Part shown: positions 1 to 64,000 of the stretch, piece after piece
How positions within the stretch are numbered: position 1 is the first letter of the stretch
How the letters are laid out: every line of letters begins with the position of its first letter
Assembly (NCBI RefSeq): GCF_907163125.1
Contig: NZ_OU015319.1
Location: 2,170,001-2,234,000 of the forward strand
Source: Cloacibacterium caeni
Lineage (GTDB): Bacteria; Bacteroidota; Bacteroidia; Flavobacteriales; Weeksellaceae
Length of the DNA stretch: 64,000 nucleotides
Direction of reading: 5' to 3'
The notes under the pieces: model-generated
Told to the model about the DNA's origin: nothing
What the model saw: only the letters and a program-made list of their open reading frames with translations
The model's database searches: none
Translations under genes and position numbers: made by a program

Positions 1-620
1 CTGATGGTAAAAAAATGATTGTAGACTCTAAAGTTTCTCTTACTGCCTACGAAAAATACATCAACGAAGAAGATGACGAACAAAAAAGCAGCTTCTTAAA
101 AGAGCATGTGAATTCTCTAAAAAGACATGTAGAACAACTTGGAAGTAAAAATTATCAGCATCTCTATCAAATGGAAAGTCCTGATTTTGTTTTACTTTTC
201 ATCCCAATAGAACCTGCATTTGCAATTGCTCTAAACGAAGACACGCAGTTATACAATAAAGCTTTTGAAAGAAATATTGTCATTGTAACGCCTTCTACTT
301 TATTGGCAACGCTTCGCACCATTGATTCTATGTGGACGAATCAAAAACAACAAGAAAACGCCTATGAAATCGCAAGACAAGCTGGAGCTTTGTATGATAA
401 ATTCGATGGTTTTGTCACTGATTTAGTTAAAATCGGCAAAAAAATGGACGAAGCAAAAACCGAATACGAAGGAGCCATGAATAAATTAGTAGACGGAAAA
501 GGCAATCTGATTACTAGCGTTCAGAAATTGAAAATAATGGGTGCAAAAGCTAAAAAATCTTTACCTGATGCTATTCTTAATAGAGCAAATTCTAGTTTAG
601 AAAATTTAGACGAGGAATAG
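1..620 (+). CDS. rmuC: RmuC family protein, C-terminal part (5' end outside window)
   Basis: C-terminal 205 residues of an RmuC-family protein, which carries a PD-(D/E)XK nuclease-like core; in E. coli RmuC limits rearrangements at short inverted repeats. The window opens in frame with DGKK before MIVDSKVSLTAY, which is the conserved DSK strand of the family, so the ATG at 15 is internal and the true start lies upstream. The middle carries the family's LLFIPIEPAF and VTPSTLLATLRTI segments, followed by a helical C-terminal tail ending in acidic residues. The family assignment is firm from these motifs; the enzymatic activity is known only by analogy. Confidence 0.9.
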   Translation, partial: DGKKMIVDSKVSLTAYEKYINEEDDEQKSSFLKEHVNSLKRHVEQLGSKNYQHLYQMESPDFVLLFIPIEPAFAIALNEDTQLYNKAFERNIVIVTPSTLLATLRTIDSMWTNQKQQENAYEIARQAGALYDKFDGFVTDLVKIGKKMDEAKTEYEGAMNKLVDGKGNLITSVQKLKIMGAKAKKSLPDAILNRANSSLENLDEE

Positions 621-710
621 AACAAAGGAAATCTTATGATTTTCATCTTTGCGAACTTAAAAACATTCAAATTTTAAAAATTTACTTTGCGCACTTTGCG
701 TTTCAAAAAT

Positions 711-1481
711 ATGATTATCGAAAGCTTACAAAACGAAAAAATAAAAAATCTCAATAGATTAATTACAGACAATAGGTTTCGTAAGAAATCTGGAGTTTTT
801 GTGGTAGAAGGGAAACAAGAAAACGAACGCGCATTGCAATTCGGTTTTGAAAATGTAGAATTTTTTATTTGCGAATCTATTTTTGGCATCAATCATCCCG
901 ATGGTAAAATACATTTCGTTTCCAGTCAAGTTTATGAAAAACTAGCTTACAGAGGAACTTCTGAAGGAATCATTGGCATTTACAAAACCAAAGAATTTGA
1001 TTTGAAAAATTATCAGCCAAAAGACAATGCTTCAGTTATTGTAGTAGAATCTGTAGAAAAACCAGGAAATCTTGGGGCAATTTTGAGAAGTTGTGAAGCT
1101 TTTGGAATAGATGCTTTAATTGTTACCGATTCTAGAGTAGATTTTTACAACCCAAACGTTTTAAGAAGTAGTGTAGGTTGTTTTTTTGGGATGAATGTTT
1201 TTTCTGCAACCAATGAAGAAACTTTGGCGTTTTTACAAGAGAACAGTTTCAAAATCTACACCACGTTTATGGATGAAACCGCCGAAGATTTATACAAGAA
1301 AAACTTCAATGAAAAATCTGCATTATTTTTCGGAACAGAACATTCTGGTTTGAGTGATTTTTGGCTTCATAAAGGCGAAAATATTCTCATCCCGATGTCT
1401 GGAACTATAGATTCGCTTAATTTAAGCAATGCAGTTGCTATTACTTGTTATGAAATACTGAGACAAAAACTTTCTAAATAA
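711..1481 (+). CDS. TrmH/SpoU family RNA 2'-O-methyltransferase
   Basis: 256-aa SPOUT-class methyltransferase that transfers a methyl group from SAM to a ribose 2'-OH of tRNA or rRNA. The N-terminal ~100 residues form the RNA-binding SpoU_sub-like part. The three SpoU motifs are clear: EKPGNLGAILRSCEAFG, then FFGTEHSGL, then IPMSGTIDSLNLSNA in the C-terminal trefoil knot. I start at the ATG at 711; an in-frame TTG at 687 exists but lies in TTTGCG-rich promoter-like sequence. The substrate cannot be told from the sequence. It is convergent with the lipoprotein gene at 1532 and shares the hairpin at 1487-1506. Confidence 0.88.
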   Translation: MIIESLQNEKIKNLNRLITDNRFRKKSGVFVVEGKQENERALQFGFENVEFFICESIFGINHPDGKIHFVSSQVYEKLAYRGTSEGIIGIYKTKEFDLKNYQPKDNASVIVVESVEKPGNLGAILRSCEAFGIDALIVTDSRVDFYNPNVLRSSVGCFFGMNVFSATNEETLAFLQENSFKIYTTFMDETAEDLYKKNFNEKSALFFGTEHSGLSDFWLHKGENILIPMSGTIDSLNLSNAVAITCYEILRQKLSK

Positions 1482-1486
1482 AAAAT

Positions 1487-1506
1487 CGCCTCGTTTTCAC
1501 GAGGCG
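1487..1506. terminator. Intrinsic terminator between convergent genes
   Basis: Perfect 8-bp stem (1487-1494 with 1499-1506) and a 4-nt loop TTTC. On the minus strand it is followed by a T-rich run, so it best serves the lipoprotein gene; the plus-strand side (GTTCTGTTTG) is weaker. Confidence 0.8.
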
Positions 1507-1531
1507 GTTCTGTTTGTAATTAATTTCTTAA

Positions 1532-1816
1532 TTATTTTTTCACAGCTTCTTCTACTTTAGCTGCTCCTTCTTTCACTTTTGCAGCAGCATCCTTTACAGC
1601 GTCTTTTGCATCAGCAGAAGCATCTTTAGCAGCGTCTTCTACTTTAGCAGCAGCAGAATCTACTACAGCAGCAGCAGAGTCTACAGTTACCGCAGCTGAA
1701 TCTACCATTGCAGTTGCAGCAGAATCTACAGTTTCAGTGGTTTCAGTTGTTTCTTTTTTGTTACAAGCAACTAATGCTAAAGCAGCTACAGCTGCTACGA
1801 ATAATGATTTTTTCAT
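1532..1816 (-). CDS. Small Ala-rich lipoprotein with VDSAA repeats (copy A)
   Basis: 94-aa predicted lipoprotein. The signal peptide MKKSLFVAAVAALALVAC ends in a lipobox (LVAC). A Thr/Glu linker follows, then heptad-like units of the form VDSAAAV, then an Ala/Lys/Asp-rich helical tail (VKDAAAKVKEGAAK). Composition and periodicity suggest a long amphipathic helix, perhaps a coiled coil, anchored at an envelope membrane; no known domain is visible. It is a tandem paralogue of the gene at 2129: the first ~30 residues are nearly identical and the upstream control region is conserved. The function is unknown. Confidence 0.8.
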   Translation of the reverse strand: MKKSLFVAAVAALALVACNKKETTETTETVDSAATAMVDSAAVTVDSAAAVVDSAAAKVEDAAKDASADAKDAVKDAAAKVKEGAAKVEEAVKK

Positions 1817-1870
1817 AATAATAAATTTAATTTAAGGGTTTAAAAATTTGTTTGTTTCATTTTGTTGATA

Positions 1871-1878
1871 CAAATGTA
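1871..1878 (-). promoter_or_regulatory. -7 promoter element of lipoprotein A
   Basis: On the minus strand this reads TACATTTG, a perfect match to the Bacteroidota -7 consensus TAnnTTTG. It lies 54 bases before the start codon of the 1532-1816 gene. Its distance to the upstream palindrome equals that in the paralogous locus. Confidence 0.65.
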
Positions 1879-1921
1879 TAACCACTCCGAAAATATAATT
1901 TGAAAATTCATTGTAAATATC

Positions 1922-1942
1922 TTTGTAAAGAGATTTTACAAA
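1922..1942. promoter_or_regulatory. Operator-like inverted repeat upstream of lipoprotein A
   Basis: Perfect 8-bp inverted repeat TTTGTAAA-n5-TTTACAAA. It begins 44 bp beyond the -7 element, a position usual for an activator site. The same palindrome stands at the same place before the paralogue at 2129. The binding protein is unknown. Confidence 0.5.
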
Positions 1943-2023
1943 AAAATAAGATTGATAATCAGGAAATTAAATATTTTGAATCAAAATTAAATTCAATTTC
2001 TACAACTTATAAATACAAAAAAA

Positions 2024-2045
2024 TCATCTAAAAAAAATTAGATGA
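2024..2045 (-). terminator. Second terminator-like hairpin after lipoprotein B
   Basis: 7-bp stem TCATCTA/TAGATGA with an A-rich loop. On the minus strand it is followed by six T residues. It lies beyond the hairpin at 2081-2105 and may be a back-up terminator. Confidence 0.5.
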
Positions 2046-2080
2046 CTAACTATTTAATTTTACATTTGCAATAATAAAAA

Positions 2081-2105
2081 AAACGCTCCTCTGTGAGGAA
2101 CGTTT
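2081..2105 (-). terminator. Intrinsic terminator of lipoprotein B
   Basis: Stem TCCTC/GAGGA extended past one mismatch by AAACG/CGTTT, with a 3-nt loop TGT and a T-run on the minus strand. Confidence 0.7.
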
Positions 2106-2128
2106 TAGTTTTTTTCTGTTGAGAAAAA

Positions 2129-2341
2129 TTATTTTGCAGCTTCTTCAACTTTAGCAGCAGCTGAATCAACAGTTGCAGCAGCAGAGTCAACAACAGCAGC
2201 AGCAGAGTCAACAGTAGCAGCAGCAGAGTCAACAACAGCAGCAGTAGAATCTACAGTTTCAGTAGCTTCAGTAGTTTCAGATTTTTTACAAGCAACAACA
2301 GCTAATGCAGCGATAGCTGCTACGAATAATGATTTTTTCAT
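2129..2341 (-). CDS. Small Ala-rich lipoprotein with VDSAA repeats (copy B)
   Basis: 70-aa predicted lipoprotein. The signal peptide ends in lipobox VVAC, followed by KKSETTEATET. Then come four to five consecutive heptads of the type VDSAAAT or VDSAAAV and the end KVEEAAK. The repeats are also near-identical 21-bp DNA repeats, so unit number could change by slippage. It is a paralogue of the gene at 1532, which has a longer charged tail. It is divergent from the gene at 2511 with 169 bp between them. The function is unknown; a structural or stress-related envelope role is only a guess. Confidence 0.8.
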   Translation of the reverse strand: MKKSLFVAAIAALAVVACKKSETTEATETVDSTAAVVDSAAATVDSAAAVVDSAAATVDSAAAKVEEAAK

Positions 2342-2394
2342 AATAAATTAATTTAATTAAATTGTTTAAATTGTTTTGTTCACTTTTAACGGAG

Positions 2395-2402
2395 CAAAGA
2401 TA
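2395..2402 (-). promoter_or_regulatory. -7 promoter element of lipoprotein B
   Basis: Minus strand TATCTTTG, a perfect TAnnTTTG, 53 bases upstream of the start codon at 2341. This matches the position of the element before paralogue A within one base. Confidence 0.65.
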
Positions 2403-2445
2403 GGCTCATAGAAAAAATTTGTTTTAGAAAATTAATTGTAATATA

Positions 2446-2466
2446 TTTGTAAAATAGTTTTACAAA
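2446..2466. promoter_or_regulatory. Operator-like inverted repeat between divergent genes
   Basis: Perfect 9-bp inverted repeat TTTGTAAAA-n3-TTTTACAAA. It lies 44 bp beyond the -7 element of lipoprotein B and 45 bp before the start of the divergent gene at 2511, so it could control both. It corresponds to the palindrome at 1922-1942. Confidence 0.55.
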
Positions 2467-2510
2467 AAACTAACACTGATAATCAAACACTTAAATAATT
2501 TTATAAGATT

Positions 2511-3680
2511 TTGGCAGATTTAGATTTATTGCATTTCGAGCAATTAAAAGCAGAAGTTCAGGCAGAATATCTTAAAAATCACCATCCTTCCTACGATGAA
2601 ATTTCGAAGTGGAAAGGAATTGATATTATTTATTTTCAAGAGGATTTACGAAAAAAAGCGAAGGGAAACATTAGCGAAAAGTCTTTCTATACTTATTTCA
2701 AGACGGTTCCTTCTAGTAAATTACCAAGAATAGACATGCTCAATTTATTGGCCATCTATGCAGGATATCAATCTTGGTATGATTTTAAGAAAAATCATCT
2801 TTTTGCTAATGAAATTATTTCTGAACATGAAAAACCATCAGAAATTATCATTGCAGATGAAGAAAAATTAGAAATTTCTACTGAAAAACCAACAGAAGTA
2901 GCTTTTTCAATACCTGAAAAAGCTATTCCAACTATTGAAAAAACTACCACAGCAGAAATTCAACCAGTTCTTGAAGAGACGAAAACAAGCGTTGCAACAT
3001 CTTCATCTTCACAAAGGATTTTCAAAAATCCTTTGATAAGCCTTATCAAACAATATTTTTGGCTCATTTCTTCAGTAGTATTAATGACAATGGTTTTGAT
3101 ATTAGTTTTTTGGCAAAGAATTTTTGCAACAGATTACAAATTCACTTTTATAGACGCTGATAGAAATACAAAAATCAAAGACATCATAGAAATAAGAGTT
3201 TTAAAAGAAAATGAAACTCCTATTAGATATATTATCAATTCTGGCAAAGATATTGATGATGATGATGTAGGGGTTTTCAGATTTCCTACACAGAGTAAGA
3301 CATTGGCTATGGAAGTCAATTCACCTTTTTACAGAAAAGACACTATTTATAGAAATCTAGATCCTGCTAGAACTAATGAAACTATAGAGTTAGAACCGGA
3401 TGTTTACGCACAAGCATTGTACTACTATTCTACCAATGATATTAGCAAAAAAAGAGAAGAATTAGATAAAATTATCAGCAACAATGCATTAATTTATCAA
3501 GTTTTCGATAATGAAACATATGGCGTAGAAACCTTAGACAAACAAAAATATATAGGACTTGTCACGACACCAACTACTTCATTAAAGAATTTTAAAATGA
3601 TAGAGACTAAAGTGAGTCCAGAAACTAAAAAAATAATCCTTATTAAATTTAAAATACAACCTGATGAAATCACTAAATAA
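2511..3680 (+). CDS. Membrane-anchored protein with N-terminal HTH-like domain
   Basis: 389 aa starting with TTG at 2511; a stop at 2496 blocks extension and the next Met is at residue 77. Residues ~20-100 are a helical domain with SEKSFYTYFK, LPRIDMLNLLAIYAGY and SWYDF. This resembles the putative DNA-binding N-terminal domains of Bacteroidota proteins that end in GYxSWxxF (assignment by pattern, uncertain). A Pro/Glu/Thr-rich linker (~105-170) leads to one transmembrane segment (~183-204), then a periplasmic domain of ~180 residues with no recognised fold. The next gene overlaps its last 17 bases, so the two are probably co-translated. It may be a membrane-tethered regulator; this is inference. 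Confidence 0.7.
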   Translation: MADLDLLHFEQLKAEVQAEYLKNHHPSYDEISKWKGIDIIYFQEDLRKKAKGNISEKSFYTYFKTVPSSKLPRIDMLNLLAIYAGYQSWYDFKKNHLFANEIISEHEKPSEIIIADEEKLEISTEKPTEVAFSIPEKAIPTIEKTTTAEIQPVLEETKTSVATSSSSQRIFKNPLISLIKQYFWLISSVVLMTMVLILVFWQRIFATDYKFTFIDADRNTKIKDIIEIRVLKENETPIRYIINSGKDIDDDDVGVFRFPTQSKTLAMEVNSPFYRKDTIYRNLDPARTNETIELEPDVYAQALYYYSTNDISKKREELDKIISNNALIYQVFDNETYGVETLDKQKYIGLVTTPTTSLKNFKMIETKVSPETKKIILIKFKIQPDEITK

Positions 3681-4245
3681 AAATGTAATCTTTACTTTAT
3701 TTCTAGCATTAATGACAATTATTGCTTGTAAAAAAGAGCAAACAATAAGTGATATAGATGTATTAAGAAACGGCAATAATGAAGATGTATATTCTACCAC
3801 AAAACTAGACAGTGCGCAAGCTATAGCAAGTATCACTCAGCAAAAACTACAAGAATTATACGATATTTCTGCGCTGTATTCTTCTGGAAATAAAAATACT
3901 GCAATTGATTCACTGAATTATGAGCAAATTCAAGGATATTTTGTAAAAAAAGATTCGGCGAACGTAATGGGACTTTTGAAAGAACTTGACAGCCTGAAAG
4001 TAAAACTGGTTAAAGTAAAAAACCTCAGCATCAATACTGAAATCAATGGAAAAGACACCTTAGATTATGCCAATTATACAGTAGAATATAAAGATAGAGA
4101 CCAAAGAATGATTGGCGAATTCAATAAAAAATCTCAATACAAACTCTTGAAATCTCCTGTGAATTTCAAAAAAGAATTCAAATTTTATTTTGTAGAAATA
4201 GATGTACAACCAAAAGACAGCACTTCTGTAGGCGTAACCAAATAA
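3664..4245 (+). CDS. Predicted lipoprotein, partner of the upstream membrane protein
   Basis: 193 aa with signal peptide and lipobox (MTIIAC, Cys at about residue 22), then KKEQ. No recognised domain; the mature part is mixed and charged, with repeated short Asp-Ser and Lys-rich segments. The start codon lies inside the end of the 2511-3680 gene (17-base overlap), which implies translational coupling and a common role. The 3' end overlaps the 3' end of the convergent cyclo-ligase gene by 61 bases. The function is unknown. Confidence 0.75.
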   Translation: MKSLNKNVIFTLFLALMTIIACKKEQTISDIDVLRNGNNEDVYSTTKLDSAQAIASITQQKLQELYDISALYSSGNKNTAIDSLNYEQIQGYFVKKDSANVMGLLKELDSLKVKLVKVKNLSINTEINGKDTLDYANYTVEYKDRDQRMIGEFNKKSQYKLLKSPVNFKKEFKFYFVEIDVQPKDSTSVGVTK

Positions 4246-4766
4246 TCTAATTTTACATCTTGTAAAGAAACATCATCAATAGAATCACTCGGCGAGAAAT
4301 AATTCACGCCGATTTTTTTTGCATCAAGATTAATTCCTGCAAAAAATTGGTCGTAAAAGCCTTTTCCATAGCCTATTCTATTTCCTAATGCATCACAATA
4401 CAATAGTGGTGTAATTACATAATCAAAAGCATCAGATTCATTTTCATTAGATTCTGGCTCCAGAATTCCCCACGAATTTTGCAAAAAAACAGTGTCTGGT
4501 TTAATCTGAATAGAAATAATCTTATTCCCAACCATTTTTGGAACAAAAACCTGAATATTTCTTTCAAAAAAATAATTAATGAAGATTTTAGTATTGATTT
4601 CGTTCAATTTTTCAATTGGAAAAAAAATATGAACTCTCTGATTTTCAATGACATTAAATTGTAAAACGAAATTTTCAAATATTTTTTGAGATAAAGACAA
4701 GACCTCATCTTTCGACAAGGTCTTTCTCAAATCCTTATATTTTTTACGTAAATCTTTTTTAAGCAT
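4185..4766 (-). CDS. 5-formyltetrahydrofolate cyclo-ligase
   Basis: 193-aa enzyme converting 5-formyl-THF plus ATP to 5,10-methenyl-THF, salvaging folate. Typical features are the N-terminal KKDLRKKYKDLRKTLS basic helix, the central FFPIEKLNEINT segment and the ATP/folate-binding GNRIGYGKGFYDQFF motif. The length is normal for the family. It is the last gene of a minus-strand operon, one base after the ferredoxin gene. Its last ~20 codons overlap the convergent lipoprotein gene antisense, an unusually long tail-to-tail overlap; the C-terminal VTPTEVLSF still looks like the family's end. Confidence 0.9.
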   Translation of the reverse strand: MLKKDLRKKYKDLRKTLSKDEVLSLSQKIFENFVLQFNVIENQRVHIFFPIEKLNEINTKIFINYFFERNIQVFVPKMVGNKIISIQIKPDTVFLQNSWGILEPESNENESDAFDYVITPLLYCDALGNRIGYGKGFYDQFFAGINLDAKKIGVNYFSPSDSIDDVSLQDVKLDYLVTPTEVLSFGCTSISTK

Positions 4767-4767
4767 T

Positions 4768-4998
4768 TTAGATTTCCTTTACCGATATAATTTTCACTGG
4801 ACAAGCTTTTGCTGCTTTTTCACATGGTTCATACGCATCAGGAATCGGTGTTTTAAGCGTAAAGAAGCCTTTCTTATCAGCAGATTTCAATAAAACAGAT
4901 TTTCCGTCTTTCTTAGACATACGAAAATATTCTGGCGCAAACTCCGCACAGTAATTACAGCCAATGCATTTATCTCTTTGTAGTGTAATAATTACCAT
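4768..4998 (-). CDS. [4Fe-4S] ferredoxin
   Basis: 76-aa small ferredoxin with one cluster motif: C11, C14 and C17 (CIGCNYC), with the fourth ligand in CEKAAKACPVK near the C-terminus. The extra Cys in that last motif could support a disulfide or cluster conversion. It sits between the U32-family gene (10 bp upstream) and the cyclo-ligase (1 bp downstream), so it is very likely co-transcribed. By position it could feed electrons to, or help mature the cluster of, the TrhP-like protein; this is inference from context. Confidence 0.88.
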   Translation of the reverse strand: MVIITLQRDKCIGCNYCAEFAPEYFRMSKKDGKSVLLKSADKKGFFTLKTPIPDAYEPCEKAAKACPVKIISVKEI

Positions 4999-5008
4999 TA
5001 TAACTTAA

Positions 5009-6304
5009 TTAGTGTGAGTAAGCTCCTTCATCTACATTATTCTGTTGTGTACCAGGCTCTTCTACTTTTACAATTTTGTATAATTTATCAGATGGACGAA
5101 CTCTAAATTCTGTTTTAAAGGTAACCACATCAGATTTCGAAGCTTTAGTAGCCCCTTCTTTACCATCTACCATCATATGTTCAATTACCATTTCTTGAGA
5201 ACCAGTAGTAGGACCTTGAATCAGAACTCTATCTCCTATATTTAAATCATAGGCTTCAATTAAAAATTCTGCAATATTTGATTTTGGATAGAAATGTCTT
5301 CCTTTACCAATGTAAATTTTCTTTTGCGTAGCACTGCTTCCAGAATTAGGTGACCATTCTCCAAGTTCTTGACCAAGATAATAACCACTCCAGAAACCTC
5401 TATTATAAACAGTTTCCAACTGCTTCATCCAACCTTCTACTTTCTCTGCAGAAAAAGTTCCATCAGCAATGCTATCAATAGCCTCTCTGTAACATTTAGT
5501 AACCGTTGCTACATATTCTGGCGCTCTTCCTCTTCCTTCGATTTTTAGAACTTTTACACCTGCATCTACAATTTGGTCTAAAAATCCTATCGTACAAAGA
5601 TCTTTAGGAGACATCATGTATTCATTATCTAATTCTATTTCGAAGCCAGATTCTTGGTCAATAACCGTATATTTTTTTCTACAATTTTGTTTACAAGCTC
5701 CTCTGTTTGCTGAAGAATTATGAGAATGAAGGCTCAAATAACATTTCCCCGAAACTGCCATACAAAGTGCTCCATGACCGAAAATTTCTATTTCCACTAA
5801 ATTTCCAGAAGGTCCTTTGATTTGCTCTTTTTCAATTTGAGAACAGATTTTTTTGATTTGAGTAATAGAAAGTTCTCTACTCATCACCATCGTATCTGCA
5901 AAAAGTGCATAAAACTTAACCGTTTCAATATTGGTGATATTAATCTGAGTAGAAATATGTACTTCCATGCCTATTTGCCTTGCATAAGCAATTACCGCCT
6001 GATCCATTGCAATGACCGCAGTAAGGTCTGCTTCTTTTGCTTTGTCAAGTAAAGTTTTGATGATGGATAAATCGTGGTCGTAAATAATGGTATTAAGAGT
6101 AAGATAAGTTCTCACCCCTTTTTCTTTACATCTTCTAGAAATTTCTGGTAAATCTAAAATTGTAAAGTTCATAGAAGCTCTAGCTCTCATGTTGAGTTGC
6201 TCTACACCGAAATATATTGAATCTGCACCATTATCTAATGCTGCTTGTAAAGAAGTAAAATCTCCTGCTGGAGCCATTAATTCTATTCTTCCGCTTTTTG
6301 TCAT
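5009..6304 (-). CDS. U32 family protein, TrhP-like tRNA hydroxylation factor
   Basis: 431-aa member of peptidase family U32, a name kept for historical reasons. E. coli members TrhP (YegQ) and RlhA act in tRNA/rRNA hydroxylation and contain an Fe-S cluster. The N-terminus ELMAPAGDFTSLQAALDNGAD is the TIM-barrel start. The U32 signature is EIFGHGALCMAVSGKC followed by RGACKQNC, supplying four conserved Cys. A C-terminal beta domain (~330-420) ends in an acidic tail. Length and order fit TrhP better than the longer RlhA. It is first in an operon with a ferredoxin and a folate enzyme; the promoter is at 6325-6332. Confidence 0.85.
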   Translation of the reverse strand: MTKSGRIELMAPAGDFTSLQAALDNGADSIYFGVEQLNMRARASMNFTILDLPEISRRCKEKGVRTYLTLNTIIYDHDLSIIKTLLDKAKEADLTAVIAMDQAVIAYARQIGMEVHISTQINITNIETVKFYALFADTMVMSRELSITQIKKICSQIEKEQIKGPSGNLVEIEIFGHGALCMAVSGKCYLSLHSHNSSANRGACKQNCRKKYTVIDQESGFEIELDNEYMMSPKDLCTIGFLDQIVDAGVKVLKIEGRGRAPEYVATVTKCYREAIDSIADGTFSAEKVEGWMKQLETVYNRGFWSGYYLGQELGEWSPNSGSSATQKKIYIGKGRHFYPKSNIAEFLIEAYDLNIGDRVLIQGPTTGSQEMVIEHMMVDGKEGATKASKSDVVTFKTEFRVRPSDKLYKIVKVEEPGTQQNNVDEGAYSH

Positions 6305-6324
6305 TCTAAAATGTAAAATTTTTG

Positions 6325-6332
6325 CAAAGATA
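6325..6332 (-). promoter_or_regulatory. -7 element of the U32-ferredoxin operon
   Basis: Minus strand TATCTTTG, perfect TAnnTTTG, 20 nt before the ATG at 6304. Confidence 0.65.
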
Positions 6333-6335
6333 TGT

Positions 6336-6356
6336 TTTTTAGAATTATTCTAAAAA
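6336..6356 (-). terminator. Terminator-like hairpin after the 26-codon ORF
   Basis: Perfect 9-bp stem TTTTTAGAA/TTCTAAAAA with loop TTA, just upstream of the U32 promoter. It would separate the small ORF from the operon, but the stem is very AT-rich and therefore weak. Confidence 0.4.
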
Positions 6357-6383
6357 GCTTATAATAGATAGATTCGATTTATA

Positions 6384-6464
6384 CTAATATCTTATTTTTT
6401 TCTTACTCAAAACATAAAATAAGACTATAAAAAATAGAACTATAAAAAATAAAGTAGTCCACAT
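6384..6464 (-). CDS. Candidate 26-aa single-pass membrane peptide
   Basis: Short ORF beginning MWTTLFFIVLFFIVLFYVL and ending SKKKIRY. It has one uninterrupted transmembrane segment (~residues 3-19) and a positive tail, as in genuine small membrane proteins. Support: a perfect -7 element (minus strand TAAATTTG, 6496-6503) lies 31 bases upstream of the ATG with TTG 20 bp further out, and a hairpin follows the stop. Against: there is no clear ribosome-binding site and no homologue that I recognise. AT-rich DNA yields hydrophobic ORFs by chance. Confidence 0.4.
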   Translation of the reverse strand: MWTTLFFIVLFFIVLFYVLSKKKIRY

Positions 6465-6495
6465 GATTACTAAAATTAATGGTTTTGTTAATATT

Positions 6496-6503
6496 CAAAT
6501 TTA
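6496..6503 (-). promoter_or_regulatory. -7 element before the 26-codon ORF
   Basis: Minus strand TAAATTTG (perfect TAnnTTTG); a TTG at 6526-6524 gives a 20-bp spacer, close to the -33/-7 spacing seen at the tRNA promoter in this window. Confidence 0.5.
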
Positions 6504-6620
6504 CTTCAACCTATCTTTGGATTCAATACGTAAATTGTATGATATTCAATTACAATTCTAAAATTTTCTTAAACTCGTTAAACTTTGTTAAAAGTGTAAC
6601 ACTAATAATTTAGTGAACAC

Positions 6621-6639
6621 TAATTTTGCATTAAATTTG
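6621..6639 (+). promoter_or_regulatory. Two overlapping -7 elements before the DegP-like gene
   Basis: TAATTTTG (6621-6628) and TAAATTTG (6632-6639) both match TAnnTTTG, 31-42 nt before the ATG at 6671. No good -33 TTTG is present, so an activator or alternative sigma factor may be used. Confidence 0.5.
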
Positions 6640-6670
6640 TTATACTTAAACTATAAAAGAAGAATTAACA

Positions 6671-8197
6671 ATGAAGAACAGTTTAAAACAATTATTACCT
6701 TTTGCTGTTGTAGGTATATTATCTGGTGCCACAACTTTTGGTGCAATAGAGTATTTCAAAACGAATGAAAATAACAGCGATTTTTCTTATTTCCATACTG
6801 CAAATGATAATGTAAAATTCGCAGGAATAAATTCCGCAAATGTGGGTGATGATTTTGTAAAAGCTGCAAAAACGACAGTTCCTGCAGTGGTCACCATTAA
6901 AAATTATCAATCAAGAAGTTCAAGTTCAAACAGAATGTCAGAACAAGACTTATTTGAACAATTTTTCGGAAATCCTTTTGGAAACCAAAGACAAAATCAA
7001 AAACAACAACAACCACCTAAAGATGTTCCTTCTGGATTAGGAAGTGGTGTGATTATTTCACCAGACGGTTACATTATTTCTAATAATCATGTAGTTGCAG
7101 GTGCCAATAAATTAGAAGTTATCCTCAGCAACAAAAAAAGTTACGTAGCCAATCTTATTGGAACAGACCCAAGTACAGACATCGCTCTTCTAAAAATTGA
7201 AGAAAAAGGTTTGCCTTATCTTAATTTTGCCAATTCAGATTTAGTAGAAGTAGGACAATGGGTTTTAGCAGTAGGAAATCCACTGGGTTTAAATTCTACC
7301 GTTACTGCAGGAATTGTTTCAGCTAAAGGAAGAAGCATAGATTTATTAAGTCAGCAATCTAGAACTCCTATTGAAAGTTTCATTCAAACTGATGCAGCGA
7401 TTAATCCAGGAAATTCTGGTGGTGCTTTGGTCAATGTAAACGGAGACTTAATCGGCATCAACTCTGCCATTTCTTCTAATACAGGCTACTATCAAGGTTA
7501 TGGCTTTGCAGTTCCATCTAACCTGGCAAAAAAAATAGTTGAAGACATTAAAAAATTTGGCTTGGTACAAAGAGGATTCTTAGGAGTTGTAAGTTTAGAC
7601 CTCTCTGATGATAGACAAGTTGCCGCTTATAATCAAAGTCAAAAAGCCAACATCAAAGCAAGTAGCGGAATTATGATTACTGAAATCACTGAAAATAGCG
7701 GTGCTGAAGATGCTGGACTAAGAAAAGGAGATATTATCAAAAAAATAGATAATTCTACCATAGAAACTTTCGCGGATTTATCTGCTGCTGTTGGTAGCAA
7801 AAGACCTGGAGATAAAGTTATAGTAACTTATATTAGAAATGGTAAATCTTATACTGAAAGCGTAACGCTTAAAGACCAAAAAGGAGGAACTTCATTCCGA
7901 AGCAAGGCTGATTTATCTGTTACAGAAAAAATTGGTGGTGAATTCGAGGTTTTAAGTGACCGTTTTAAAACGGATTATGGTTTAAATAGCGGTGTAATTG
8001 CAAGAAATGTAGTAGAAGGTGGTGAGTTAGAAAGAATAGGCGTTTATGACAATTACATCATTATAGAAGTTAACGGAAAACCTGTAAATTCACAAAAAGA
8101 TGTAGAAAAAATCTTAGATGGATATAAGGGAACCGTACAAATAAAATACGTAGACGAATACGGCAGAATGTACACCAGAGGTTTTAAAATGCCTTAA
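6671..8197 (+). CDS. degP: Do/HtrA-family periplasmic serine protease
   Basis: 508 aa. An N-terminal hydrophobic segment (~8-27) exports or anchors it. The trypsin-like domain carries the triad His140 (SNNHVVAG), Asp170 (DPSTDIALL) and Ser249 (NPGNSGGAL), with a Gln/Asn-rich LA-loop insert (~95-118). Two PDZ domains follow (~300-390 and ~410-508). It degrades or refolds damaged envelope proteins, by homology with DegP/DegQ. The length is normal for the family. It is monocistronic between its own promoter and a strong terminator at 8221-8254. Confidence 0.93.
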   Translation: MKNSLKQLLPFAVVGILSGATTFGAIEYFKTNENNSDFSYFHTANDNVKFAGINSANVGDDFVKAAKTTVPAVVTIKNYQSRSSSSNRMSEQDLFEQFFGNPFGNQRQNQKQQQPPKDVPSGLGSGVIISPDGYIISNNHVVAGANKLEVILSNKKSYVANLIGTDPSTDIALLKIEEKGLPYLNFANSDLVEVGQWVLAVGNPLGLNSTVTAGIVSAKGRSIDLLSQQSRTPIESFIQTDAAINPGNSGGALVNVNGDLIGINSAISSNTGYYQGYGFAVPSNLAKKIVEDIKKFGLVQRGFLGVVSLDLSDDRQVAAYNQSQKANIKASSGIMITEITENSGAEDAGLRKGDIIKKIDNSTIETFADLSAAVGSKRPGDKVIVTYIRNGKSYTESVTLKDQKGGTSFRSKADLSVTEKIGGEFEVLSDRFKTDYGLNSGVIARNVVEGGELERIGVYDNYIIIEVNGKPVNSQKDVEKILDGYKGTVQIKYVDEYGRMYTRGFKMP

Positions 8198-8220
8198 TCA
8201 TAGTTTTATAAATTCCAAAG

Positions 8221-8254
8221 AAAAAGCCTTTCAAAAAATTTTGAAAGGCTTTTT
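8221..8254. terminator. Strong bidirectional terminator
   Basis: Perfect 16-bp stem (8221-8236 with 8239-8254), 2-nt loop and T-runs on both strands. It serves the protease gene (+) and the membrane-protein gene ending at 8254 (-). Confidence 0.9.
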
Positions 8255-8697
8255 TATTTAGATTTAGGAAATTCTTTCCTTTTATTTCGTTCGTAAATTA
8301 CTTCTACTATTTTTCCTCCTAACCATGCAAAAGGAAAATATACAATGAAGATTAAAATTTTATAAAATGTAGGATGATAAGGGAAAACAATAATATCTAA
8401 CATGGCTATAAATAGCAAAATGAAGCCAATAAGAATTGCATAAGCTACTTTAGCATATTTTACAATAATCGCAGTAGTAACACCTCCAATGGTTGCTCCA
8501 AAACCTGAAGAAAGAAGTAAAGTCCAGAAAAAACCTGGCTTATTTTCTACACTTTTCAATAATTTCCACCAATGTTCAAACGGAAAAAATCCTTCATAAT
8601 TCACCCATGATGAATTAATTTTTACACCCAGCGAAATAATGACTCCTGCCATCGCCAAGCCACATAAAACGCCTAATGTATTTCTTAAAAAATTCAT
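8254..8697 (-). CDS. Four-helix membrane protein of unknown function
   Basis: 147 aa, four predicted transmembrane segments (~8-27, ~56-78, ~82-106, ~110-132) and a basic C-terminal tail (YERNKRKEFPKSK). The Gly-rich second helix (SSGFGATIGGVTTA) suggests tight packing. No family is recognised. It starts 3 bp after the RidA gene and is surely in the same transcript. Confidence 0.7.
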   Translation of the reverse strand: MNFLRNTLGVLCGLAMAGVIISLGVKINSSWVNYEGFFPFEHWWKLLKSVENKPGFFWTLLLSSGFGATIGGVTTAIIVKYAKVAYAILIGFILLFIAMLDIIVFPYHPTFYKILIFIVYFPFAWLGGKIVEVIYERNKRKEFPKSK

Positions 8698-8700
8698 GTC

Positions 8701-9081
8701 TTAGAACTGATGTGCAATCATAGAGATTTCTACACTCACATTTTTTGGCAAACAAGAAACCTCTACTGTTTCTCTTGCTGGATAATTTCCTCCTTCGAAA
8801 TAAGACGCATAGATTTCATTCATCACTGCGAAATCATCCATACTTTTTAAGAAAATAGTTGCTTTTACTACATTAGAAAAAGACATACCAGCCTCTTCTA
8901 AGATAGCCTTTAGGTTTTTCATAACCTGATGTGTTTCTTTTTCGATTCCATCTACTAAATTCCCAGTAGACGGATCAATAGGAATTTGACCAGAAATATA
9001 GAGAACGCCATTTACAAGGTTAGCTTGTGAATACGGACCAATTGCAGCGGGTGCATTGTTAGTAGAAACTATCTTCTTCAT
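8701..9081 (-). CDS. ridA: RidA family reactive-intermediate deaminase
   Basis: 126 aa, the usual length. RidA hydrolyses enamine/imine intermediates released by PLP enzymes such as threonine dehydratase, in the cytoplasm. Diagnostic parts: GPYSQA near the N-terminus, YISGQIP, the carboxylate-binding Arg in NYPARETVEV, and the C-terminal VEISMIAH with the conserved Glu. The -7 element is at 9102-9109. It forms an operon with the membrane protein downstream. Confidence 0.95.
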   Translation of the reverse strand: MKKIVSTNNAPAAIGPYSQANLVNGVLYISGQIPIDPSTGNLVDGIEKETHQVMKNLKAILEEAGMSFSNVVKATIFLKSMDDFAVMNEIYASYFEGGNYPARETVEVSCLPKNVSVEISMIAHQF

Positions 9082-9101
9082 ATTTTTGTAAAATTATCAT
9101 G

Positions 9102-9109
9102 CAAAGATA
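9102..9109 (-). promoter_or_regulatory. -7 element of ridA
   Basis: Minus strand TATCTTTG, 20 nt before the ATG at 9081. Confidence 0.6.
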
Positions 9110-9156
9110 AAATTTCTGAACAAATAAAAAATAGTGTTCAGAGATTCCTTCGTTTT

Positions 9157-11748
9157 TTAGAAAGTACTGCCACTTTGTTGGAAACTTCTTTCCTTGTATT
9201 TTACGGCGTCTTTTAAAATATTTGCTTTTATACTGATAAAGAAATCATATACTTTATATTGACCAAAAGGCACCCAATTAAAGGTAAAAGAGAAACTTCT
9301 TTGGTCTCTAGAAAACCCTAATCTGGTGTACGCTAAACTTTTTGAAACAAAATCATAATGCGTGTTTCCGCTTAAACTCCAATAAGGTGTAAGTTTTACG
9401 CTACCATCTAAACCTAGTGAAGCTACACTTTTCCCAAATCTGGTATTGGTTTTAGAATAACCATAATTGGCATTAAGATTCAAAGTCCAAGGTTGATTAA
9501 ATCGGGAGTAATTATCTTGGTCAAAATAATAGACTTCGTTTCGGATTTCTCCTTTGGTTTTATACTTAGTCGCTAAATCTTCTTTTTTCCCAAAAGTTTC
9601 ATTGTTCAGAGGGAAAGAAAAATTCATGTTGAAACTCTGGATATTAAAATGTCCAAAATTCTCAGTTCTAATACCGTTTTCTTGACCTGGAATAAATACA
9701 ATTTGATATGGGTCTATCAAAACATTCGAGTTTACACTTAATTTATTTTGGAAGAAAGAAGTCTGTGTACTAATTGAAATCAATGACCATTTGTATTTAT
9801 CCGCAGCAAAATTATAACCTCCAGAAATATTTAAACTTTCAAAAATTTTAACTTTTTTGGTTCCTGTAGAATCGGTTTTACTTCTCACCTTCATCTCTAA
9901 GTTGTTATTAATATTGAAACCAATAGACTGTGTTAAACCTTGATTAGGTGAACCAAACATCCCTCCTTCGAAAATAGAATAAGTGGTTAAAACGCCTCTT
10001 TCGTCATAATAACTTTTGAAATATCCAAACTTTGGATCTCCAAAATCTGGAGAATACGTAAATCCAATACTCGGAGTTACCATGTGTCTGATGGCTTGAA
10101 TTTTAGATTTTTCACCAAATTTCAACATTCCATACAAAACGGTTTGCAAACTTGCAGATGTAGAAAACGTAGAATAACCCGTCAAATTTTTATTCAAATT
10201 CCTTTCTAAAGTATTGGTAACTGGATTGTAGTTTTTATTAATTGTTTTAGTAGTTGCTACGTTATCAATATTAGCGCCTAATGAAAACGTAAAAAACTTA
10301 GCAACAGTCGTGTTCGTAGCGAGCGCAATGTTATTTTTAGCACCAGTTTGCATATTATCCCACATGGTTTTGGTGAATAAATCACCACTTTTCACCCCAG
10401 AAACATAATTACTGAATTGCAATCCAGTATTTACGGTAATGTTTTCTAACATGCCCGTTCTAATTCCCGTTTTGGGTTTAAATAAATAAAACTGATTGGT
10501 AGAAACATTCAACTGTGGCAATCTAATATCGGTAAGTCCCGTTGTGAAGTTTTGCGAATAACTCCCTGTTCCCGTGATGGTTATTGGTAAATTCAAAAAT
10601 CTTTTGGTAAAGCTCACCGTAGAGTTTTGTTGTGCATTTAGAGCACTTTGGTTAAAAATATGGGAGTTATTAACCGTGTTATTGTAGAATTTATTGCTCG
10701 TAATATTTACAGATGCCGAAAAGTTAAAAAACGGATTGGCTTTAGAATCTTGAGTATGTGTCCATGCAATATTATAAACACTACTTTTTGTATAATTTTC
10801 TAGACCTTTTATTCCTCTGATGGTAGTTCCTATTTCTCCTCGGAAAGAACCATTGTACTTATAATTTTTTCGATAACTCACTTCTGGTCTGAAGTTCCAA
10901 CTTCCCTTGGTATAATAATCAAAGTAGGTTTTCACATCAAAATGCTCACCAATTGGCAAATAATACCCCAAACTATTCAAGAAAAATCCCACATCTTGTC
11001 TTTCCCCAAAACTCGGAATAAGAATTCCCGCCATTCTTTTTTCAGAAAACGGAAGAATTGCAAATGGTAAAATAAGCGGTGTAGGAACTTGCTCTATATA
11101 CATCTGTATAGGCCCCGTAATTAATTTAGAATTCTCTTTTCCCTTTACCAATTTAATATCTGGCGCAAGCAAATAATAATCTGCTATGGTATCTTTTTTC
11201 TTAAGGAAATATTCGTCTGTAGTATATTTTCCTCTTTTAAGATAAAAAACAGAGTCATTTACTTTTTTGGTTTTTTCTGCTACAATTACACCTTCACTTT
11301 CTTCTGTTCTAGCATTGTAAGCAATGGCTTGTTTGGTTTTATAATTGTAGCTGAATTCGGAATATTCATATTTTTTACCACCTTGAGTTGCAACAGCAGG
11401 TTCTGTAATTTTTCCTATAGAATCTACTTTTCCTCTTGCAAAAATCAGTCCTTTGTCCCAATCTATTTGGATATAATCTGCATTAATCTTCATATCTTGA
11501 TATGAAACTTCTGCATTTTGATTGAGATAAGACATTTTTTTCGGAACTTCGTTTCTAATATTATCCGCTTTAGAACGTACAATATCATCTAAACGTTCTC
11601 GTTCTATTTTTACGGTATCTGTTTTAGAAACAGCAGTAGCGTTATCACTATTTTTAGGCGCATTTTCTAGCTTATTTTGTGCTAAAAAATTGTTAAAAAT
11701 TAGGATAATTAAAATTTGTAAGGTATTTTTGAGACCGTTTTTAATCAA
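9157..11748 (-). CDS. lptD: LPS assembly outer-membrane protein LptD
   Basis: 863-aa beta-barrel of the LptD/OstA family in its Bacteroidota form, inserting LPS into the outer leaflet. A signal peptide (~5-24) is followed by an OstA-like beta-jellyroll with AEVSYQDMKINADYIQIDW (~75-95) and IFARGKVD. A plug/barrel entry segment PLILPFAILPFSEKRMAGIL follows, then a long barrel rich in alternating aromatic residues, ending in a terminal Phe (SGSTF) as barrel proteins do. The start is TTG at 11748; an in-frame TAA upstream excludes extension. It is divergent from the amidase gene (44 bp apart). Confidence 0.88.
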   Translation of the reverse strand: MIKNGLKNTLQILIILIFNNFLAQNKLENAPKNSDNATAVSKTDTVKIERERLDDIVRSKADNIRNEVPKKMSYLNQNAEVSYQDMKINADYIQIDWDKGLIFARGKVDSIGKITEPAVATQGGKKYEYSEFSYNYKTKQAIAYNARTEESEGVIVAEKTKKVNDSVFYLKRGKYTTDEYFLKKKDTIADYYLLAPDIKLVKGKENSKLITGPIQMYIEQVPTPLILPFAILPFSEKRMAGILIPSFGERQDVGFFLNSLGYYLPIGEHFDVKTYFDYYTKGSWNFRPEVSYRKNYKYNGSFRGEIGTTIRGIKGLENYTKSSVYNIAWTHTQDSKANPFFNFSASVNITSNKFYNNTVNNSHIFNQSALNAQQNSTVSFTKRFLNLPITITGTGSYSQNFTTGLTDIRLPQLNVSTNQFYLFKPKTGIRTGMLENITVNTGLQFSNYVSGVKSGDLFTKTMWDNMQTGAKNNIALATNTTVAKFFTFSLGANIDNVATTKTINKNYNPVTNTLERNLNKNLTGYSTFSTSASLQTVLYGMLKFGEKSKIQAIRHMVTPSIGFTYSPDFGDPKFGYFKSYYDERGVLTTYSIFEGGMFGSPNQGLTQSIGFNINNNLEMKVRSKTDSTGTKKVKIFESLNISGGYNFAADKYKWSLISISTQTSFFQNKLSVNSNVLIDPYQIVFIPGQENGIRTENFGHFNIQSFNMNFSFPLNNETFGKKEDLATKYKTKGEIRNEVYYFDQDNYSRFNQPWTLNLNANYGYSKTNTRFGKSVASLGLDGSVKLTPYWSLSGNTHYDFVSKSLAYTRLGFSRDQRSFSFTFNWVPFGQYKVYDFFISIKANILKDAVKYKERSFQQSGSTF

Positions 11749-11770
11749 TGGAGCTTATAATTTCAGGCTC

Positions 11771-11778
11771 CAAAATTA
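11771..11778 (-). promoter_or_regulatory. -7 element of lptD
   Basis: Minus strand TAATTTTG, perfect TAnnTTTG, 22 nt before the TTG start. A small GGAGC/GCTCC hairpin occupies part of the leader. Confidence 0.5.
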
Positions 11779-11792
11779 ATAATTTTTAAAAA

Positions 11793-13064
11793 ATGAAGAC
11801 GCATAAACACGCATTTAATATAATTTTAACAGTATTATTTTTAATTTTCGCTCAATTAGGCGCACAAAAGAAGTTTGTTATTGTATTAGATGCCGGTCAC
11901 GGCGGTTCTGATGTGGGAGCAACTAGAAAATACGAAAACATAGGCTTAGTACAAGAAAAAGACGTTACACTAGGCATCGTATTGAAGCTAGGCAGAATGC
12001 TCGAAAAAAATAAAGATTATAAAATCATCTACACCAGAAAAATAGACGAATATCCTTCTCTAGCTGATAGAACAGACCTTGCCAATAGAAGTCATGCCGA
12101 TTTATTTATTTCTGTACACTGTAATGCCAGTACCAAATCTACTCCTTACGGAACCGAAACTTATGTACAAGGTCCAGACCAAAACAAAACCAATTTAGAA
12201 GTAGCTAAAAGAGAGAATGACGTAATTTTCTTAGATGATAAAGACCGCGAAAGATTCGCTTCTTACGACCCAACTTCTCCAGAATCTTTAATTGCATTAA
12301 GAATTCAGCAAAGTAAATATCTAGAAAGCAGTTTGATTTTCGGAGGTTATGTAGAAGAAAATTTTGTAAAAAAAGATAAAAGATATTCTAGAGGTGTGAT
12401 GCAAAAAAACCTTCACGTATTACGTCTAAACGCGATGCCATCTGTTTTAATAGAAACGGGATTCATCAGTAATGCTGAAGAGGCGGCATATTTAGCTTCT
12501 GACAAAGGTCAAGATGAAATTGCAGAATCTATTTACGACGCAATTACCAGCTACAAAAAACGCATCGATAGAAACCAGAAAAAAATAGTAGAAGAACCGA
12601 AAGAACTTCCTCTTAAAAATGATTTCAGAATTCTTTTGATGAGCACTCCAAACAAATATGTAGTTGGAGATCCCGCTCTCAAAGGACTTAATTACATCTT
12701 AACCATCAAAGAAAATGGTTTGTACAAATACTATTACAGCGTAACTAATTTTGCTTCTATTAAAGAAAACAACCTTAAAACCGCTAAAGACGCAGGATTT
12801 AGAAATGCTACTGCTGTAAGTTTTATTCCTAATCAAAACATGAATACAGGCTATTACCGATTAGAAGTATACTCCGGAAAAGATAAATTACCTAGCTCTT
12901 CCCCAATATTAAAAATATTAAAAGATGTAGAAAGAGTAAAAGCCAATGGCATATTTTACTACACTTATGGCAATGTAAAATCTCTAGAAGCAGCCACTAA
13001 ACTACAAAAAGACCTTGAAGAAAAGGGTATTACCAATACTACAATAGAAAAAGTTTATAAATAA
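11793..13064 (+). CDS. N-acetylmuramoyl-L-alanine amidase (AmiC-like)
   Basis: 423 aa, exported (signal peptide to ~residue 24, AQLGAQ). The Amidase_3 domain (~28-260) cleaves the bond between MurNAc and the stem peptide. Zinc ligands are visible in VLDAGHGGSDVGA, the Glu after VQEKDVTLG and SVHCNAS; the catalytic Glu lies in VLIETGFISN. A ~160-residue C-terminal region ends in a SPOR-like repeat (GIFYYTYGNVKSLEAATKL), which would bind denuded glycan at the septum. It is likely for daughter-cell separation. Divergent pairing with lptD joins two envelope functions. Confidence 0.92.
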   Translation: MKTHKHAFNIILTVLFLIFAQLGAQKKFVIVLDAGHGGSDVGATRKYENIGLVQEKDVTLGIVLKLGRMLEKNKDYKIIYTRKIDEYPSLADRTDLANRSHADLFISVHCNASTKSTPYGTETYVQGPDQNKTNLEVAKRENDVIFLDDKDRERFASYDPTSPESLIALRIQQSKYLESSLIFGGYVEENFVKKDKRYSRGVMQKNLHVLRLNAMPSVLIETGFISNAEEAAYLASDKGQDEIAESIYDAITSYKKRIDRNQKKIVEEPKELPLKNDFRILLMSTPNKYVVGDPALKGLNYILTIKENGLYKYYYSVTNFASIKENNLKTAKDAGFRNATAVSFIPNQNMNTGYYRLEVYSGKDKLPSSSPILKILKDVERVKANGIFYYTYGNVKSLEAATKLQKDLEEKGITNTTIEKVYK

Positions 13065-13074
13065 TCAAGAAAAT

Positions 13075-13105
13075 TTTGCGAGTTCTAAAAAAGTTCTTAT
13101 TTTTG
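13075..13105 (+). promoter_or_regulatory. tRNA-Glu promoter with -33 and -7 elements
   Basis: TTTG (13075-13078), a 19-bp spacer and TATTTTTG (13098-13105). It has the same layout as the rpsT promoter, giving an internal standard for this genome. Confidence 0.75.
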
Positions 13106-13123
13106 CACGCACAAAAAAAGAAT

Positions 13124-13195
13124 GGCCTATTCGTCTAGTGGTTAGGACTCAAGATTTTCATTCTTGCAACAGGGGTTCGATTCCCCTATAGGCTA
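13124..13195 (+). tRNA. tRNA-Glu (TTC), copy 1
   Basis: Cloverleaf of 72 nt. The acceptor GGCCTAT/ATAGGCT has a G1-U72 wobble. D stem GTCT/AGGAC, anticodon stem CAAGA/TCTTG with loop TTTTCAT (anticodon TTC), T arm AGGGG-TTCGATT-CCCCT, discriminator A. CCA is not encoded (ACA follows). Confidence 0.95.
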
Positions 13196-13222
13196 CAAAT
13201 TTTAAAAAAAATTAAAAAATAA

Positions 13223-13253
13223 TTTGCAAATTAAAAAATAGTTTTTATCTTTG
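13223..13253 (+). promoter_or_regulatory. rpsT promoter
   Basis: TTTG (13223-13226), a 19-bp spacer and TATCTTTG (13246-13253), then a 22-nt gap to the ATG. Confidence 0.75.
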
Positions 13254-13275
13254 CACCCACATTTCAGAAACAATT

Positions 13276-13530
13276 ATGGCAAATCATAAATCAGCACTTA
13301 AGAGAATCAGACAATCTGAGAAAAGAAGATTGAGAAACAGATACTATCACAAAACTGCTAGAACAGCTGTGAAAGTATTAAGAAATGAAGAAAACAAAGC
13401 AGCTGCTTCAGAGCAATTGCCGAAAGTAATCTCTTTATTAGACAAATTAGTAAAGAAGAATATTATTCATAAAAACAAAGCTGCTAACTTAAAAAGCAAG
13501 TTAACTAAACACGTTAACAAGTTAGCTTAA
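13276..13530 (+). CDS. rpsT: 30S ribosomal protein S20
   Basis: 84-aa very basic helical protein that binds 16S rRNA in the body of the small subunit. Typical sequence: [21 protein letters not shown] at the start and [20 protein letters not shown] at the end. Normal length. It is embedded between two tRNA-Glu genes; the downstream tRNA is 12 bp away and has no promoter of its own, so the mRNA probably carries it. Confidence 0.97.
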
Positions 13531-13542
13531 GAATAAATTTCT

Positions 13543-13614
13543 GGCCCGTTCGTCTATCGGTTAGGACTCAAGATTTTCATTCTTGCAAGAGGGGTTCGAT
13601 TCCCCTACGGGCTA
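13543..13614 (+). tRNA. tRNA-Glu (TTC), copy 2
   Basis: Acceptor GGCCCGT/ACGGGCT, again G1-U72. D stem GTCT/AGGAC, the same anticodon arm CAAGA-TTTTCAT-TCTTG (TTC), T arm AGGGG/CCCCT, discriminator A. CCA follows directly at 13615-13617, possibly by chance since copy 1 lacks it. Confidence 0.95.
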
Positions 13615-13616
13615 CC

Positions 13617-13644
13617 AAAATCCTCAGAAATTTCTGAGGATTTT
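13617..13644 (+). terminator. Terminator of the rpsT-tRNA-Glu unit
   Basis: Perfect 14-bp inverted repeat centred between 13630 and 13631 (core TCCTCAGAAATTTCTGAGGA), followed by T8. Confidence 0.9.
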
Positions 13645-13663
13645 TTTTGTTTTAAAAATTTCA

Positions 13664-13671
13664 TACCTTTG
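13664..13671 (+). promoter_or_regulatory. -7 element of aroQ (near-leaderless)
   Basis: TACCTTTG, a perfect TAnnTTTG, ending 5 nt before the ATG at 13677. The transcript would have almost no 5' leader. Confidence 0.6.
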
Positions 13672-13676
13672 AGAAT

Positions 13677-14096
13677 ATGAAAATTCTAATATTAAACGGA
13701 GCCAATCTCAATCTTCTAGGAACTCGTGAGCCAGACATCTATGGAAATACTTCTATGGATGATGTTTTAACGCATTTAAAATCTGAGTATTCTCAACACG
13801 CTATTGAATATTACCAGTCTAATTTTGAAGGGGAAATCATCGGAAAAATTCAAGAAAATGATTTTGATGCGCTTATCATTAATCCTGGCGCTTTCACCCA
13901 TTATTCTTACGCCATCGCAGATGCGCTTAAAAACCTTAGAAAACCCAAAATAGAGGTTCACATTAGCAATATCTATCAAAGGGAAGAATTCAGGCAGAAA
14001 TCAGTTACCGCAGCTTATACAGATGCTGTTCTCTCCGGTTTTGGCACAGAAGGCTACAGATTAGCGATTATTCATTTAATTTCTACCATACAATAA
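13677..14096 (+). CDS. aroQ: Type II 3-dehydroquinate dehydratase
   Basis: 139-aa dodecameric shikimate-pathway enzyme removing water from 3-dehydroquinate. Features: ILNGANLNLLGTREPDIYG with the catalytic Tyr, INPGAFTHYSYAIADAL, and the catalytic His region VEVHISNIYQREEFR. Normal length. Its terminator, shared with convergent pckA, has been split by the IS at 14115. Confidence 0.96.
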   Translation: MKILILNGANLNLLGTREPDIYGNTSMDDVLTHLKSEYSQHAIEYYQSNFEGEIIGKIQENDFDALIINPGAFTHYSYAIADALKNLRKPKIEVHISNIYQREEFRQKSVTAAYTDAVLSGFGTEGYRLAIIHLISTIQ

Positions 14097-14142
14097 AAAA
14101 ATCCTCAGCGTAAATAGACTGCACCCAAAAGTTTAGACAAAA

Positions 14143-14931
14143 TTAAACAATATTTTCAAAGGAAAGAGTTCGGTACTGTACCGGACTCTTTCCTTTGAGA
14201 TTGAGTCTTATTCTATCATTGTTGTAATAGTGAATGTACTTCACTATTTCCATCTTAAGTTCCTGAATGGAACCAAACTTTCTGGCATAAAACATTTCTG
14301 ATTTTATCGTTCCAAAAAAGTTTTCTATCACCGCATTGTCCAAACAGTTTCCTTTTCGGGACATACTTTGAATAATACCTTTTTCTTTTAACAAGTTTTG
14401 GTAATGTTTCATTTGATATTGCCAACCTTGATCAGAATGTAGAATGATGTTTTGTGTAGATTTTACTTTTCTGAATGATTTCTTTAGCATTCTGATGATT
14501 TGGCTAAACACAGGTCTTTCAGATAAGTCAAAACTGACAATTTCACCATTAAATAAATCGATGATTGGAGATAGATAAAGTTTATTACCCGATACATTAA
14601 ACTCTGTAACATCGGTTGCCCATTTCTGATTAGGAGTGTCCGATTTGAAATTCCTCTGTAGAACATTGGGCGCAATTTTCCCTTGCTCTCCCTTGTAAGA
14701 TTTATATTTCTTCACTCGGATAATACTCTTTAAACCTAATATTTTCATAAGTCGTAAAACAGTTTTGTGATTAATCAAAATTCCTTTTTCTTTCAAAAGC
14801 AAAGTAATTCTTCTATAGCCCAACCTTCCTTTGTGACGATGATAAATCTGCTTAATCATTTCTTTTATTTCCGCATATTTATCTTTCATTTGAAAGCGTT
14901 TTTGATAGTAATAAAAACTGCTTCTTGCCAT
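14143..14931 (-). CDS. IS3-family transposase OrfB (DDE catalytic subunit), copy 1
   Basis: 262 aa from the ATG at 14931; the frame stays open upstream and encodes EELRQDFDLAVLLHCTS, so the functional product is more likely an OrfAB fusion made by -1 frameshifting. An HTH_21-like segment (HRHKGRLGYRRITLLL) precedes the rve domain. DDE residues lie in QKWATDVTEF, LHSDQGWQYQ and NAVIENFFGTIKSEM. Intact. Confidence 0.93.
   Translation of the reverse strand: MARSSFYYYQKRFQMKDKYAEIKEMIKQIYHRHKGRLGYRRITLLLKEKGILINHKTVLRLMKILGLKSIIRVKKYKSYKGEQGKIAPNVLQRNFKSDTPNQKWATDVTEFNVSGNKLYLSPIIDLFNGEIVSFDLSERPVFSQIIRMLKKSFRKVKSTQNIILHSDQGWQYQMKHYQNLLKEKGIIQSMSRKGNCLDNAVIENFFGTIKSEMFYARKFGSIQELKMEIVKYIHYYNNDRIRLNLKGKSPVQYRTLSFENIV
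14157..14197. repeat. 41-bp near-perfect palindrome in the 3' end of orfB, copy 1
   Basis: Outer 13-bp arms (14157-14169/14185-14197) and inner CGGTAC/GTACCG (14171-14176/14178-14183) with a single T at the tip. It overlaps the last codons of orfB. There is no T-run on either side, so it is not a simple terminator. Confidence 0.75.
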
Positions 14932-14972
14932 CGATGTACAATGCAGTAGTACTGCTAAATCAAAGTCCTGCC

Positions 14973-15497
14973 TTAACTCTTCGATGGCTTTGGATTTTTC
15001 CTTTCCTGAATTAAGGCGTCTAACTTTTTTAAAATGGCGTTCTCGGCTTCTAAATAATAAATCCTCTCCAACAGTTCTTCCTCCCTTGTTAAGGGTTTGC
15101 CTGTTTTCTTTTTTTTTCGCGTGTAATTACTCATGGTTTTAGGTCTTCCTCTGGGTATGTTTTCTAAACCTAAAATACCATTTTTTTTGTAATTACGCTG
15201 CCAACTAAGAATACTGGACTCCGCAGGAATATTAAACCTTCTCGACGCTTCTTTTAAACTTAAATTCTCTTTCTCAATTACTGATAAAATCTTTAATTTA
15301 AAATCTTTTGTGTAATGCGTATTGGAAAGCCGAACAAGTCCTGAAACTCCATAAAGTTCATAAAATTTTATCCATTTACGAACCAAGGAACCACAAACTC
15401 CAATGCGTTTTCCTAAATCGTCTGTTCCAATATCCCCTTTGTGATATCTCTTTATAGCTTTTAATTTAAAGTCTAATGAATATTTACTTTTCCCCAT
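14973..15497 (-). CDS. IS3-family transposase OrfA (DNA binding), copy 1
   Basis: 174 aa from the ATG at 15497 (MGKSKYSLDFKLKAI). An upstream in-frame Met at 15542 lies outside the IS and is not the start. Two helix-turn-helix units (~10-55 and ~65-110) are followed by a basic stretch (TRKKKKTGKP) and a leucine-zipper-like helix (EELLERIYYLEAENAILKKL). A canonical slippery heptamer A_AAA_AAG, in frame at 15030-15024 (minus strand), lies 51 nt before the stop codon and opens the OrfB frame. Confidence 0.92.
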   Translation of the reverse strand: MGKSKYSLDFKLKAIKRYHKGDIGTDDLGKRIGVCGSLVRKWIKFYELYGVSGLVRLSNTHYTKDFKLKILSVIEKENLSLKEASRRFNIPAESSILSWQRNYKKNGILGLENIPRGRPKTMSNYTRKKKKTGKPLTREEELLERIYYLEAENAILKKLDALIQERKNPKPSKS

Positions 15498-15579
15498 AAA
15501 AAATGCCCCTAAAAAGTGTCTAACTTTTTGGGGGCAGTCCATAAACTGAGGATTTTATATTTAGGTATTTCTCTTATTT

Positions 15580-17184
15580 TTATAATTGAGGACCTGCCGC
15601 AACTAATCTTTTACCTTCTTCTGTATCACAATATTGTTCAAAGTTTTTAATATATCTAGCTCCCAAATCTCTAGCTTTTGCTTCCCATTCGCTAGCATCA
15701 GCATACGTGTTTCTTGGATCTAGAATTCCTTCAGTTACATTTGGTAAAGAAGTAGGAATTTCTAAATTCATAATTGGAACTACAGTTTTAGGTGCAGATT
15801 CTATAGAACCATCTATAATTGCATCGATAATTGCTCTAGTATCTTTAAGAGAAATTCTCTTACCAGTACCATTCCAACCTGTATTTACTAAATAAGCTTT
15901 AGCTCCGTGTTCTTTCATTTTACCAATTAATGTTTTAGAATACATTGTTGGGTGTAAAGTAAGGAAAGCTTCACCGAAAGCTGGAGAGAATGAAGGTTCT
16001 GGAGAAGTAATTCCTCTCTCTGTTCCTGCTAATTTAGATGTATAACCGCATAAGAAGTGATATTGCGCTTGATCTTCATTTAAAATTGATACTGGAGGCA
16101 ATACTCCGAATGCATCTGCTGATAAATAAACGATTTTTTTAGCGTGACCAGCTTTAGAAGGAAGTACAATTTTATTAATATGATAGATTGGGTAAGAAAC
16201 TCTAGTGTTTTCTGTAATAGAATTATCTTTATAGTCTATTTCGCCATATTCATTTACCACTACGTTTTCTAATAAAGCATCTCTCTTAATCGCTCTGAAA
16301 ATGTCTGGTTCTTTTTCTTCAGTAAGGTCAATTACTTTTGCGTAGCAACCACCTTCGTAATTAAATACACCATTGTCATCCCAACCGTGTTCGTCATCAC
16401 CAATTAAATATCTTTTTGGGTCTGCAGAAAGTGTAGTTTTACCTGTACCAGAAAGTCCGAAGAATAATGCTACATCACCTTCTTCTCCTACGTTTGCAGA
16501 GCAGTGCATAGAAGCCATTCCTCTTAATGGAAGATAGTAGTTCATCATGGCAAACATCCCTTTCTTCATCTCACCTCCATACCAAGTTCCTCCGATAATT
16601 TGGATTCTTTCTGTAAGGTTAAACATTACAAAGTTTTCAGAATTTAATCCTTGAGCTTGCCAATCTGGGTTCACTGTTTTAGATCCATTCATTACAATAA
16701 AATCTGGAGTTCCGAAGTTTTCTAACTCATATAATGATGGTCTAATAAACATATTTGTTACAAAATGAGCTTGCCATGCAACTTCCATTACAAATCTCAC
16801 TTTAAGTCTTGTATCTGGATTAGTACCACAGAATGCATCTACTACATATAATTTTTTAGAAGAAGAAAGCTGTTCTAAAACTAATTCTTTACAAGATTTA
16901 AAAATCTCTGGAGTTGTAGGGAAATTAACTTTTCCGTCCCAGCAAATAGTATCTTTTGTTACATCATCTTTTACGATATATCTATCTTTAGGTGATCTAC
17001 CTGTGAAAATACCCGTTTTTACAGCAACTGCGCCTGATTCTGTAAGAGCTCCCTTTTCAAAACCTTTATTTTTATCAGACATTTCTGCTTTAAAAAGTTC
17101 TTCATAGGTTGGGTTATACACTACTTCGTGATAACCTGTAATACCTAGATCATGTAGCTCTTGAATGATTTTAATGTTTTTCAT
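15580..17184 (-). CDS. pckA: Phosphoenolpyruvate carboxykinase (ATP)
   Basis: 534 aa, the family length. It decarboxylates oxaloacetate to PEP for gluconeogenesis. Visible: [15 protein letters not shown] near the N-terminus, the kinase-1a P-loop [14 protein letters not shown], kinase-2 [11 protein letters not shown] with metal-binding Asp, and [17 protein letters not shown]. It is transcribed toward the IS; its terminator is split. Two candidate -7 elements lie at 17225-17241. Confidence 0.97.
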
Positions 17185-17224
17185 AACTAAAATAAAATAT
17201 TATTGTTCATATTTTTTTGTATTA

Positions 17225-17241
17225 CAAAATTAGCAAAAGTA
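17225..17241 (-). promoter_or_regulatory. Candidate -7 elements of pckA
   Basis: Two perfect TAnnTTTG matches on the minus strand: TAATTTTG (17225-17232) and TACTTTTG (17234-17241), 40-57 nt before the ATG. Confidence 0.5.
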
Positions 17242-17318
17242 TATAGTTTTATTAAATCTTAATTGATGATATTGGTCACTGAAATCCGTCATAGAATTTA
17301 TTTTCAAATAATTGAATA

Positions 17319-18221
17319 TCAATATATTAAATTTTTCCATTCTATGATATTACTAAAATTGCGCTCAAAAAAGTAATTTTTGTAATCCCCAAATTTTGAA
17401 GCTAGAACGAAATCTCCGCCCCAAGCTCCCAAACTTTTAATGAAACTTGGGCAATCTTGAAAGTGTTTTTCTTTAGCGGTTTTCATTCCTAAAAATTCAC
17501 TTAACTTACTCTCATGCAATATCATAAGGTTAGAAAACTCTTCCAAGGTTTTACATTGTAGTACTTTTTGAGTAATTTCTGAAAAGTCAGTTCTTAAATC
17601 TAAAGATTTTTTTTGAGACTGAAAAGCTCTTATTCCTTCTCTGCTATCTTGCTTTTGGTTTAAATGAATGAAGATTAAATCATCAGTAAAACTAGGATTG
17701 AATTCTACTCTTTCTATTTTTCTAGGGCTATTTTGATAAAGAATGGCAGACTTTTCTTGAGCCACAGCTATATCATAACCACTTCCACCCAAAGAAAGTT
17801 CATTAAGAAGAAAAGCATCTATATGAGACCACTCTGCTAAATTATTCATCAATGTAGAACTACTCCCCAATCCATAATTCGCGGGGAATTGTAAATTAGT
17901 AGTAATTTTATAAGTAGAATCGCTATGAAATTTTTCTGTAGAAAGTTTTTTGACGTTTTGAAGCACTTTTAGAATAAATGCTGCGCTTTCAGGAAGGTTG
18001 GTTTGTACAATTTCCCAATTTTTATAATTTATTTGGATAGAAAGCCAAGGTTTGTTCTCATGCAAAGCCTCCCAAAAAACCATGGAAGCACTATCTTTTT
18101 CTTCTTCTGAATAAAAATCTTGTCCCAATCGAGTAGGTACTGCTAAAGCTAAAGCTCCATCTAACACAAAGTATTCTGAAGTAATCAGTAATTTGCCTGG
18201 TGAAAATATGTGATTTTTCAA
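17319..18221 (-). CDS. GHMP kinase of the GYDIA family
   Basis: 300 aa. The GHMP fold is shown by the N-terminal SPGKLLITSEYFVL, the phosphate-binding NYGLGSSSTLMNNLA and the family-naming segment GGSGYDIAVAQ. It is predicted to phosphorylate a small alcohol with ATP. In Bacteroidota that use the mevalonate route such kinases are candidates for mevalonate-pathway steps, but no other pathway gene is nearby, so the substrate is open. Normal length for the group. The -7 element is at 18238-18245. Confidence 0.85.
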   Translation of the reverse strand: MKNHIFSPGKLLITSEYFVLDGALALAVPTRLGQDFYSEEEKDSASMVFWEALHENKPWLSIQINYKNWEIVQTNLPESAAFILKVLQNVKKLSTEKFHSDSTYKITTNLQFPANYGLGSSSTLMNNLAEWSHIDAFLLNELSLGGSGYDIAVAQEKSAILYQNSPRKIERVEFNPSFTDDLIFIHLNQKQDSREGIRAFQSQKKSLDLRTDFSEITQKVLQCKTLEEFSNLMILHESKLSEFLGMKTAKEKHFQDCPSFIKSLGAWGGDFVLASKFGDYKNYFFERNFSNIIEWKNLIY

Positions 18222-18237
18222 AGGATTTTATTTTTAA

Positions 18238-18245
18238 CAAAAATA
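18238..18245 (-). promoter_or_regulatory. -7 element of the GHMP kinase gene
   Basis: Minus strand TATTTTTG, 16 nt before the ATG at 18221. It lies just after the fabD terminator. Confidence 0.5.
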
Positions 18246-18254
18246 AAAAAGAAA

Positions 18255-18278
18255 AAGCCACAAAAAAATTTGTGGCTT
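18255..18278 (-). terminator. fabD terminator
   Basis: 10-bp stem AAGCCACAAA/TTTGTGGCTT, 4-nt loop, T-run on the minus strand. Confidence 0.85.
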
Positions 18279-18286
18279 ACTTTATT

Positions 18287-19162
18287 TTAAATTGCAGATG
18301 CAACTGTTACTTCGGAGTTAATCTTCTTTATCAGTCCTTGCAAAGTTTTTCCTGGCCCTACTTCTACAAAATTTGATGCGCCATCTTTAATCATGTTTTG
18401 TACAGACTGTGTCCATTTTACAGGTCCTGTTAACTGAGCAATCAGATTTTTTTTAATTTCATCTGGATCTGTAACTGCAGTTGTTGTAATATTCTGATAA
18501 ACCGGAATGGTTGCCTTTCTAAATTTTGCATTTTCTATTGCCGCAGCCAATCTTTCTTGCGCAGGTTGCATTAAAGGTGAATGAAACGCACCATTTACTG
18601 GCAAAATTAATGCTCTTTTCGCACCAGCTTCTTTCATAGCGTTACACGCTTCTTCTACCGCTTTGGTCTCACCAGAAATTACCAATTGTCCTGGACAGTT
18701 GTAATTCGCTGGGACTACAATTCCATTAATTGACGCACAAATTTCTTCCACTTTAGCATCATCTAAACCTAGAATTGCTGCCATAGAAGAAGGATTAATA
18801 TCACATTCTTCTTGCATCGCCAAAGCTCTTTCTGAAACCAACTTAAGTCCGTCTTCAAAACTTAAAACTCCATTGGCAACTAATGCAGAAAACTCTCCTA
18901 AAGAATGTCCTGCTACCATTTGAGCTCCTGTTCCGTCAATTGCTTTTACAGCAGCTACAGAATGAATAAATATTGCTGGTTGAGTAACTTTTGTTTTTTT
19001 AAGGTCTTCATCAGTTCCCTCGAACATGATTTTTAGTATATCAAAACCTAGAATTTCATTACTGAAATCCATGAGGTCTTTAATTTCTTTTCTACTATCA
19101 TAGAGTTCTTTTCCCATTCCTACGAACTGAGAACCTTGCCCTGGAAATACAAGTGCTTTCAT
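18287..19162 (-). CDS. fabD: Malonyl-CoA:ACP transacylase
   Basis: 291 aa. It loads malonyl units onto ACP for fatty-acid synthesis. Motifs: FPGQGSQFVGMGKELY at the start, nucleophile GHSLGEFSALVA, the Arg-bearing ALAMQEECD segment and the catalytic-His region NGAFHSPLM. Normal length. It stands alone, not beside fabH or fabF. Confidence 0.96.
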   Translation of the reverse strand: MKALVFPGQGSQFVGMGKELYDSRKEIKDLMDFSNEILGFDILKIMFEGTDEDLKKTKVTQPAIFIHSVAAVKAIDGTGAQMVAGHSLGEFSALVANGVLSFEDGLKLVSERALAMQEECDINPSSMAAILGLDDAKVEEICASINGIVVPANYNCPGQLVISGETKAVEEACNAMKEAGAKRALILPVNGAFHSPLMQPAQERLAAAIENAKFRKATIPVYQNITTTAVTDPDEIKKNLIAQLTGPVKWTQSVQNMIKDGASNFVEVGPGKTLQGLIKKINSEVTVASAI

Positions 19163-19222
19163 AATTTTTTTTCGATAAAATTTGAGTCTTATTCTTCTTT
19201 TGTTTAGTATTAGTTTTCGCTA

Positions 19223-21121
19223 TTAAGGAACTAATCTCACTACTCTGTAACCCTGGTTCACGTATGCACCGTTTTTGTTTCGTACAAATTCAAACTTGGT
19301 AGCCAATTGAGTCTGAGGTTTATTCATTTGCTTAAACAATTCTCCTTTGCTGTTTTCTCTGGTCAACATATCATTCACTACGTCAAAACCAATTACAGCA
19401 TACTTAGAAGGAGCTTTGCAATATTTTTTCTTATAATCTGCGAGAACTTCTTTTTCGAAGTCACCGTCTGTGTTAATTTTTCTATCCATCAAATACACCA
19501 AGCTCGCATTGCTGAGTTCTGCAATATTTTTTTCAAAAGATGGATGATAATACATACTGAATGATTTCATTCCGCTGGTTTCTTTAGCCAAATCAATGAT
19601 TCTTTTTGAAAAATCACTTCCTGCGTCATCATTATCATTTGCCAAAATAGCAATCACTGGAGCGGTTTGACCGGTCATCATATTCGTATCTAACTGAATA
19701 TCTGCAGAAGAATTTACTACGGTGATGTTTGCATTTTTCAACTGACCTTCTAATTGTTTCTTCATATAATTGGCATACGTCTTGTCAGAATCTGCCACGA
19801 TATATATTTTTTGGTCAGAATAAGCCAGAGAAACTTCTTTTACAATTCTGTCTGCAAAAACACTTTGTTCCGTTTCGATAATCACCAAATTGCTATAATT
19901 TCTAAGCTCTGGAGAATTTGCAAACGGAGCTACCACAGGAATTTTTTGAGTTTTTACATAGTCTAAAACTTCTAAAACGTTTGACTTGAAAAACGGCCCT
20001 ATGATTAAGTCTGTATTATTTTGATTAATTTGGGTAAGTGAATTTTTAAAACTTGCTTCACTTCCTGCGTCTACTACTTTTACATCTAGTTTTTGACCAG
20101 CTTTAGCATTTCTTTCGATAGCTAGTTTTGCACCCGTTAAGAAATCAGCAGCCATAGTTCTGTATTTACTGTCACCATCATCAAAACCGAATGGCAACAT
20201 TAAAACTACATTTAACTCATCACCAGATTTTTTAACATAACCCGCTTCTAGCTTCTTCACTTTTAGAACCATTCCTGGTTTTAAACCTTCTGAAAGTTTA
20301 GGATTGAGTTCTAATAATTGGTCTAGCGAAACATTAAATTTATTAAGAATTCCGAAAACAGTATCGCCATTCTGAACCGTGTATGTTTGGTATTCGTCTG
20401 CAACTACATTCTGAACTTCTGCTTTTTCGGTTTTTTTATCTTCTTGCCAAGTTACTGTTTCTTTAACCTTAGAATTTTGAGGTTTTTTCACATTAATGAC
20501 TTCACCAGGTTGCAATCCTTTTTCTTCTAAACCAGGATTGATGGCAAATAATTCCTCTTGAGTAAGGTTAAAACTTTTGGTAATTCTGTAATAGTTATCT
20601 TTTGGCTGAATCACATAAGTTCCTTCATCTGCTTTTGGCTTTTCTATTGCCTTTTCAACAGGTTTTTCTACTGGAACTTCTGTTTTTACGAATGCATTTT
20701 GATCTGCATATTTTTTGATATTTTCAGCAGGTAACGTTATCTCGTCACCAATTTTCATATGCTGGTCTAAGTTAGGATTCAATTTTCTTAAATCCACTTC
20801 AGAAATATGATATTGTTTGGTAATTCCGTAAATCGTTTGCTTCGGTTGAAGTACGATTTTGCCTAATTTTTGATTGGTAGTAGCCACCGCTTTTTCAGTA
20901 GTTTTTACAACTTCTGAGTTTTTCTTAGTGATGATTAAAACATCTCCAATCGCTAATTTTCCCTCTTTGATTTGAGGATTTAGCTTCGTGAGTTCGTCTA
21001 GTGTTACGCCATATTTTTTAGAAATATTATACGGAGTATCACCTTTTGCTACAGTGTGTGTTTTCTGTGCAAAAGCTACAAAACCTATTAACGTATATAT
21101 GAATACAAGATATTTTTTCAT
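19223..21121 (-). CDS. LysM-repeat protein with PBP1-like (LpoA-type) domain
   Basis: 632 aa, exported (signal to ~residue 18, GFVAFAQ). Four LysM modules (~20-64, ~88-131, ~167-211, ~245-288), each with the GDT or PKD start and LNP middle, bind peptidoglycan. Residues ~300-632 form a type 1 periplasmic-binding-protein fold (LNVVLMLPFGFDDGDSKY, DLIIGPFFKSNVLEVL, IPVVAPFANSPELRN, VIGFDVVNDML). The layout suggests a cell-wall-bound sensor or a regulator of wall synthesis, like LpoA. The ligand is unknown. Confidence 0.85.
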   Translation of the reverse strand: MKKYLVFIYTLIGFVAFAQKTHTVAKGDTPYNISKKYGVTLDELTKLNPQIKEGKLAIGDVLIITKKNSEVVKTTEKAVATTNQKLGKIVLQPKQTIYGITKQYHISEVDLRKLNPNLDQHMKIGDEITLPAENIKKYADQNAFVKTEVPVEKPVEKAIEKPKADEGTYVIQPKDNYYRITKSFNLTQEELFAINPGLEEKGLQPGEVINVKKPQNSKVKETVTWQEDKKTEKAEVQNVVADEYQTYTVQNGDTVFGILNKFNVSLDQLLELNPKLSEGLKPGMVLKVKKLEAGYVKKSGDELNVVLMLPFGFDDGDSKYRTMAADFLTGAKLAIERNAKAGQKLDVKVVDAGSEASFKNSLTQINQNNTDLIIGPFFKSNVLEVLDYVKTQKIPVVAPFANSPELRNYSNLVIIETEQSVFADRIVKEVSLAYSDQKIYIVADSDKTYANYMKKQLEGQLKNANITVVNSSADIQLDTNMMTGQTAPVIAILANDNDDAGSDFSKRIIDLAKETSGMKSFSMYYHPSFEKNIAELSNASLVYLMDRKINTDGDFEKEVLADYKKKYCKAPSKYAVIGFDVVNDMLTRENSKGELFKQMNKPQTQLATKFEFVRNKNGAYVNQGYRVVRLVP

Positions 21122-21138
21122 CCTTGTTATTTAAAATG

Positions 21139-21146
21139 CAAAATTA
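21139..21146 (-). promoter_or_regulatory. -7 element of the LysM/PBP1 gene
   Basis: Minus strand TAATTTTG, 17 nt before the ATG at 21121. Confidence 0.5.
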
Positions 21147-21158
21147 ATGTTTTTCGGG

Positions 21159-22727
21159 CTAAAATTCGCTAACAATTAAGACAGAATTTAAAACCTCCAT
21201 TTTTTGGTAACAATTTTCGAGCCATTTTTCGCCATTTTCTGCGAAAAAGACACTGAAATTGAGGCTTCTTTCTTGCCAATTATTAGCAGGGTGAATTTCT
21301 GAATACAAACGCTGAAGATAATCTATTTTATCTGCGTGAAGAATTTTTTCTGCACGTAACAATCTTTTCTTAAATTTCTGAAAAGACTTCAATTGTCTTG
21401 TTTCTTCTGCTTCTACCATATTCCTAAAGGTAACGGCAGTAAGTGAAGCTTTATTTTTTAAAATTTCAAAATTTTCTTTTAACAATTGCTCTCGGTTTTC
21501 TAAATCGGCATTCAATTCTGATTCTTTCAGCAATTTTTGATTTAAGAATTTCTGGAAATCTCCTAAAAAGTATTTTAGTGCTACTCCAGATTTTTCTATT
21601 TTATCTAAAGTTTTCTTTCTTAGGAACAACATAGAGTTTCTAGGAACCAAAAGAGGAAATTCTATCCCAAATTTCTCAAAAACCTTTGGCATCTCTAACC
21701 AATACATGATTTCTGCATTCCCACCAATGTATGCAATATTGGGCAAAACTTTTTCTTGAAAAACTGGTCTTAGCAAAGCATTCGGTGAAATTTTAGACCA
21801 ATCTTCTGCTAATTCTTCTAAAGCAAACGTGAGATTTTTATCTACAATCTGAAATTGTTCCCCATCAAATTCTATTCTATTTCTGGTATCAGACAAGTAG
21901 AAAAGGTTAATTTCTCTAGGGTTTACTTGTACTTTTCCGTATTTCTCGGTTAGGAATTTTACATTTTCTTGAGAAAAATAATGGGTAGTTTGGTTCACCA
22001 ATTCTTCCTTAAAGATATTTTGCATTTGATTTTTGAGCAAAACATCGTCTCCATCTATCATTAAAAGTCCAAACTCTGCAAAAATTTCTTGAACCAAAAT
22101 CTTTGTAGCTTCGGCAAAAGTTCTTCCTTTTTGATAAGCTTTTTTGGCAAGAAGAATAAGCTGTGTTCCGAAAACATCATCTTTAAACTCTTTTTCGAAT
22201 TCTTCTAAAAAACTATTGTCTTCTATAATAATTCTGCCAACTGCACCACCAGAATTTCCTTTGACTTGATAAAATCCATTTGCAGTTTTAAAATGATTAA
22301 TCTCCTCAAAATCGTGGTCTTCTGTAGCCAACCAAAAAATAGGAACAAAATTTTTATCTGAATTTTGAGTTAAAAAATCGGCCGTTTTGATGGTTTGTAA
22401 AATTTTGTAGACAAAAAATACTGGCCCAGAAAATAAATTCAACTGATGACCTGTAGTTACAGTAAAAGTATTTTCGGATAAGAGCAAATCTAAATGCTGT
22501 GATTGCTTAGCACTTAAATCTAAATGCTGATGCTGCGCTCTAAGAACGTCTACCAGTATTTTTCTTTGCTCTAATGTATAGTTATTTGCTTTTTTTTCTG
22601 CTTGTAACAATGCGTTTTCTAGGGTAAACTGATATGCAGAAAAATGCGGAATTTCTTGTTGAAGAAAGTCTTTGATTAATTTCGGGATGGTTTCTAAATC
22701 TTGAAACGGAAATTTAAACTTCGGCAT
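21159..22727 (-). CDS. bshC: Bacillithiol biosynthesis cysteine-adding enzyme
   Basis: 522 aa. BshC adds cysteine to GlcN-malate, the last step to bacillithiol. Recognised by TTGHQLNLFSGPVFFVYKIL, IFWLATEDHDFEEINHF, LLMIDGDDVLLKNQM and LVPRNSMLFL, with the C-terminal coiled coil (~375-460). Normal length. The start is set by a -7 element 4 nt upstream of the ATG at 22727 that overlaps the porin stop codon. Confidence 0.92.
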   Translation of the reverse strand: MPKFKFPFQDLETIPKLIKDFLQQEIPHFSAYQFTLENALLQAEKKANNYTLEQRKILVDVLRAQHQHLDLSAKQSQHLDLLLSENTFTVTTGHQLNLFSGPVFFVYKILQTIKTADFLTQNSDKNFVPIFWLATEDHDFEEINHFKTANGFYQVKGNSGGAVGRIIIEDNSFLEEFEKEFKDDVFGTQLILLAKKAYQKGRTFAEATKILVQEIFAEFGLLMIDGDDVLLKNQMQNIFKEELVNQTTHYFSQENVKFLTEKYGKVQVNPREINLFYLSDTRNRIEFDGEQFQIVDKNLTFALEELAEDWSKISPNALLRPVFQEKVLPNIAYIGGNAEIMYWLEMPKVFEKFGIEFPLLVPRNSMLFLRKKTLDKIEKSGVALKYFLGDFQKFLNQKLLKESELNADLENREQLLKENFEILKNKASLTAVTFRNMVEAEETRQLKSFQKFKKRLLRAEKILHADKIDYLQRLYSEIHPANNWQERSLNFSVFFAENGEKWLENCYQKMEVLNSVLIVSEF

Positions 22728-22731
22728 GAAG

Positions 22732-22739
22732 CAAATTTA
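22732..22739 (-). promoter_or_regulatory. -7 element of bshC (leaderless)
   Basis: Minus strand TAAATTTG followed by 4 nt (CTTC) and the ATG, so +1 should fall on or next to the start codon. It shares bases with the TGA/TAA region ending the porin gene. Confidence 0.6.
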
Positions 22740-24656
22740 GTGAAATAAATACCAAACAATTCCTAAATTCAATCGAAAATCATAAATAGGATAATTGGGA
22801 GCAGCGAATGATTTATTTTTCATAAAAGTAGTGTTTACATGCTGCGCTTCTGCATAAATAAGCATTCTTTTTACCTTCATATTAAAATAAGCATCTGCAA
22901 TAGGTTGACCACCAATAGAAGCGGTATTTGCAGAAACTGCAAATTCATTGAGTACTGGGAAATATTCTCTGGAATTAAATTTAGAGAAATAATACACTTT
23001 TATTCCTGTTTGAATTTCCGCAGCATCTTTGAACGCTTTTGCTTGGTAATAAGCATTTAATCTACCGATAAAACTAGGCATCGGGTAAAGATTTTTCTCA
23101 GACAAAGCCGATTGGAAAAGTAATTTGGTATTGAAATTAAGTCTCCAATAAGAAAAAGTAGCTTCGCCACCAATTTGAGAAATGTTGAGCGATGACTCGC
23201 TTTGCTTAGACTGATAATCAGCGCCAATGTACGTGTAATTTTCTATTCTAAAATAATTAGCAAAAACTGAACTTTGGAACCACTTTAGATTGACTTTACC
23301 TCCGATTTCTAAAGTGCTTTCGTTTTTAGCGTCTAAAAAATTATAATTGAAATTTTGGTAAAAAGATGGATTGATTAAATAATTAAAACTCGGTTTAGAG
23401 GTTTGCAAATTTACATGAGCATCTAAAACATAATCTTTAATCGGTTCTAATTTCAAGTTGTTTTCTGAACGAAGAAAGTTGCCAAAAGTACTTCCGTTAG
23501 AATATTCTACATTAGATTTTAAATCTACCTTGTCCCATAATTTGATTTCTAAATTCCCCACTGCACCAAATCTGTTTTCTTTATTATCTAAAGGAATACT
23601 GACACCAACAATGGCTGGAAGTTCTTTGTCTGTTCCTAAATTAATCATTTGATGACGAACTCCTGCTTCTAATTTGAAAGTAGGTTTATCAAAAAGTAAG
23701 GTGAAAGTATTGCTCAAGTTTTTAGAAAATTTATAAGCAGACGTTCCATAATCTTCTACAACATCTGAATCATAAAACGACTCAAAACCTTGTTGTTTAT
23801 ACCAATATTTATTGGCTTGATGGAAAATAGTATGTCTCACTTTAAAAGGATATTTCTCTGAATTTACAAACTGAAATTCCTGAGAGAAATAATATCTTCT
23901 GTACGAAAATCTTGAATCCGTAGATGTAAGGTTTACGGCAAGATTCTGTCTATTATTAAAACGAGTGTCATCTCCTAAAAAAAGGCTTAAATCTTCTATT
24001 CCACCATTTTCTTCGTTGTTTACGTTCTGGTGAATGTAATGTGTGAAAAATCGATAACGATTATTCTTAGAATTAAAACGAGAAGATAAAACGAAATTAT
24101 TAGAAGCGGCTAATTCTCTTTGGTATACACCTTGAGAACGTAATCCCATATATTCTAAGGCTACGTTGAAATTTTTTCCTACATTTTGAGTATAAGTAGT
24201 TTTCAATGCTGCTCCTTGTTTCATAGCATTATGGTAGATGAAAGATGTAGTGGGCGTTTTTACATCATAATATTTAACATCATCTACTCCCAAAATAAAA
24301 TGTGATTTTCGAGTAGGTAATAACGCTAAGTTTTGTTCTTTATTGACACGAAACATTAAATCTTGAAATCCAGAACCGATGTTGGCAAATTGGATTTTCC
24401 CAAAGTTGTCTTGGTTATTGTATTGTGTAAATTGATAAGATTTGTCTATTGTAAAAACGGTATCAAAAATTTTCTTTTCAGAAAACTGAGTATAATGCTG
24501 GTAGTCATTTATGGTTGGCTTAAAGATTTTCAAAGAATCTTTACCACCTTTATCTATTATTAATGTATCAGAAGGAACATTTCCATCGGTTTTATTAACA
24601 ATTTGAGCGCCTAAAAAATGTACTGCAAAAAATATGATGAATAAGATGTATTTCAT
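22737..24656 (-). CDS. Putative porin of Bacteroidota type
   Basis: 639 aa with signal peptide (to ~residue 18, VHFLGAQ). A ~100-residue N-terminal soluble part rich in Lys and Thr precedes a long stretch of alternating hydrophobic/polar strands with many Tyr, Phe, Arg and Asn, ending in LGIVWYLFH with aromatic terminal residues. This is typical of outer-membrane barrels annotated as putative porin in Flavobacteria. The substrate is unknown. bshC follows after 9 bp. Confidence 0.75.
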   Translation of the reverse strand: MKYILFIIFFAVHFLGAQIVNKTDGNVPSDTLIIDKGGKDSLKIFKPTINDYQHYTQFSEKKIFDTVFTIDKSYQFTQYNNQDNFGKIQFANIGSGFQDLMFRVNKEQNLALLPTRKSHFILGVDDVKYYDVKTPTTSFIYHNAMKQGAALKTTYTQNVGKNFNVALEYMGLRSQGVYQRELAASNNFVLSSRFNSKNNRYRFFTHYIHQNVNNEENGGIEDLSLFLGDDTRFNNRQNLAVNLTSTDSRFSYRRYYFSQEFQFVNSEKYPFKVRHTIFHQANKYWYKQQGFESFYDSDVVEDYGTSAYKFSKNLSNTFTLLFDKPTFKLEAGVRHQMINLGTDKELPAIVGVSIPLDNKENRFGAVGNLEIKLWDKVDLKSNVEYSNGSTFGNFLRSENNLKLEPIKDYVLDAHVNLQTSKPSFNYLINPSFYQNFNYNFLDAKNESTLEIGGKVNLKWFQSSVFANYFRIENYTYIGADYQSKQSESSLNISQIGGEATFSYWRLNFNTKLLFQSALSEKNLYPMPSFIGRLNAYYQAKAFKDAAEIQTGIKVYYFSKFNSREYFPVLNEFAVSANTASIGGQPIADAYFNMKVKRMLIYAEAQHVNTTFMKNKSFAAPNYPIYDFRLNLGIVWYLFH

Positions 24657-24806
24657 TTTAATATTTTGAAGTACAAAAGTAAGGAAATTAAAAGAATAAA
24701 GTTACCCGATTTTATTTTCAAATTTTAGTCTCTACAAATTAACTCTTTTAAAATAATTTATTTTTGAAATAATCTTTATTTTTTTTTATTATTAATAAAT
24801 AGAATT

Positions 24807-24814
24807 TACATTTG
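24807..24814 (+). promoter_or_regulatory. -7 element deciding the start of the 24838 gene
   Basis: TACATTTG, perfect TAnnTTTG. The expected +1 (~24819) lies downstream of the ATG at 24817, so translation must begin at the ATG at 24838. Confidence 0.55.
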
Positions 24815-24837
24815 TAATGGTAATAAAAAAAATTAAT

Positions 24838-25500
24838 ATGAAAATAACATTTTTTATGCTATTTATAGCAAATACGGCTTTTTCACAAACAGATGCTCTA
24901 GGCATTATAAGTAATGACGCTAATTACAGTAGAGTTATTAATCAAAATAATCTAGTTGACAAAAAAAACGAAGTTAAAATAGAGGGTTCACCTTATTTAT
25001 TTAATGAGTATAATTTATCTAAAATAGGAGATTACAAAGATGAAATCAATGTAAAATATAACATATTCAGTGATGAAATAGAATTTGTAAAAAACGGTCA
25101 ACTTCTTGCTCTCAATAAAACATCAGACCTCGCTAGAATTAGATTTATTAATTATAATACTACCCTCGTTTTAAAGGATATTAATGGTAATAAAGGGTAT
25201 TATTTAGAACTTTTTAATAATAATGGAAGACAATTACTTAAAAAACTGAAAATACACTTAGAGAAAGGGAGAACTTCACAAAATTCTTATGATCTGGATA
25301 GAAATTCTAGATATATTGAAGATGAGCCAATTTATTACTTTTTTATAGAAAATAATTTAATTGCATCCAATAAATTAAAAAAAATAGAAGGAGATTTAGA
25401 AAAAAAAGGATATAATATCAAAGAAATATTAAAAAAAGAAAAACTAAGTATTAAAAAAGATCAAGATTTAATAAAACTAATAAATTTAATTAATAAATAA
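24838..25500 (+). CDS. Orphan exported protein of unknown function
   Basis: 220 aa from the ATG at 24838 (MKITFFMLFIANTAFSQ, a clean signal peptide); the upstream ATG at 24817 is excluded by the promoter. The mature part is Asn/Lys/Ile-rich, with predicted beta strands in the middle (LALNKTSDLARIRF, NTTLVLKDINGNKGYY) and a Lys-rich helical end. No domain is recognised. The composition is more AT-rich than its neighbours. It lies beside IS copy 2, whose insertion broke its terminator. It could be an acquired gene. Confidence 0.65.
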   Translation: MKITFFMLFIANTAFSQTDALGIISNDANYSRVINQNNLVDKKNEVKIEGSPYLFNEYNLSKIGDYKDEINVKYNIFSDEIEFVKNGQLLALNKTSDLARIRFINYNTTLVLKDINGNKGYYLELFNNNGRQLLKKLKIHLEKGRTSQNSYDLDRNSRYIEDEPIYYFFIENNLIASNKLKKIEGDLEKKGYNIKEILKKEKLSIKKDQDLIKLINLINK

Positions 25501-25546
25501 AAAAAAACCACTAGATTTTAGACTGCACCCAAAAGTTTAGACAAAA

Positions 25547-26335
25547 TTAAACAATATTTTCAAAGGAAAGAGTTCGGTACTGTACCGGACTCTTTCCTTT
25601 GAGATTGAGTCTTATTCTATCATTGTTGTAATAGTGAATGTACTTCACTATTTCCATCTTAAGTTCCTGAATGGAACCAAACTTTCTGGCATAAAACATT
25701 TCTGATTTTATCGTTCCAAAAAAGTTTTCTATCACCGCATTGTCCAAACAGTTTCCTTTTCGGGACATACTTTGAATAATACCTTTTTCTTTTAACAAGT
25801 TTTGGTAATGTTTCATTTGATATTGCCAACCTTGATCAGAATGTAGAATGATGTTTTGTGTAGATTTTACTTTTCTGAATGATTTCTTTAGCATTCTGAT
25901 GATTTGGCTAAACACAGGTCTTTCAGATAAGTCAAAACTGACAATTTCACCATTAAATAAATCGATGATTGGAGATAGATAAAGTTTATTACCCGATACA
26001 TTAAACTCTGTAACATCGGTTGCCCATTTCTGATTAGGAGTGTCCGATTTGAAATTCCTCTGTAGAACATTGGGCGCAATTTTCCCTTGCTCTCCCTTGT
26101 AAGATTTATATTTCTTCACTCGGATAATACTCTTTAAACCTAATATTTTCATAAGTCGTAAAACAGTTTTGTGATTAATCAAAATTCCTTTTTCTTTCAA
26201 AAGCAAAGTAATTCTTCTATAGCCCAACCTTCCTTTGTGACGATGATAAATCTGCTTAATCATTTCTTTTATTTCCGCATATTTATCTTTCATTTGAAAG
26301 CGTTTTTGATAGTAATAAAAACTGCTTCTTGCCAT
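25547..26335 (-). CDS. IS3-family transposase OrfB, copy 2
   Basis: 262 aa with a protein sequence identical to copy 1. The DDE triad is intact (TDVTEF, LHSDQGW, VIENFFGTIK). It is probably made as an OrfAB fusion. Confidence 0.93.
   Translation of the reverse strand: MARSSFYYYQKRFQMKDKYAEIKEMIKQIYHRHKGRLGYRRITLLLKEKGILINHKTVLRLMKILGLKSIIRVKKYKSYKGEQGKIAPNVLQRNFKSDTPNQKWATDVTEFNVSGNKLYLSPIIDLFNGEIVSFDLSERPVFSQIIRMLKKSFRKVKSTQNIILHSDQGWQYQMKHYQNLLKEKGIIQSMSRKGNCLDNAVIENFFGTIKSEMFYARKFGSIQELKMEIVKYIHYYNNDRIRLNLKGKSPVQYRTLSFENIV
25561..25601. repeat. 41-bp palindrome in the 3' end of orfB, copy 2
   Basis: Same near-perfect palindrome as at 14157-14197, displaced by 11404 bp. Confidence 0.75.
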
Positions 26336-26376
26336 CGATGTACAATGCAGTAGTACTGCTAAATCAAAGTCCTGCC

Positions 26377-26901
26377 TTAACTCTTCGATGGCTTTGGATT
26401 TTTCCTTTCCTGAATTAAGGCGTCTAACTTTTTTAAAATGGCGTTCTCGGCTTCTAAATAATAAATCCTCTCCAACAGTTCTTCCTCCCTTGTTAAGGGT
26501 TTGCCTGTTTTCTTTTTTTTTCGCGTGTAATTACTCATGGTTTTAGGTCTTCCTCTGGGTATGTTTTCTAAACCTAAAATACCATTTTTTTTGTAATTAC
26601 GCTGCCAACTAAGAATACTGGACTCCGCAGGAATATTAAACCTTCTCGACGCTTCTTTTAAACTTAAATTCTCTTTCTCAATTACTGATAAAATCTTTAA
26701 TTTAAAATCTTTTGTGTAATGCGTATTGGAAAGCCGAACAAGTCCTGAAACTCCATAAAGTTCATAAAATTTTATCCATTTACGAACCAAGGAACCACAA
26801 ACTCCAATGCGTTTTCCTAAATCGTCTGTTCCAATATCCCCTTTGTGATATCTCTTTATAGCTTTTAATTTAAAGTCTAATGAATATTTACTTTTCCCCA
26901 T
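26377..26901 (-). CDS. IS3-family transposase OrfA, copy 2
   Basis: 174 aa from the ATG at 26901, identical to copy 1, with the A_AAA_AAG slippery heptamer at 26434-26428 on the minus strand. Confidence 0.92.
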   Translation of the reverse strand: MGKSKYSLDFKLKAIKRYHKGDIGTDDLGKRIGVCGSLVRKWIKFYELYGVSGLVRLSNTHYTKDFKLKILSVIEKENLSLKEASRRFNIPAESSILSWQRNYKKNGILGLENIPRGRPKTMSNYTRKKKKTGKPLTREEELLERIYYLEAENAILKKLDALIQERKNPKPSKS

Positions 26902-26974
26902 AAAAAATGCCCCTAAAAAGTGTCTAACTTTTTGGGGGCAGTCCAATTCTCTAGTGGTTTTTTTTATTTATTAA

Positions 26975-28525
26975 TTATTTATAACCAGGATTTTGAGTAA
27001 TAGTTGGATTACCTTGTACCTCATTTCTAGGAATTGGTAGTGTAAACCTGTAATCAGTAACTGGTAAAGTTGTAGGTACAGTAGATACATCATCCGTAGG
27101 ATGTCTATCAATAGATTTATTGGCCAAAGCTCCTAATCTCTTTAAATCAATATATCTATGACCTTCAAAAGCTAACTCTACTCTTCTCTCAAGCAATATA
27201 TCAGAATATGCCTGAGCAGCAGAAGTATATGTAGGCAAAGTCACAGGACCTAAATAATTTCTCTTGTCTCTAATCTGCTTAATGTATCCTGCTGCTGTTA
27301 CAAAGTCATTTTCAACTACAGCACATTCTGCAAGAATTAAGTACATTTCAGAGAGTCTGAAAACTTTTTCATCATTTCTTAATGGGTTAGTTCCTTGATA
27401 TTTACCTGGATATTTATCAATAACCAAAACATCTGAATTTTTATAGTCAGGATTTGTAGCATAATTAGCGTCAATTTTAGATGTAGGATCTACATATATA
27501 TATCTTCTAATATCTCCAGGGGTTGAATCTAAAATATTAAATAAGTTTCTTCCCATATCATAAAGAGGACTACCTCCCAGAGTTGAATTATTGGTATTAA
27601 AAATAGTTCCAATGTTAGTCCATGAACCTGAAGTTGGTCTACTTAAAGCAAAAATAATTTCTCCTCTTTCTTTATCATTATACATTTTTGCAATAGCGCT
27701 TGTAGATGCATAAGAATTCAAGCTGACATGCCATGCAGAAGATCCTGGTGTAGAGGTTGGTAAAGTATTAACACCTACTAAGCTTAATCCAGACTCATTA
27801 ATTACTTTAGTAGCGAATTGCTTTGCAAGTGCATGTTTTCCTCTGTAAAGGTAATATCTTGCTTTAAATGCATTAATGAAATTTTTTGAAATATAAAAAT
27901 AATTAGTATTATCTACTAAGTTAGTATCAGCAAAACTTAAATCACTATCAATTAAAGCAAAAATTTCAGAGTTTTTTACTCTAGGTAATTTTTCATCATT
28001 GACTGGTACCTTTGTAGTTAATATAACGCCTAATGCGTCATCATTTTTCAAATCAGTAGAGAAATAAGTTTCTAAAGTAAAATAGGCAAAAGCTCTAATA
28101 ACTCTAGCTTGGGCAATTACAGAATTATATGTAATTTGTTCTGCACTTGTTGCTGGCGTAATAAGTTCAGCGGCAGCTAATAATCTGTTTACTCTATTAA
28201 TAGTTGCATAATTAGACAGCCATAAGCTACTAGACGTAGCATCCGAAGGATCTAAGAAAAACTGATGCATCCCTGGTGTTAAAGTAGAATTCGCCGATCC
28301 CAAACCAGTTTCGTCTGTAAGGAAAGCAGAAACTGTAACTGGTCCTGTATTACTCATAGTTGTATAAACATCACCGAACAAATATTTTTGCAAATCAGTA
28401 ACACTTTTGAAAGTCTGTTGATTATTAATTTCTCCATCTTGTACTATATCAATTGCGTCTCTACATGAGTTAAAAAAAGATAATGTTATCAAAGAAATTA
28501 ATGATATTTTGATTATATTTTTCAT
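26975..28525 (-). CDS. SusD/RagB-family outer-membrane lipoprotein
   Basis: 516 aa. The signal peptide ends in a lipobox (FFNSC, Cys21). SusD-type TPR-like helices follow (ARVIRAFAYFTLETYF, AFKARYYLYRGKHALAKQF), with the C-terminal family signature LILAECAV and LLERRVELAFEGHRYIDLKRLG. It is the surface binding lid of a SusCD importer for an oligosaccharide or peptide. It follows susC by 14 bp. No hydrolase or sensor gene adjoins, so the substrate cannot be guessed. Confidence 0.94.
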   Translation of the reverse strand: MKNIIKISLISLITLSFFNSCRDAIDIVQDGEINNQQTFKSVTDLQKYLFGDVYTTMSNTGPVTVSAFLTDETGLGSANSTLTPGMHQFFLDPSDATSSSLWLSNYATINRVNRLLAAAELITPATSAEQITYNSVIAQARVIRAFAYFTLETYFSTDLKNDDALGVILTTKVPVNDEKLPRVKNSEIFALIDSDLSFADTNLVDNTNYFYISKNFINAFKARYYLYRGKHALAKQFATKVINESGLSLVGVNTLPTSTPGSSAWHVSLNSYASTSAIAKMYNDKERGEIIFALSRPTSGSWTNIGTIFNTNNSTLGGSPLYDMGRNLFNILDSTPGDIRRYIYVDPTSKIDANYATNPDYKNSDVLVIDKYPGKYQGTNPLRNDEKVFRLSEMYLILAECAVVENDFVTAAGYIKQIRDKRNYLGPVTLPTYTSAAQAYSDILLERRVELAFEGHRYIDLKRLGALANKSIDRHPTDDVSTVPTTLPVTDYRFTLPIPRNEVQGNPTITQNPGYK

Positions 28526-28539
28526 AATTTAAAAGTTAA

Positions 28540-31398
28540 TTAGAATTCAATATTTGTTCCTATAGATACTGTCCTAGGGTTAGGATAAACACTCAAAGGG
28601 AAAGTACCTAAACCTTCGGGATCGAATCCTTTCCATTTAGTCCAAACTGCAAGATTTTCTCCTTGAACATACACTTTAAGTGATTTAACAAAATTTCCTT
28701 TTAATAACTCTTTAGGAACAGAATATCCAAATGATAGAGTCTTAAATCTTAGGAAAGAAGCATCATATAAAAATCTATCTGAAGTAGAAGATCTTAAAGG
28801 AGCTGTTAATGCAGGAATATCCGTAATAGTATTAGTAGGAGTCCATGCGTTTAGTAAATCTGCAGAAACATTAAAGCCACTTGCCATATATGCTGGGTTA
28901 TATGCCCAAATCATCTGATTGTCAATTCTCCATAAATCAGCTTGGAATGCGAAAATCGCATCTAAGAAAAATCCTTTATATTCAGAATTTAATCCAAATC
29001 CTCCTGTATATTTAGGGAAATAGTTTTTACCCGTTTTAACTCTATCCGCATCAACTGGATTTTCAGTAAGGTTTCCATTTGCATCTAAGAATTGTTCATT
29101 ACCATTTGCCGGATTTACACCTACATATCTCACTAAATTCCATTGGTTAAGAGTACCTCCAACTTCATTAATCAATGACCCAGTTAATACTGGAACAGCT
29201 AAGTCAGTAAGGGTATTTTTATTATAAGCCCCATTTACAAATAAACTAAATCTTAAATCTTTTGTATTTGCTATGTTATATCTTAGAGCAACTTCTACAC
29301 CTTCATTTTTCAATCCTCCTAAATTACCTCTATAATCATAGAAACTTGTAATTGCAGAAGATTTAATGTCGTTATAAAGCTTATCTGTTTGCTTTCTATA
29401 CACATCTACGTTACCTTCTAATTTATTAGAAAAAACTTTAAAATCAAGACCAATATTTGCCTGTGTTACCTCTTCCCACTGAAGTGAAAGGTTTCCAATA
29501 CTTGAAACAGCATATCCTACATTATTATCATACCCATTATTAACAGTATTAAGATCTCTAACAATTTGGGTTCCTAATAGCATAGCATTTGAACCAGCTG
29601 CAGGTGCAACTACGTTAGCATTTCCTTGAGTACCATAAGAGGCTCTTAGTTTTAATAAATTAAAAACAGAACCTTCCATGAAATTTTCTTTATCTATATT
29701 CCATCTACCAGCTACTGACCAGAATGTTGCCCATTTATTATTCTCTGCAAATCTATAACTTGCATCTCTTCTCAAAACCGCACCAAAACCATATTTAGAT
29801 TTATAATCATAATCTAAAGTTCCGAAGAAAGCTAAAGCTCCTGCATTAACTTTTTGAGCTGATACAGAAGGAACATATTTATTTGGATCAGCTGCATTAT
29901 AAGGGACATATCCCGTACCCGCACCTAAAGCCCAGTTAAGTGGATTTAACCCATTTTGGGTTCTAGAAGAGAATAGATAATGAACCTTTGTATATTCTAA
30001 ATAAGCCCCTAAATCTATTTGGTGATCTCCAAATGTTTTAGAATAGTTAGCACTTGTTACAGAATTAAAGTTAAACTCTTTACTATTACTTATAGTTTCA
30101 AAACCACCATATTGAGTAGAATTACTAGCAGCTACTACTTGCGCTAAATAAGACCAAGGTGCTCTAGCGTTCCATTGATCTGTATTCTTAAAATCCATAC
30201 CCGATCTATTTGTTAAAGAAAGATCGTCTGTAATTTTGTAAGTAGTAGTTGTACTTGTAAATATATTTGTATCAAAAATTCTGTTTGGAATATGCCCTGT
30301 TTTTAAAACATCTTCTAAAATATAAACAAAGTTACCTACGCCTCCAGAATTTGTTCCAATAGTATTAAATAAATCTCCTGGGTTCTTGAATCTATTTGCC
30401 TCTAAATAAGGAAGTGCCATCAAAGAACCTAATAATGGATTCTGAACTGTGTTACCATTAATTCCAGAATTAGTTTCTTGATTTAATTGATTTCTTTTAG
30501 AAAAAGCTAATCCTACTTGTGCATTAAAAGTTAACTTATTATTAGAAGACTTTGCATTAATATTATTTCTCAAAGTAAATCTTTGAAAATTTGTATTTGG
30601 AACTAAGCCTCCTTGCTGGAAATAACCTAATGAAGTATAATTGCTCAAATTTTCTCCACCACTGGAAATTGTAAGATTATGCTGCTGAGTAAGGTCCGCA
30701 TTAAAAAAAACATCTTTCCAATTAGTATCTATTGGATAGTCTGCAATTTGAGCATCTGTTAAAGTCCTACCTAACAAAACATTTCTTCTCTTTTGAATTG
30801 TCAGCAACTCTCTAGCATCCGCAATGTTGTATCTATTATCTGGCATGAAGCTTACCCCTGTAGTTCCCGAATAAGTAAATCTAAACCCTGAACCGAATTT
30901 GGCTTGTTTTGTTTTTACAACCAAAACTCCATTTGCGCCTCTGTTACCATAGATAGATGTTGCAGCAGCATCCCTCAAAATAGAAACAGATTCTATGTCT
31001 TCAGGATTTAAGTTTCGAAATTGATTTGCGTTAGTAGGAACCCCATCAATTACTACTAACGGCTCTGTACTTGCATTAATAGAAGAAATACCTCTAATAA
31101 TAACATCAATCCTTGCACTACCTGGAGAGCCAGAGTTAGATGCAATTGTTACACCAGGAGCAGAACCTTGAATGGAATTGAGAAACGAAACATTTGGACG
31201 ACTATCTAATACATCCGCAGTGATCGTAGTATTCGCAGATACATCCTTAGGTTTAGTTGAACTTTTGTTATAACCTAATATTACAACTTCGTCAATCTTT
31301 TTTTCTCCTAAAGAATCTTTTTTCTTTTGCGCCATAACAGTTTGTCCTCCTATAAAAAATAGAGCACCAACTGTTAAAACTTTTAATTTTACATTCAT
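28540..31398 (-). CDS. SusC/RagA-family TonB-linked outer-membrane transporter
   Basis: 952 aa from the ATG at 31398 (MNVKLKVLTVGALFFIGG). An in-frame ATG at 31428 would put ten residues before the signal peptide. The TonB box KIDEVVILGY follows the signal peptide directly, then the plug (IQGSAPGVTI, DVIIRGISSINASTEPLVV, NGVLVVKTK) and a ~750-residue barrel ending in NIEF. It lacks the carboxypeptidase-like beta-sandwich that most SusC proteins carry before the TonB box, hence the shorter length. It partners with SusD downstream. Confidence 0.94.
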   Translation of the reverse strand: MNVKLKVLTVGALFFIGGQTVMAQKKKDSLGEKKIDEVVILGYNKSSTKPKDVSANTTITADVLDSRPNVSFLNSIQGSAPGVTIASNSGSPGSARIDVIIRGISSINASTEPLVVIDGVPTNANQFRNLNPEDIESVSILRDAAATSIYGNRGANGVLVVKTKQAKFGSGFRFTYSGTTGVSFMPDNRYNIADARELLTIQKRRNVLLGRTLTDAQIADYPIDTNWKDVFFNADLTQQHNLTISSGGENLSNYTSLGYFQQGGLVPNTNFQRFTLRNNINAKSSNNKLTFNAQVGLAFSKRNQLNQETNSGINGNTVQNPLLGSLMALPYLEANRFKNPGDLFNTIGTNSGGVGNFVYILEDVLKTGHIPNRIFDTNIFTSTTTTYKITDDLSLTNRSGMDFKNTDQWNARAPWSYLAQVVAASNSTQYGGFETISNSKEFNFNSVTSANYSKTFGDHQIDLGAYLEYTKVHYLFSSRTQNGLNPLNWALGAGTGYVPYNAADPNKYVPSVSAQKVNAGALAFFGTLDYDYKSKYGFGAVLRRDASYRFAENNKWATFWSVAGRWNIDKENFMEGSVFNLLKLRASYGTQGNANVVAPAAGSNAMLLGTQIVRDLNTVNNGYDNNVGYAVSSIGNLSLQWEEVTQANIGLDFKVFSNKLEGNVDVYRKQTDKLYNDIKSSAITSFYDYRGNLGGLKNEGVEVALRYNIANTKDLRFSLFVNGAYNKNTLTDLAVPVLTGSLINEVGGTLNQWNLVRYVGVNPANGNEQFLDANGNLTENPVDADRVKTGKNYFPKYTGGFGLNSEYKGFFLDAIFAFQADLWRIDNQMIWAYNPAYMASGFNVSADLLNAWTPTNTITDIPALTAPLRSSTSDRFLYDASFLRFKTLSFGYSVPKELLKGNFVKSLKVYVQGENLAVWTKWKGFDPEGLGTFPLSVYPNPRTVSIGTNIEF

Positions 31399-31652
31399 AT
31401 TAACAATATTTAATATTTTAATAAACAAAAATGTTAATAAATTTTAACATAGCCAAATTTTAAGTTAAATAAATAATATTATATTTTATCATTTTAAACA
31501 ACATATTTACCTTTTATTAAAAAGTGTTCATAAAAATTTTATATAATTAATGATTTTTAAATTTATAATTTTTTAAATGTTAATTTTTTCAAAAAAAAAT
31601 AAAAAAATAAATTTTATTTAGAATTAATATAAATAATAGAGATGATAATAAA

Positions 31653-31676
31653 AAATCCCGATTTTACTCGGGATTT
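31653..31676 (-). terminator. Terminator of the rimP-nusA-infB operon
   Basis: 8-bp stem AAATCCCG/CGGGATTT with an 8-nt loop, 16 bp after the infB stop codon, T-run on the minus strand. Confidence 0.85.
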
Positions 31677-31691
31677 GCTATTGTAAATAAA

Positions 31692-34565
31692 CTATTTAAG
31701 TTTTTTCTTTACTTCTATTTCTTCATAGACTTCTAAGATATCACCTACTTCTATGTCATTATAGCCTTTAATGTTAAGACCACATTCATAGCCCTTGGTT
31801 ACTTCTTTTACATCATCTTTGAAACGTTTTAGAGATTCTAATTCACCATCGAATTTTACAATTCCATCGCGTAGAAGTCTAATTTTAGAATTACGGGTTA
31901 CTTTTCCGTTTAGAACCATACAACCTGCAATAGTACCCACTTTAGAAATCTTGAACGTTTCTCTAATTTCTACATTTCCTATTACTTGCTCTCTGATTTC
32001 CGGAGAAAGCATACCTTCCATCGCTTCTTTTACATCATCTATTGCTGCATAGATAATAGAATAAGTTCTGATTTCTATTTCTTCTCTATCTGCCAATTCT
32101 TTTGCATTAGCACCAGCCCTTACATTAAATCCTATCATAATAGCATCTGATGCTGCAGCTAATAATACGTCTGACTCAGTGATTTGACCTACACCTTTGT
32201 GAATAATATTCACGCTGATTTCAGCAGTAGAAAGTCTTTGTAACTGATCAGAAAGTGCTTCTACAGACCCATCCACGTCTCCTTTTAGGATAATATTCAA
32301 TTCTTTGAAATCACCTAGAGCAATTCTTCTTCCTAATTCATCTAAAGTAAGATGTTTTTTAGTTCTGATGGTTTGTTCTCTCTGTAATTGTTCACGTTTA
32401 TTAGCAATAGATTTCGCTTCTCTTTCGTCTTCGTAAACTTTAAATTTATCCCCAGCAGTTGGAGCTCCATCTAAGCCTAGAATCGTTACAGGAATAGAAG
32501 GACCTGCTTCAGTAAGCTGTCTTCCTCTTTCATCTAGCATAGCTTTAATCTTACCATGATTTTTACCCGCTACTACATAATCTCCTACTCTAAGCGTACC
32601 AGCTTGTACTAATACGGTAGAAACATAACCTCTTCCTTTATCTAAAGATGCTTCAATGATTGCACCACTTGCATTTTTATTAGGATTAGCTTTTAATTCT
32701 AACATTTCTGCTTGAAGCAATACTTTTTCTAATAATAAATCTACATTATTACCAAATTTTGCAGAGATTTCTTGTGCTTGTACATTTCCTCCCCATTCTT
32801 CAACTAGAATATTCATTCCAGAAAGTTGTTGACGAATATTGTCTGGATTAGCGTTTGGTTTATCTACTTTATTGATTGCGATAATCATAGGAACACCAGC
32901 AGCTTGTGCGTGAGCAATCGCTTCTTTGGTTTGTGGCATTACATCATCATCCGCAGCTACTACAATAATTACGATGTCGGTAACTTGTGCACCTCTCGCT
33001 CTCATCGCTGTAAAGGCTTCGTGACCTGGTGTATCTAAGAATGTAATTCTTTGTCCTCCTTCTAATTTCACATTGTATGCACCAATATGCTGTGTAATAC
33101 CTCCAGATTCCCCAGCAATTACATTGGTTTTTCTGATGTAGTCTAATAATGAAGTTTTACCGTGGTCTACGTGTCCCATTACGGTCACAATAGGAGCTCT
33201 TGGTAATAAATCTTCTTCAGTATCTTGAACTTCTTCTTCAGATTCTGCTTCTAAATCTGCATCTGCAAATTCTATTTTGTAACCAAATTCATCAGCCACT
33301 AAAGTAAGTGTATCTGCTTCTAATCTTTGGTTCATGGTAACCATTACACCTAAAGAGAAACATGCAGAAATTACTTCTGTAGCACTTACATCCATTAAAG
33401 ATGCCAACTCTGAAACAGTGATAAATTCAGTAACACGAAGTGTTCTGTCCGCTGCTTCTAGCTCTTGCTGCAATTCATCCTGCTCTCTACGGTAGGTTCT
33501 CTTTTCTTTTCTATATTTAGAACCTTTAGATTTACCTCCTTTATTGGTGAGTTTTTCTAAAGTTTCTTTAATTTGATTTTTAATTTGCTCATCAGAAAGT
33601 TCTACAGGCATTACTTTTTCTCTGCCTTTATGAGCACCTCCTCCTTTATAATTAGGGCTATGAGGTCTGTTTCTGTTCGCTCCGCCTTGGTTGTTGTTTC
33701 CACCGCCTTGGTTCGGACGATTGTTATTATCTCTGTTAAAAGGTTTCTTATCGCCTCCCTGTTGGTTATTGTTACCACCTTGACCTTGTTGATTTTGACC
33801 TTGTGTAGGAGCCGGACCATTATTAATTCTTTTTCTCTGCTTCTTCTTATTTGGGTCTGGTTTAGAAGGTCTCGTTTGGAACTGAGAAAGGTCTATTTTT
33901 TCTGTAGAGACAATTTTGGGACCATCAAGTTTTTGATAAACCGTTTTAATTTTTTCAGGTTCATCAAATTTCACAGAAGTAGTCTCTTCTTTTACCGGAG
34001 CTTTAGGTTGCTCTTTTTTCACTTCTGGCTTCGGAAGTTCCTTTTTCTCAAATTTTGGAGCCTCTTGTTTAGGTTTTTCTTCTTTTTTAGGAGAAGGTTT
34101 TGGTTTATTAGATTCTATTTTACTTAAATCAATTTTATCCAAAACTTTAAGTTCTACAGGTTCCTCTTTTTTAGGCTCTACTTTTTGGATTTCTTCCTTT
34201 TTAGGTTCCTCTGGATCAACTACAGGCTCTGCCGCAGGAACTTCTGCCTTAGGTTTTTCTAATTCTATTTTACCCAAAACTCTAGCCTCACCGATAGATG
34301 GAGCTTTCGCTTTGATTACTTCTGGTTTTTTAGGTTCAATTTCTAATTTTTCTTCTGGAACCTTAGAAATCACTACCTCATGAGAAGCTTTACGCTGTTC
34401 GCTATCTCTAGCAAACTCCGCTTCTAATGCTGCATATGCCGCTTCTTCTAATTGAGCGTTTGGATTGCTTTCTACTTCGAAGCCTCTTGATTGTAGAAAC
34501 TCTACTAATCTAGACATCGAGATATTAAATTCCTTTACCGCTTTATTTAATCTAATTTTTGGCAT
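31692..34565 (-). CDS. infB: Translation initiation factor IF-2
   Basis: 957 aa. The N-terminal IF2_N module (~1-50) is followed by a ~300-residue Pro/Lys/Glu linker and an Asn/Gly/Gln-rich stretch (~255-310), typical of Bacteroidota IF-2. The GTPase domain shows [14 protein letters not shown] (G1), [16 protein letters not shown] (G3) and NKVDKP (G4), then domains II, III and IV. It places initiator tRNA on the ribosome. Third gene of the classic rimP-nusA-infB operon. Confidence 0.97.
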
Positions 34566-34625
34566 TGATTGTAAATTGCTTTTAGGCTATTAAGCCAAAT
34601 TATTTTTGTTATAAAATTAAAGATA

Positions 34626-35861
34626 TTAATCTTCGAATTCTGCTTTTAGAATTCTTTTTACTTCTTCTATCGTTTCTTCCTCTAAGTCTGTCATGTTTAC
34701 TAGCGCTTCTGTATCTTTATCTAATACACTTTTCGCAGTTTCTAAACCTACTTTCTTAAACTCAGCAATAATCCAAGCTTCGATTTCATCATCGAATTCT
34801 GTTAATTCTACATCATCATCTGCTTGTTTTTCTCTGTAAACATCTATTTCAAAACCAGATAACCAAGATGCCAATCTAATGTTTTGACCTTGTTTTCCGA
34901 TTACTTTAGAAATTTCTTCTACTGGCGTATAAACTAATGCGTAGTTTTCATCTTCATTGATTTCTACTTTATTAATCGTTACATTACCAAGTGCTCTCTT
35001 CACAAGAATTTCTGAATTTCTAGACCATTGAATAACGTCTATATTTTCATTTTTCAATTCTCTTACTACACCATGAATTCTAGAACCTTTTACCCCAACA
35101 CAAGCTCCAACTGGGTCTATTCTATCATCATAAGCATCTACCGCGATTTTCGCTTTTTCACCAGGAATTCTCACTACTTTTTTCAAAATAATAGTACCAT
35201 CTTGAATTTCTGGAATCTCAAGTTCTAATAACTTTTCTAAGAATTTAGGAGCAGTTCTAGAAACGATAATTTGAGGCTTAGAACCTTTGAAATCTACCGT
35301 TTCGATTATCGCTCTTACATTATCTCCTTTTCTGAAAAAGTCAGAAGGAATTTGGTTTTCTTTTGGTAAAATGTATTCATTTCCTTCGTCATCTAGCAAA
35401 ATTACATGTTTGTGACGAATATGATGCACTTCACCGATGGCCAATTCTCCAATTCTATCTTTAAACTGCTCATAAAGCATTGCATTGTTATGCTCTTGCA
35501 ATTTAGTTGCTAGAATTTGTTTAAGGGTTAAAATATTTCTTCTTCCTAGTTGTGCTACAGGAATTTCTTGAGTATATTCTTCACCTACTTCGAAAGTAGG
35601 GTCTATTTTTTTCGCTTCTGAAATTTCTATTTCTAAATCATCATCTTCTGACATTTCATCTTCCACAATTGTTTTATTTAGAAATATCTGAAAATCTCCT
35701 TTATCAGGGTTTACAATTACGTCAAAATGGTCATCAGAATCATATCTTTTTCTCAAAAGAGTTTTCAATGAATCTTCAATGATGGCCATTAAATCAATCT
35801 TACTAATCCCTTTTTCGTCTTTAAAATCACCAAAGGATTCAATCAACGCTAAATTGTCCAT
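34626..35861 (-). CDS. nusA: Transcription termination/antitermination factor NusA
   Basis: 411 aa. N-terminal RNA-polymerase-binding domain (~1-130), S1 domain (~135-200), two KH domains (~205-345, with DPVGACVGVKGSRI and VIGKQGQNIRLAS) and a short acidic C-terminal helical repeat (EALVNMTDLEEETIEEV). It modulates pausing and termination. Order and spacing within the operon are standard. Confidence 0.97.
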   Translation of the reverse strand: MDNLALIESFGDFKDEKGISKIDLMAIIEDSLKTLLRKRYDSDDHFDVIVNPDKGDFQIFLNKTIVEDEMSEDDDLEIEISEAKKIDPTFEVGEEYTQEIPVAQLGRRNILTLKQILATKLQEHNNAMLYEQFKDRIGELAIGEVHHIRHKHVILLDDEGNEYILPKENQIPSDFFRKGDNVRAIIETVDFKGSKPQIIVSRTAPKFLEKLLELEIPEIQDGTIILKKVVRIPGEKAKIAVDAYDDRIDPVGACVGVKGSRIHGVVRELKNENIDVIQWSRNSEILVKRALGNVTINKVEINEDENYALVYTPVEEISKVIGKQGQNIRLASWLSGFEIDVYREKQADDDVELTEFDDEIEAWIIAEFKKVGLETAKSVLDKDTEALVNMTDLEEETIEEVKRILKAEFED

Positions 35862-35917
35862 TTTAATTTTTTTATATTAATTTTAATGTTATTTAAACCA
35901 TTTTAGCCCTAAAAAGA

Positions 35918-36385
35918 CTAAAATTTAATGACTACAAGAGCCTTTTTTATTTCAGTATAAGGAATTTCTTTGTTCTCTACTACATCTTCTTTCCCCTTCC
36001 CTATTAATTTAGGTCTTCTGTATCTTAACACAATGGTTACTTTATCTTCATCTACCGCTACTACTTCACCTTGTATTTTCTCATCAGAATTCAGAAGAAC
36101 TTCTATTTCTCTGCCCATGTTTTTCTTAAACTGACGAGAAAGTTTCAACGGCTCACTTAATCCAGGACTCATGACTTGCAAAGAAAAATCATGCTCTTCT
36201 CTGTCAAGATTAAATTCTACTGCTCTACTTGCATCAAGACAATCCTGAAGACTCAACCCTTCATCGCCATCTAAAATTACCGTAATATCATCTCCTGCAG
36301 AAATCTTTAAATCAACGAGATACAGGTCTTTTCTAGTTTCTAAAAACTCATGAACGAGTTGTTCTACTTTTGCTCTAAAATCCAT
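35918..36385 (-). CDS. rimP: Ribosome maturation factor RimP
   Basis: 155 aa from the ATG at 36385 (MDFRAKVEQLVHEF). A longer frame reaches 36526, but its extra 47 residues are unlike RimP and overlap the promoter, so the shorter start is chosen. N-terminal alpha/beta domain with DGDEGLSLQDCLDASRAVE and EVMSPGLSEPL-like SPGL motif; C-terminal SH3-like domain. It helps 30S maturation. First gene of the rimP-nusA-infB operon. Confidence 0.93.
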   Translation of the reverse strand: MDFRAKVEQLVHEFLETRKDLYLVDLKISAGDDITVILDGDEGLSLQDCLDASRAVEFNLDREEHDFSLQVMSPGLSEPLKLSRQFKKNMGREIEVLLNSDEKIQGEVVAVDEDKVTIVLRYRRPKLIGKGKEDVVENKEIPYTEIKKALVVIKF

Positions 36386-36462
36386 AATCACATTTGAGGT
36401 TACGCTACGAAAAAAGGCTTTCTTTCGAAGCCTTCTCATTTCTTTTCCGTTAATCCGTGGCA

Positions 36463-36492
36463 AATATACATAATAATTTTCAATTTTACAAA
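36463..36492 (-). promoter_or_regulatory. Promoter of rimP-nusA-infB
   Basis: Minus strand TTTG (36492-36489), an 18-bp spacer and TATATTTG (36470-36463). The leader to the rimP ATG is ~70 nt. Confidence 0.6.
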
Positions 36493-36544
36493 GATTGTTG
36501 GTTTTCAAAACATTAAGAATTTCCACAAGAACTCAAAAAATCAT

Positions 36545-36586
36545 TAACTTTGCCCCGATAAATCTCCAATAGTAAACTTGGAGATT
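36545..36586 (+). promoter_or_regulatory. Promoter-like element followed by a hairpin
   Basis: TAACTTTG (36545-36552) matches TAnnTTTG. Just after the expected start comes a perfect 9-bp hairpin AATCTCCAA/TTGGAGATT (36561-36569/36578-36586), and six T residues occur within 20 nt. It could be a small RNA or a structured leader of the carbonic anhydrase gene. Confidence 0.35.
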
Positions 36587-36696
36587 ACTCAAAATTTTTT
36601 AACATTAAAAGTGTTAAAAAGTCTTAAAGTCCTTATTTTGGAATAAAAATTGATGCTATCTATCGGAATTTAGATGTATTTAGAAATTTTTTATTC

Positions 36697-36704
36697 TACA
36701 TTTG
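36697..36704 (+). promoter_or_regulatory. -7 element of the first carbonic anhydrase gene
   Basis: TACATTTG, 13 nt before the ATG at 36718. Confidence 0.55.
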
Positions 36705-36717
36705 TAAATGAAAAATT

Positions 36718-37395
36718 ATGGGTAAAAGCTACGAAACTATTTTCGAAAATAATAGAAAATGGGTTGAAGAAAAACTAGGTCAAGATGCTGATTTTTTTAA
36801 AAAATTAGCAGAAGGTCAAAGTCCAGAATATCTTTACATAGGTTGCAGCGACAGTCGTGCAACCGCAGAAGAATTAATGGGCATGAAACCCGGCGAAGTT
36901 TTTGTGCATAGAAATATTGCCAATTTAGTGAACACCCTAGACATGAGTTCTACTGCTGTAATTCAATATGCAGTACAACATTTAAAGGTAAAACACATTA
37001 TTGTGTGTGGCCATTATGGTTGCGGTGGTGTAAAAGCAGCAATGACGCCTCAAGATTTTGGATTAATGAATCCTTGGCTCAGAACCATCAGAGATGTTTA
37101 CAGATTGCACCAAGAAGAACTAGATTCAATAAAAGAAGAGCAATTGCGCTATGATAGATTGATTGAACTGAATGTTCAAGAACAATGCATCAACGTTATT
37201 AAAATGGCTTCGGTTCAAGAAAGATATATTTTAGACCATTATCCTATAGTTCACGGTTGGGTTTTCGACCTAAAAACAGGGAAGTTAATTGACTTAAATA
37301 TAGATTTCGAAGAAATATTGAAAAATATTCAAAAAGTTTATGACCTAACCAATTCTGATTGGGTGATGAGCAGAAAAAATAATAAAAACTTCTAA
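36718..37395 (+). CDS. can: Beta-class carbonic anhydrase
   Basis: 225 aa. It interconverts CO2 and bicarbonate with zinc. Zinc-site motifs are CSDSRATAEELMG and HYGCGGVKAA (Cys, Asp, His, Cys), with EVFVHRNIANLV between them as in E. coli Can. No signal peptide, so cytoplasmic. First gene of a cluster with a small exported protein, a SulP transporter and a second carbonic anhydrase of a different sublineage. Confidence 0.95.
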   Translation: MGKSYETIFENNRKWVEEKLGQDADFFKKLAEGQSPEYLYIGCSDSRATAEELMGMKPGEVFVHRNIANLVNTLDMSSTAVIQYAVQHLKVKHIIVCGHYGCGGVKAAMTPQDFGLMNPWLRTIRDVYRLHQEELDSIKEEQLRYDRLIELNVQEQCINVIKMASVQERYILDHYPIVHGWVFDLKTGKLIDLNIDFEEILKNIQKVYDLTNSDWVMSRKNNKNF

Positions 37396-37408
37396 GAAAG
37401 TTTACTAT

Positions 37409-37702
37409 ATGAAGTATTTGAGCATTTTTGTTCTGGCAGTTTTCATCAATTTTACAGCTTTACCAAGTATCGCTGTGATATTTGATTGGGAAATTCCTAC
37501 GCTCAATAATAATATTTCAGAAGAAGAGGTTAAGAATAATCTCGCCAATTATAACGAAAAGTTTCCCCCAAAACCTTATAATTTCAAAGATTTTATGGGA
37601 GTTTTCTTTTCAGATAATACATCTAACGCACACATCCTTAAGGACGATTCTATTCATCTAAGTCCTTTCAAATCGATATTTTCTCCGCCACCAGAAGTTT
37701 AA
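37409..37702 (+). CDS. Small exported protein in the SulP/carbonic anhydrase cluster
   Basis: 97 aa with an N-terminal signal/anchor (MKYLSIFVLAVFINFTALP). The mature part includes IFDWEIPTLNNNISEEEV and a Pro-rich C-terminus (SIFSPPPEV). No domain is recognised. It begins 13 bp after the carbonic anhydrase gene and precedes the SulP gene, all on one strand, so a role in the same process is possible. Confidence 0.7.
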   Translation: MKYLSIFVLAVFINFTALPSIAVIFDWEIPTLNNNISEEEVKNNLANYNEKFPPKPYNFKDFMGVFFSDNTSNAHILKDDSIHLSPFKSIFSPPPEV

Positions 37703-37728
37703 TTTCTAAAATTTCATAGGAAAATTAT

Positions 37729-37751
37729 GCCCTTTTTTCAAAAAAATGGGC
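37729..37751 (+). terminator. Possible weak terminator before the SulP gene
   Basis: GCCC + T6 pairs with A6 + GGGC around a 2-3-nt loop with a one-base bulge. The T-run lies inside the stem, so efficiency is doubtful. Confidence 0.3.
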
Positions 37752-37849
37752 TGTTCCTTGACGCTTTTTAACAAATTAAATTTTCAAACATTAGAATTGA
37801 TTACTCACATCTAAGTAATTGATTGTAAACTCATATCGATATTCATACA

Positions 37850-39439
37850 ATGAAAAAAACAAACACTTTATTCGGCGGAATAAAAGAAAATATTCCTTCG
37901 GGAATTGTAGTATTTCTCGTAGCATTACCACTCTGTTTAGGTATTGCATTAGCATCTGGTGCTCCACCACTTTCTGGGATTTTAGCAGGAATTGTAGGCG
38001 GACTAGTGATAGGATTTATCAGCAACTCTCCAATTTCCGTTTCTGGACCAGCTGCAGGTTTAGCAGCCATCGTTTTAGGAGCCATAACCGACTTAGGAAG
38101 CTTCGAACTATTTTTAACTGCAGGTTTAATTGCAGGTTTTATACAATTGGCACTTGGTTTTCTAAGAGCAGGAAGTATTTCTAACTATTTCCCCAATAAC
38201 GTTATCGAAGGAATGTTAGCCGGAATTGGAGTCATTATTATTTTAAAACAAATTCCTCACGCTTTAGGTTACGACAAAGATTTTGAAGGAAACCTTCAGA
38301 TTTTTGATGGCTTTAATCTATCTGAATATTTATCTGGATTAGCAAATGCTGTTACGCCAGGAGCGGTTTTAGTGACGATTATTTCCTTAGCTATTCTTAT
38401 TACTTGGGAAAAAGTAAATTTCCTCAAAAAAATAAAACTTTTACCGGGAGCTTTAGTAGCGGTAATTGTTGGGATTTTATTCAATGAAGTTTTCAGAGGA
38501 AGCGCCCTAGAAATTTCTAATGAACATTTGGTAACACTTCCGGTTCCACAATCGGTAGAAGATTTTAAAAACTTAGTCACTTTTCCAGATTTCTCAGGAT
38601 TCCTGAATCCGCAAGTTTGGATTATTGGTGCAACAATAGCAGTAGTAGCTTCCATAGAAACATTATTATGTATAGAAGCTGCAGATAGAATGGATGTACA
38701 TAAAAGAATAACAGATACTAACTTAGAATTAAAAGCACAAGGTATTGGCAACTTAGTTTCTTCATTTATTGGAGGTTTACCTATGACTTCGGTGGTAGTA
38801 AGAACTTCTGCAAATGCTAATGCTGGTGCAACAAGTAAAATTTCGGCTATTGTTCATGGTTTTTTATTGTTAGTATCTGTTTTATCTATTCCATTTTTAT
38901 TGAACAAAATTCCTTTGGCGACTTTAGCAGCAGTTTTATTAATGGTAGGTTATAAATTAGCAAGTCCTGCAAAACTTAGCCATTTCTGGAGCAAAGGAAA
39001 ATATCAGTTCATCCCTTTTATTGCAACAATTATTGCAGTGGTAGCATTAGATTTATTAAAAGGAGTAGGAATTGGTTTAGCCATCAGTATTCTTTTCTTG
39101 CTACTTGGAAACATGAAACGCGCATATTATTTGAGCAGAGAAGATCTAGAAAGCGCTGATGAAATCACCATAGATTTGGCAGAAGAAGTTTCATTCTTAA
39201 ACAAAGCAGCCATCAAAAAAACGCTTAAAAATATTAAACCCAACTCTAGAGTGATTATTAATGCTAAGAAAACTTCTTATGTCTCTGATGATATTATAGA
39301 CTTAATCTCGGATTTTGCTAACGTAAGAGCCAGAGAAGAAGATATAGAAGTGGTTTTAGAAGGATTTAAAACTTCTTACAAAGAATATGAAAACGACCAA
39401 CATTCACATATTACCATCTCACACAGAAGAGTAATTTAA
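37850..39439 (+). CDS. SulP-family anion (likely bicarbonate) transporter
   Basis: 529 aa. Some 10-12 membrane helices (~15-410) with the SulP signatures GIVVFLVALPLCLGIALASG and SPISVSGPAAGLAAIVLGA, then a cytoplasmic STAS domain (~430-529). Flanking by two carbonic anhydrases makes bicarbonate the likely cargo, as for BicA-type transporters; the cargo is inference. The length fits the family. Confidence 0.9.
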   Translation: MKKTNTLFGGIKENIPSGIVVFLVALPLCLGIALASGAPPLSGILAGIVGGLVIGFISNSPISVSGPAAGLAAIVLGAITDLGSFELFLTAGLIAGFIQLALGFLRAGSISNYFPNNVIEGMLAGIGVIIILKQIPHALGYDKDFEGNLQIFDGFNLSEYLSGLANAVTPGAVLVTIISLAILITWEKVNFLKKIKLLPGALVAVIVGILFNEVFRGSALEISNEHLVTLPVPQSVEDFKNLVTFPDFSGFLNPQVWIIGATIAVVASIETLLCIEAADRMDVHKRITDTNLELKAQGIGNLVSSFIGGLPMTSVVVRTSANANAGATSKISAIVHGFLLLVSVLSIPFLLNKIPLATLAAVLLMVGYKLASPAKLSHFWSKGKYQFIPFIATIIAVVALDLLKGVGIGLAISILFLLLGNMKRAYYLSREDLESADEITIDLAEEVSFLNKAAIKKTLKNIKPNSRVIINAKKTSYVSDDIIDLISDFANVRAREEDIEVVLEGFKTSYKEYENDQHSHITISHRRVI

Positions 39440-39542
39440 AAAAATATCATAACTTCATACCTATTAAATTAACATTGTGTCCTTTTCGGAGCCAAATTTC
39501 AGTGTTCCGAAAAGGTTTTTAAAAAAATTAAAAGAAAAAATT

Positions 39543-40178
39543 ATGAAAGCACATACTTCAGAAACTCAATCTACGATTACCCCAGAAAAAGCACTTCTTT
39601 TTTTACAAGAAGGAAACCAAAGATTTGTAAACAATCTTAAAGTAAACAGAAACCTATTAGAGCAAGTAAACGATACCAGAGAAGGACAATGGCCTTTTGC
39701 AACGGTACTCAGTTGTATCGACAGTAGAACTTCTGCGGAACTTATTTTCGACCAAGGTTTGGGAGATATTTTCAGCATCAGAATTGCAGGAAATTTTGCT
39801 AATCAAGATATTTTAGGCTCTATGGAATTTGCTTGTAATGTAGCAGGTTCTAAATTGGTAGTGGTTTTAGGACATACCAAATGTGGCGCTTTAAAAGGTG
39901 GATTAGATGCTCCTCAAATTGAAGGACTTGGAATGGATAATCTTAATCACCTTATCTATCATTTCGAATCTTGCATCCACGAAATCATCAAAGAAGGAGA
40001 AGAACGTTCTTCTAAAAATGATGATTTATTAGATAGATTAACGCTTTGCAATATCAAAAAAACCATCGAAGATATTCGTCACCAAAGTTCTACTTTAAGA
40101 AATTTAGAGAAAGAAGGAAAGATAAAAATTGTAGGTGCAAATTACGATGTGGAAACTGGAGTTGTAACATGGCTCTAG
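39543..40178 (+). CDS. Beta-class carbonic anhydrase (second copy)
   Basis: 211 aa from the ATG at 39543; a GTG at 39477 would add 22 residues unlike the family. Zinc-site motifs CIDSRTSAELIFDQG and GHTKCGALKGG, with FSIRIAGNF between them. It has low similarity to the 36718 enzyme and belongs to the plant-like subgroup by motif style. No signal peptide. It lies 103 bp after the SulP gene. Confidence 0.92.
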   Translation: MKAHTSETQSTITPEKALLFLQEGNQRFVNNLKVNRNLLEQVNDTREGQWPFATVLSCIDSRTSAELIFDQGLGDIFSIRIAGNFANQDILGSMEFACNVAGSKLVVVLGHTKCGALKGGLDAPQIEGLGMDNLNHLIYHFESCIHEIIKEGEERSSKNDDLLDRLTLCNIKKTIEDIRHQSSTLRNLEKEGKIKIVGANYDVETGVVTWL

Positions 40179-40254
40179 TTTTTGCGACTAACATATAACA
40201 CAAGCGAGAATTTCTTCATATAACTTTGATTTTTAATTAACACTTTCTCGCTAT

Positions 40255-40273
40255 AGCCCCTTAATTAGGGGCT
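40255..40273 (+). terminator. Terminator after the carbonic anhydrase cluster
   Basis: AGCCCCT/AGGGGCT stem with loop TAATT, followed by T6. An AGCGAGAA/TTCTCGCT pairing (40203-40210/40245-40252) lies just before it. Confidence 0.85.
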
Positions 40274-40280
40274 TTTTTTG

Positions 40281-40288
40281 TACTTTTG
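40281..40288 (+). promoter_or_regulatory. -7 element of the PAP2 gene
   Basis: TACTTTTG, 17 nt before the TTG start at 40306. Confidence 0.5.
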
Positions 40289-40305
40289 ATGAAATTTTCA
40301 CCCTC

Positions 40306-41175
40306 TTGAAAAACATATCTATAATTTGGTTGCCCATTCTTTTCTATTTCTGCGGAATAGAATTGGTAGTACTTTTTACACAACCAAGCCTTTTTCTAGA
40401 CCTCAATTTTTTTGGAGTTCGGGTTTTATTTTTAATTATTTTTTTAGCATTTCTCTTTTTGAAAAATAAAATTTCTTCCAAAATTTTTTACTTAACCGAA
40501 GGAATTACGATTTACGCTTTGATGACTTTTCTATACAAAGAAACTGCGATTTTAAATACTTTAATTTTCCCAAAAATTGATGGTTTTCTATCTCATTTAG
40601 ACCAAAAAATATTCGGTTTTCAGCCCTCAGTAAGATTTTCTGAAACTTTTGATTCTTGGTATTTCAGCGAATTATTTTACTTCGGATATTTTTCATATTA
40701 CCTATTACCATTGGCTACTTTTTTGATAATTTATCTCAAAATTCCACAGAAAATAGAAGAATTTAGCTTCATTTTAATCGCTTCATTTTTACTGTATTAT
40801 TTCACTTTTATATTAATTCCAGCAGAAGGTCCTCAGTTTTATTTTCCGTTTCCAGAAAACACGATTGAAGCCAAAGGAATTTTCGGGAATATGGTCAAAC
40901 TCATTCAAAAAAACGGCGAAGTTCCCACTGCTGCTTTCCCAAGTTCACACGTAGGAATTTCTTGGATTGTTATTTTTTGGCTTTATCAAAATTTTAGAAA
41001 ATCAGTAAAATATTTCATTCCATTTGTTGTTTTATTGATGTTTTCTACGGTTTACATTAAGGCACATTATTTTGTAGATGTAGTTGCTGGATTTATTTCT
41101 GCGCCGATTGTATTTTTTCTTACCTTTAAGTTTTACAAATTTTTAAACCATAAATTGGATGTCCGTTTCAATTAA
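40306..41175 (+). CDS. PAP2-superfamily membrane phosphatase
   Basis: 289 aa, TTG start, about seven hydrophobic segments. The acid-phosphatase motifs are in the C-terminal half: AAFPSSHVGISW (motif 2) and YIKAHYFVDVVAGF (motif 3 with catalytic His and Asp; Arg of the usual SR is replaced by KA). It probably dephosphorylates a lipid phosphate, or transfers an inositol-phosphate-like head group. It overlaps the next gene by 17 bases. Confidence 0.82.
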   Translation: MKNISIIWLPILFYFCGIELVVLFTQPSLFLDLNFFGVRVLFLIIFLAFLFLKNKISSKIFYLTEGITIYALMTFLYKETAILNTLIFPKIDGFLSHLDQKIFGFQPSVRFSETFDSWYFSELFYFGYFSYYLLPLATFLIIYLKIPQKIEEFSFILIASFLLYYFTFILIPAEGPQFYFPFPENTIEAKGIFGNMVKLIQKNGEVPTAAFPSSHVGISWIVIFWLYQNFRKSVKYFIPFVVLLMFSTVYIKAHYFVDVVAGFISAPIVFFLTFKFYKFLNHKLDVRFN

Positions 41176-42283
41176 AGAAGTTAAGACCAGAGAAGACTTA
41201 AAAACGTTTATTTATCTTCCCGAAAAAATTCATAAAAACCATAAAAATTGGCTTCATCCTTTGTATATGGATGATGAAAAATTCTTTGACAAAGACAAAA
41301 ATTCACTCTTTAAGCATAATGAAGCGACACTTTTCCTTGCATACGAAAACGGAAAAGCTGTTGGCAGAATTATGGGCGTAATTCCTACCGATTACAATAA
41401 ATTTCACGGGAAAAATGATGCCAGATTTTCTTTTTTTGAATGTTTTGAAAATAAAAAAGTTTTCAATGCTTTAATTACTGCGGTGGAAACTTGGGCAAAA
41501 TCTAAAAACTGCACAGAAATCATCGGACCAATGGCTTTTTCAGACAAAGAACCTCAAGGTTTTCTTACCAAAGGTTTCGAAGAAAAAGCAATGCTGGTTA
41601 CCAATCACAGTTTTCCGTTTATGGTAGATTTCATCAAGGAAAATCATTACGAAAATTTTGTAGATTTAGTCCAATATGACGTTCCGATTACTACTCAAAT
41701 TTTGAACAGATATAAAAATTTCAACGAAAGAGTTTCTAAAAATTTAAAGATAAAAACGGTAGAATTTACCTCAACAAAAGCGGTAAAACCTTATATAAAA
41801 CCTGTTTTTGACCTCATCAACAAAACCTACACCGAAATTTACGGTTTCACCAAACTCACCGAAGACGAAATGACGGAATTTGCCGAACGTTTCTTACCGC
41901 TTCTCAACCCGAAACTCATCAAAATGATTACCGATGAAAAAGGCGAATTATTGGCTTTTGTGATTGCAATGGCAGATTTAAGCGAAGCGATAAAAAATTC
42001 ACGTGGTAGAATTTTACCTTTTGGTTGGGCAAGAATTTTATGGGCAATGAAAACTTCAAAAAGGCTTCAACTTTTGTTGGGCGCGATTCATCCCAATTAT
42101 CAAAACAAAGGTCTGGATGCGGTTTTAGCAACCTTGCTTTTCGGTTCTGCATTGAAATTAGGATTCAAAACGGTAGATTCTCATCTCATTATGAAAGACA
42201 ACCTGAAAATGCGTGGCGAAATTGAGAAATTGGAAGGTTTTAACCTATATAAAGAGTATTGTATTTTTAGGAAGAAATTATGA
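41159..42283 (+). CDS. GNAT-like acyltransferase family protein
   Basis: 374 aa. The N-terminal part (YLPEKIHKNHKNWLHPLYMD, LFLAYENGKAVGRIMGVI, EIIGPMAFSDKEPQGFL) and the C-terminal part (LLAFVIAMADLSEAI, LLGAIHPNYQNKGLDAVLA) look like two GNAT-type folds with a weak acetyl-CoA loop. The substrate is unknown. Its start lies inside the PAP2 gene (17-base overlap), so the two are translated together. A lipid-related role is a guess from that. Confidence 0.7.
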   Translation: MSVSIKEVKTREDLKTFIYLPEKIHKNHKNWLHPLYMDDEKFFDKDKNSLFKHNEATLFLAYENGKAVGRIMGVIPTDYNKFHGKNDARFSFFECFENKKVFNALITAVETWAKSKNCTEIIGPMAFSDKEPQGFLTKGFEEKAMLVTNHSFPFMVDFIKENHYENFVDLVQYDVPITTQILNRYKNFNERVSKNLKIKTVEFTSTKAVKPYIKPVFDLINKTYTEIYGFTKLTEDEMTEFAERFLPLLNPKLIKMITDEKGELLAFVIAMADLSEAIKNSRGRILPFGWARILWAMKTSKRLQLLLGAIHPNYQNKGLDAVLATLLFGSALKLGFKTVDSHLIMKDNLKMRGEIEKLEGFNLYKEYCIFRKKL

Positions 42284-42284
42284 A

Positions 42285-42388
42285 AATGTAAAGTTGTGAA
42301 GTTGTGAAGTTGTGAAGTTGCAAAATCGTAAAACTGTTAAATTAAAAAACAACTTTACGACTTTACAAATCAACGATTTTACAAAAAT
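42285..42388. repeat. Tandem and inverted low-complexity repeat between convergent genes
   Basis: AGTTGTGA is repeated about 3.5 times (from ~42297), then TCGTAAA-type words, then an inverted half (ACAACTTTACGACTTTAC and ACGATTTTAC). The whole can fold as an imperfect hairpin. It is related in sequence to repeats at 46177-46226 and 52715-52800. Confidence 0.6.
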
Positions 42389-42952
42389 CTACTTCCCATT
42401 AAAAGTATTCATCGTATTATTAACTCCTGCGAAAACAAAAGACAAACTGGCTATTGTAAATAACTCTATCCTATCTTGCAACGTTTTTTGCTCTTCTTCG
42501 TTCCATTTTCCGAGAACGTAATCTACTTGTTTCCCTTCGGAAAAATCTGCAGAAATCCCGAAACGCAATCTTGCGAAATTTTGTGTTTGTAAAACTTCTT
42601 GAATATTTTTCAAACCGTTATGTCCAGCATCAGAACCTTTTTTTCTCATTCTTAAAGTGCCAAAAGGAAGTGCCAAATCATCGGTAATTACCAATACATT
42701 TTCTAACGGAATATTTTCTTTTTGCATCCAAAATCTTACTGCATTTCCCGAAAGATTCATATATGTATCTGGTTTTAGCACAAAAACTTTTCTTCCTTTG
42801 TATTTCCCTTCTGAAACCCAGCCGAAATTGGCAGATTTAAAAGGTGCTTCCAAAGTTTCTGCAATTTTCTCAGCAACTTTAAAACCAATATTATGACGCG
42901 TTTCTGCGTATTCTTCACCTTTGTTTCCTAAACCTACAATTAAGTATTTCAC
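42389..42952 (-). CDS. pth: Peptidyl-tRNA hydrolase
   Basis: 187 aa. It frees tRNA from stalled peptidyl-tRNA. Motifs: YLIVGLGNKGEEYAETRHNIGF with the catalytic His, KPDTYMNLSGNAV, and DDLALPFGTLRMRKKGSDAGHNGL. Normal length. Confidence 0.96.
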   Translation of the reverse strand: MKYLIVGLGNKGEEYAETRHNIGFKVAEKIAETLEAPFKSANFGWVSEGKYKGRKVFVLKPDTYMNLSGNAVRFWMQKENIPLENVLVITDDLALPFGTLRMRKKGSDAGHNGLKNIQEVLQTQNFARLRFGISADFSEGKQVDYVLGKWNEEEQKTLQDRIELFTIASLSFVFAGVNNTMNTFNGK

Positions 42953-42991
42953 TTTTTCTATTTAAAATTTGATTTTGCAAAGATAAACCTA

Positions 42992-43765
42992 TTACAAAAA
43001 ATTTTGTGATATAAAACTTAAATTATGTTTTTCTTTAGGATAATAAAACATAAACAACGTAAATTTTTCGCCATCAACAATTTGCGAATTGGGCGTTACA
43101 TAAATCTTAGATTTTTTAATAATTTCTAGAATCAAATCATCTTTATCACTCCCAAAATTTTGAATTGGCTCAACGTTTTTGAAGGTTCCATCTGTATCTA
43201 ATGTAATTTCAAATGCTGCAAATTTATTTTTAGCATTCAATCCTTTTATAATTTCAAAATTATCTTTGCCGGTATTTTTATCAAATCCAAAATTAACATA
43301 ATGGTATTTAATATTGGTTTCAATTTGTTTTTCTTTTATTAATTTTAAAAGTGATTTACTCTCTGCAAAATTTTTATGATTACTGTATATTTTATGATCA
43401 CAATAATGTAAAACATAGTTTCCTTCTTTGTCCTTACTCTCAAAAATAATTAGCCTTTCTCCTACTTTTGCACCCATACTACAACTTGTCCAAGAGCCAT
43501 AAATCTTATTATTAATATGAAGCGCTCCATAAACATACATTGTTTTTATGGGAGTTCCTTTATATAATTCGTTGTATTTTAAATCTATCTTAAAATATTT
43601 ATCTGAGTATTTTCCTTTTAAAACAGGATAAACTCTAGTAATCGTAACATCTGCAACTAATTCAGTCGAAGAATAAGAGTCAAATTGTTTTCCCCAATTT
43701 CCACATACACAAGCAAAAACGTTAACAGAAAAAACAACGGCGAACAGTTGTACAAATTTTTTCAT
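42992..43765 (-). CDS. Secreted protein with TIMP/NTR-like N-terminus
   Basis: 257 aa. The signal peptide ends in VNVFA and the mature chain would begin CVCGNW: a CxC at the very N-terminus followed by ELVADVTITRV, the pattern of netrin/TIMP-like domains, with further Cys in WTSCSMGAKVG and LHYCDHK. A lipoprotein reading (VFAC lipobox) is equally possible. Residues ~150-257 form a second, unrecognised domain. The function is unknown. Confidence 0.65.
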   Translation of the reverse strand: MKKFVQLFAVVFSVNVFACVCGNWGKQFDSYSSTELVADVTITRVYPVLKGKYSDKYFKIDLKYNELYKGTPIKTMYVYGALHINNKIYGSWTSCSMGAKVGERLIIFESKDKEGNYVLHYCDHKIYSNHKNFAESKSLLKLIKEKQIETNIKYHYVNFGFDKNTGKDNFEIIKGLNAKNKFAAFEITLDTDGTFKNVEPIQNFGSDKDDLILEIIKKSKIYVTPNSQIVDGEKFTLFMFYYPKEKHNLSFISQNFL

Positions 43766-43794
43766 TATTGGAATTTTTATTAAAAATACAAAAA

Positions 43795-46700
43795 CTATCC
43801 CAAAATATTGTTTAACAAAACATTCACCTCATCTACATTTTTCACGCAGTCTTTTCTCATCATCAATTGATTGCCTTCTTTACCAGATTTTTCTTTCAGT
43901 TGAGCTTCTTTAGGATTTTGACTTAAATAAGCGATAATATTTCTGAATTTTTCACTTTGGTAGAATTTATCTTGCGGATTATCTGGAAAATACCCGAGGA
44001 AAATTCCGTTTTTCATGACGATTTTATCAAAACCTATTTCCGCTGCGAGCCATTTCAGTTCTACAGATTTCAATAAATTAACGGCTTCTTTTGGCAAGTT
44101 TCCAAACCTATCAACCAATTCATTTTCAAATTTCTGCAATTCTTCTTTAGTAAGGATTTCTGCCAATTTTTGATATAAAGACAGTCTTTCTTCCGTAGAA
44201 TTCACGTAAGAATCTGGCAACATCAACTCAAAATCAGTGTCAATATTGACTTCTTTCTGAGATTTGAATAATTTTTTACGGTCTTCTTCATTCTCAAATA
44301 AATCTTGGAAATCATCTTCGTTTTGCAATTCTTCCAATGCTTCTTGCATCAATTTTTGATAGGTTTCAAAGCCCATTTCATTGATAAAACCACTTTGTTC
44401 TGCTCCTAATAAATCTCCAGCTCCTCTGATTTCTAAATCTTTCATCGCAATTTGGAAACCACTTCCCAAATCTGAAAACTGCTCTATCGCTTCGAGACGT
44501 TTTCTAGCATCCGAAGTCATCATATCAAACGGTGGCGTAATCAGATAACAAAACGCTTTTCGATTGCTTCGTCCAACTCTACCGCGCATTTGGTGCAAAT
44601 CTGCCATCCCGAATTTTTGCGCATCATTAATGAAAATCGTGTTCGCATTCGGAACGTCTACTCCAGATTCTACAATCGTGGTAGAAACCAAAACATCATA
44701 TTTTCCTTCCATAAAATCCAGAATTCTGGCTTCCAATTCTTTTCCTTCCATTTGTCCGTGACCTGTAATGACTCTCGCATCAGGTACCAAACGCTGAATT
44801 AAACCTGCAATATCTTTCAGATTTTCTATTCTATTATTGATGAAATAAACCTGTCCATCTCTTTGAATTTCGTAAGAAATCGCATCTCTTAGAATTTCTT
44901 CATTAAATCCAATAATCTGTGTATCAACTGGTTGACGATTTGGCGGTGGCGTTTTAATGACCGATAAATCTCTTGCCGCCATCAAAGAAAACTGAAGCGT
45001 TCTCGGAATTGGAGTTGCCGTTAAAGTCAAGGTATCAATATTTGCTTTTAGCGTTTTGAGTTTATCTTTTACATTTACGCCGAATTTATGTTCCTCGTCA
45101 ATAATCAATAATCCTAAATCTTTGAATTCTATATCTTTTCCCACCAATTGATGCGTTCCGATAACAATATCAATTTTACCATTTTTGAGTCCTTCTTTGG
45201 TTTCATTTTTTTGTTTGGCAGAACGGAAACGGTTCAAATAAGAAATACTGACAGGAAAATCTTTCAACCTTTCTTTGAAACTTCGGTAATGTTGAAACGC
45301 CAAAATCGTGGTAGGAACCAAGACTGCAACTTGCTTTCCATCAGTTGCCGCTTTGAAAGCCGCACGAATTGCCACTTCCGTTTTTCCGAAACCTACATCT
45401 CCACAAATCAAGCGATCCATTACGCCATCATTTTCCATGTCATTTTTTACATCTTGCGTTGCTTTTTCCTGATCTGGAGTATCTTCGTAAATGAAACTCG
45501 CCTCTAATTCGTTCTGCAAATAAGAATCCGGCGAAAACGAAAAACCTTTTGCTGTTTTTCTCTGAGCATATAATTTAATGAGGTCAAATGCAATTTGTTT
45601 AACTTTTGCTTTGGTTTTTTGCTTTAAAGTTTTCCAAGTTGGAGAACCGAGTTTATTGAGAACGATTTCTCTTCCATCTGGTCCGTTATATTTTGAAATT
45701 TTATGAAGTGAATGGATAGAAACGTAGAGCAAATCGTTGTTTTTATACGTCAATTTGAAACATTCTTGTGTTTTTCCGTCATTGGTAACTTTCACCAATC
45801 CCATAAATTTACCAATTCCGTGGTCAATATGCGTAATGTAATCCCCAACTTTTAGAGACATTAAATCTTTTAGGGTTAACTGCTCAGATTTGGCAAAAGA
45901 ATTTTTGGCTTTATATCTTTGGTAACGGTCAAAAATCTGATGATCTGTATACACCGAAACTTTTAGTTCGTAATCTACAAAACCTTCATGAAGCTCAGAT
46001 TTGAAAGATTTAAACGGTAAATCATGGTTCAATTCCTCAAAAATACTCTCTAATCTTTCCTTTTGTTTTTCTCCCGAAAAAGAAATCCAAGTTTCATAAC
46101 CTTCTTCTTTTTTTTCTTTTAAATCTTCGGCGAGAAGCTCAAAATTTTTGTGGAAAGTGGGTTGTGAAGTTTGATTGAGTTGTAAAGTCGTAAAATCGTT
46201 AAGTTGTTGAGTCGTAAAATCGATGACTTTAAATTTTTCTAAATTTTGCAGGAAAACTTCATCAGAAACGAAAAGAATTTCTGGTTTTTGATGCTTAATT
46301 TCTTTACTTAACGTTTCAAATTTTTGCTCTGCTTTTTCGTAGAAATCTTTCAGATTTTTTACGGTGAGATAAGCATTTTTAGTCACAATGAAACTCTCTT
46401 TTGGCAATAAATCAAGTAGAGAAACCTTGCTTCCTGAAACCGCAAAATTCATATTAGAAACCAATTCAAACTCATTGACTTTTCCTGTGGAAAGTTGAGT
46501 TTCGATGTCAAATTCCTTAATACTTTCTACTTCATTTCCGAAAAAAGTAATTCTGAAAGGTTTTTCGTAAGCGTAAGAAAAAACATCTACAATTCCGCCA
46601 CGAACCGAAAATTCTCCAGGTTCAGAAACGAAATCGGTATAATTAAAATTAAATTGATTGAGTAATTCTTCCGTAAAATCAAAATCCAGTTGGTCGCCAA

Positions 46701-47145
46701 CTTTTATCGTGTGAGAAATCGCTTTGAAATCTTCCTTTTTCAACACTTTTTCTGAAAGCGAAGAAGCGGTGGCAACGATAATTTTTTTCTTTTTATCAAA
46801 ATTCAAACGATTGAGAACTTCTGTTCTTAAAACGATGTTTGCATTTTGGGTTTTCTCAACTTGATAAGGTTCTAAATGCGTTTCAGGAAAATACAAAATG
46901 TTTTCTTCGCCTATCATTTCCTCTAATTCCGAAGTGATATAATTAGAAGATTCTTTATCGTCAATGATAAAAAGAACATCTTTTTTCTGCGTAAGAAATA
47001 ACTCTGCCACCAAAATAGACGGAACAGAACCTGCAAAACCTTTCACAGAAATATGTTGGTTTTGGTCTAAATTCTCAAAAAGTTCTTTTCCAAAATTCTT
47101 TCTTAAAAACTCGGGAATAAGCGTTTGACTAATATTTTTCAGCAT
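43795..47145 (-). CDS. mfd: Transcription-repair coupling factor Mfd
   Basis: 1116 aa. It removes stalled RNA polymerase and recruits UvrA. Order: UvrB-like N-terminal module, RNAP-binding CarD-like domain (~DYITHIDHGIGKFMG), then RecG-like helicase with GDVGFGKTEVAIRAAF (Walker A), IDEEHKFG (DEEH box), TLTATPIPRTLQ and the TRG region, and the C-terminal UvrA-binding domain. An in-frame low-complexity insert DFTTQQLNDFTTLQLN (residues ~307-322) lies before the CarD-like domain and derives from a dispersed DNA repeat. Confidence 0.96.
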   Translation of the reverse strand: MLKNISQTLIPEFLRKNFGKELFENLDQNQHISVKGFAGSVPSILVAELFLTQKKDVLFIIDDKESSNYITSELEEMIGEENILYFPETHLEPYQVEKTQNANIVLRTEVLNRLNFDKKKKIIVATASSLSEKVLKKEDFKAISHTIKVGDQLDFDFTEELLNQFNFNYTDFVSEPGEFSVRGGIVDVFSYAYEKPFRITFFGNEVESIKEFDIETQLSTGKVNEFELVSNMNFAVSGSKVSLLDLLPKESFIVTKNAYLTVKNLKDFYEKAEQKFETLSKEIKHQKPEILFVSDEVFLQNLEKFKVIDFTTQQLNDFTTLQLNQTSQPTFHKNFELLAEDLKEKKEEGYETWISFSGEKQKERLESIFEELNHDLPFKSFKSELHEGFVDYELKVSVYTDHQIFDRYQRYKAKNSFAKSEQLTLKDLMSLKVGDYITHIDHGIGKFMGLVKVTNDGKTQECFKLTYKNNDLLYVSIHSLHKISKYNGPDGREIVLNKLGSPTWKTLKQKTKAKVKQIAFDLIKLYAQRKTAKGFSFSPDSYLQNELEASFIYEDTPDQEKATQDVKNDMENDGVMDRLICGDVGFGKTEVAIRAAFKAATDGKQVAVLVPTTILAFQHYRSFKERLKDFPVSISYLNRFRSAKQKNETKEGLKNGKIDIVIGTHQLVGKDIEFKDLGLLIIDEEHKFGVNVKDKLKTLKANIDTLTLTATPIPRTLQFSLMAARDLSVIKTPPPNRQPVDTQIIGFNEEILRDAISYEIQRDGQVYFINNRIENLKDIAGLIQRLVPDARVITGHGQMEGKELEARILDFMEGKYDVLVSTTIVESGVDVPNANTIFINDAQKFGMADLHQMRGRVGRSNRKAFCYLITPPFDMMTSDARKRLEAIEQFSDLGSGFQIAMKDLEIRGAGDLLGAEQSGFINEMGFETYQKLMQEALEELQNEDDFQDLFENEEDRKKLFKSQKEVNIDTDFELMLPDSYVNSTEERLSLYQKLAEILTKEELQKFENELVDRFGNLPKEAVNLLKSVELKWLAAEIGFDKIVMKNGIFLGYFPDNPQDKFYQSEKFRNIIAYLSQNPKEAQLKEKSGKEGNQLMMRKDCVKNVDEVNVLLNNILG
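46160..46228. repeat. Dispersed TCGTAAAATCG repeat inside mfd
   Basis: Two 24-bp tandem units, each with GTCGTAAAATCG (46187-46198 and 46211-46222), in phase with the mfd frame. They share the 15-mer TTGTAAAGTCGTAAA with the opposite strand of the 42285-42388 repeat. Confidence 0.7.
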
Positions 47146-47207
47146 TGTAATATCGTAAAATTGTAATTTTTTTCATCGTTTTTCAAAAATTAATAAAACG
47201 ACAAAAG

Positions 47208-47231
47208 CGATTTCGGGTTGCTCCGAAATCG
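47208..47231 (-). promoter_or_regulatory. Hairpin in the mfd leader
   Basis: Perfect 9-bp stem CGATTTCGG/CCGAAATCG with a 6-nt loop, directly after the expected mfd transcription start. The role is unknown. Confidence 0.4.
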
Positions 47232-47241
47232 TTTGACGGTG

Positions 47242-47249
47242 CAAAGATA
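47242..47249 (-). promoter_or_regulatory. -7 element of mfd
   Basis: Minus strand TATCTTTG; leader of ~90 nt. Confidence 0.5.
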
Positions 47250-47269
47250 GTTTTTTCAAAACTTATTTT

Positions 47270-47277
47270 TAACTTTG
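47270..47277 (+). promoter_or_regulatory. -7 element of the GH3 gene (leaderless)
   Basis: TAACTTTG, then 4 nt (GCAA), then the ATG at 47282. Confidence 0.6.
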
Positions 47278-47281
47278 GCAA

Positions 47282-48784
47282 ATGATAAATTTCTTAAAGA
47301 AAAGCATCGCCAAAATTTGGGCGAAAAACCATGTTGCCAAAACAAAAGACTTCAAAAATAACGCCGAAGTTCTTCAGGAAAAATTGTTATTAGACTTGGT
47401 CAAAAAATCCGAAAAAACACTTTTCGGACTTCAGCATAACTTTTCGGAAATTAAATCTGTGGAAGATTTTCAAAAAAATGTGAAAATCTCTGACTACGAA
47501 GACCTAAAACCTTTTATAGAAAAAGTAAAACACGGCGACAAAAATATTCTTTGGCCAGAAAAACCAGAATATTTCGCCAAAACTTCTGGAACCACTTCTG
47601 GAACGAAATATATTCCTTTAACTAAAGAAGGAATGGACTATCAGGTAAAAGCAGCGCAATCTGCGCTTTTCCATTATATTGCTCAAAAAAATAATGCTGA
47701 TTTTGTAAACGGAAAAATGATTTTCTTGCAAGGTTCACCAGAACTGGAAGACATTAACGACATAAAAACAGGCAGACTTTCGGGAATTGTAGCGCATCAC
47801 ATCCCAAAATATTTGCAAAAAAACAGATTGCCGAGCTACGAAACCAATTGCATAGAAGATTGGGAAACTAAAGTGGACAAAATTGTAGAAGAAACCGAAA
47901 AAGAGAACATGACTTTGATTTCGGGAATTCCGCCTTGGTTAATTATGTATTTTGAAAAGCTCATCGAAAGAAATGGCAAAAAAATAAAACAATTATTTCC
48001 GAATCTTCAACTCATTGTAACAGGCGGTGTAAACTACGAACCTTATCGTGAAAAAATGGAAGAACTTCTCGGCGGAAAAGTAGATATTATTCAAACATTT
48101 CCTGCAAGTGAAGGCTTTTTTGCTTTTCAAGATGATTATGAAAAAGAAGGACTTTTACTACAATCGAATCACGGAATTTTCTACGAATTTATTCCGCTGG
48201 AATTATATGGTAAACCAGACGCTCCAAGATTGACTTTGAAAGATGTGGAACTCAATAAAGATTATGCGTTGATTTTGACAACAAATTCTGGACTTTGGGC
48301 GTATTCTATTGGTGATGTAGTGCGATTTATTTCTAAAAATCCGCACCGAATTTTAGTTTCCGGAAGAACCAAACATTTCACCTCAGCTTTTGGGGAACAC
48401 GTAATTGCATTTGAAGTGGAAGAAGCGATGAAAGCAACTGTAGAAAAATTCCCAGCACAGATTACGGAGTTTCATCTAGCGCCACAAGTAAATCCCGAAA
48501 ATGGAGAATTGCCATACCATGAATGGTTTATAGAATTTGAAAAAGAGCCAGAAAATTTGGAAGATTTTCGTCAAAATCTAGATTTGGAAATGCGCAAAAG
48601 AAACACGTATTATGATGATTTAATTGCTGGAAATATTTTGCAAGTTTTGAAAATTACCAAATTGCAGAAAAACGCCTTCCAAGAATATGCAAAATCTGAA
48701 GGAAAACTGGGCGGACAAAACAAAATTCCACGTTTGGCGAATGATAGAAAAATTGGTGAGTTTTTAAAGAATTTTAAAATCTAG
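47282..48784 (+). CDS. GH3 auxin-responsive-like acyl-adenylating enzyme
   Basis: 500 aa of the GH3 family, which adenylates carboxylic acids and joins them to amino acids or other acceptors. The ATP-binding motif is AKTSGTTSGTKYIPLT (~100-115). Others: LIVTGGVNYEPYREKM, FPASEGFFAFQDD and YSIGDVVRFISKNPHRILVSGRTK. In Bacteroidota the substrate is not established. Full length. It is monocistronic and divergent from mfd. Confidence 0.9.
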   Translation: MINFLKKSIAKIWAKNHVAKTKDFKNNAEVLQEKLLLDLVKKSEKTLFGLQHNFSEIKSVEDFQKNVKISDYEDLKPFIEKVKHGDKNILWPEKPEYFAKTSGTTSGTKYIPLTKEGMDYQVKAAQSALFHYIAQKNNADFVNGKMIFLQGSPELEDINDIKTGRLSGIVAHHIPKYLQKNRLPSYETNCIEDWETKVDKIVEETEKENMTLISGIPPWLIMYFEKLIERNGKKIKQLFPNLQLIVTGGVNYEPYREKMEELLGGKVDIIQTFPASEGFFAFQDDYEKEGLLLQSNHGIFYEFIPLELYGKPDAPRLTLKDVELNKDYALILTTNSGLWAYSIGDVVRFISKNPHRILVSGRTKHFTSAFGEHVIAFEVEEAMKATVEKFPAQITEFHLAPQVNPENGELPYHEWFIEFEKEPENLEDFRQNLDLEMRKRNTYYDDLIAGNILQVLKITKLQKNAFQEYAKSEGKLGGQNKIPRLANDRKIGEFLKNFKI

Positions 48785-48805
48785 ATTTTGGATGAAATAA
48801 TTTCT

Positions 48806-48813
48806 TATCTTTG
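48806..48813 (+). promoter_or_regulatory. -7 element of the toxin-antitoxin pair
   Basis: TATCTTTG, 17 nt before the ATG at 48831. Confidence 0.5.
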
Positions 48814-48830
48814 ATTAATATTTTGTGAAT

Positions 48831-49070
48831 ATGAATTTAGATTTTAACATAGAAAGCAAAAAATTGGCACTTATTCAATGGTTAACTTCATTGAACGATG
48901 TTTCTATGATTGATAAAATTCTAGAACTCAAAAATAAAGAAAGTAAAGATTGGTGGGACGAAACTTCTGATGAAGAAAAAGAATCTATTGAAAAAGGATT
49001 AGAAGATGCCAATTCTGGAAAATTAAAACCACATTCTGAAATAAGAAAAAAATATGAAAAGTGGTTATAA
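48831..49070 (+). CDS. Putative antitoxin of a ParE-type module
   Basis: 79 aa from the ATG at 48831 (a GTG at 48825 is less likely). Acidic and helical; the middle WWDETSDEEKESIEKGLEDAN and the end KPHSEIRKKYEKWL match the helical antitoxins usually found before RelE/ParE toxins in Bacteroidota. No clear DNA-binding domain is visible; the N-terminal ~35 residues could be a ribbon-helix-helix variant. It overlaps the toxin gene by 17 bases. Confidence 0.8.
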   Translation: MNLDFNIESKKLALIQWLTSLNDVSMIDKILELKNKESKDWWDETSDEEKESIEKGLEDANSGKLKPHSEIRKKYEKWL

Positions 49071-49353
49071 AATTTTTTGGACAGAACACGCAGCCTCTGA
49101 ATTAGAAAAAACCATTCAATATTTACAAACAGAATTTTCTGATAAAGAAATTTCAAAACTTTTAATAAAATTAGAAGAAACTTTAGAGCTAATTTCTATC
49201 AATCCTAAAATATTTCCCATTTCTGACAAAAAAGGAATTCACAAAGCAATCTTGCTTAAATACAATTCAATCTATTACCGAGAATTAAACAATACTGTAG
49301 AAATTTTATCCTTCTTTTCTAACAGACAAAATCCTAAAAAAAGAAAAATCTAA
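49054..49353 (+). CDS. RelE/ParE-family toxin
   Basis: 99 aa. ParE-like pattern: IFWTEHAASELEKTIQYLQ, ISINPKIFPISD, AILLKYNSIYYREL, ILSFFSNRQNP. RelE-fold toxins cleave mRNA on the ribosome; ParE members poison gyrase. This sequence is closer to the ParE pattern. Translation is coupled to the antitoxin through the 17-base overlap. Confidence 0.87.
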   Translation: MKSGYKIFWTEHAASELEKTIQYLQTEFSDKEISKLLIKLEETLELISINPKIFPISDKKGIHKAILLKYNSIYYRELNNTVEILSFFSNRQNPKKRKI

Positions 49354-49689
49354 CTACTCACTCACAAACTTCAATCCTACAATTGAAATAATTAAAGTTG
49401 ACACGAAAAAGATGCGCCAGAAAGTAGCAGGTTCGTTAAAGAAAAAGATTCCCATCAAAACGCTTCCTACCGCTCCAATTCCTGTCCAAACTGCGTAAGC
49501 TGTTCCGATTGGCAAACCATTTTCGCCAGCAATAGCTTTGTACATGAGAAACATAGAAAGAAAAAGGCAAACTGCAAAACCAGACCACCAATAAAGGTTT
49601 TCTTTACCTGTGGTTTCTTGTGCTTTTCCTAAACAAAACGCAAATGCCGTTTCGAATAATCCTGCGATGATGAGTATTAACCAATTCAT
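49354..49689 (-). CDS. SMR-family exporter (SugE/Gdx-like)
   Basis: 111 aa from the ATG at 49689, fixed by the -7 element 4 nt upstream; longer frames to 49749 run through the promoter. Four helices. The essential Glu lies in IIAGLFETAFAFCLGKA, and GTAYAVWTGIGAVGSVLMG is the SugE/Gdx signature. Gdx members export guanidinium, while Emr members export lipophilic cations; the former is favoured. It is divergent from the MFS gene. Confidence 0.88.
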   Translation of the reverse strand: MNWLILIIAGLFETAFAFCLGKAQETTGKENLYWWSGFAVCLFLSMFLMYKAIAGENGLPIGTAYAVWTGIGAVGSVLMGIFFFNEPATFWRIFFVSTLIISIVGLKFVSE

Positions 49690-49693
49690 AGCA

Positions 49694-49701
49694 CAAATAT
49701 A
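49694..49701 (-). promoter_or_regulatory. -7 element of the SMR gene (leaderless)
   Basis: Minus strand TATATTTG, then TGCT, then ATG. Confidence 0.6.
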
Positions 49702-49736
49702 GACTTTAACTATTAAAAAAATATTTCTAATTCCTT

Positions 49737-49744
49737 TATATTTG
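49737..49744 (+). promoter_or_regulatory. -7 element of the MFS gene (leaderless)
   Basis: TATATTTG, then CTCA, then the ATG at 49749. Confidence 0.6.
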
Positions 49745-49748
49745 CTCA

Positions 49749-50984
49749 ATGATTTCTCTTGAGCCCATTAAAACTCTAAAAAATAAAGAGTTCCGAAACC
49801 TACTTACCGGAAGATTTTTTCTAATTCTAGCGTTTAGAATGCTCGCCACGTTATTAGGATGGTGGGTTTATCAGCTCACCAAAGATCCTTTTTCGATAGG
49901 TTTGATAGGACTTTCGGAAGTTATTCCTGCGGTTTCTACAGCTTTGTACGCTGGTCATGTTATCGACATGAACGAGAAAAAAAGAATGCTTCTCTTGTGC
50001 ACTTCGGGATATTTTGTGCTGATTGCGTTGTTATTAATTCCTGCATTTTACGCATCTAATCTTCATTTTACAGGTCACGAAATCACTTATTACATCTACG
50101 GAATTATATTTCTTACAGGAATTTGTAGAGCTTTCATCGGCCCGATTGTTCCGGTAATGATTCCCAAAATTGTAGGACAAGAAAAATTAGCAAACGCCAT
50201 TACCTTAAACCAAGCGACTTTTCTTACCGCATCTGTTTCAGGACACGCAATTGGAGGATTTCTCATCGCTTTAATTACTATAAAATGGACTTTAGTCATC
50301 ATTTTATTTTTAATTTTATTGGCATCCTTATTTTTCTTTCAAATCAAAAAACAACAGTCAGAATACCACAAAAATGAGTTGCAAGTTTGGGCTTCTATGA
50401 AAGAAGGAATCACTTACATTTATAGAACGAAAGAAATTCTAGGAGCATTATGCTTAGATATGTTTGCCGTTCTTTTTGGCGGTGCAGTTGCCATGATTCC
50501 TGTTTTCGCAAGTGATATTTTAAAAGTTGGAGCTGATGGTTTTGGAATTCTCAACGCTGCATCAGATATTGGCTCGATGATGATTATTGTAACGCTTTCT
50601 TTCATTCCGTTAAGAAAAAATCAGGGCAAAATTTTAATTGGTGTAGTAGCTGGATTTGGTTTGTGCATCATTGGTTTCGGCTTGTCAAAACTCTATTGGT
50701 TGTCTTTCTTATTCCTTATGTTAAGCGGAATTTTTGACGGAATTTCAGTCGTGATAAGAGGAACCATCGTACAGTTGAAAACTCCAGATCACATTAGAGG
50801 AAGAGTCATGAGTGCAAATTCTATCTTCATTATGTCTAGCAACGAAATGGGACAATTTGAAAGCGGTGTTGCTGCGAAACTTTTAGGCGTGGTAAAATCA
50901 GTCGTTTTTGGCGGAACCATGACCGTTCTTATTGCACTTTTTGTAGGGAAATTTGTTCCAAAATTGAGAAAAATGGAATATTAA
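49749..50984 (+). CDS. MFS transporter, EntS-like
   Basis: 411 aa, about 12 helices. MFS_3-type start: NKEFRNLLTGRFFLILAFRM and WWVYQLTKDPFSIGLIGLSE; the loop YAGHVIDMNEKKRML matches the conserved G-x-x-x-D-R/K cluster, and LKTPDHIRGRVMSANSIF is typical of EntS/YfiS members. It probably exports a siderophore or drug; the substrate is unknown. Confidence 0.88.
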   Translation: MISLEPIKTLKNKEFRNLLTGRFFLILAFRMLATLLGWWVYQLTKDPFSIGLIGLSEVIPAVSTALYAGHVIDMNEKKRMLLLCTSGYFVLIALLLIPAFYASNLHFTGHEITYYIYGIIFLTGICRAFIGPIVPVMIPKIVGQEKLANAITLNQATFLTASVSGHAIGGFLIALITIKWTLVIILFLILLASLFFFQIKKQQSEYHKNELQVWASMKEGITYIYRTKEILGALCLDMFAVLFGGAVAMIPVFASDILKVGADGFGILNAASDIGSMMIIVTLSFIPLRKNQGKILIGVVAGFGLCIIGFGLSKLYWLSFLFLMLSGIFDGISVVIRGTIVQLKTPDHIRGRVMSANSIFIMSSNEMGQFESGVAAKLLGVVKSVVFGGTMTVLIALFVGKFVPKLRKMEY

Positions 50985-51136
50985 AAAAGCCTAGAATTAT
51001 TTTCAAAAAAGTTTAAATATCAATAAGTCAAAAACTTATCAACATTCGGAATTTCGCCTCATCTTCCATTAACAAAGCATTTGCAGATTATTATCCGCAA
51101 AAAGAAGATTTAACCTCAAAAAAATTTTAAAAATTC

Positions 51137-51144
51137 TATCTTTG
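51137..51144 (+). promoter_or_regulatory. -7 element of dnaB (leaderless)
   Basis: TATCTTTG, then TGCA, then the ATG at 51149. Confidence 0.6.
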
Positions 51145-51148
51145 TGCA

Positions 51149-52714
51149 ATGGCACAGAAGGAAACATTATCAAGTTTAACACATGGTAATTTCGCGAAGG
51201 AACTTTCTATTTCAGCAGGCAAAATGCCGCCTAATGCAGTTGAATTCGAGAAATTGGTTATTGGAACTTTTTTGATTGACAAAAAAGGATTAGATTATTC
51301 TATAGATTTATTAACTCCCGAGGTTTTTTACGACCCGAGACATCAAGTTATTTTTTCTGCAATCTTAAAATTGTACGAAAAAAACGAGCCTGTAGATTTA
51401 ATGACCGTAATCCAAGAGCTCAAAAAAGAAGAAAAACTAGGTTTTGCCGGAGGTGACCATTACATTATCGACCTTACTATGGGCGTTTCTTCGAGCGCTC
51501 ACATAGAATATCATGTTCGTGTAATTCTAGAAAAATTCATTCTCAGAAGCTTGATTAATGTTTCTGCGAATGTAATTGACAGTTCTTACAAAGAATCTAC
51601 AGACGTTTTTGAATTGCTAGACAAAGCCGAACAATCTTTTTTTGAAATTACCAATGGAACCATCAAAAAAGGTTTTGACACCGCCAATTCCTTGGTAAAA
51701 GAAGCCATTGATAAAATTAAGTCTTTAAAAGACAAAGAAGGACTTTCTGGTATTCCATCAGGATTTAGAGATGTAGACAAAGAAACAGGAGGATGGCAAA
51801 GTTCTGACTTAATCATCATCGCGGCACGTCCTGCAATGGGAAAAACCGCATTTCTACTTTCTATGGCGAGAAACATCACTGTAGAACACAATATTCCGAT
51901 GGCGCTATTCTCTCTGGAGATGGCATCTGTACAGCTCATTACAAGGATGATTGCCTCTGAAACGGGAATTTCTTCTGAAAAATTAAGAAAAGGACAAATG
52001 TCTGAAGAAGAATGGCAAAGACTATTCTCAAACGTAGCCGCTCTCGAAAACGCACCGCTTTATATAGACGAAACACCTGCTCTTTCAGTATTTGATTTCC
52101 GTGCAAAATGCAGAAGATTGGTAATGCAACATGGCGTAAGAATCATCATGGTGGATTATTTACAGTTGATGACCGCAAATTCCGGAGGAAAAGGCGGCGG
52201 AAACAGAGAGCAAGAAATTGCAACCATTTCTCGTTCATTAAAGGCGATTGCAAAAGAATTAAACGTTCCTGTTATTGCACTTTCTCAGTTATCCAGAACC
52301 GTAGAAACCCGTCCAAATAAGAGACCTCAACTTTCGGATTTGAGAGAATCTGGAGCAATTGAGCAAGATGCAGATATCGTTTCTTTCATCTACAGACCAG
52401 AATATTATAAAATTGACACTTGGGAAGACGAAACTCCTTCTGCGAACCAAGCAGAACTTATCATTGCGAAGCACAGAAACGGTTCTATTGCAGATGTAAG
52501 ATTAAGTTTCCACGGAAGCTTAGCCAAATTCTCAGATTTAGACGTTTTCGGAAGCTATCATTCTTCTGGTTTTGCGCAACAGGATGAACCAAGCGGTTTT
52601 GATAAATTGCGTGTTTCCATAGATCCAGGTGCAGCATTTGGCTTACCAGATAACGGAAATATTTCTGGTTCTGCCATGAATGACGATGACGATGATGCTG
52701 AAATGCCGTTCTAA
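51149..52714 (+). CDS. dnaB: Replicative DNA helicase
   Basis: 521 aa. N-terminal DnaB helical domain (~28-130, PPNAVEFEKLVIGTFL), linker, then a RecA-type motor with AARPAMGKTAFLLSMA (Walker A), ALFSLEMASVQL, IIMVDYLQLMTA (Walker B) and LSQLSRTVETRPNKRPQLSDLRESGAIEQDAD. The acidic tail ends DDDDAEMPF. No intein. Normal length. Confidence 0.97.
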   Translation: MAQKETLSSLTHGNFAKELSISAGKMPPNAVEFEKLVIGTFLIDKKGLDYSIDLLTPEVFYDPRHQVIFSAILKLYEKNEPVDLMTVIQELKKEEKLGFAGGDHYIIDLTMGVSSSAHIEYHVRVILEKFILRSLINVSANVIDSSYKESTDVFELLDKAEQSFFEITNGTIKKGFDTANSLVKEAIDKIKSLKDKEGLSGIPSGFRDVDKETGGWQSSDLIIIAARPAMGKTAFLLSMARNITVEHNIPMALFSLEMASVQLITRMIASETGISSEKLRKGQMSEEEWQRLFSNVAALENAPLYIDETPALSVFDFRAKCRRLVMQHGVRIIMVDYLQLMTANSGGKGGGNREQEIATISRSLKAIAKELNVPVIALSQLSRTVETRPNKRPQLSDLRESGAIEQDADIVSFIYRPEYYKIDTWEDETPSANQAELIIAKHRNGSIADVRLSFHGSLAKFSDLDVFGSYHSSGFAQQDEPSGFDKLRVSIDPGAAFGLPDNGNISGSAMNDDDDDAEMPF

Positions 52715-52800
52715 AAAATGTAAAATCGAAGATTCGTAAAATTGTAAAAGTATATTTTTGCTCACGATTTTACGAATTTTCAGTTTCACGAATTTACTTA
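52715..52800. repeat. TCGTAAAATTGTAA-type inverted repeat between dnaB and rnhA
   Basis: GATTCGTAAAATTGTAAAA and, inverted, CACGATTTTACGAATTTTC form an imperfect hairpin. The 14-mer TCGTAAAATTGTAA also occurs at ~47149, before mfd. The rnhA -7 element lies in the loop. Confidence 0.55.
52753..52760 (+). promoter_or_regulatory. -7 element of rnhA
   Basis: TATTTTTG within the repeat, 41 nt before the ATG. Confidence 0.4.
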
Positions 52801-52801
52801 C

Positions 52802-53278
52802 ATGAAAATCGAAATTTACACAGACGGCGCTTGTAGTGGCAATCCTGGAAAAGGTGGCTATGGAATTCTCATGCGTGTTCCTGAAAAAAAATACCAAAAA
52901 ACGTTTTCCGAAGGTTTCCGTTTGACCACCAATAACAGAATGGAACTTTTGGCGGTGATTGAAGCACTTGAAAAGTTAAAAAATCCCGAAGAAAACGTTC
53001 ATGTTTTCACTGATTCTAAATATGTAGCCGATGCCATTAACCAAAATTGGATTTTTGGATGGATAAAAAAAGGCTTTAAAAATGTAAAAAATCCTGATTT
53101 GTGGCAAAGATTTATTCCGCTTTTTAGGAAACATAAAATAGAATTTCATTGGATAAAAGGTCATGCTGGTCATCCTGAAAATGAAATCTGCGATCAACTC
53201 GCTGTAAAAGCTTCTCAATCATCAAATTTAAAAATTGACACCTTCTTTGAAAATCAAAAAGAGGGCGGATTGTTTTAA
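52802..53278 (+). CDS. rnhA: Ribonuclease HI
   Basis: 158 aa. It cleaves RNA in RNA/DNA hybrids. Active-site acidic residues: IYTDGACSGNPGKGGYG (Asp), NNRMELLAVIEAL (Glu), HVFTDSKYVADAI (Asp), and HPENEICDQLAVKA (Asp) after the WIKGHAGHPEN loop. Normal length. Confidence 0.96.
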   Translation: MKIEIYTDGACSGNPGKGGYGILMRVPEKKYQKTFSEGFRLTTNNRMELLAVIEALEKLKNPEENVHVFTDSKYVADAINQNWIFGWIKKGFKNVKNPDLWQRFIPLFRKHKIEFHWIKGHAGHPENEICDQLAVKASQSSNLKIDTFFENQKEGGLF

Positions 53279-53340
53279 ATCGGAATAAAGATTATAGTTA
53301 ATTTCTCTAGTAGAATTATGCCTATTCTTTTCAAAATCCT

Positions 53341-53348
53341 TACTTTTG
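53341..53348 (+). promoter_or_regulatory. -7 element of nadBC
   Basis: TACTTTTG, 46 nt before the nadB ATG. Confidence 0.5.
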
Positions 53349-53394
53349 AAATGTAGTTTTACAGACTTTTTAATTTCAAATCTCAATTTTTAAA

Positions 53395-54969
53395 ATGATA
53401 AAAACAGATGTATTGGTAATTGGCTCAGGAATTTCGGGACTTTCTTACGCCATTAAAATTTCTGAAAAATTACCAGATGCTAAAATCACCATCGTCACCA
53501 AAGCGGAAGAAGACGAAACCAACACCAAATATGCTCAAGGTGGTTTAGCAGTAGTAATGGATTTAGACACAGATAATTTCCAGAAACATATAGATGACAC
53601 GATGCGCGCTGGAGATTACGAAAACAATAGAGAAGTGGTAGAAATGGTTATCAAAGAAGGACCAGACCGTTTCAAAGAAATTGTAGAATGGGGCGTAAAT
53701 TTTGACAAAAAAGAAGATGGCGAGTTTAAACTCGGAAGAGAAGGCGGTCACACCGAATTTAGAATTGTTCACCATAAAGATATTACTGGAGCGGAAATAG
53801 AACGTGCGCTTTTAGAATATTGCAACAAATCTCCGAATATAGAAATTCTTGATTATCATTACGTTATTGATTTAATCACACAGCACCACATTCCGAATAA
53901 AACTTTTGACAAAGATAATTTGAACTGTTATGGAGCTTATGTTCTAGACCAAAAAAATAAGAAAAATAAGAAAATTACCGCAAAAGTAACCATGGTAGCA
54001 ACTGGAGGAGCTGGTCACGTTTATAAAAACACCACGAATCCAAAAATTGCAACTGGAGACGGAATTGCTTTTGTTCACAGAGCTCGCGGTAAAGTTTCTA
54101 ACATGCAATACATTCAGTTTCACCCTACCGCAATGTATTCTAAACATGACGGAATGCTCTTCCTAATTTCGGAAGCAGTTCGTGGTGACGGCGCAAAACT
54201 CAGAACCAAAAATGGCGAAAAATTCATGCATAAATATGATGAGCGAGAAGAATTAGCTTCGCGAGATATTGTAGCAAGAGCCATTGACAACGAAATGAAA
54301 ATTTCTGGTGATGAATATGTAGGCCTCGATTGTAGAGAAATGGATAAAGAAAAATTTATAGAACATTTCCCTAATATTTATCAAAAATGCATGGATGAAG
54401 GAATTGACCCATTTAAACAATTGATTCCTGTGGTTCCTGCAAGTCATTATTTAATGGGCGGAATCGTGGTAGATAAAGACGGACAATCTTCTATCAAAAA
54501 TCTTTTTGCAGTAGGAGAATGTACCAACTCTGGATTGCACGGTGCGAATCGTCTCGCTTCTAATTCACTTTTGGAAGGTTTGGTTTATGGTCATAATGCT
54601 GCGATGAAATCTGTAGAATTGCTTCACAAAGACGAATTTAATTACTTCGACCTCGAAAACGTGCCAGAATGGAATGAAGAAGGCATGAAAGTAATGGAAG
54701 AAAAAGTGCTCATCACTTATCTCAGAAAACAACTTCAAGAAATGATGAGTGATTTGGTAAGCATCGTAAGAAGCAACGAAAGATTACAACTGGCTCAAAA
54801 AAAACAAAGAGAAATCTACGAAGCGGTTACAGAATTGTATAATTATTCAGTAATTTCGCCAGAATTATCAGAATTAAGAAATCTGGTGAATGTTTCTTAC
54901 CTTATTATTAAGCATTCTTTGGCAATGAAAGAAAACAAAGGTGCTTTTTATAATAAAGATTTTGCTTAA
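53395..54969 (+). CDS. nadB: L-aspartate oxidase
   Basis: 524 aa flavoenzyme making iminoaspartate, the first step of NAD synthesis. FAD site VLVIGSGISGLSYAIKI; substrate region TKYAQGGLAVVM and REGGHTEFRIVHHKD; GGIVVDKDG and GLHGANRLASNSLLE near the C-terminal part. Normal length. nadC follows; nadA is not in the window. Confidence 0.96.
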   Translation: MIKTDVLVIGSGISGLSYAIKISEKLPDAKITIVTKAEEDETNTKYAQGGLAVVMDLDTDNFQKHIDDTMRAGDYENNREVVEMVIKEGPDRFKEIVEWGVNFDKKEDGEFKLGREGGHTEFRIVHHKDITGAEIERALLEYCNKSPNIEILDYHYVIDLITQHHIPNKTFDKDNLNCYGAYVLDQKNKKNKKITAKVTMVATGGAGHVYKNTTNPKIATGDGIAFVHRARGKVSNMQYIQFHPTAMYSKHDGMLFLISEAVRGDGAKLRTKNGEKFMHKYDEREELASRDIVARAIDNEMKISGDEYVGLDCREMDKEKFIEHFPNIYQKCMDEGIDPFKQLIPVVPASHYLMGGIVVDKDGQSSIKNLFAVGECTNSGLHGANRLASNSLLEGLVYGHNAAMKSVELLHKDEFNYFDLENVPEWNEEGMKVMEEKVLITYLRKQLQEMMSDLVSIVRSNERLQLAQKKQREIYEAVTELYNYSVISPELSELRNLVNVSYLIIKHSLAMKENKGAFYNKDFA

Positions 54970-55005
54970 AGATTCATCACGGATAAAAACTTGAAATTTA
55001 CATCT

Positions 55006-55878
55006 ATGAAACGTCCACATTACGTAACCGATAAAGCCTTAAAACAATTTATAAAATCTGCTTTAGAAGAAGATATTCAAAGCGGTGACCACTCTACTCT
55101 TTCAACTATTCCTAAAGAATTGGTACAAAGTGCTAAACTTTTGGTAAAAGAAGACTGTATTTTGGCTGGTGTAGAATTAGCAGAAATTATTTTTAAAACT
55201 TTTGACAAAGATTTAAAAGTAGAGGTTTTTATTAAAGATGGAGAAAATGCTAAAGTTGGCGACATTGCTTTCATCGTTACTGGAAGTGCGCGTTCTATCC
55301 TTTCTACCGAAAGATTAGTGCTGAATTGTATGCAAAGAATGAGCGGAATTGCTACTTTAACTCATGAATGGGACTCTAGACTTTTAGGAACCAAAACCAA
55401 ATTGCTTGATACGAGAAAAACTACTCCAAATTTCAGAATTTGCGAAAAATGGGCAGTTGCAATAGGTGGTGGAACCAATCACAGATATGGATTGTATGAC
55501 ATGATCATGCTGAAAGACAATCATATAGATTACAACGGAAGCATTACCAATGCAGTGAAAATGACGCAAGACTACCTCAAAAAAAATAAATTAAAACTAA
55601 AGGTAGAAGTAGAAACCCGAAATCTAGCCGAAGTAGAAGAAGCTGCAAAACTTGCAGGAAAAGGAATTGATAGAATTATGCTAGATAATATGGATGTAAA
55701 AACCATGACAGAAGCGGTAAAAATAATTGCAGGAAAGTGTGAGACCGAAGCTTCTGGAGGAATTTCTAGAGACCAACTAAACGAAATCGCCAGAACAGGT
55801 GTCACTTATATTTCGGCAGGAGCACTTACCCATTCCGCAGAAAATATAGATTTAAGTTTAAAAGCCATAAAAAATTAA
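55006..55878 (+). CDS. nadC: Nicotinate-nucleotide pyrophosphorylase (carboxylating)
   Basis: 290 aa from the ATG at 55006 (a TTG at 54991 is possible). It converts quinolinate and PRPP to nicotinate mononucleotide. Motifs: ALEEDIQSGDHST, ERLVLNCMQRMSGIAT, LLDTRKTTPNFR, AIGGGTNHRYGLYDMIMLKDNH cut by family loops, and EASGGISRDQL. Co-transcribed with nadB; its own terminator follows. Confidence 0.96.
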   Translation: MKRPHYVTDKALKQFIKSALEEDIQSGDHSTLSTIPKELVQSAKLLVKEDCILAGVELAEIIFKTFDKDLKVEVFIKDGENAKVGDIAFIVTGSARSILSTERLVLNCMQRMSGIATLTHEWDSRLLGTKTKLLDTRKTTPNFRICEKWAVAIGGGTNHRYGLYDMIMLKDNHIDYNGSITNAVKMTQDYLKKNKLKLKVEVETRNLAEVEEAAKLAGKGIDRIMLDNMDVKTMTEAVKIIAGKCETEASGGISRDQLNEIARTGVTYISAGALTHSAENIDLSLKAIKN

Positions 55879-55885
55879 AAATAAT

Positions 55886-55910
55886 AAAAACACGCTAATA
55901 GCGTGTTTTT
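55886..55910 (+). terminator. nadBC terminator
   Basis: 11-bp stem AAAAACACGCT/AGCGTGTTTTT, 3-nt loop, T-run. Confidence 0.9.
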
Positions 55911-56053
55911 TTGTATCAAATTGAAAATCAAAAGTTTCATTGTGGATAAAAAATTATGGATTTCATAAAATTTTAACACTATGTTAATTTTAGTTAAAGA
56001 AAAATAATGTATTTTGCATCTCGATAAAAAAATGTTTGAAATAATATAACTTT

Positions 56054-58672
56054 ATGAAAATCAACTATTTAGGAAAGTCAAGACTTTCTGTGGTTATTGT
56101 ATTAAGTGCAGCTAGTGTAGCATTTGCGCAAAAAACTAAAGATTCTATCAACTCTAAAGACATCGAACAAGTTGTTCTTACTGGGGTGGCAGATATCGCA
56201 AAGGACAGAAAAACTCCAGTTGCTGTTTCTACTATTAAAGAAGCACAAATTGTAGAGAAATTGGGTAACCAAGAATTCCCAGAAGTCCTAAACACTACTC
56301 CTTCTGTGTATGCAACTAAATCTGGTGGAGGTTTTGGAGACTCTAAAATTAACATTAGAGGTTTTGCTCAAGAAAACGTAGCGGTAATGATCAATGGGGT
56401 TCCTGTAAACGACATGGAAAACGGAGCTGTATATTGGTCTAACTGGGCTGGTCTATCAGATGTAACTTCTGCTATGCAAGTACAGAGAGGTCTAGGTTCA
56501 TCTAAATTAGCTATTGCTTCTGTCGGTGGTACTATTAACGTAGTAACTAGAGCTGCTGACAAAAAACAAGGAGGAATTGTTTCTTTAGGTGTTGCTAATG
56601 ACGATTACTTAAAAACTCTATTTGCTTACAATAGCGGTAAAATGTCTACAGGATGGTCTACTTCTTTCCTATTAAGTAGAACTGCTGGTAACATGTATGC
56701 TAATGGTACAGAATTCGAAGGATATAATTATTATTGGGCATTAGGTTACCAAAACGGTAAACATGATTTCCAATTTACCATTACTGGTGCTCCACAATGG
56801 CACAACCAAAGATCATCTTTCATTACTATCGCTAACTATATTAAATATGGTGGTGTAAATGGTGGTGATCCAAACAGAAAATATAATGCAGATTGGGGAC
56901 TTCTAAATGGAGAGGAATACTCTATGAGAAGAAACTATTACCACAAACCAGTAATGTCTTTAAACTGGGACTGGAACATTTCTTCTGCTTCTAAACTTAA
57001 TACAGTAGTTTACGCTTCTTTTGGTAGAGGTGGCGGTACTGGAGATACTGGTTCAGTAGGAGGTAAAAACTTCTCAAACGCAGCTTGGAGACTTCCTGAT
57101 GGAACGGCTAACTTTGACGCGATTTATGCAGCAAATGCAGCTTCTACACCTACAGCTGGTGTGTTAGTAAGAAGATCTTCTATCAACTCTCACAACTGGT
57201 TTGGCATCATCTCTAGTTTTAACCAAAAAATTAATGACAACTTAAAACTTACTGCAGGTATTGATGGTAGATATTACTATGGTTACCACTACCAAGTAGT
57301 AAGTGACTTCTTAGGTGCTACTGGTTTCAGAGATACTACTAACAAAAATGCTATTTCTACAAGTAACCCAACTGGTCAAAGAATTATCGTAAATTCTCAT
57401 GATGCTACTCCTACTTGGAATCCTTTTGGAGGAAAAATTGATCCAGAAGCAGATATGATTTCTTACTGGAATGATGGAGAAGTACTTTGGTATGGTGGTT
57501 TCGGTCAGTTAGAATATTCTAATGATAATTTATCAGCATTTGTACAAGGTGCAGTTTCTAACCAAGGTTTCCAAAGAATTGACCACTTTATCGTAGATGG
57601 TGTTTCTTTATTAAACGGAACATTAGCATCTCCAACTAACCAACCTACTGCTAAAAACCCAGCACTTAATACTAAAACTGGATTCAAAAATTTAGTTGGT
57701 TACAATATTAAAGGGGGAATCAACTATAATATTAATGATCACCATAACGTTTTTGGAAACATCGGTTACTATTCTAAGCAACCTTTCTTAAACGCTGTTT
57801 ATCCTAACAATAAAAACTTCTTAAACCCAAATCTTACCAATGAAAAGATTTTTGGTGCTGAATTAGGATACGGTTTCCGTTCATCTGCTGTAAACCTTAA
57901 CGTGAACGTTTATAGAACTTCTTGGAAAGATAGATTCTTAAGAAGAGGTAATTTAAATATTCCAGATCCAAACAATGCTGGTGTAACATTTACTAATGCA
58001 TATGCTAACATCGCAGGAATTACTGAAATTCACAGAGGTGTAGAAGTAGATGGTAGCGTAAAAGTAAACCAATATTTATCTTTCACAGGTATGGTTTCTG
58101 TAGGAGATTGGTATTATGAAGGAAATGCAACTGGTACTTACTTCACCGAAACAAACGAAGAAATCGCTGGAACTAGCTTTGCTGGAACCACACTTTACTT
58201 AGACAAAGTAAAAGTAGGAGGATCTGCTCAGAATACTTATGCTGCAGGTTTCGTTCTTGAACCAGCTAAAAACTTCAAATTAGATGGAACATACAGATAT
58301 GTTAACAATCTATACGCTAACGTAAACCCTATCAACTTCCAAAGTCAAGCTGCTGGAAACCTAGGCGCTCTTAAACTTCCTAGTTTTGGTCTTTTTGATT
58401 TAGGTGCATCTTACAAGGTAAACCTTAATGCTAAGCAATACTTTACTCTAAGAGCAAACGTTTATAACGTTTTTGATAAAGTTTACATTGCAGAATCTAA
58501 CACTAACTACCAGAGCAACCTTTCTGCAGCTGATTACGCAGCTTATGGTTCTTCTGCTCCTTCTTACACAAGCTATGTACAAGCAGGAGAATGGAACGGT
58601 GTTTCTCAACAAAACCAAGTTTTCTTTGGATTTGGTAGAACTTGGGCTGCAACATTCTCATTCAACTTCTAA
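56054..58672 (+). CDS. TonB-dependent outer-membrane receptor
   Basis: 872 aa. Signal peptide to ~residue 25 (ASVAFAQ), TonB box DIEQVVLTGV, plug (LNTTPSVYATKSGGGFG, INIRGFAQENVAVMINGVP, ASVGGTINVVTRA) and a barrel ending in ATFSFNF. The plug with DMENGAVYWSNWAGLSDV is typical of Bacteroidota receptors outside the SusC group, which lack a SusD partner. The ligand is unknown. The ~175-bp upstream region has no clear TAnnTTTG. Single gene with a strong terminator. Confidence 0.92.
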   Translation: MKINYLGKSRLSVVIVLSAASVAFAQKTKDSINSKDIEQVVLTGVADIAKDRKTPVAVSTIKEAQIVEKLGNQEFPEVLNTTPSVYATKSGGGFGDSKINIRGFAQENVAVMINGVPVNDMENGAVYWSNWAGLSDVTSAMQVQRGLGSSKLAIASVGGTINVVTRAADKKQGGIVSLGVANDDYLKTLFAYNSGKMSTGWSTSFLLSRTAGNMYANGTEFEGYNYYWALGYQNGKHDFQFTITGAPQWHNQRSSFITIANYIKYGGVNGGDPNRKYNADWGLLNGEEYSMRRNYYHKPVMSLNWDWNISSASKLNTVVYASFGRGGGTGDTGSVGGKNFSNAAWRLPDGTANFDAIYAANAASTPTAGVLVRRSSINSHNWFGIISSFNQKINDNLKLTAGIDGRYYYGYHYQVVSDFLGATGFRDTTNKNAISTSNPTGQRIIVNSHDATPTWNPFGGKIDPEADMISYWNDGEVLWYGGFGQLEYSNDNLSAFVQGAVSNQGFQRIDHFIVDGVSLLNGTLASPTNQPTAKNPALNTKTGFKNLVGYNIKGGINYNINDHHNVFGNIGYYSKQPFLNAVYPNNKNFLNPNLTNEKIFGAELGYGFRSSAVNLNVNVYRTSWKDRFLRRGNLNIPDPNNAGVTFTNAYANIAGITEIHRGVEVDGSVKVNQYLSFTGMVSVGDWYYEGNATGTYFTETNEEIAGTSFAGTTLYLDKVKVGGSAQNTYAAGFVLEPAKNFKLDGTYRYVNNLYANVNPINFQSQAAGNLGALKLPSFGLFDLGASYKVNLNAKQYFTLRANVYNVFDKVYIAESNTNYQSNLSAADYAAYGSSAPSYTSYVQAGEWNGVSQQNQVFFGFGRTWAATFSFNF

Positions 58673-58699
58673 AAACAATTTTAGATTTTATAAATCACG

Positions 58700-58724
58700 A
58701 ATCCCGGCTATATTTGCCGGGATT
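58700..58724 (+). terminator. Terminator of the TonB receptor gene
   Basis: 9-bp GC-rich stem AATCCCGGC/GCCGGGATT, 7-nt loop, T6. Confidence 0.92.
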
Positions 58725-58727
58725 TTT

Positions 58728-58735
58728 TATATTTG
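58728..58735 (+). promoter_or_regulatory. -7 element of the 58751 gene
   Basis: TATATTTG, 15 nt before the ATG, directly behind the preceding terminator. Confidence 0.5.
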
Positions 58736-58750
58736 TAACAAATAAAAAAT

Positions 58751-59188
58751 ATGGATACATTTAACATTATTAGAGAAGCTCACAAAGGTTTCGGTTATTT
58801 AATTTTAGTAGCAGCACTAGTTTTCATCGTAGCATTATTGTTGGCTATGTTTGGTTATTCTGGTAAAATCAGCAAGCTATTAAAAAAATCTACTCTTTTT
58901 ACCATGATTTTGTTTCACCTACAATTCTTAATCGGGATTGCTATGCTTGTTTTTTCTCCAGGATTAAAAGCAGCATTAGATAGCGGAACATTAATGAGCG
59001 ATTCTTACAATAGAGTAACTTTCGTAGAGCATCCTTTTTCTATGCTCGTGGCAGCTATTTTATTGACCATTATCAACAAATATTTAAAAAAGAACGAAAC
59101 CTTAGCACTAAAAGTAGTTTTCATGGGAGTTCTGGCATTGCTATTATTTGGCTACGCTTTCCCTTGGGCTAAAGTTTTCGGAGCATAA
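58751..59188 (+). CDS. Four-helix membrane protein with helix-borne histidines
   Basis: 145 aa, four transmembrane segments (~14-36, ~46-68, ~93-110, ~118-138). Histidines at or inside helices (EAHKGFGY, LFHLQFL, EHPFSML) suggest a heme-b or quinone-site protein, but no cytochrome signature is certain. Unknown function. A single gene between two terminator/promoter blocks. Confidence 0.65.
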   Translation: MDTFNIIREAHKGFGYLILVAALVFIVALLLAMFGYSGKISKLLKKSTLFTMILFHLQFLIGIAMLVFSPGLKAALDSGTLMSDSYNRVTFVEHPFSMLVAAILLTIINKYLKKNETLALKVVFMGVLALLLFGYAFPWAKVFGA

Positions 59189-59194
59189 AAAAGG

Positions 59195-59350
59195 AAAGGT
59201 GTAAAATTGATTTAAATCATTTTATCGTAAAAGATAATTTTTACTATCTTTGTAAAAAATTTAGATAAATTTTCCATTAAACAATTTTCAAAAGGATTAT
59301 TTATAACGAATTTTATTAAATATTAGATTTAAGCAATATTTTACACCTTT
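59195..59350. promoter_or_regulatory. asd control region enclosed by a 13-bp inverted repeat
   Basis: AAAGGTGTAAAAT (59195-59207) and its exact reverse complement (59338-59350) enclose the -7 element TATCTTTG (59246-59253). The resulting leader to the ATG is ~120 nt, long for this window. Confidence 0.45.
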
Positions 59351-59382
59351 AACTTTTTAAAAAATTTAAAACAATTTCAATT

Positions 59383-60390
59383 ATGAAAATCGCAGTAGTA
59401 GGCGCAACCGGAATGGTAGGCCAAGTTATGTTGAAAGTTTTGGAAGAAAGAAATCTTCCTATTACAGAATTAATTCCTGTAGCGTCAGAAAAATCTGTAG
59501 GAAAGAAAATCACTTTCAAGAGTAAACAGTATGACATCGTTTCTATGGAAACTGCGATTTCTATGAAACCTGAAATTGCTATTTTCTCTGCAGGAGGTTC
59601 TACTTCACTAGAATACGCTCCTAAATTTGCTGAAGTAGGTTGCACCGTGATAGACAATTCTTCGGCTTGGAGAATGGACCCTACAAAAAAATTAGTAGTT
59701 CCAGAAATTAACGCTCACGTTTTAACCAAAGAAGATAAAATCATCGCAAACCCTAATTGCTCTACCATTCAAATGGTGATGGTTCTTAATCCTCTTCATT
59801 TAAAATACAAAGTAAAAAGAGTAATCGTTTCTACTTACCAATCGGTTTCAGGAACAGGAAAAGCTGCTGTAGACCAACTGAACGCAGAAATTGCAAATGC
59901 TGTAAATCCTGGTTCTGTAGAAGTAAACGCTGTTTATCCTTACCAAATTTTCAAAAATGCTTTACCACAGTGTGACGTTTTTGATGCAGATGATTACACC
60001 AAAGAAGAGCTTAAACTCATCAAGGAACCTAAAAAAATCATGGGTGATGATTCTATTAAAATTACAGCAACTGCGGTGAGAATTCCTGTACAAGGAGGTC
60101 ACTCAGAAAGCGTAAACATAGAATTTGAAAATGATTTTGACTTAGAAGAAGTTAAAAATATTCTAGCCAATACTCCAGGAGTTGTTCTTCAAGATGATGT
60201 AGAAAATAAAGTTTATCCTATGTGTTTCTACTCTGAAGGAAAAGACGAAGTTTTCGTAGGAAGAATCAGAAGAGACCTTTCTCAGCCAAACACTCTGAAC
60301 TGCTGGATTGTAGCAGACAATCTGAGAAAAGGCGCCGCAACGAACGCGGTACAAATCGCAGAATATCTCATTGCAAACCAATTAGCATAA
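59383..60390 (+). CDS. asd: Aspartate-semialdehyde dehydrogenase
   Basis: 335 aa. It reduces aspartyl phosphate to the semialdehyde for Lys, Met and Thr synthesis and diaminopimelate. NADP site VVGATGMVGQVMLKVL, active-site Cys in IANPNCSTIQMVM, SGTGKAAVDQL, and the catalytic-His region RIPVQGGHSESV. Normal length. Confidence 0.97.
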   Translation: MKIAVVGATGMVGQVMLKVLEERNLPITELIPVASEKSVGKKITFKSKQYDIVSMETAISMKPEIAIFSAGGSTSLEYAPKFAEVGCTVIDNSSAWRMDPTKKLVVPEINAHVLTKEDKIIANPNCSTIQMVMVLNPLHLKYKVKRVIVSTYQSVSGTGKAAVDQLNAEIANAVNPGSVEVNAVYPYQIFKNALPQCDVFDADDYTKEELKLIKEPKKIMGDDSIKITATAVRIPVQGGHSESVNIEFENDFDLEEVKNILANTPGVVLQDDVENKVYPMCFYSEGKDEVFVGRIRRDLSQPNTLNCWIVADNLRKGAATNAVQIAEYLIANQLA

Positions 60391-60396
60391 AATAAC

Positions 60397-60415
60397 ATCC
60401 CGCGAAAAGCGGGAT
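60397..60415 (+). terminator. asd terminator
   Basis: 7-bp stem ATCCCGC/GCGGGAT with loop GAAAA and T6. Confidence 0.92.
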
Positions 60416-60452
60416 TTTTTGTTAGAACCTTCAAACTTTTAAAATTAAATAC

Positions 60453-61460
60453 ATGGAAGTCGCTACCATCAATAAAAACAAACAAAAATTTACTTTCCAG
60501 AGAAATGTAGCCATAATAGGTGTCATTTTATTCATAGGAAAACTGATTGCATGGCATCTTACCAATTCTGATGCTGTTTTTTCAGATGCAATGGAAAGTA
60601 TTGTGAATATTATTTCGGCTTTCATGGGATTATATTCCTTGTATTTAGCGGCTCAACCGAAAGACGAAAACCATCCTTATGGTCACGGAAAAGTAGAGTT
60701 TGTAACTTCTGGAGTAGAAGGTTCGCTGATTATTTTTGCAGGGATTATGATTATTGTAGAAGCTGTGGACAGTTTGCTTCATGGCAATACTTTAAAAAAA
60801 TTAGATTATGGAATTCTTATTGTTTTAGCAACTGCCATTATCAATTATTTGATGGGATACTTCTCCATCAAAAAAGGAGAAAGAGATAATTCTGTGGTTC
60901 TTATTTCTTCAGGAAAACATCTTCAATCCGACACTTGGACAACTTTGGGCGTAGTCATCAGTTTAGTTCTAGTGTATTTTACTAAAATTTATTGGATAGA
61001 TGCAGCCGTAGCTTTGGTTTTTGGTTCTTACATCATCTTTGTAGGGTACAAAATTGTAAGAAAATCACTCAGTGGAATTATGGATGAAGCAGACCCAGAT
61101 TTATTGAAAGCTGTAGTAGAAGTTCTCTCCATAAACCGAAAAAAAGAATGGATTGACATTCATAACATGAAAATCCAACAATACGGAAGCGGTTTACATA
61201 TCGACGCTCACATTACGCTTCCTTGGTATGATACGCTTAGAGAATCTCACCAAGAAATGGAAAACATCATCAAAACTTTAGCATCAGAAACAGAAAGACA
61301 CGTAGAGTTTAACTTCCATATGGATGATTGCAAACCACATTCTTGCGAAATTTGTCAACTAGAATGTGCGCACAGAATTCATACTTTTAAAAAGAAAATA
61401 GAATGGACTCCAGAAAGCGTTTCTCAAGTTTCGAAACATTGCCTGGAAAACAATCCTTAA
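60453..61460 (+). CDS. Cation diffusion facilitator with Cys-rich tail
   Basis: 335 aa. Six helices (~22-205) with metal-site residues NSDAVFSDAMES (helix 2), HPYGHGK (loop) and SGKHLQSDTW (helix 5), then a cytoplasmic dimerisation domain (~210-295). It exports Zn, Fe or Mn by proton antiport. Beyond the usual end, a tail with CKPHSCEICQLECAHR adds four Cys and two His, a possible metal sensor or chaperone site. It overlaps the convergent gene at 61457 by 4 bases. Confidence 0.9.
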   Translation: MEVATINKNKQKFTFQRNVAIIGVILFIGKLIAWHLTNSDAVFSDAMESIVNIISAFMGLYSLYLAAQPKDENHPYGHGKVEFVTSGVEGSLIIFAGIMIIVEAVDSLLHGNTLKKLDYGILIVLATAIINYLMGYFSIKKGERDNSVVLISSGKHLQSDTWTTLGVVISLVLVYFTKIYWIDAAVALVFGSYIIFVGYKIVRKSLSGIMDEADPDLLKAVVEVLSINRKKEWIDIHNMKIQQYGSGLHIDAHITLPWYDTLRESHQEMENIIKTLASETERHVEFNFHMDDCKPHSCEICQLECAHRIHTFKKKIEWTPESVSQVSKHCLENNP

Positions 61461-61891
61461 TTTTTTCCAAGTTTTTTTCTGTAGTAGAAAATTGGAATAA
61501 TCAACAGTAAAATTACCGGTTGAATCACGAATCTCCTCACCGAAAAGGTAAAAAGATAACCTACTTCCATTTTTGAATACAAACACCAAAGATAAATCGG
61601 GAAGAAAAATAAAAACGCTATCGTCATTAAAGCAACAGCTTGCAAAGTCCATTTTTTATTTAAAAACATAAAATGAACTACAACTGCCGAGAAAAATAAA
61701 TTCAAAAAAAATCTTAACAAATGACTTATCATTAATTTCACCGAGTCAAAATCTGGAATTGTTGCCACTTTGTAATCTCCTTTGAAAAATGCTAAAAATG
61801 GGTCGTAGAAAATTTTATCTTCTAAAAAACGTACAGAAATTAATCCTAAAATCCCTACGAAAACAAACAGCCAATTAAGAATTTTTCTCAT
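61457..61891 (-). CDS. Exosortase F system-associated membrane protein
   Basis: 144 aa from the ATG at 61891 (MRKILNWLFVFVGILG); a TTG at 61903 is possible. Four hydrophobic segments and a basic end. The pattern RFLEDKIFYDPFLAFFKGDY and its place directly after xrtF match the small partner protein of that system. The role is unknown. It overlaps xrtF by 17 bases. Confidence 0.8.
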   Translation of the reverse strand: MRKILNWLFVFVGILGLISVRFLEDKIFYDPFLAFFKGDYKVATIPDFDSVKLMISHLLRFFLNLFFSAVVVHFMFLNKKWTLQAVALMTIAFLFFFPIYLWCLYSKMEVGYLFTFSVRRFVIQPVILLLIIPIFYYRKKLGKN

Positions 61892-62402
61892 GGGTAATGA
61901 CAAATTTATTAATCCAAATTAACCACAGAACCACTACTCCACCATAAATAATCGCAGGAAAAAAATAATCGTGCGCAGGTTTAGTTAATGCAGGAAAATC
62001 TACCACAATCACATTCAGCACATAAATTCTAAAAAGATTTAAAATATAGAGCAAAACAATTCCTGCAAAAGCGAAATAAAACGTTTTTACGCCTTTATAA
62101 AAAGCAAAAACAAACGCCAAAAACATGATCATCACCGAAACCGCATTACAACCTTCTACCATTCTGGTCGCCACTTTTCCATTGATATAAAACTGAACGG
62201 TTTCATGACTTGGAAAATCTTTAGTAACGGTTTCATAACCTGTAAAATTGAGCAAGAAGGCACTTTGATCAGAAATAATTTTAGTAAAGCCGTCAATATT
62301 TCCAGAAAATTGGTTCAGATACCATTGATACAGGAGAAATAGCAATAGCCAAATCCCCAAAAATCTAAGCAAAACCCACAATATTTCTTTGAAATCTTTC
62401 AT
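61875..62402 (-). CDS. xrtF: Exosortase family protein XrtF
   Basis: 175 aa from the ATG at 62402 (MKDFKEILWVLL), fixed by a -7 element 7 nt upstream. Multi-helix transpeptidase. The catalytic triad is complete: Cys85 (VEGCNAVSVM), Arg125 (NLFRIYVLN) and His144 (PAHDYFFPAI). It should cut and anchor proteins with a C-terminal sorting signal; no such target protein is in the window. Confidence 0.9.
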   Translation of the reverse strand: MKDFKEILWVLLRFLGIWLLLFLLYQWYLNQFSGNIDGFTKIISDQSAFLLNFTGYETVTKDFPSHETVQFYINGKVATRMVEGCNAVSVMIMFLAFVFAFYKGVKTFYFAFAGIVLLYILNLFRIYVLNVIVVDFPALTKPAHDYFFPAIIYGGVVVLWLIWINKFVITHEKNS

Positions 62403-62409
62403 ATTATAA

Positions 62410-62417
62410 CAAAAATA
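62410..62417 (-). promoter_or_regulatory. -7 element of xrtF (near-leaderless)
   Basis: Minus strand TATTTTTG, 7 nt before the ATG. Confidence 0.5.
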
Positions 62418-62442
62418 CACAAAAAATCCCTTTTCAAATTAT

Positions 62443-62450
62443 TATATTTG
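62443..62450 (+). promoter_or_regulatory. -7 element of the AmgK-like gene (near-leaderless)
   Basis: TATATTTG, 7 nt before the ATG at 62458. An in-frame TTG at 62452 is too close to the element to be the start. Confidence 0.55.
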
Positions 62451-62457
62451 CTTGGTA

Positions 62458-63483
62458 ATGAAAAATCAAGAAATAGCTCAACTTTTTTTCGAAGAATTTT
62501 TAGGCGAAAAGGCAACCGCATTTTTGGCATTGCCTCAAAGTGGTTCTGCGCGAATGAATTTCATTGGAAAATCCTCGAATGAAACTTACGTGATTACTTA
62601 CAACGAAAATCTTCTAGAAAACGAAGCGTTTTTCTATTTCACACAGGTTTTTTCAGATTTAAAGTTGAATACACCTCAGATTTTTAAAATCAACGAAGAA
62701 AGAAAACTTTACATTCAGGAATTTTTAGGCGAAAAAACACTTTCTGAAATCATCACACTAGAAGGTGAATCTGAAAGAGTAAAATCTTTGGTCAAACAAA
62801 CATTAAAACATTTATTTGAACTTCAAGAAAAGACCCAAAACAAAATAGATTTTTCTAAAACTTTCGAGTACGAAAAGTATGACGAACTACCAATTACACA
62901 TGATTTGTACTACTTCAAAAATTATTTGATAGACATTCTAGAGTTGACTTATCACAAATCTACTTTACTGAAAGAATTCAAAAAAATTGTAGAAAAAATA
63001 GAAAATTTAGCTCCAAAATCATTAATGATAAGAGATTTTCAGGCAAGAAATATTTTGGTCAATGATAAAGACGAAGTTTTTTTCATCGATTATCAAGCGG
63101 CAATGGAAGGACCTGCTCTATACGATGTGGTTTCTTTTCTCTTCCAAGCTAAAGCCAATTTTTCTGAAAATTTCAAAAATGAAATGCTGGAATATTACTT
63201 CTCTTTTCATCCTTTAGAACAAAGAAATGAATTAGAAAAATCTTTGAAATATTGTAAAATGATTCGTTTTATTCAGGTTTTAGGAGCCTACGGTTTTAGA
63301 GGACTCATTCAGAGAAAGCCTCATTTTATCGCAAGTTTAGAACAAGGAATTCAAAATTTAGTAGAATTTACCAAAACGGAACTTGAAATGAATGAATATC
63401 CTGAGCTAAAAAACTTAATTCTACAACTGAACACAACAGAAACTAAAAATAAAATTCAAAAATTAATTGATCTAAACCATTAA
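62458..63483 (+). CDS. APH-fold sugar kinase, AmgK-like
   Basis: 341 aa of the aminoglycoside-phosphotransferase fold. Catalytic loop LMIRDFQARNILV (Asp and Asn kept; the usual His before Asp is Arg) and metal-binding FFIDYQAAMEGPALYDVVSF. This is the pattern of AmgK/COG3178 kinases that phosphorylate N-acetylmuramate or GlcNAc for wall recycling. The partner nucleotidyltransferase MurU is not seen in the window; the gene is followed by repeats. Confidence 0.8.
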   Translation: MKNQEIAQLFFEEFLGEKATAFLALPQSGSARMNFIGKSSNETYVITYNENLLENEAFFYFTQVFSDLKLNTPQIFKINEERKLYIQEFLGEKTLSEIITLEGESERVKSLVKQTLKHLFELQEKTQNKIDFSKTFEYEKYDELPITHDLYYFKNYLIDILELTYHKSTLLKEFKKIVEKIENLAPKSLMIRDFQARNILVNDKDEVFFIDYQAAMEGPALYDVVSFLFQAKANFSENFKNEMLEYYFSFHPLEQRNELEKSLKYCKMIRFIQVLGAYGFRGLIQRKPHFIASLEQGIQNLVEFTKTELEMNEYPELKNLILQLNTTETKNKIQKLIDLNH

Positions 63484-63737
63484 GATTTTGAAATTTCAAA
63501 ATTAATTAAGAAATTAAGAACATTAAGTAAAAATAATGGAGTTGCAATTACTTAAAAATATTTTTTGATTTATCAAAAAAACTTAATTTCCTTAATACCT
63601 TAAAAATCCTTAATGGTTAAAATATAAAAATTTAATTTTAAAAAATGATTAAACTTGAAATAGAAACTAATCACATTAAGATTTTGAAATTTCAAAATTA
63701 ATTAAGAATATTAAGTTTAAAAACTAAAGTTTTTAAA
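63478..63737. repeat. AT-rich repeat region with a 35-bp perfect direct repeat
   Basis: Identical 35-bp copies at 63478-63512 and 63674-63708 contain the palindrome TTTTGAAATTTCAAAA. Between them lie CTTAAT/ATTAAG words in both orientations (e.g. TTTCCTTAATACCTTAAAAA). The first copy includes the last codon and stop of the AmgK-like gene; the second precedes the GxxExxY gene. No other gene is seen. Confidence 0.7.
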
Positions 63738-64000
63738 ATGACAAAAAAGAAAGTAACTCAATTATCATATGAAATAATAGGACTTGCCATAAAAGTTCAT
63801 AAAGAACTTGGCGCTGGTTTATTAGAAAGTATATATGAGGATTGTTTAAAATATGAGTTAGAAAAAAATGGCTATGACGTGAAACAACAGTTAACTTTTC
63901 CTATTATTTATGATAATAAAATTATGGAAACTAAATTAGTTGTTGATTTGTTAGTAAATGACACTGTTGTTGTTGAATTAAAAGCAATTGAAGAAACATT
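63738..64000 (+). CDS. GxxExxY protein (3' end outside window)
   Basis: First 87 residues of a GxxExxY-family protein, named from the motif here GAGLLESIY; the frame stays open to the end of the window. It starts MTKKKVTQLSYEIIGLAIKV, then VHKELG, EDCLKYELEKNGYDV and VVDLLVNDTVVVELKA, the last being a PD-(D/E)XK-like strand with Asp, Glu and Lys. The family is common and repeat-associated in Bacteroidota; its function is not established. Confidence 0.85.
   Translation, partial: MTKKKVTQLSYEIIGLAIKVHKELGAGLLESIYEDCLKYELEKNGYDVKQQLTFPIIYDNKIMETKLVVDLLVNDTVVVELKAIEET

Follow-up and report, generated by a model that had tools for sequence, protein, structure and literature searches.

The window, a stretch of 64,000 nucleotides from Cloacibacterium caeni (contig NZ_OU015319.1, positions 2,170,001 to 2,234,000), holds an insertion sequence (IS) between the convergent genes aroQ and pckA, where it interrupts a predicted terminator hairpin, and a further copy of the same element at a second hairpin of this kind (Table 1). 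The genome (G000; 2.98 Mb, one contig) carries 27 copies, 26 of them full-length and one interrupted by another IS.

Table 1. Features of the aroQ-pckA locus and of the two IS copies in the window (positions are those of the window).
Feature	Position	Strand	Remarks
aroQ	13677..14096	+	TIGR01088; reads into the terminator
Left (5') terminator arm AAAATCCTCAG	14098..14108	+	read directly; intact in the G003 empty site
Loop remnant CGTAAA	14109..14114	+	ends in TAAA, the target duplication
Left TAAA duplication copy	14111-14114		
IS copy 1	14115..15541	-	1427 bp; boundaries as in the 26 full-length copies of G000
IS copy 1 ends			TAGACTGC... and ...GCAGTCCA; transposase on the minus strand
orfB, DDE integrase part of the transposase	14143..14931	-	PF00665 (1.2e-23), PF13276 HTH_21, NF033516
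orfA, two helix-turn-helix stretches	14973..15497	-	PF13518 HTH_28, PF01527 HTH_Tnp_1
A9G run in the orfA/orfB overlap	15108..15117	-	read from the sequence
IS-borne terminator-like hairpin	15498..15536	-	inverted-repeat end and inner copy, then T6, just before the orfA ATG
Right TAAA duplication copy	15542..15545	+	
Right (3') terminator arm CTGAGGATTTT	15546..15556	+	read directly
pckA	15580..17184	-	TIGR00224; convergent neighbour
IS copy 2 (L012)	25519..26945	-	within another terminator loop, ...AACCACTAGA / TCTAGTGGTT...

Judged by its coding sequences, the element is an IS150-type member of the IS3 family. Profile matches give a helix-turn-helix orfA and an orfB with a DDE core, the latter matching the IS3 family transposase model NF033516 at 5e-97 (325 bits, cutoff 160); the target duplication is 3-4 bp long, and orfB clusters with IS150 in the tree described below. 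The orfB frame stays open further upstream of the part listed, and orfB is presumed to be joined to orfA by a frameshift for which the A9G run would be the slippage site. The start of orfA was taken to be the ATG at 15497, in a frame open to 15542. The inverted-repeat ends are TAGACTGCACCC / TGGACTGCCCCC, and in the 26 full-length copies one terminus is TG (TGGACTGCC) and the other TA (TAGACTGCA). Ends of the IS3 family are given as 5'-TG...CA-3', with TA ends reported too for IS1447, an element first annotated as belonging to the IS150 subgroup and for which the accessible part of that paper makes no mention of palindromic targets (PMC6211511).

The first-pass annotation of the window placed copy 1 in a terminator loop, with 11-bp arms immediately outside the two IS ends. 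The arm positions hold, except that 6 nt of loop on the left and 4 nt on the right separate them from the element. Deleting the IS together with one TAAA yields AAAATCCTCAG-CGTAAA-CTGAGGATTTT, just as had been claimed. The annotation had also named the orthologous empty site as a check, and the congener G003, in which the IS was not found, carries on the 3' side of aroQ the sequence AATAAAAAAATCCTCAGCGTAAACTGAGGATTTC (L102), whose stem and loop agree with the prediction letter for letter. This was the only readable empty site in a comparison of seven genomes: in G002 and G005 the reading fell on the other side of aroQ, the loci being turned, and the aroQ-pckA layout is absent from G001 and G004. 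Among 20000 random positions, 0.05% have a hairpin of equal or better score with its centre no more than 2 nt away. Upstream of aroQ, at 13617-13648 and about 450 bp from the occupied terminator, the stem AAAATCCTCAG / CTGAGGATTTT recurs in a second, unoccupied one. Copy 2 does sit in another terminator hairpin, as had been stated, but it lacks an exact 3-bp duplication (TTT/ATT).

The same location rule governs the other copies. Sites were rebuilt by joining the flanks after removal of one duplication copy, and a hairpin was called at a score of at least 11. In G000, 25 of the 27 rebuilt sites are hairpins of the A-run/GC-stem/T-run type with the IS at the dyad, many of them with different stems; the corresponding counts are 12/13 in G006, from the same genus, 7/7 in G032, from another genus of the family, and 6/6 for the loci fetched from Chryseobacterium sp. 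FF12. The check on other copies that the annotation had asked for thus places 50 of 53 in hairpins across four genomes. Counting L113, L114 and L116 as well brings this to 52 of 56 sites, the misses being L008, L023, L064 and L116, a shortened copy (1394 bp) that was scored as a miss. A strict criterion (hairpin score 12 with three GC pairs and four consecutive A or T) is passed by 23/27 sites in G000, by 15/20 in G006 and G032 together (with the end of L032 corrected) and by 7/9 in FF12 plus L113, L114 and L116. Although 6 nt were allowed, the dyad never lies more than 2 nt from the centre of the duplication in the 50 hairpin sites of these four genomes. An exact duplication of 3 or 4 bp is present in 22/27 copies of G000, 10/13 of G006, 7/7 of G032 and 6/6 of FF12. 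Five of the 27 G000 copies have no exact duplication of at least 3 bp; at L006, L012, L019 and L022, which are hairpin sites, the two 3-bp copies are mismatched at one or two bases, in each case by an A/T change.

The two non-hairpin sites of G000 are L008 and L023. A terminator-like left arm is present at L008, with neither a matching right arm nor a duplication, perhaps as a result of deletion or of recombination between copies. L023 and, in G006, L064 lie inside open reading frames (gene contexts being simple ORF calls, not annotation) and bear an A-run/CC block on one side only, AAAAAACCC at L023 and a weaker AAACC at L064. The IS is 98-99% identical between G000 and G032, two genera of the family, which probably reflects a recent transfer between genera.

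Such agreement is far above background. In a null sample of 20 random 20-kb stretches, the strict criterion was satisfied at 14 of 20000 random positions, at 284 of 34293 intergenic positions and at 122 of 3178 positions in convergent intergenic regions of up to 250 bp. The other multi-copy IS of G000, used as a control, gave no hairpin at any of nine sites, even under the best of ten junction definitions. These comparisons, set against 50 of 53 copies in hairpins, bear out the earlier proposal that terminator hairpins are chosen as targets rather than hit by chance. The control element, of about 1.4 kb with ends CCCAAATCACGC / GGAATTTGGGTT, breaks IS copy L027 at G000:C1:2688430-2689810 and occurs in eight more places; its flanks are mostly TTTAA-like, AT-rich sites, and it is not a hairpin targeter.

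Not every terminator is used equally. A 400-kb sample contains 77 intergenic terminator-like hairpins, from which about 570 per genome are extrapolated. The 5' arms of targets favour (T/C)CC directly after the A-run, and CC within the first four arm bases is found in 39/52 targets against 28/76 background terminators (p 3e-5). The suggested preference for palindromes is therefore upheld, though not for any hairpin, since the arms are biased to an A-run followed by (T/C)CC. Likewise, the setting between convergent genes is common (36/53 sites against 32/77 background terminators) but not required. At non-convergent sites the IS runs along the gene in nine cases and against it in eight, or seven and seven once three non-hairpin sites are subtracted. 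Terminators of the AATCCCGA...TCGGGATT class are heavily occupied in two genomes, 5/10 in G000 and 7/12 in G006, with five left empty in each; the five congeners lacking the IS contain 7 to 11 of them. This class dominates the targets of G006; among the 25 hairpin sites of G000 one class (TCCCGA) is over-used; and none of the 13 copies of G032 and FF12 lies in a terminator of the AATCCCGA class.

Individual terminators have also been hit repeatedly. Seven of the 13 G006 copies lie in terminators orthologous to occupied ones of G000, aroQ-pckA included, and in six of these seven the IS is reversed. If 570 terminators were equally available, 0.6 shared sites would be expected; the approximate probability of the overlap is 3e-7 for 570 terminators and 3e-5 for 300. 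The flanks are about 95% identical between the two genomes (82.6-98.3%) and the IS 99%, which makes it most likely that the element began to spread once the species had split and struck the same terminators anew. Inheritance from a common ancestor, as the main explanation of the shared sites, is ruled out by this identity gap and by the six reversals; the single pair in the same orientation (L006/L063) could be an old insertion.

The habit extends well beyond this element. A scan with orfB gave 79 loci from the best 80 of 140 candidates, in taxa that include Flavobacterium, Bacteroidales, Clostridia, Bacillaceae, Ruminobacter and Actinobacillus, and relatives with both flanks and findable ends were judged. 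Those ending in T(A/G)..(C/G)TG.(C)CCC measure about 1.4-1.7 kb, and among them hairpin sites were found for L113, L114, L120, L124, L133, L136, L138, L139 and L140 (L138 and L139 have identical flanks and are not independent), as well as for L143, L144, L231, L232 and L234; in other phyla the terminators have very different arms. L117 and L129 have recognisable ends, with neither a duplication nor a hairpin. No hairpin was seen at six shorter elements (L233, L235, L236, L245, L247, L251), which measure 1.27-1.37 kb, end differently and are flanked by duplications of 3-4 bp. For some relatives the inverted-repeat search set the ends wrongly or out of place; L114, mis-ended in one scan, was correctly ended in another. 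Where only a single flank was left at a contig end, a run of at least five T starts 5-20 nt outside the IS in 22/35 cases against 3.5% of random positions, and an A-run at that place in 0/35; these flanks come mostly from Bacteroidales MAGs, 6/41 loci without a recognised end having been excluded. Whole-genome searches in Actinobacillus and Paenibacillus returned one full-length copy each, so the habit rests on single sites there. In Actinobacillus genomosp. 2, solitary IS-end hairpins occur at L217 and L218, where a transposase match is absent.

In an orfB tree of 45 rows, a single branch (support 100/99) splits 16 rows labelled as terminator-targeting, four of which are copies of this same IS, from eight labelled as non-targeting; the remaining 21 are unlabelled. 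The targeting relatives come from three phyla. L120, L133 and L140, which scored low in the inverted-repeat end scan and show hairpins in folds, were labelled as targeting by hand, and L237 and L242 were labelled as non-targeting without a duplication. L130, L141 and L145 (doubtful ends, no hairpin) were kept unlabelled, as were L117 and L129, which fall on the targeting side; L144, L141 and L142 were left out of the tree because too little of orfB was covered. The branch to L232/L234 is long, and the tree program warns of possible wrong joining. The annotation had attributed the targeting habit to this IS, and that much stands; the habit is not confined to it, being seen in many IS150-type relatives.

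The element also brings a hairpin of its own. Read inward, its orfA-side end is TGCCCCCAAAAAGTTAGACACTTTTTAGGGGCATTTTTT followed by ATG, and the outer 80 nt fold at -17.5 kcal/mol. A hairpin lies at the same place in 10/10 relatives examined (-21 to -35 kcal/mol for 85 nt), with a run of at least four T close behind it in nine (not in L136) and an ATG in nine (not in L143). Such a structure may halt transcription from outside ahead of orfA, shielding the transposase genes, and may at the same time replace the broken terminator on that side. Transcripts entering at the orfA-side end should still stop, given its terminator-like form. At the opposite end there is a long, near-perfect hairpin within the 3' end of orfB (14157-14198) with a T-run on neither side, and a gene adjoining that end may therefore lose its terminator. 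Both the target hairpins and the hairpin of the IS are treated here as predicted terminators of transcription in the cell.

E. coli IS150, whose orfB is 57% identical by tblastn, falls on the terminator-targeting side of the tree, where InsK of E. coli K-12 is placed with 84/87 at the nearest fork. Fourteen chromosomal copies were sampled, among 40 matches listed of 3429 records. Eleven lie at type I toxin-antitoxin loci, next to the hok-type toxin gene, several of them sharing the hokA or hokB locus and so not being independent; the other three lie in rbsR, between cysH and cas3 (L287) and at a place with no annotated neighbour within 300 bp. At seven of the eleven hok-side copies and at L287, both arms of a hairpin flank IS150 with a 3-bp duplication (flanks kept apart), and we read this hairpin as the putative terminator of the antisense RNA. 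At the hok-side copies L279, L281, L286 and L289 a duplication is absent and the two arms are not both seen. Whereas the present IS inserts at the dyad, the E. coli copies of IS150 sampled here adjoin one arm, and the arm score, which was tuned to dyad insertions, is below 5 for 13 of the 14 copies. Both orientations occur at hokA among L279-L291. IS150 enters genes as well, as at rbsR in one strain, and an insertion in dgt is described from the long-term evolution experiment in the text accessible to us (PMC11708052).

Taken together, we consider it probable that the IS150-type transposase picks the palindromes of intrinsic terminators by binding symmetric half-sites in duplex DNA and inserts at their dyad. 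Most likely, two transposase subunits would bind the two arms of a linear duplex as symmetric half-sites, each consisting of an A-run and then (T/C)CC at roughly 10 bp from the centre; insertion would follow at the dyad with a stagger of 3-4 bp. The stagger at the dyad, the lack of orientation bias, the biased arms and the one-sided sites in open reading frames all point to symmetric recognition of duplex rather than of a cruciform or of RNA; a symmetric target would also account for either orientation of the IS. The half-site itself is suggested by base counts and by the two exceptional sites. The helix-turn-helix stretches of orfA are candidates for target binding, and a comparison by eye of the IS end with the target half-site gave no match of the same polarity. 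A similar role for a helix-turn-helix was suggested for ISPsy8, in the part of the paper open to us (PMC1525189).

Other explanations differ in what the transposase is supposed to perceive. It might read an extruded cruciform or a single-stranded hairpin regardless of sequence, which would suit stems that vary by copy and by phylum yet are nearly always complementary, would explain the unlike arms in other phyla more simply than half-sites do, and has a parallel in IS1272, which by the available account targets hairpins with little conservation of primary sequence (PMC4923244). We regard this as unlikely, because a 3-bp staggered duplication would need closely spaced loop strands that an extruded cruciform should not offer, because the arms are biased to an A-run plus (T/C)CC, and because the two non-hairpin sites bear a one-sided A-run/CC block. 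Somewhat less likely still is a transposition complex recruited by RNA polymerase during its pause at terminators, or by terminator RNA. Terminator-like targets in several phyla with unlike stems, and the T-run as their shared mark (22/35 flanks), speak for it; the even split of orientations where terminators are one-directional (9 against 8), the insertion point at the dyad of a DNA palindrome and the sequence bias of the arms speak against it. That transcription sets the orientation is ruled out by the same 9 against 8 and by the opposite orientations at orthologous sites.

The pattern might instead have been produced after insertion, if elements landed at random and only the harmless cases between convergent genes survived. 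The excess of convergent sites (36/53 against 32/77 background terminators) fits, and some selection may act too. As the sole cause, however, survival is excluded by the null and by the control IS: hairpins passing the strict criterion are found at only 122/3178 convergent intergenic positions, yet 50/53 copies occupy hairpins, and do so to within 2 nt of the dyad, while the control IS gives 0/9. L023 and L064, inside open reading frames, argue against it as well, and we judge it highly improbable. The suggestion that the arms belong to the element and travel with it deserves almost no credence: the arms do flank each copy, but nothing more favours it, they vary among copies, and the empty site of G003, with both arms and no IS copy found in that genome, refutes it.

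The proposed recognition of terminators by symmetric half-sites in duplex DNA can be set against several known systems. Group IIC introns insert next to terminator stem-loops and are RNA-based retroelements without a DDE transposase. A profile search of the two ORFs of this IS found no match to a reverse transcriptase model, and IS3-family transposase models match. IS1397 and ISKpn1 belong to the IS150 group. These IS3-family elements insert in REP palindromes, a choice that the accessible portion of the paper attributes to the transposase (PMC1525189). They differ from the present IS in using one repeated host REP sequence, whereas the targets here have many different terminator stems and are not copies of a single palindrome. 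Among the matches listed from the plasmid collection, ISKpn8 scored best (59% orfB identity). One plasmid record with an ISKpn8 transposase, NZ_AP025649.1, is a 'plasmid' of 1452 bp, a length which suggests that an IS circle was deposited as a plasmid.

The closest functional parallel is IS1272/TnSha1 of the IS1182 family. According to the accessible text, it targets hairpins, several of them confirmed terminators, can hit the same hairpin repeatedly and in both orientations, and makes a blunt cut in the stem that deletes part of the hairpin and leaves no target duplication (PMC4923244). Our IS shares the hairpin or terminator targets, the repeated hits and the two orientations. It differs in its transposase family, in inserting at the loop dyad with a 3-4 bp duplication and in that nothing is deleted relative to the G003 empty site; the stem cut with deletion and without duplication was not observed. 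A large survey found the IS3 family over-represented between convergent genes and, in its accessible part, does not tie this to terminator targeting (PMC9208149). The open-access literature, so far as its accessible texts extend, yielded no description of IS150-type elements that target terminator dyads. An IS that targets terminators is thus already known in IS1272, and dyad targeting by an IS150-type element is a new variant.

More broadly, we put forward, tentatively and with slightly more doubt than belief, that an IS150-type branch spanning at least three phyla consists largely of terminator-dyad specialists that carry a replacement terminator in their own end, that each lineage has half-sites tuned to a terminator class of its hosts and is able to fill about half of it, and that the taste of IS150 for hok/sok loci is one outcome of this. 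The case shows a route by which an element can reach 27 copies while mostly sparing genes, namely by aiming at an intergenic signal and bringing a likely substitute for it, and this signal sits between genes in most bacteria. Given so precise a dyad rule, symmetric half-sites and many variants in nature, the way in which DDE transposases recognise their targets can be tested directly, and an integrase confined to terminators would be a useful safe-harbour tool.
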